This document shows positions 1-8,383 of a stretch of 8,383 nucleotides of DNA, in pieces. How positions within the stretch are numbered: the stretch's first letter is position 1; each line of letters opens with the position of its first letter. This DNA is from an archaeon. GTDB lineage: Archaea > B1Sed10-29 > JAJSAI01. Location of the stretch: the NCBI GenBank assembly GCA_024274695.1, contig JAJSAI010000022.1:1-8383 (forward strand). Reading direction: 5' to 3'. The position numbers were made by a program, and so were the translations under genes. The notes below the pieces were generated by a model. That model was not told the origin of the DNA. It worked only from the letters and a program-made list of their open reading frames with translations, and did no database searches.

Positions 1-2
1 AC

Positions 3-272
3 GGGTTCACAGCGGTGTACGGCCCCCTTGTGATCGCCTGGCACGCTAGCATCCTGGCCAACTTCGTGATAACCTCCGCGGTGCTGTACACTCTCAGGAA
101 GGAAGTCCGCGGGGAAACGTGGGCCAAGCTGAAAATGTTCTCCCTGGGAATACTCGCGGTCGGGTTCTTAGGAGTGCTCTGCGCGCAGCTCGCGAGCAAG
201 CTTGGAATGCCCAACCTGGCCGCCCCAGTCGGAGCCTTCGCGCTACTAATCTCCCTCAAGGCGTTCTCGTGA
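3..272 (+). CDS. C-terminal fragment of an unidentified multi-pass membrane protein (5' end outside window)
   Basis: An open frame enters from the left edge (first full codon at 3) and stops with TGA at 270-272, leaving 89 codons. A GTG at 15 could serve as a start, but the frame is open upstream of it and I see no ribosome binding site, so I treat this as the tail of a longer gene. The visible part has about three hydrophobic stretches: roughly 'LVIAWHASILANFVITSAVL', then a basic/polar linker (LRKEVRGETWAKLK), then 'SLGILAVGFLGVLCAQLA', and a final one ending ISLKAFS. This is the pattern of an integral membrane transporter or enzyme. I do not recognise the family. It reads in the same direction as rpl41e, but a separate promoter lies between them. 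Confidence 0.6.
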   Translation, partial: GFTAVYGPLVIAWHASILANFVITSAVLYTLRKEVRGETWAKLKMFSLGILAVGFLGVLCAQLASKLGMPNLAAPVGAFALLISLKAFS

Positions 273-287
273 GCAAACCAGTTCAGC

Positions 288-301
288 AAAAGGTTTTAAA
301 A
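288..301 (+). promoter_or_regulatory. BRE/TATA promoter of rpl41e (and possibly tRNA-Trp)
   Basis: A purine-rich BRE-like stretch (AAAAGG) runs directly into TTTTAAAA at 294-301. A TATA box here would place the transcription start near 323, giving a leader of roughly 14 bases that still holds the GGTG ribosome binding site at 328-331. The next tRNA has no clear TATA box of its own, so this promoter may serve both genes. Confidence 0.6.
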
Positions 302-327
302 CCAGTTACGGGAGAAAATGAACTCAA

Positions 328-331
328 GGTG
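328..331 (+). promoter_or_regulatory. Ribosome binding site of rpl41e
   Basis: AAGGTGTGA (326-334) contains GGTG, part of the archaeal anti-SD complement GGAGGTGATC. It lies five bases before ATG 337 and decides that start. Confidence 0.6.
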
Positions 332-336
332 TGAGC

Positions 337-450
337 ATGAAAAGGCGTCCTAGGAAGTGGAAAAAGAAGGGTAAAATGCGCTGGAAGTGGAGAAAGAAGA
401 GAATGCGCAGGGAAAAGAGAAAGCGCAGAATGAGAGCAGGAAAACTCTGA
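337..450 (+). CDS. rpl41e: Large ribosomal subunit protein L41e, 37 aa
   Basis: A 37-residue, extremely basic peptide beginning [18 protein letters not shown] and ending MRAGKL. The core [18 protein letters not shown] matches the very short ribosomal protein L41e/eL41 of archaea and eukaryotes (pattern W-K-K-R-M-R-R-x-K-R-K-R-R), a single helix sitting at the ribosomal subunit interface. The start at 337 is preferred over the internal ATG at 376 because GGTG (328-331) lies five bases upstream, and because archaeal forms I know begin with a similar [10 protein letters not shown]-like extension. The gene is easy to miss because of its size. It sits between its own promoter and tRNA-Trp, only 23 bases from the tRNA, so the two may share a transcript. 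Identification is from motif memory, not from a search. Confidence 0.88.
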
Positions 451-509
451 GTTTACACTGTCCTTGCTTTCTTGGGGCCATGGGGTAGTGGTATCCTGAC
501 TGGCTCCAG

Positions 510-569
510 AACGGCTGGAGCGCTGAGCCCGTTACCAGGGCTATGATCTCTGATTGGTATCGTGGGGAT
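510..569 (+). other. Intron of tRNA-Trp with canonical bulge-helix-bulge
   Basis: The intron lies between tRNA positions 37 and 38. A strict BHB can be drawn. The outer helix is the anticodon stem (499-503/571-575). The 5' bulge is A508-G509-A510 and the 3' bulge A568-T569-A570. The 4-bp central helix is CTCC (504-507) with GGGG (564-567), one pair being T-G. The inner intron helix is ACG(G) (511-514) with (T)CGT (560-563). The archaeal splicing endonuclease cuts after the second bulge base, between 509/510 and 569/570, which exactly restores the tRNA loop. At 60 nt it is shorter than the roughly 100-nt Haloferax tRNA-Trp intron. Confidence 0.92.
515..549 (+). ncRNA. Putative box C/D-like (kink-turn) guide for 2'-O-methylation of C34, inside the tRNA-Trp intron
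   Basis: CTGGAGC (515-521) is exactly complementary to GCTCCAG (503-509), the anticodon region of the same tRNA. One base later comes a D-type box CTGA (523-526). The fifth base upstream of the box, G518, pairs with C506, which is C34, so the N-plus-five rule of C/D guides is met for the wobble cytosine. After CTGA, stem GCCC/GGGC (527-530/538-541) with loop 531-537 is followed by a three-base bulge T542-A543-T544, then G545-A546 facing G525-A526, and T547 facing T524. This is kink-turn geometry with a C-type box ATGATCT (543-549) that matches RUGAU but not the last two bases. In Haloferax and other euryarchaea the tRNA-Trp intron is a known C/D guide. Here only one half-motif is evident. Confidence 0.7.
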
Positions 570-604
570 ACCAGTCGACGTGGGTTCGATTCCCACTGGC
601 CCCA

Positions 605-610
605 CCTTTT
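605..610 (+). terminator. Possible T-run terminator after tRNA-Trp
   Basis: CCTTTT follows the discriminator base directly. Archaeal RNA polymerase can terminate at short T runs; this one is only four T, so support is weak. Confidence 0.3.
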
Positions 611-627
611 CAAGACCTGATGAAGAG

Positions 628-641
628 AGAAAGGTTTTTAT
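628..641 (+). promoter_or_regulatory. BRE/TATA promoter of the nucleotidyltransferase gene
   Basis: AGAAAGG followed by TTTTTAT (635-641). A start about 25 bases downstream falls near 663-666, leaving a very short leader that begins at or just before the GGAGG ribosome binding site (665-669). Confidence 0.5.
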
Positions 642-664
642 CACCTTAGGCACTTACCTCTCGC

Positions 665-669
665 GGAGG
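665..669 (+). promoter_or_regulatory. Ribosome binding site fixing the start at 679
   Basis: GGAGGCATGAT (665-675) closely resembles the archaeal SD GGAGGTGAT and sits nine bases before ATG 679. This supports 679 rather than the upstream in-frame ATG at 562, which lies within the tRNA. Confidence 0.65.
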
Positions 670-678
670 CATGATAGA

Positions 679-1248
679 ATGAGCATATTCACTCCGGAAC
701 AAGAGGAAGCCCTGCTTAACGTCAGGAACCTGCTTGAAGGCAGCGTGAGGTTCGTGCTGTTCGCGGGAACCGCTGCAGCCCAGCACGGGTACGCCAAGAC
801 CGTGAACGATATCGACATTCTGCTGACGAAAGAGGACCTGAAGAGAGCGCACAAGATCCTGCTTCCCCTGGGACCCAGCAAGCTCACAAAACACGAAAAA
901 CCAGGAGAGTACTGGGGGTTCAGGGTAGACCTCCCTGGAGCGAGCATGGAACTGTGCGCGGACATTGCCTTTGAAATCAACGGAGAGAAAGTGTACTACT
1001 CTGCCGATGACGACATGTTCGAGCACGCTCACAAGATAATGCTAAAGGAAAGAGACTTCATTCCTGTCACGAGCCCGGAGGACACTCTCGTCTTCTACGC
1101 TGTCAGACAGAATCCTGAAAAGGATGACCTGGGCAGGATCAACGCTATAATGAAAAGAAAACACATAGAGTGGCACCTGGTCAGGAAAAGGCTTGAAAAA
1201 ATGGGCCAGGCCGCGTTCGACCGGGCCTCAGCAGTTTTGCCCCTGTAA
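679..1248 (+). CDS. Nucleotidyltransferase-fold protein (AbiEii/MNT-like), 189 aa
   Basis: The N-terminal part shows the nucleotidyltransferase pattern: hydrophobic strand, a glycine turn (FAGTAAAQHG, residues 28-37), then T-V-N-D-I-D-I-L (41-48). D44 and D46 stand for the metal-binding D-x-D pair, and an acidic residue on the strand near 91-95 (ELCAD) may be the third carboxylate. The C-terminal part has P133-E-D-T-L-V followed by R143 and a K-D-D near 148-150, as in the AbiEii-like branch. The usual second G or S after the glycine turn is T31 here, a mild deviation. The substrate is not predictable: tRNA-like, nucleotide or protein targets all occur in the superfamily. There is no adjacent HEPN or AbiEi antitoxin gene, so I do not call it a toxin. 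It has its own promoter, and its last 21 bases overlap the convergent glycosyltransferase gene. Confidence 0.7.
   Translation: MSIFTPEQEEALLNVRNLLEGSVRFVLFAGTAAAQHGYAKTVNDIDILLTKEDLKRAHKILLPLGPSKLTKHEKPGEYWGFRVDLPGASMELCADIAFEINGEKVYYSADDDMFEHAHKIMLKERDFIPVTSPEDTLVFYAVRQNPEKDDLGRINAIMKRKHIEWHLVRKRLEKMGQAAFDRASAVLPL
1196..1201 (-). terminator. Possible T-run terminator of the glycosyltransferase operon
   Basis: On the minus strand, TTTTTT (1201 to 1196) and then another TTTT (1189 to 1186) follow the stop codon at 1228 by about 27 bases. They lie inside the convergent nucleotidyltransferase gene. T runs terminate archaeal transcription; no hairpin is evident. Confidence 0.25.
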
Positions 1249-2640
1249 CCGGTAGATCAGAGCCCTGCCCGAATCGTCCTCCGCCTGGAACAACAGCACA
1301 GCGTTCTGTTCAAGAAAACTGAGCAGGGGAGTGTGAAATCTTTCATCGTACGGGTAGGCGTGCACGTACACGTATGAAACGTTGTACTCGCACTCCATCC
1401 TGCGGAAAGCAGGAGGATACCCGTTGAACGCCTTTAACGCCAGGAAGTACCTGTCCGTAACATTGGGAGCGTACTCAACGTACGCGTCCCAAAAGCTCTT
1501 CCTCTCCGCAATACTAGTCACCCAGTGCCCCTCAGCAAAACCGCTGAAAACAACCGCGTCCTCCGGCAGGTTCTCCCGCGCCCATGAGAGAACAGCGTAG
1601 TCCGGCCTGGGCGGGCCAACCCTGGAAAAGATAAGAGGATAAACTGCTGCTATCACCAGGAGGTATACTACCGCGAGAACCCTGACAAGCCGCGCGTTCA
1701 CTGGAATCCTGAACTCTGAAAGCAGTCTCTCCATTCTAGAGAACCCGAGGGCTGCGAAGAACGCGAGGGGATAGTAAATGAACTCGTTAAGCCTGTTCCC
1801 GAACAACAAGGGAACAGAAACTGAGAACACTAGCCACGCGGACATCCTCGGGTGCTTCTTGTGGTAGAGGAGCCACCCGGCAAGGCCTATAATCCACGTG
1901 ACAACTGAAGCAGAACTTGCAGCCGCCCCTGACTCGAACAAGAAGTACTGGACACCCTTCTGCAGTTCAACAAAGTTCTCGTACACGGGAGAGGGCGCGG
2001 GCAGGCCGTGCATAAGCAAGGAGGCCGCGATGGACAGGATACCAGGAACAGCTGCGAGCAGCAGTTCTCTCCTGCCCCTGAAGGAAACCAGCAGGAGCAC
2101 GAGCCCCACGGTGAACACAAGAGGGTGTACTAGCGCGGACGCGAAGAGTAGCAGGCTCTGCAGGCCAAGAGACCCGCCCGAAGGCTTCTGTTCTGACCTC
2201 AGGTAGTACACTGAGAATATTAGCAGCATGGCGATCAGCCGAGGGTTAATGTGGGAAGAGAGGTAGATGAACCCCGGGATCGTCAGAAGAAAGAACCAAG
2301 AGTAAAGTGCTCTGCGGGCCCCCAGCCGCTTCTTGCAGTAGTCGTAGAACATCACGCTAAACAAGGAGCCTGCCAGAGGGTTGACCAGGAGCTTGAGAAG
2401 GCCGGGAAACAAGGCCAGCAGCGCGGGAAAGCCAGGAGGGTACGTGAATGACCTTCCCCCGTACGACAAAGGATCGTAAAGACTTCCTGAAGAGACGATC
2501 TCTGACATCCTGACGTGGAAGTATGTCGTGAACCCGATTATGTTCTCGGGAGAGTACTCTACAGCCCTGAGTAACGCTGGGCTGAGGAACAGGACGAAGG
2601 ACACTAAAAACAGGGCCAACTGCTTCTTATCTTGGAACAT
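1228..2640 (-). CDS. GT-C superfamily-like membrane glycosyltransferase, 470 aa, degenerate first-loop motif
   Basis: A multi-pass membrane protein: an N-terminal membrane segment (residues 8-26), an external loop with GFTTYFHVRMSE (36-47) and YPPG (67-70), then roughly ten further hydrophobic segments to about residue 355, and a soluble C-terminal part (from about 365). This is the architecture of GT-C enzymes such as STT3/AglB and related mannosyltransferases, which use lipid-phosphate sugars on the outer membrane face. Its first-loop motif aligns with that of the upstream gene (IGYDNFFHARMAE), but the acidic position is Thr38 here, so catalysis by the usual scheme is doubtful. ATG 2640 was chosen over an upstream in-frame start at 2688 because AGGAGG (2655 to 2650) lies nine bases before it. 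The gene overlaps its upstream neighbour by 14 bases. Substrate and exact family are unknown. Confidence 0.75.
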   Translation of the reverse strand: MFQDKKQLALFLVSFVLFLSPALLRAVEYSPENIIGFTTYFHVRMSEIVSSGSLYDPLSYGGRSFTYPPGFPALLALFPGLLKLLVNPLAGSLFSVMFYDYCKKRLGARRALYSWFFLLTIPGFIYLSSHINPRLIAMLLIFSVYYLRSEQKPSGGSLGLQSLLLFASALVHPLVFTVGLVLLLVSFRGRRELLLAAVPGILSIAASLLMHGLPAPSPVYENFVELQKGVQYFLFESGAAASSASVVTWIIGLAGWLLYHKKHPRMSAWLVFSVSVPLLFGNRLNEFIYYPLAFFAALGFSRMERLLSEFRIPVNARLVRVLAVVYLLVIAAVYPLIFSRVGPPRPDYAVLSWARENLPEDAVVFSGFAEGHWVTSIAERKSFWDAYVEYAPNVTDRYFLALKAFNGYPPAFRRMECEYNVSYVYVHAYPYDERFHTPLLSFLEQNAVLLFQAEDDSGRALIYRLQGQNC

Positions 2641-4000
2641 ACACTGCCGCCTCCTGACCGCATAACGGGTCACACTTCCAAGAGACAAACACCTTGCTAA
2701 CGTTCACGGAGTCCTCAAGAATTTCTCTGCCCCAGTCCCTGGAACCGTACACTATATAATCTGGGGAGTACTCGTTTATGTTCTTTCTCACGAGCTCGGG
2801 AGAGTACTCCCAGAACATTCTCTCGTAGTCATCCCATTTTTGCTTGTCAGGAATGCTCTCAAAGTAGAGGTCAAGATTGCAGGACTTCTGAGGGGCCAGG
2901 GTCAGAAGATGGCCGCAGAGGGAGTACTCGCTCATGACCCTCTGACCACTTTGTCCCGAGATCCACTGGATTAGAGCGTCATCCGGCGGGGTGAGTGAAG
3001 AGTGTGCAACAGTGTTCACAGTGACAATGCAGGCTGCAGTAAACGAGACTATGAACAGTACCTTGAGAGCCTGTCCCTTGGCTCCACGAAGCGCTGACGA
3101 GACGAGCATCACAAACCCCACTGAAAGGTACAAGGGCATTCTCCACGGGTGGAGTACTGGAGTGACCAGGAACGAGAAGTATGCTACAAGGAAGAAAACA
3201 GACCAAACCGCCCAGAACCTGTCGAAACGGCTCCTGTAACTAGAGCAGAAGAGCACAGGGATCACGGCTCCCAGGATAAAAGGAGAGTACAAGAACAGCC
3301 AGTCCCTCAGGGACATGAACACGTACTTTGACCCGAAAAAGTTCGTGCTCTGGTAAAGCAGATCGTATCTGGAGCCATACCATGCCAGCAGGAAAACAGC
3401 GGAGGGAGCGAGGAAGAGGGCAGCGTCCTTCAGGCGCTTGCCCCTCAGCAGTAACAAGAGCATGACCGAAGAGTACACGCCTGCCATGAAAGAGAATGAA
3501 AAACAGGCTGCCTGAGCAAGCCCTGCCAAGAGAATCCTGTCCTTGTAAAGGAAGTAAAAGGCCGCGAGAGACAGGGCAAGGCCCACGACCTCAGGAGAGT
3601 TGTATCCCGCGGTTATAAGGAATGGGTTGAACGTCATCAGGAAAAAGCCCACCAGAGCCTCTCTCCATCCCTTTATTTTCGCCAGCACATAAAGCAGGGT
3701 CAAGGGCAGTAGCATGCTCAGGGCAGGGAGCAGGAACCTTGAAGCCTGGAGAGCATCTCCTCCGAAAAAAACTGATGCACCTGCCAGCAGAAGATGGTAA
3801 GATGGAGGGTAAAGGTTAGCCCTCTCCTCTGGCCACGGGATCGTTCTGGGCACGCCATTACTGTATAACTCGGCCATCCTCGCGTGAAAGAAATTATCAT
3901 AGCCTATGGGGTACTTTTCGCGGGAAGCGGGCACCAGCCTGACCGCCAGCCCTGAAAGGAGGATTACCAGCACGCAGAGCACGAGGATCTTCCTGTTCAT
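2627..4000 (-). CDS. GT-C superfamily-like membrane glycosyltransferase, 457 aa
   Basis: An N-terminal membrane segment (residues 4-20) is followed by an external loop carrying GYDNFFHARMAE (33-44), whose D35 and H39-x-R41 resemble the first-loop D-x-x-[YF]-H-x-R pattern of STT3/AglB and other GT-C enzymes. ERANLYPPSYH (59-69) follows. About ten more hydrophobic segments run to about residue 330, then a soluble C-terminal region with five cysteines (LCG, SCN, KCDPLC) that could form disulfides outside the cell. The AglB sequon-binding motif WWDYG is not present, so an oligosaccharyltransferase call is not justified. ATG 4000 overlaps the stop of the upstream gene as ATGA, with GGTTGAT shortly before it, so I prefer it to TTG 4006. 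Likely a membrane glycosyltransferase acting with the next gene; the acceptor is unknown. Confidence 0.75.
   Translation of the reverse strand: MNRKILVLCVLVILLSGLAVRLVPASREKYPIGYDNFFHARMAELYSNGVPRTIPWPEERANLYPPSYHLLLAGASVFFGGDALQASRFLLPALSMLLPLTLLYVLAKIKGWREALVGFFLMTFNPFLITAGYNSPEVVGLALSLAAFYFLYKDRILLAGLAQAACFSFSFMAGVYSSVMLLLLLRGKRLKDAALFLAPSAVFLLAWYGSRYDLLYQSTNFFGSKYVFMSLRDWLFLYSPFILGAVIPVLFCSSYRSRFDRFWAVWSVFFLVAYFSFLVTPVLHPWRMPLYLSVGFVMLVSSALRGAKGQALKVLFIVSFTAACIVTVNTVAHSSLTPPDDALIQWISGQSGQRVMSEYSLCGHLLTLAPQKSCNLDLYFESIPDKQKWDDYERMFWEYSPELVRKNINEYSPDYIVYGSRDWGREILEDSVNVSKVFVSWKCDPLCGQEAAVYVPR
2650..2655 (-). promoter_or_regulatory. Ribosome binding site within the upstream gene, fixing the start at 2640
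   Basis: The minus strand reads AGGAGG at 2655 to 2650, nine bases ahead of ATG 2640 and inside the last codons of the preceding gene. This is the layout of an overlapping, translationally coupled pair. Confidence 0.65.
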
Positions 4001-4356
4001 TTGCAATCAACCCACTCGTACAAGGTGTAAGGGCTTCTTTCGCTTCCCTTAAGGATTTTTCCCGCGTAGACGTCAAACCTTATCCTGCCAGAGTAAGAGG
4101 ACACGAAGTACTCCAGCACACCCTCACCGCTTATCTCCTGGCTCATCACCCTCCTCTTGATATCCTTCTCGTCAAGCCAGACGTCAACAGTCATGGGCCT
4201 GCTGACCTTGTAGTGCAGGAACAGGTCACAGCCTGTCTTTTGGATGTACACGTAGTCCGCAGAGTAGTCCTGGCCCTTGAAGGACAGCACGCTGGCAGCG
4301 GCTGCCAGCGAGCAGAGGACTATCAGAACAGGTATGAGCTTATCAAGATTCATCAT
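3997..4356 (-). CDS. Small membrane-anchored extracytoplasmic protein, 119 aa, unknown function
   Basis: One hydrophobic segment (about residues 7-25, IPVLIVLCSLAAAASVL) follows a short N-terminus, so the remaining roughly 90 residues are probably outside the membrane. This part alternates hydrophobic and polar residues (DYVYIQKTGCDLFLHYKV, MTVDVWLDEKD, GRIRFDVYAG), as expected of a beta-sandwich. It has two cysteines at residues 43 and 118, which could pair. I recognise no family. It is the first gene of the operon with the two GT-C proteins, and the next start overlaps its stop as ATGA, so it may be an accessory or substrate-presenting subunit. The start is MM: ATG 4356 fits a leaderless transcript from the TATA box at 4378-4385, and ATG 4353 is the alternative. 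Confidence 0.65.
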   Translation of the reverse strand: MMNLDKLIPVLIVLCSLAAAASVLSFKGQDYSADYVYIQKTGCDLFLHYKVSRPMTVDVWLDEKDIKRRVMSQEISGEGVLEYFVSSYSGRIRFDVYAGKILKGSERSPYTLYEWVDCK

Positions 4357-4377
4357 GAGATGATAGGCTGCAAGTAG

Positions 4378-4385
4378 TTTAAAAA
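4378..4385 (-). promoter_or_regulatory. TATA box of the glycosyltransferase operon, leaderless geometry
   Basis: The minus strand reads AACGG then TTTTTAAA, covering -29 to -22 relative to ATG 4356. A transcript starting about 25 bases downstream begins at the start codon itself. It lies just 4 bases past the iorB stop, so its T run might also help end the ior transcript. Confidence 0.7.
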
Positions 4386-4389
4386 CCGT

Positions 4390-4986
4390 TCACCTGCCCA
4401 TCTCGAGCCCTATCCTGAAGGCCTTGAGATTCTTGTCTACATCGTACCTGACGGTCTCTTTCACGGCCTTGATAATGTTCTTTTCTGAGATCGGCAGAAG
4501 GCCTTTTGCTTTCGCGTACCCGAGCATTAGTATGTTCCCGTAGATCTTCTTGCCAAGCTTTTGCTTGGCTATCTCACTCGCCCTGACGATGTGAATGTCC
4601 TTGGCAAACCCTGAAATCCTCTTCTTTATCTCGTCCATGCTCGGGTACGGGATGTCAAGTATGTTCCCGTACACGGGCTTGAGGGGATCGTCATTAATCA
4701 CGAACACTGTCTTGTCCTTCCGGGCGTAATAGGCTGCCCTGACCGACTCAAGGGGCTCGAACGCAAGTACCAGGTCCGCGTTCGCCTGCATTACCGCGGG
4801 AGAAACTGTCTGGTTGAAAGAGTGCAGTCTCACGAACGCGGGAATGTGCCCGCCTCTTTGCGCCAGGCCGTGCAGTTGGACTCCTTCCACCATGTACCCC
4901 TGGTAGTGCGCGGCCCTAGCGAGCACCACCTGGGTTGTGAGGACTCCTTCGCCCCCGACTCCCGTGAGCATTATGTCATAGTTCAT
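4390..4986 (-). CDS. iorB: Indolepyruvate ferredoxin oxidoreductase, beta subunit
   Basis: A 198-residue protein of the pyruvate/ketoisovalerate oxidoreductase gamma-type fold, the usual length for IorB. Signature regions are the glycine-rich start GVGGEGVLTTQ (9-19), HGLAQRGGHIPAFVR (39-53), ADLVLAFEPLE (70-80) and GNILMLGYA (150-158). With IorA it forms the enzyme that converts aryl pyruvates, made from Trp, Tyr and Phe by transamination, with CoA into aryl-CoA and CO2 while reducing ferredoxin in the cytoplasm. The start is 6 bases after the iorA stop and is preceded by GGGGTGA (about 4997-5003), a strong archaeal ribosome binding site. Nothing appears truncated. Confidence 0.95.
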   Translation of the reverse strand: MNYDIMLTGVGGEGVLTTQVVLARAAHYQGYMVEGVQLHGLAQRGGHIPAFVRLHSFNQTVSPAVMQANADLVLAFEPLESVRAAYYARKDKTVFVINDDPLKPVYGNILDIPYPSMDEIKKRISGFAKDIHIVRASEIAKQKLGKKIYGNILMLGYAKAKGLLPISEKNIIKAVKETVRYDVDKNLKAFRIGLEMGR

Positions 4987-4992
4987 GTCACT

Positions 4993-6873
4993 TCACCCCT
5001 CTTTCTTCACCCTTATGGCCCCGTACGGGCAGACCTGCGCGCACACGGAGCATCCCCAGCACAGGTTCGGGTCTATCCTGAAGACGGGAAGCGCTCCTGA
5101 AGTGTCCTTGGTTATCGCGGGACAGCTGAACTCGTCAGTGCACACCCCGCACTTCTGGCACTTGTTCTGGTCCACCTCGAAGACAGGCCACGAGAGGCCC
5201 TTTCTGATCATGTTCCTCCTCCAGAAGAGCCTGCATTCTCCCCTGCTAACCAGAACCCTCGGGCCCTTAACTTCCCTGAGTTCTCTGAGCGCCTGCTCCA
5301 ACTGCTTTTGGTTGAATGAGTTTGCCACCCTCACTTCCGCCCCAAGGGCTTTCGCCACTTCCGCGATGTCTATCGCTTTAGTGGGATCGCTCGTGGCAGT
5401 GAAACCTGACCCAGGATGGGGTTGGTGTCCTGTCATTGCTGTCACGTGATTATCAAGCACGACCACAAGAGGAGATTTCCCGTCGTGGAACCTGAGGTTT
5501 GCTATCGCGGGCATGGCCGCGTGGAAGAAAGTAGAGTCTCCCACGAAAACCACCACTTCCTGGCCGCTCACCCGCGTGATCCCGTGAGCGATCCCAACGC
5601 TCGCGCCCATGCTGACCACAAGGTCCTGCATCTTGAAGGGCTCGAATATCCCGAGAACGTAGCAGCCTATGTCCCCCGGGTAGACGACGTTCTTCGTGTT
5701 CCCGAAAACCTTTTTGACCGCGTAAAACGTTGACCTGTGGGGACAGCCGTAGCACATGACTGGTTTTCTCGGAGGAAGTCCTTCCACTGCTTTCTCGTAC
5801 TTTCTCTTGTGAGCCTTCAGGTCAAGCCCGTAAGATTTCCTGAAAATCTTTTCAAAAACCGGGAGCAAGAGTTCTAGGGTGTACTCCCCGTACCTTGGGA
5901 GCATGTCCTTCCCGTGAACCTCTAGCCTGGGGTTAACCTCTTTGGCAACCTGCTTCACGAACTCTTCTACTATTGGCTCTAGTTCTTCCAGCACGAGCAC
6001 AGCCTTCTTTCCTTTTATGAAGTTTGCTATGAACTTTCTGGACAAGGGGAAGGTCATGTTTATTTCCGCGATCGGGACCTTCAGGCCAAGGAGGCTGGAG
6101 AGTTCTGCAGCGTACTGGTAGGAAACACCGGACGCGATTATCCCTATCTTCGAGTTAGAGTTCCTGTTGTACACCTTGTTCAGCTTCTGCCCGTACTTCT
6201 TTTCTATGCGCTCGAGCTTCCTGTCCACTTCCCTGTGCAGCTTCTGCAGCCCGGGCCTTATGTTGTAGTAGTGCTCGTAGTCCCGGACGAAACTCCCTTT
6301 CGTTCTGGGTTTTTTGAGCTTCCCTAGTTTCACGGTTTCTATGACATGGCTTACCTTGGTGGTGGTCCGGATGAGCACGGGAATGTTAAACTCTTCTGAC
6401 AGGTCAAAAGCGAAGCGAGTGAAGTCAAGAGCCTCTTGAGGGTCGGATGGCTCCAGCATGGGCATCCTGAACATCCTAGCATAGTATCTTGTGTCCTGCT
6501 CGGACTGGGCAGAACTCCAGCCGTTCGGATCATCTGCCACCAGGACGACCAGGCCTGCCTTGGGACCGTAGTACGCTATGGGGGAGATGGAGTCCGCGGC
6601 CACGTTCAGGCCGAAGTGCTTCATTGCAGTCATTGCCCTTACTCCGGACAACGCTGCTCCCGCGGCCGTCTCGAACGCTACTTTCTCGTTTGACGCGTAC
6701 TCGAACACCATCCTCCTTTTCTTGGCAACCCTTGCAATGGTCATGGGGACCTCTGAGCTGGGAGTCCCAGGATAAGCGGCAAAAACACCAACACCTGCCT
6801 CCAGCGCTCCCCGGGCTATCGCCTCGTTCCCGAGCAGGACCACTTTCTCTCCAGATTTTTTCAGAATGTCCAT
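4993..6873 (-). CDS. iorA: Indolepyruvate ferredoxin oxidoreductase, alpha subunit
   Basis: Full-length at 626 residues, as usual for IorA. Domains in order: N-terminal pyruvate-oxidoreductase domain with AAYPGTPSSE (32-41) and YASNEKVAFE (59-68); a second domain around 240-345; the thiamine-diphosphate domain from about 370, with CYGCPHR (374-380), GDIGCY (400-405), G445-D446-S447 and N475, and AMTGHQPHPG (479-488). A C-terminal two-cluster ferredoxin domain follows: Cys572, 575, 578 and 584 (CX2CX2CX5CP), then Cys605, 608, 611 and 615 (CX2CX2CX3CP). All eight ligands are present, so an active enzyme is expected: oxidative decarboxylation of aryl pyruvates with electrons to ferredoxin. It is first in an operon with iorB and faces an Lrp-type regulator. 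ATG 6873 sits 22 bases after a TATA box. Confidence 0.97.
   Translation of the reverse strand: MDILKKSGEKVVLLGNEAIARGALEAGVGVFAAYPGTPSSEVPMTIARVAKKRRMVFEYASNEKVAFETAAGAALSGVRAMTAMKHFGLNVAADSISPIAYYGPKAGLVVLVADDPNGWSSAQSEQDTRYYARMFRMPMLEPSDPQEALDFTRFAFDLSEEFNIPVLIRTTTKVSHVIETVKLGKLKKPRTKGSFVRDYEHYYNIRPGLQKLHREVDRKLERIEKKYGQKLNKVYNRNSNSKIGIIASGVSYQYAAELSSLLGLKVPIAEINMTFPLSRKFIANFIKGKKAVLVLEELEPIVEEFVKQVAKEVNPRLEVHGKDMLPRYGEYTLELLLPVFEKIFRKSYGLDLKAHKRKYEKAVEGLPPRKPVMCYGCPHRSTFYAVKKVFGNTKNVVYPGDIGCYVLGIFEPFKMQDLVVSMGASVGIAHGITRVSGQEVVVFVGDSTFFHAAMPAIANLRFHDGKSPLVVVLDNHVTAMTGHQPHPGSGFTATSDPTKAIDIAEVAKALGAEVRVANSFNQKQLEQALRELREVKGPRVLVSRGECRLFWRRNMIRKGLSWPVFEVDQNKCQKCGVCTDEFSCPAITKDTSGALPVFRIDPNLCWGCSVCAQVCPYGAIRVKKEG
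4997..5003 (-). promoter_or_regulatory. Ribosome binding site of iorB
   Basis: The minus strand reads GAGGGGTGAAGTGAC just before ATG 4986, and GGGGTGA matches the archaeal SD. It lies in the last codons of iorA and supports coupled translation of the two subunits. Confidence 0.6.
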
Positions 6874-6894
6874 GTGTCAACCAAAAGAACATGG

Positions 6895-6902
6895 TATTTA
6901 AA
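6895..6902 (-). promoter_or_regulatory. TATA box of iorAB, leaderless geometry
   Basis: The minus strand reads AAAACCG then TTTAAATA (6902 to 6895), covering -29 to -22 from ATG 6873, the same spacing as at 4378-4385. GGTTGA before the ATG could act as an SD only if transcription starts further upstream than this predicts. Confidence 0.72.
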
Positions 6903-6919
6903 CGGTTTTCGCTGGAAGA

Positions 6920-6928
6920 TTTAAAAAA
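6920..6928 (+). promoter_or_regulatory. TATA box of the Lrp-type regulator, leaderless geometry
   Basis: TTTAAAAAA lies 23 to 31 bases before ATG 6951, preceded by a purine-rich GGAAGA. No SD precedes the start (TTAAAAGAGC), consistent with a leaderless transcript. Confidence 0.68.
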
Positions 6929-6936
6929 GCCCTGCT

Positions 6937-6948
6937 TCTTTTAAAAGA
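6937..6948 (+). promoter_or_regulatory. Palindrome at the regulator start, possible operator
   Basis: TCTTTTAAAAGA is a perfect 12-base inverted repeat lying between the TATA box and ATG 6951. A dimeric regulator bound here would cover the transcription start. Autoregulation is common for Lrp/AsnC proteins, but assigning this site to the protein is inference. A/T-rich palindromes also arise by chance. Confidence 0.4.
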
Positions 6949-6950
6949 GC

Positions 6951-7403
6951 ATGAAAAGCAGGGAAGCGCTGGACGAGCTTGACCTTCAGATAATCCGGGA
7001 ACTGCAGAAGAACAGCAGGCAGTCCGCCAGGAAGATTGCCGAAAAACTCGGTGTCGCAGTCGGCACAGTGAACTCAAGAATCCAGAAACTTGAGAAAGAG
7101 GGAGTAATCCAGAACTACCACTGTCACGTTGACTACGGGAAACTGGGGTACAACGTGACCGCGATCATAGGAATGAAGGTCAGGAGAGAGCACTGGAACC
7201 GTCTTGAGGAAATGCTTGAGGAGAACAAGAACGTTTACGCAGTGCTGGAGGTCACGGGAGAGTTTGACTTCATAATCGCGGTAATATTCAGGGACATAGG
7301 CGAGCTCAACAACTTCATACGGTCCCTTCCCCCCGAGGCCGTGAAGGAAACGCACACTTTCCTGGTGCTGAAAAGAGTTAAGGAAGGACACTACCTGGTG
7401 TGA
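6951..7403 (+). CDS. Lrp/AsnC family transcriptional regulator, 150 aa
   Basis: The N-terminal winged helix-turn-helix covers about residues 8-60: LDELDLQIIRELQKNSR, then ARKIAEKLGVAVGTVNSRIQKLEKEGVI, which is the typical AsnC pattern. The RAM ligand-binding domain covers about 68-142, with the signature VTGEFDFIIAV (101-111) whose G103 and D106 sit in the effector pocket region. The length is normal. Such proteins sense amino acids or their derivatives and act as dimers or higher oligomers. The gene is divergent from iorAB across 77 bases holding both promoters, so control of aromatic amino acid breakdown and of itself is a reasonable inference. It is followed after 6 bases by a trkH-like gene, probably on the same transcript. 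Confidence 0.93.
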   Translation: MKSREALDELDLQIIRELQKNSRQSARKIAEKLGVAVGTVNSRIQKLEKEGVIQNYHCHVDYGKLGYNVTAIIGMKVRREHWNRLEEMLEENKNVYAVLEVTGEFDFIIAVIFRDIGELNNFIRSLPPEAVKETHTFLVLKRVKEGHYLV

Positions 7404-7404
7404 T
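7397..7404 (+). promoter_or_regulatory. Ribosome binding site of the trkH-like gene
   Basis: GGTGTGAT spans the stop codon of the regulator gene and lies five bases before ATG 7410. It resembles the archaeal GGTGAT. Confidence 0.5.
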
Positions 7405-7409
7405 ACAGG

Positions 7410-8383
7410 ATGCTTGATTTCACGGTTGACGACGTGAAGATAGTCCTCAGGGACATGGGAGAAGTGCTGGAGCTCTTCTCACTGTCACTGCTGGCGCCCC
7501 TTGCCCTCGTGCTGTACTACGGGGAGGGCCTGCTGGCCGCAGGATCGTTCTTGTCCGCGCTCATGACAGGGCTTCTCCTGGGAGAACTGCTGAAAAGGGT
7601 TTTCAGGAACGCCGGAGAGTCAAGAACCGTTCACGCGTTCACGGCCACCACAGGAATATGGTTCCTCTGCCCCCTTATAGGCGCGATCCCCTACATCGTT
7701 TACACGGGAACGCCTGTCCTGGACGCGTACTTTGAGAGCGTTTCCTCCCTCACCACAACAGGCCTCACGCTCATCGGGTTCAACATCCCGAAAAGCCTTT
7801 ACTTCTGGAGGAGCCTGGAAGCGTGGATAGGCGGTGTCGGGATAGTAGTCCTGGCGCTAATGGGGATATTCGGGTTCACAAAGAGCGCGAGGCTCTCGGA
7901 AGCGGAGGGAAGGGAAGAAAGGCTCAGGCCGAACATACTGAAGTCAGTGCGGAGGATCTGGGCCATCTACGCTTTCCTCACAGTGCTCGGCGTCATAATC
8001 CTCTTGGGAACAGGAATGCCCTTGTTCCAAGCCGCTAACATGAGCATGCAGGGGATAAGCACCACTGGCCTGTCAGCCCCAGAGGACATACTCAAGTACC
8101 CCGGGTCCAAGCCAGGGTTAATGTTCATAACCCTGATGGGCTCCTTCTCTTTCCTGGTGCACTACAGGTACATGAAAGGAAACCTCAAGGCATACTGGCA
8201 GGACGTGCAGGTCAAACTGATAGTAATCCTCGCCCTGCTGGCGGTCATGCTCACTCTCCCCTCGTTCTTGAGAGTGTACGGGGCATCAGGCCTGGAGGAA
8301 GCGTCTTTCAGCGCGGTCAACGCGATCACCAACGGAGGATTCCAGGCCATGAACTACAACGAGCTCGGCTCGTTCACGATAAT
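7410..8383 (+). CDS. trkH: TrkH/KtrB-family potassium transporter, N-terminal 324 codons (3' end outside window)
   Basis: The frame is open from ATG 7410 to the right edge. The protein shows the repeated membrane/pore-loop/membrane units of TrkH. Pore-loop filters appear at SSLTTTGLT (112-120), GISTTGLS (215-222) and AITNGGFQ (305-312). Hallmark stretches are RSLEAWIGGVGIVVL (134-148) and FSFLVHYRYMKGNLKAYWQD (246-265), the latter typical of the archaeal branch. About 480 residues are usual, so the fourth filter and C-terminus should lie beyond the window. The role is K+ uptake across the cytoplasmic membrane, normally with a TrkA-type cytoplasmic RCK subunit, not seen here. It probably shares a transcript with the regulator upstream. 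A functional link to amino acid metabolism is not evident. Confidence 0.93.
   Translation, partial: MLDFTVDDVKIVLRDMGEVLELFSLSLLAPLALVLYYGEGLLAAGSFLSALMTGLLLGELLKRVFRNAGESRTVHAFTATTGIWFLCPLIGAIPYIVYTGTPVLDAYFESVSSLTTTGLTLIGFNIPKSLYFWRSLEAWIGGVGIVVLALMGIFGFTKSARLSEAEGREERLRPNILKSVRRIWAIYAFLTVLGVIILLGTGMPLFQAANMSMQGISTTGLSAPEDILKYPGSKPGLMFITLMGSFSFLVHYRYMKGNLKAYWQDVQVKLIVILALLAVMLTLPSFLRVYGASGLEEASFSAVNAITNGGFQAMNYNELGSFTI

Follow-up and report, generated by a model that had tools for sequence, protein, structure and literature searches.

The tRNA-Trp gene and its surroundings

The window, by which we mean the whole 8,383-nt stretch of DNA analyzed here, carries a tRNA-Trp gene whose exons are separated by a 60-nt intron (Table 1). 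In tRNA numbering, C34, G37, A38, and C39 correspond to positions 506, 509, 570, and 571, and the splice site can be read as a bulge-helix-bulge (BHB) motif in which CTCC (504-507) pairs with GGGG (564-567), with bulges at 508-510 and 568-570 and an inner helix formed by 511-514 and 560-563. A 37/38 intron of tRNA-Trp with a BHB, one of the features by which the known two-motif tRNA-Trp intron guides are recognized, is thus present at 510-569. ARAGORN made no call for this gene, which is recognized by the Rfam tRNA model; as run, the program also left the intron-bearing tRNA-Trp genes L003, L005, and L006 unreported, so annotation pipelines based on it would miss all four.

The tRNA lies 23 nt downstream of the stop of a short, unlisted open reading frame (337-450, plus strand), the product of which is very likely ribosomal protein eL41; the Pfam Ribosomal_L41 model gave a match below the cutoff (E = 0.0036) to its 376-450 part. 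Further along, 1228-2688 and 2627-4006 on the minus strand code for neighboring membrane proteins of 486 and 459 aa, for which a Pfam search returned no match and which are perhaps glycosyltransferase-like.

Table 1. Features of the tRNA-Trp locus, in window coordinates
Feature	Position	Strand	Remarks
tRNA-Trp(CCA) gene with intron	474..604	+	Exons 474-509 and 570-604; RF00005, 52 bits; anticodon CCA at 506-508
Predicted target of guide 34 (G31-G37)	503..509	+	Exact complement of 515-521; C34 = 506
Canonical 37/38 intron, 60 nt	510..569	+	BHB read from the sequence; central helix kept in relatives
Predicted guide 34, CTGGAGC	515..521	+	G518 opposite C34; kept in relatives, with the box in exact register
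Predicted box D, CTGA	523..526	+	NNGA box in the same register in 17/33 families
Hairpin linking box D to box C	527..541	+	GCCC 527-530/GGGC 538-541, loop 531-537; stem covaries in 39 unique introns
Predicted box C, ATGATCT (RUGAUCU variant)	543..549	+	Bulge 542-544; RUGAU at the same place in relatives; same variant in G128
12-nt spacer after box C with guide 39	550..561	+	Pairing part 553-561, G557 opposite C39; spacing identical to Thermococcales-like introns
Would-be box D' site	562..565	+	Reads GTGG, i.e., lost; reused by the BHB helices
Predicted target of guide 39, across the 3' splice site	567..575	+	C39 = 571

Elements facing C34 and their conservation

The 5' part of the intron contains an exact complement of the anticodon loop region (CTGGAGC at 515-521 against GCTCCAG at 503-509), and a single base, G522, separates it from a CTGA, such that the fifth base before this box, G518, faces C506, i.e., C34. 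Box C/D guides are generally recognized by a CUGA with an antisense element ahead of it, positioned such that the target lies opposite the fifth base before the box; this combination is found at 515-526. A GCCC/GGGC stem leads from this candidate box D to ATGATCT, which agrees with the RUGAUGA consensus in the R, the UGAU, and the tandem G.A/A.G pairs and differs from it in the final two letters. Together, the two boxes would form the kink-turn-like pairs G545.A526, A546.G525, U547.U524, and C548.C523, the last of which is G-C in the standard motif. An earlier note, made from the window alone, had proposed on these grounds that the intron is a C/D guide for C34; the seven-base complement in its register, the stem with its three-base bulge and kink-turn geometry, and the loss of the standard C-G pair in a box ending in CT are all borne out by the sequence. 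When the dinucleotides of the intron were shuffled 200,000 times, a 7-mer complement arose in 1.3% and TGGAGC+N+NTGA in 0.07% of cases, which makes the single sequence suggestive only and leaves conservation as the decisive evidence.

In two genomes of the same order, "Candidatus Micrarchaeota archaeon B47_G15" (G004) and DPANN group archaeon RIFCSPHIGHO2_02_FULL_47_15 (G006), the intron has CTGGAGCG(C/A)TGA, a hairpin, and ATGAT. Two further members of the order, G002 and G005 (families f2 and f4), were recovered via a search on the 5' half; guide 34, the D box, the hairpin, and an RUGAU box are also present in G005, where an insertion upstream of the motif brings the intron to 185 nt, and, with one guide mismatch, in G002. 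The comparison with relatives that the earlier note had advised thus finds the elements at 515-526 and 527-549 conserved. A search for an intron-less tRNA-Trp across the phylum of the window (19 genomes in our collection) yielded none, a single match in G004 being taken for chance. Matches to TCCAAA in G004, G012, G015, and the genome of the window are not tRNAs according to Rfam, and a tRNA-Trp covariance model run over the 19 genomes, which ranked intron-free tRNAs of other kinds first, was replaced by patterns.

Beyond the phylum, a scan of 85,000 species genomes that required the guide, the D box, and the C box gave 40 matches. About 27 of these are archaeal tRNA-Trp genes or lie on archaeal contigs, mostly of DPANN archaea and Altiarchaea (Woesearchaeota, Nanoarchaeota, Diapherotrites, Altiarchaeota, Micrarchaeota, Parvarchaeota, and Nanohaloarchaea), and the bacterial matches lie outside tRNA genes in a number close to the estimated chance level. 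As this set was chosen for guide and boxes, only the hairpin and guide 39 (see below) count in it as independent evidence. A second survey was blind to the guide, requiring only GGCTCCAGA and a T arm separated by an intron of suitable length; it matched 81 of 394 archaeal genomes. Counted by family (n = 33, including the separately added G002 and G005), guide 34 lies near the 5' end of the intron (in G005, after its insertion) and is followed by an NNGA box in exact register in 17; it lies near the 3' end with a box in 3 and is present without a box in 4. Shuffled introns have guide plus box in 0.3%.

For covariation, we aligned 39 unique introns with guide 34 first, taking the first occurrence of box C to avoid bias; the hairpin was no search criterion for these. 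In permutation tests, which leave relatedness among the sequences in place, hairpin pairs 1, 2, and 3 form in 38, 36, and 29 of the 39 introns (null expectations of 24.4, 20.6, and 15.2; 0/5,000 permutations as good in each case), and pair 4 forms in 24 (null, 14.1; 2/5,000). By the same measure, the first base of box D pairs with the sixth letter of RUGAUGA in 27/39 (null, 14.9; 0/5,000), as A-U in 14, C-G in 10, U-A in 2, and U.G in 1. At this position the window has C.C and its order-mates have C.U or A.A, which marks the weak C box as a feature of this lineage.

On the basis of these observations, we consider it very probable (about 0.88) that the intron serves as a box C/D guide, directing 2'-O-methylation of C34 (Cm34) in its own tRNA-Trp. 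Three points count against this reading: the duplex with the target comprises only seven perfect pairs; C523.C548 stands in place of the standard G-C pair, which is also missing in the close relatives G004 and G006; and an archaeal single motif without C' and D' may be a weak guide. The earlier note's suggestion of a decaying guide fares poorly, as the C34 half is kept across 17 of the 33 families and the CT-ending C box recurs (as GTGATCT) in the canonical-order intron of G128. Nor is the intron unusual or minimal in size: 60 nt is midrange, and a Woesearchaeota relative (L036; AB_69_Bin_160) has a tRNA-Trp intron of 36 nt, ACTTGGAGCGTTGAGCGAAAGCGATGATCGGAAGAA, with guide 34, box D, and box C joined by a 2-bp hairpin with a GAAA loop. 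At the other extreme, the unusually long tRNA-Trp introns of L041 and L116 (177 and 185 nt) keep the core of guide 34, D, hairpin, and C, with the extra sequence lying downstream in the former and upstream in the latter. In four DPANN genomes (L021, L031, L038, and L039), an apparent break in the T arm of tRNA-Trp hints at a further intron within the T loop.

The second guide and the rotated order of elements

The sequence following box C bears the signature of a second guide. After ATGATCT, the window has 12 nt, CTGATTGGTATC, and then GTGG. Within them, ATTGGTATC (553-561) forms nine contiguous pairs, including one U.G, with GATACCAGT (567-575), and G557, five bases ahead of the lost D' site, faces C39. 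A guide toward position 39 is thus recognizable in the 12-nt register, as in two-motif introns. Summed over the set of introns, this pairing is 202, compared with 152.6 for permuted targets (0/2,000) and 131.5 for shuffled introns (0/500); a compensated pair distinguishes GGTGTC/GACACC in G002 from GGTATC/GATACC in the window; and most introns that have guide 39 place the base facing C39 at a distance of 7 or 8 nt from box C. The earlier note had seen neither a second motif nor a guide for position 39; the latter is present, and only its D' box is gone. The note had also taken C39 for unusual, a view that does not hold: all 22 aligned exon sequences have C39, and the predicted targets in Pyrococcus furiosus tRNA-Trp are listed as C32, C34, and C39 (PMC7668247).

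The D' site reads GTGG, there is no C' box, and D precedes C, in place of the linear order C-D'-C'-D; the intron is consequently a variant and not a member of the Haloferax/Thermococcales two-motif subtype. A C' or D' box was sought in the circularized intron as well, and none was found: GGGGATA (564-569 plus 510), which in the circle immediately precedes the 12-nt spacer belonging to guide 34, does not match a C' box. A second CTGA, at 550-553, was ruled out as a D box, since it directly follows box C within the 12-nt spacer.

The relationship to the two-motif form becomes apparent when the elements are placed on a ring. In Thermococcales-like introns, a group named here from its sequence, a C box is followed by 12 nt ending in guide 39 and then by CTGA. 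Common to both layouts is guide 39 after box C and guide 34 before box D, and what differs is the opening of the ring, which the splice junction places between D and C in Thermococcales-like introns and between D' and C' in the window. The order guide34-D-hairpin-C-guide39 is a circular permutation of C-guide39-D'-C'-guide34-D; of the two kink-turns, it retains only the one distal to the junction, which the hairpin closes. The intron is best explained as the known two-guide tRNA-Trp intron in rotated order, with one of its two motifs lost. The permuted form is common to many DPANN archaea and Altiarchaea. Within the class of the window, the introns of G016, G017, and G018 (L121, L122, and L123) have the mirror layout, guide 39, CTGA, hairpin, C' box, and guide 34, with the junction-side boxes, including the D box of guide 34, degraded. 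The D'-C' hairpin of G017 and G018 has long, variable insertions.

Intron-encoded box C/D guides of archaeal pre-tRNA-Trp were reportedly described by Clouet d'Orval in 2001 and Singh in 2004. With the Haloferax volcanii/Pyrococcus sR50 guide, the intron in the window shares the gene, the intron position, the target C34, the fifth-base rule, and a position-39 guide in the same register over the 3' splice site with 12-nt post-C spacing; it differs in its order, the canonical one being read here from Thermococcales-like introns, and in having one kink-turn, no D' or C', and a length of 60 nt. Such tRNA-Trp intron guides are the precedent (PMC4090602, PMC7994747), and Thermococcus provides documented cases of tRNA-Trp introns in circular form (PMC9014305). 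The stable 66-nt tRNA-Met intron of Nanoarchaeum equitans is, by its description, likewise a DPANN tRNA intron with a single recognizable C and D box and a proposed C/D sRNA, but it resides in another tRNA and its target was not established (PMC3491384). In the gene for sRNA24 of N. equitans, box D stands ahead of box C and the canonical order exists only in a circle, the form in which this permuted sRNA was proposed to work; unlike the guide in the window, it is freestanding (PMC3491384). Single-domain minimal box C/D guides, which have a single kink-turn with one box of each type, are active in Xenopus oocytes, but these were tested in a eukaryotic system and have the guide between C and D in a linear RNA (PMC6770171). 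In the literature on permuted guides and on the introns of DPANN tRNAs and of tRNA-Trp, a scope that leaves aside the original papers of 2001 and 2008, we found no description of a permuted tRNA-Trp layout, and to our knowledge the form has not been previously described.

Competing folds and a proposed mechanism

That the complement is coincidental and the intron an ordinary spacer hairpin with a role only in splicing might seem conceivable, given that the tRNA-Trp introns of several archaeal families (f45, f80, f89, f111, f83, and f135) are plain hairpins without a guide; with an exact-register guide and box in over half of the families against the shuffled expectation, and with a covarying hairpin, this very improbable view is, at the level of sequence, already all but refuted by conservation. 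A different question is whether the RNA guides methylation at both sites, with Cm39 directed without a recognizable D' box by the same RNP or by a circular dimer. The compensated pairing and exact 12-nt register of guide 39 go beyond the needs of a dead remnant, and canonical homologs target the C39 base, but nearly all relatives of the same layout have non-CTGA letters at the D' site, as the window does, and guide 39 is missing altogether from the 34-first introns L036, L085, L088, and L116. We regard activity at both sites as distinctly unlikely.

Folding raises a further possibility, namely, that in addition to its guide role the intron acts as a switch, the complements 503-509/515-521 and 553-561/567-575 keeping the precursor from splicing until L7Ae, Nop5, and fibrillarin have done their work; methylation would then come first. 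For naked RNA, the minimum-energy fold of 474-604 is a guide fold of three hairpins (-67.6 kcal/mol), in which the intron pairs with the two exon strands of the anticodon arm, compared with -52.0 kcal/mol for an enforced full BHB and -59.4 kcal/mol for the anticodon stem and central helix only. Nearly all 34-first introns share this preference. A methylate-then-splice order is plausible on these models. However, the energies take no account of tertiary tRNA contacts and proteins, and any guide complementary to its own exon would yield the same result in cis. In some introns, moreover, the spacer would not allow the complete duplex to form in cis (in G153 a single base separates exon and guide), which points to action in trans, as reported for the Haloferax guide (PMC4090602). 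A switch of this kind appears rather doubtful.

Returning to the intron as a guide for C34, boxes D and C, joined by the short hairpin, would form one kink-turn binding L7Ae and then Nop5 and fibrillarin, all of which are encoded in the genome along with RtcB, and the guide at 515-521 would pair with the anticodon loop and direct ribose methylation of C34. The guide following box C (550-561) would be brought into register for C39 by pairing over the splice site with the 3' exon; with the D' and C' boxes gone, Cm39 is doubtful, and this half is probably now either a remnant or an aid in keeping the precursor open. The kink-turn overlapping the splice junction would have been lost in evolution, and splicing and ligation by RtcB would yield a circle in which the order C-guide39-guide34-D is restored. 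More broadly, we tentatively propose, as a possibility with the odds somewhat against it, that a large share of the Archaea (DPANN archaea and Altiarchaea) have a permuted single-kink-turn guide that gains the canonical C-to-D order only upon splicing and circularization and whose fold in the precursor excludes the splicing fold, coupling methylation and splicing.

Cm34 of tRNA-Trp is thought to prevent reading of the UGA stop codon (PMC7668247). The guide described here would extend the textbook case of an intron that modifies its own tRNA to the archaea with the smallest genomes, where it would be retained in introns down to 36 nt. These introns would offer a natural series of single-kink-turn guides for probing the minimum needs of archaeal methylation, as well as an example of an intron whose guide fold and splicing fold compete. 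The rotated order suggests that what is conserved is the circular rather than the linear form of the intron, and that the splice site can shift freely between the two kink-turn loops.
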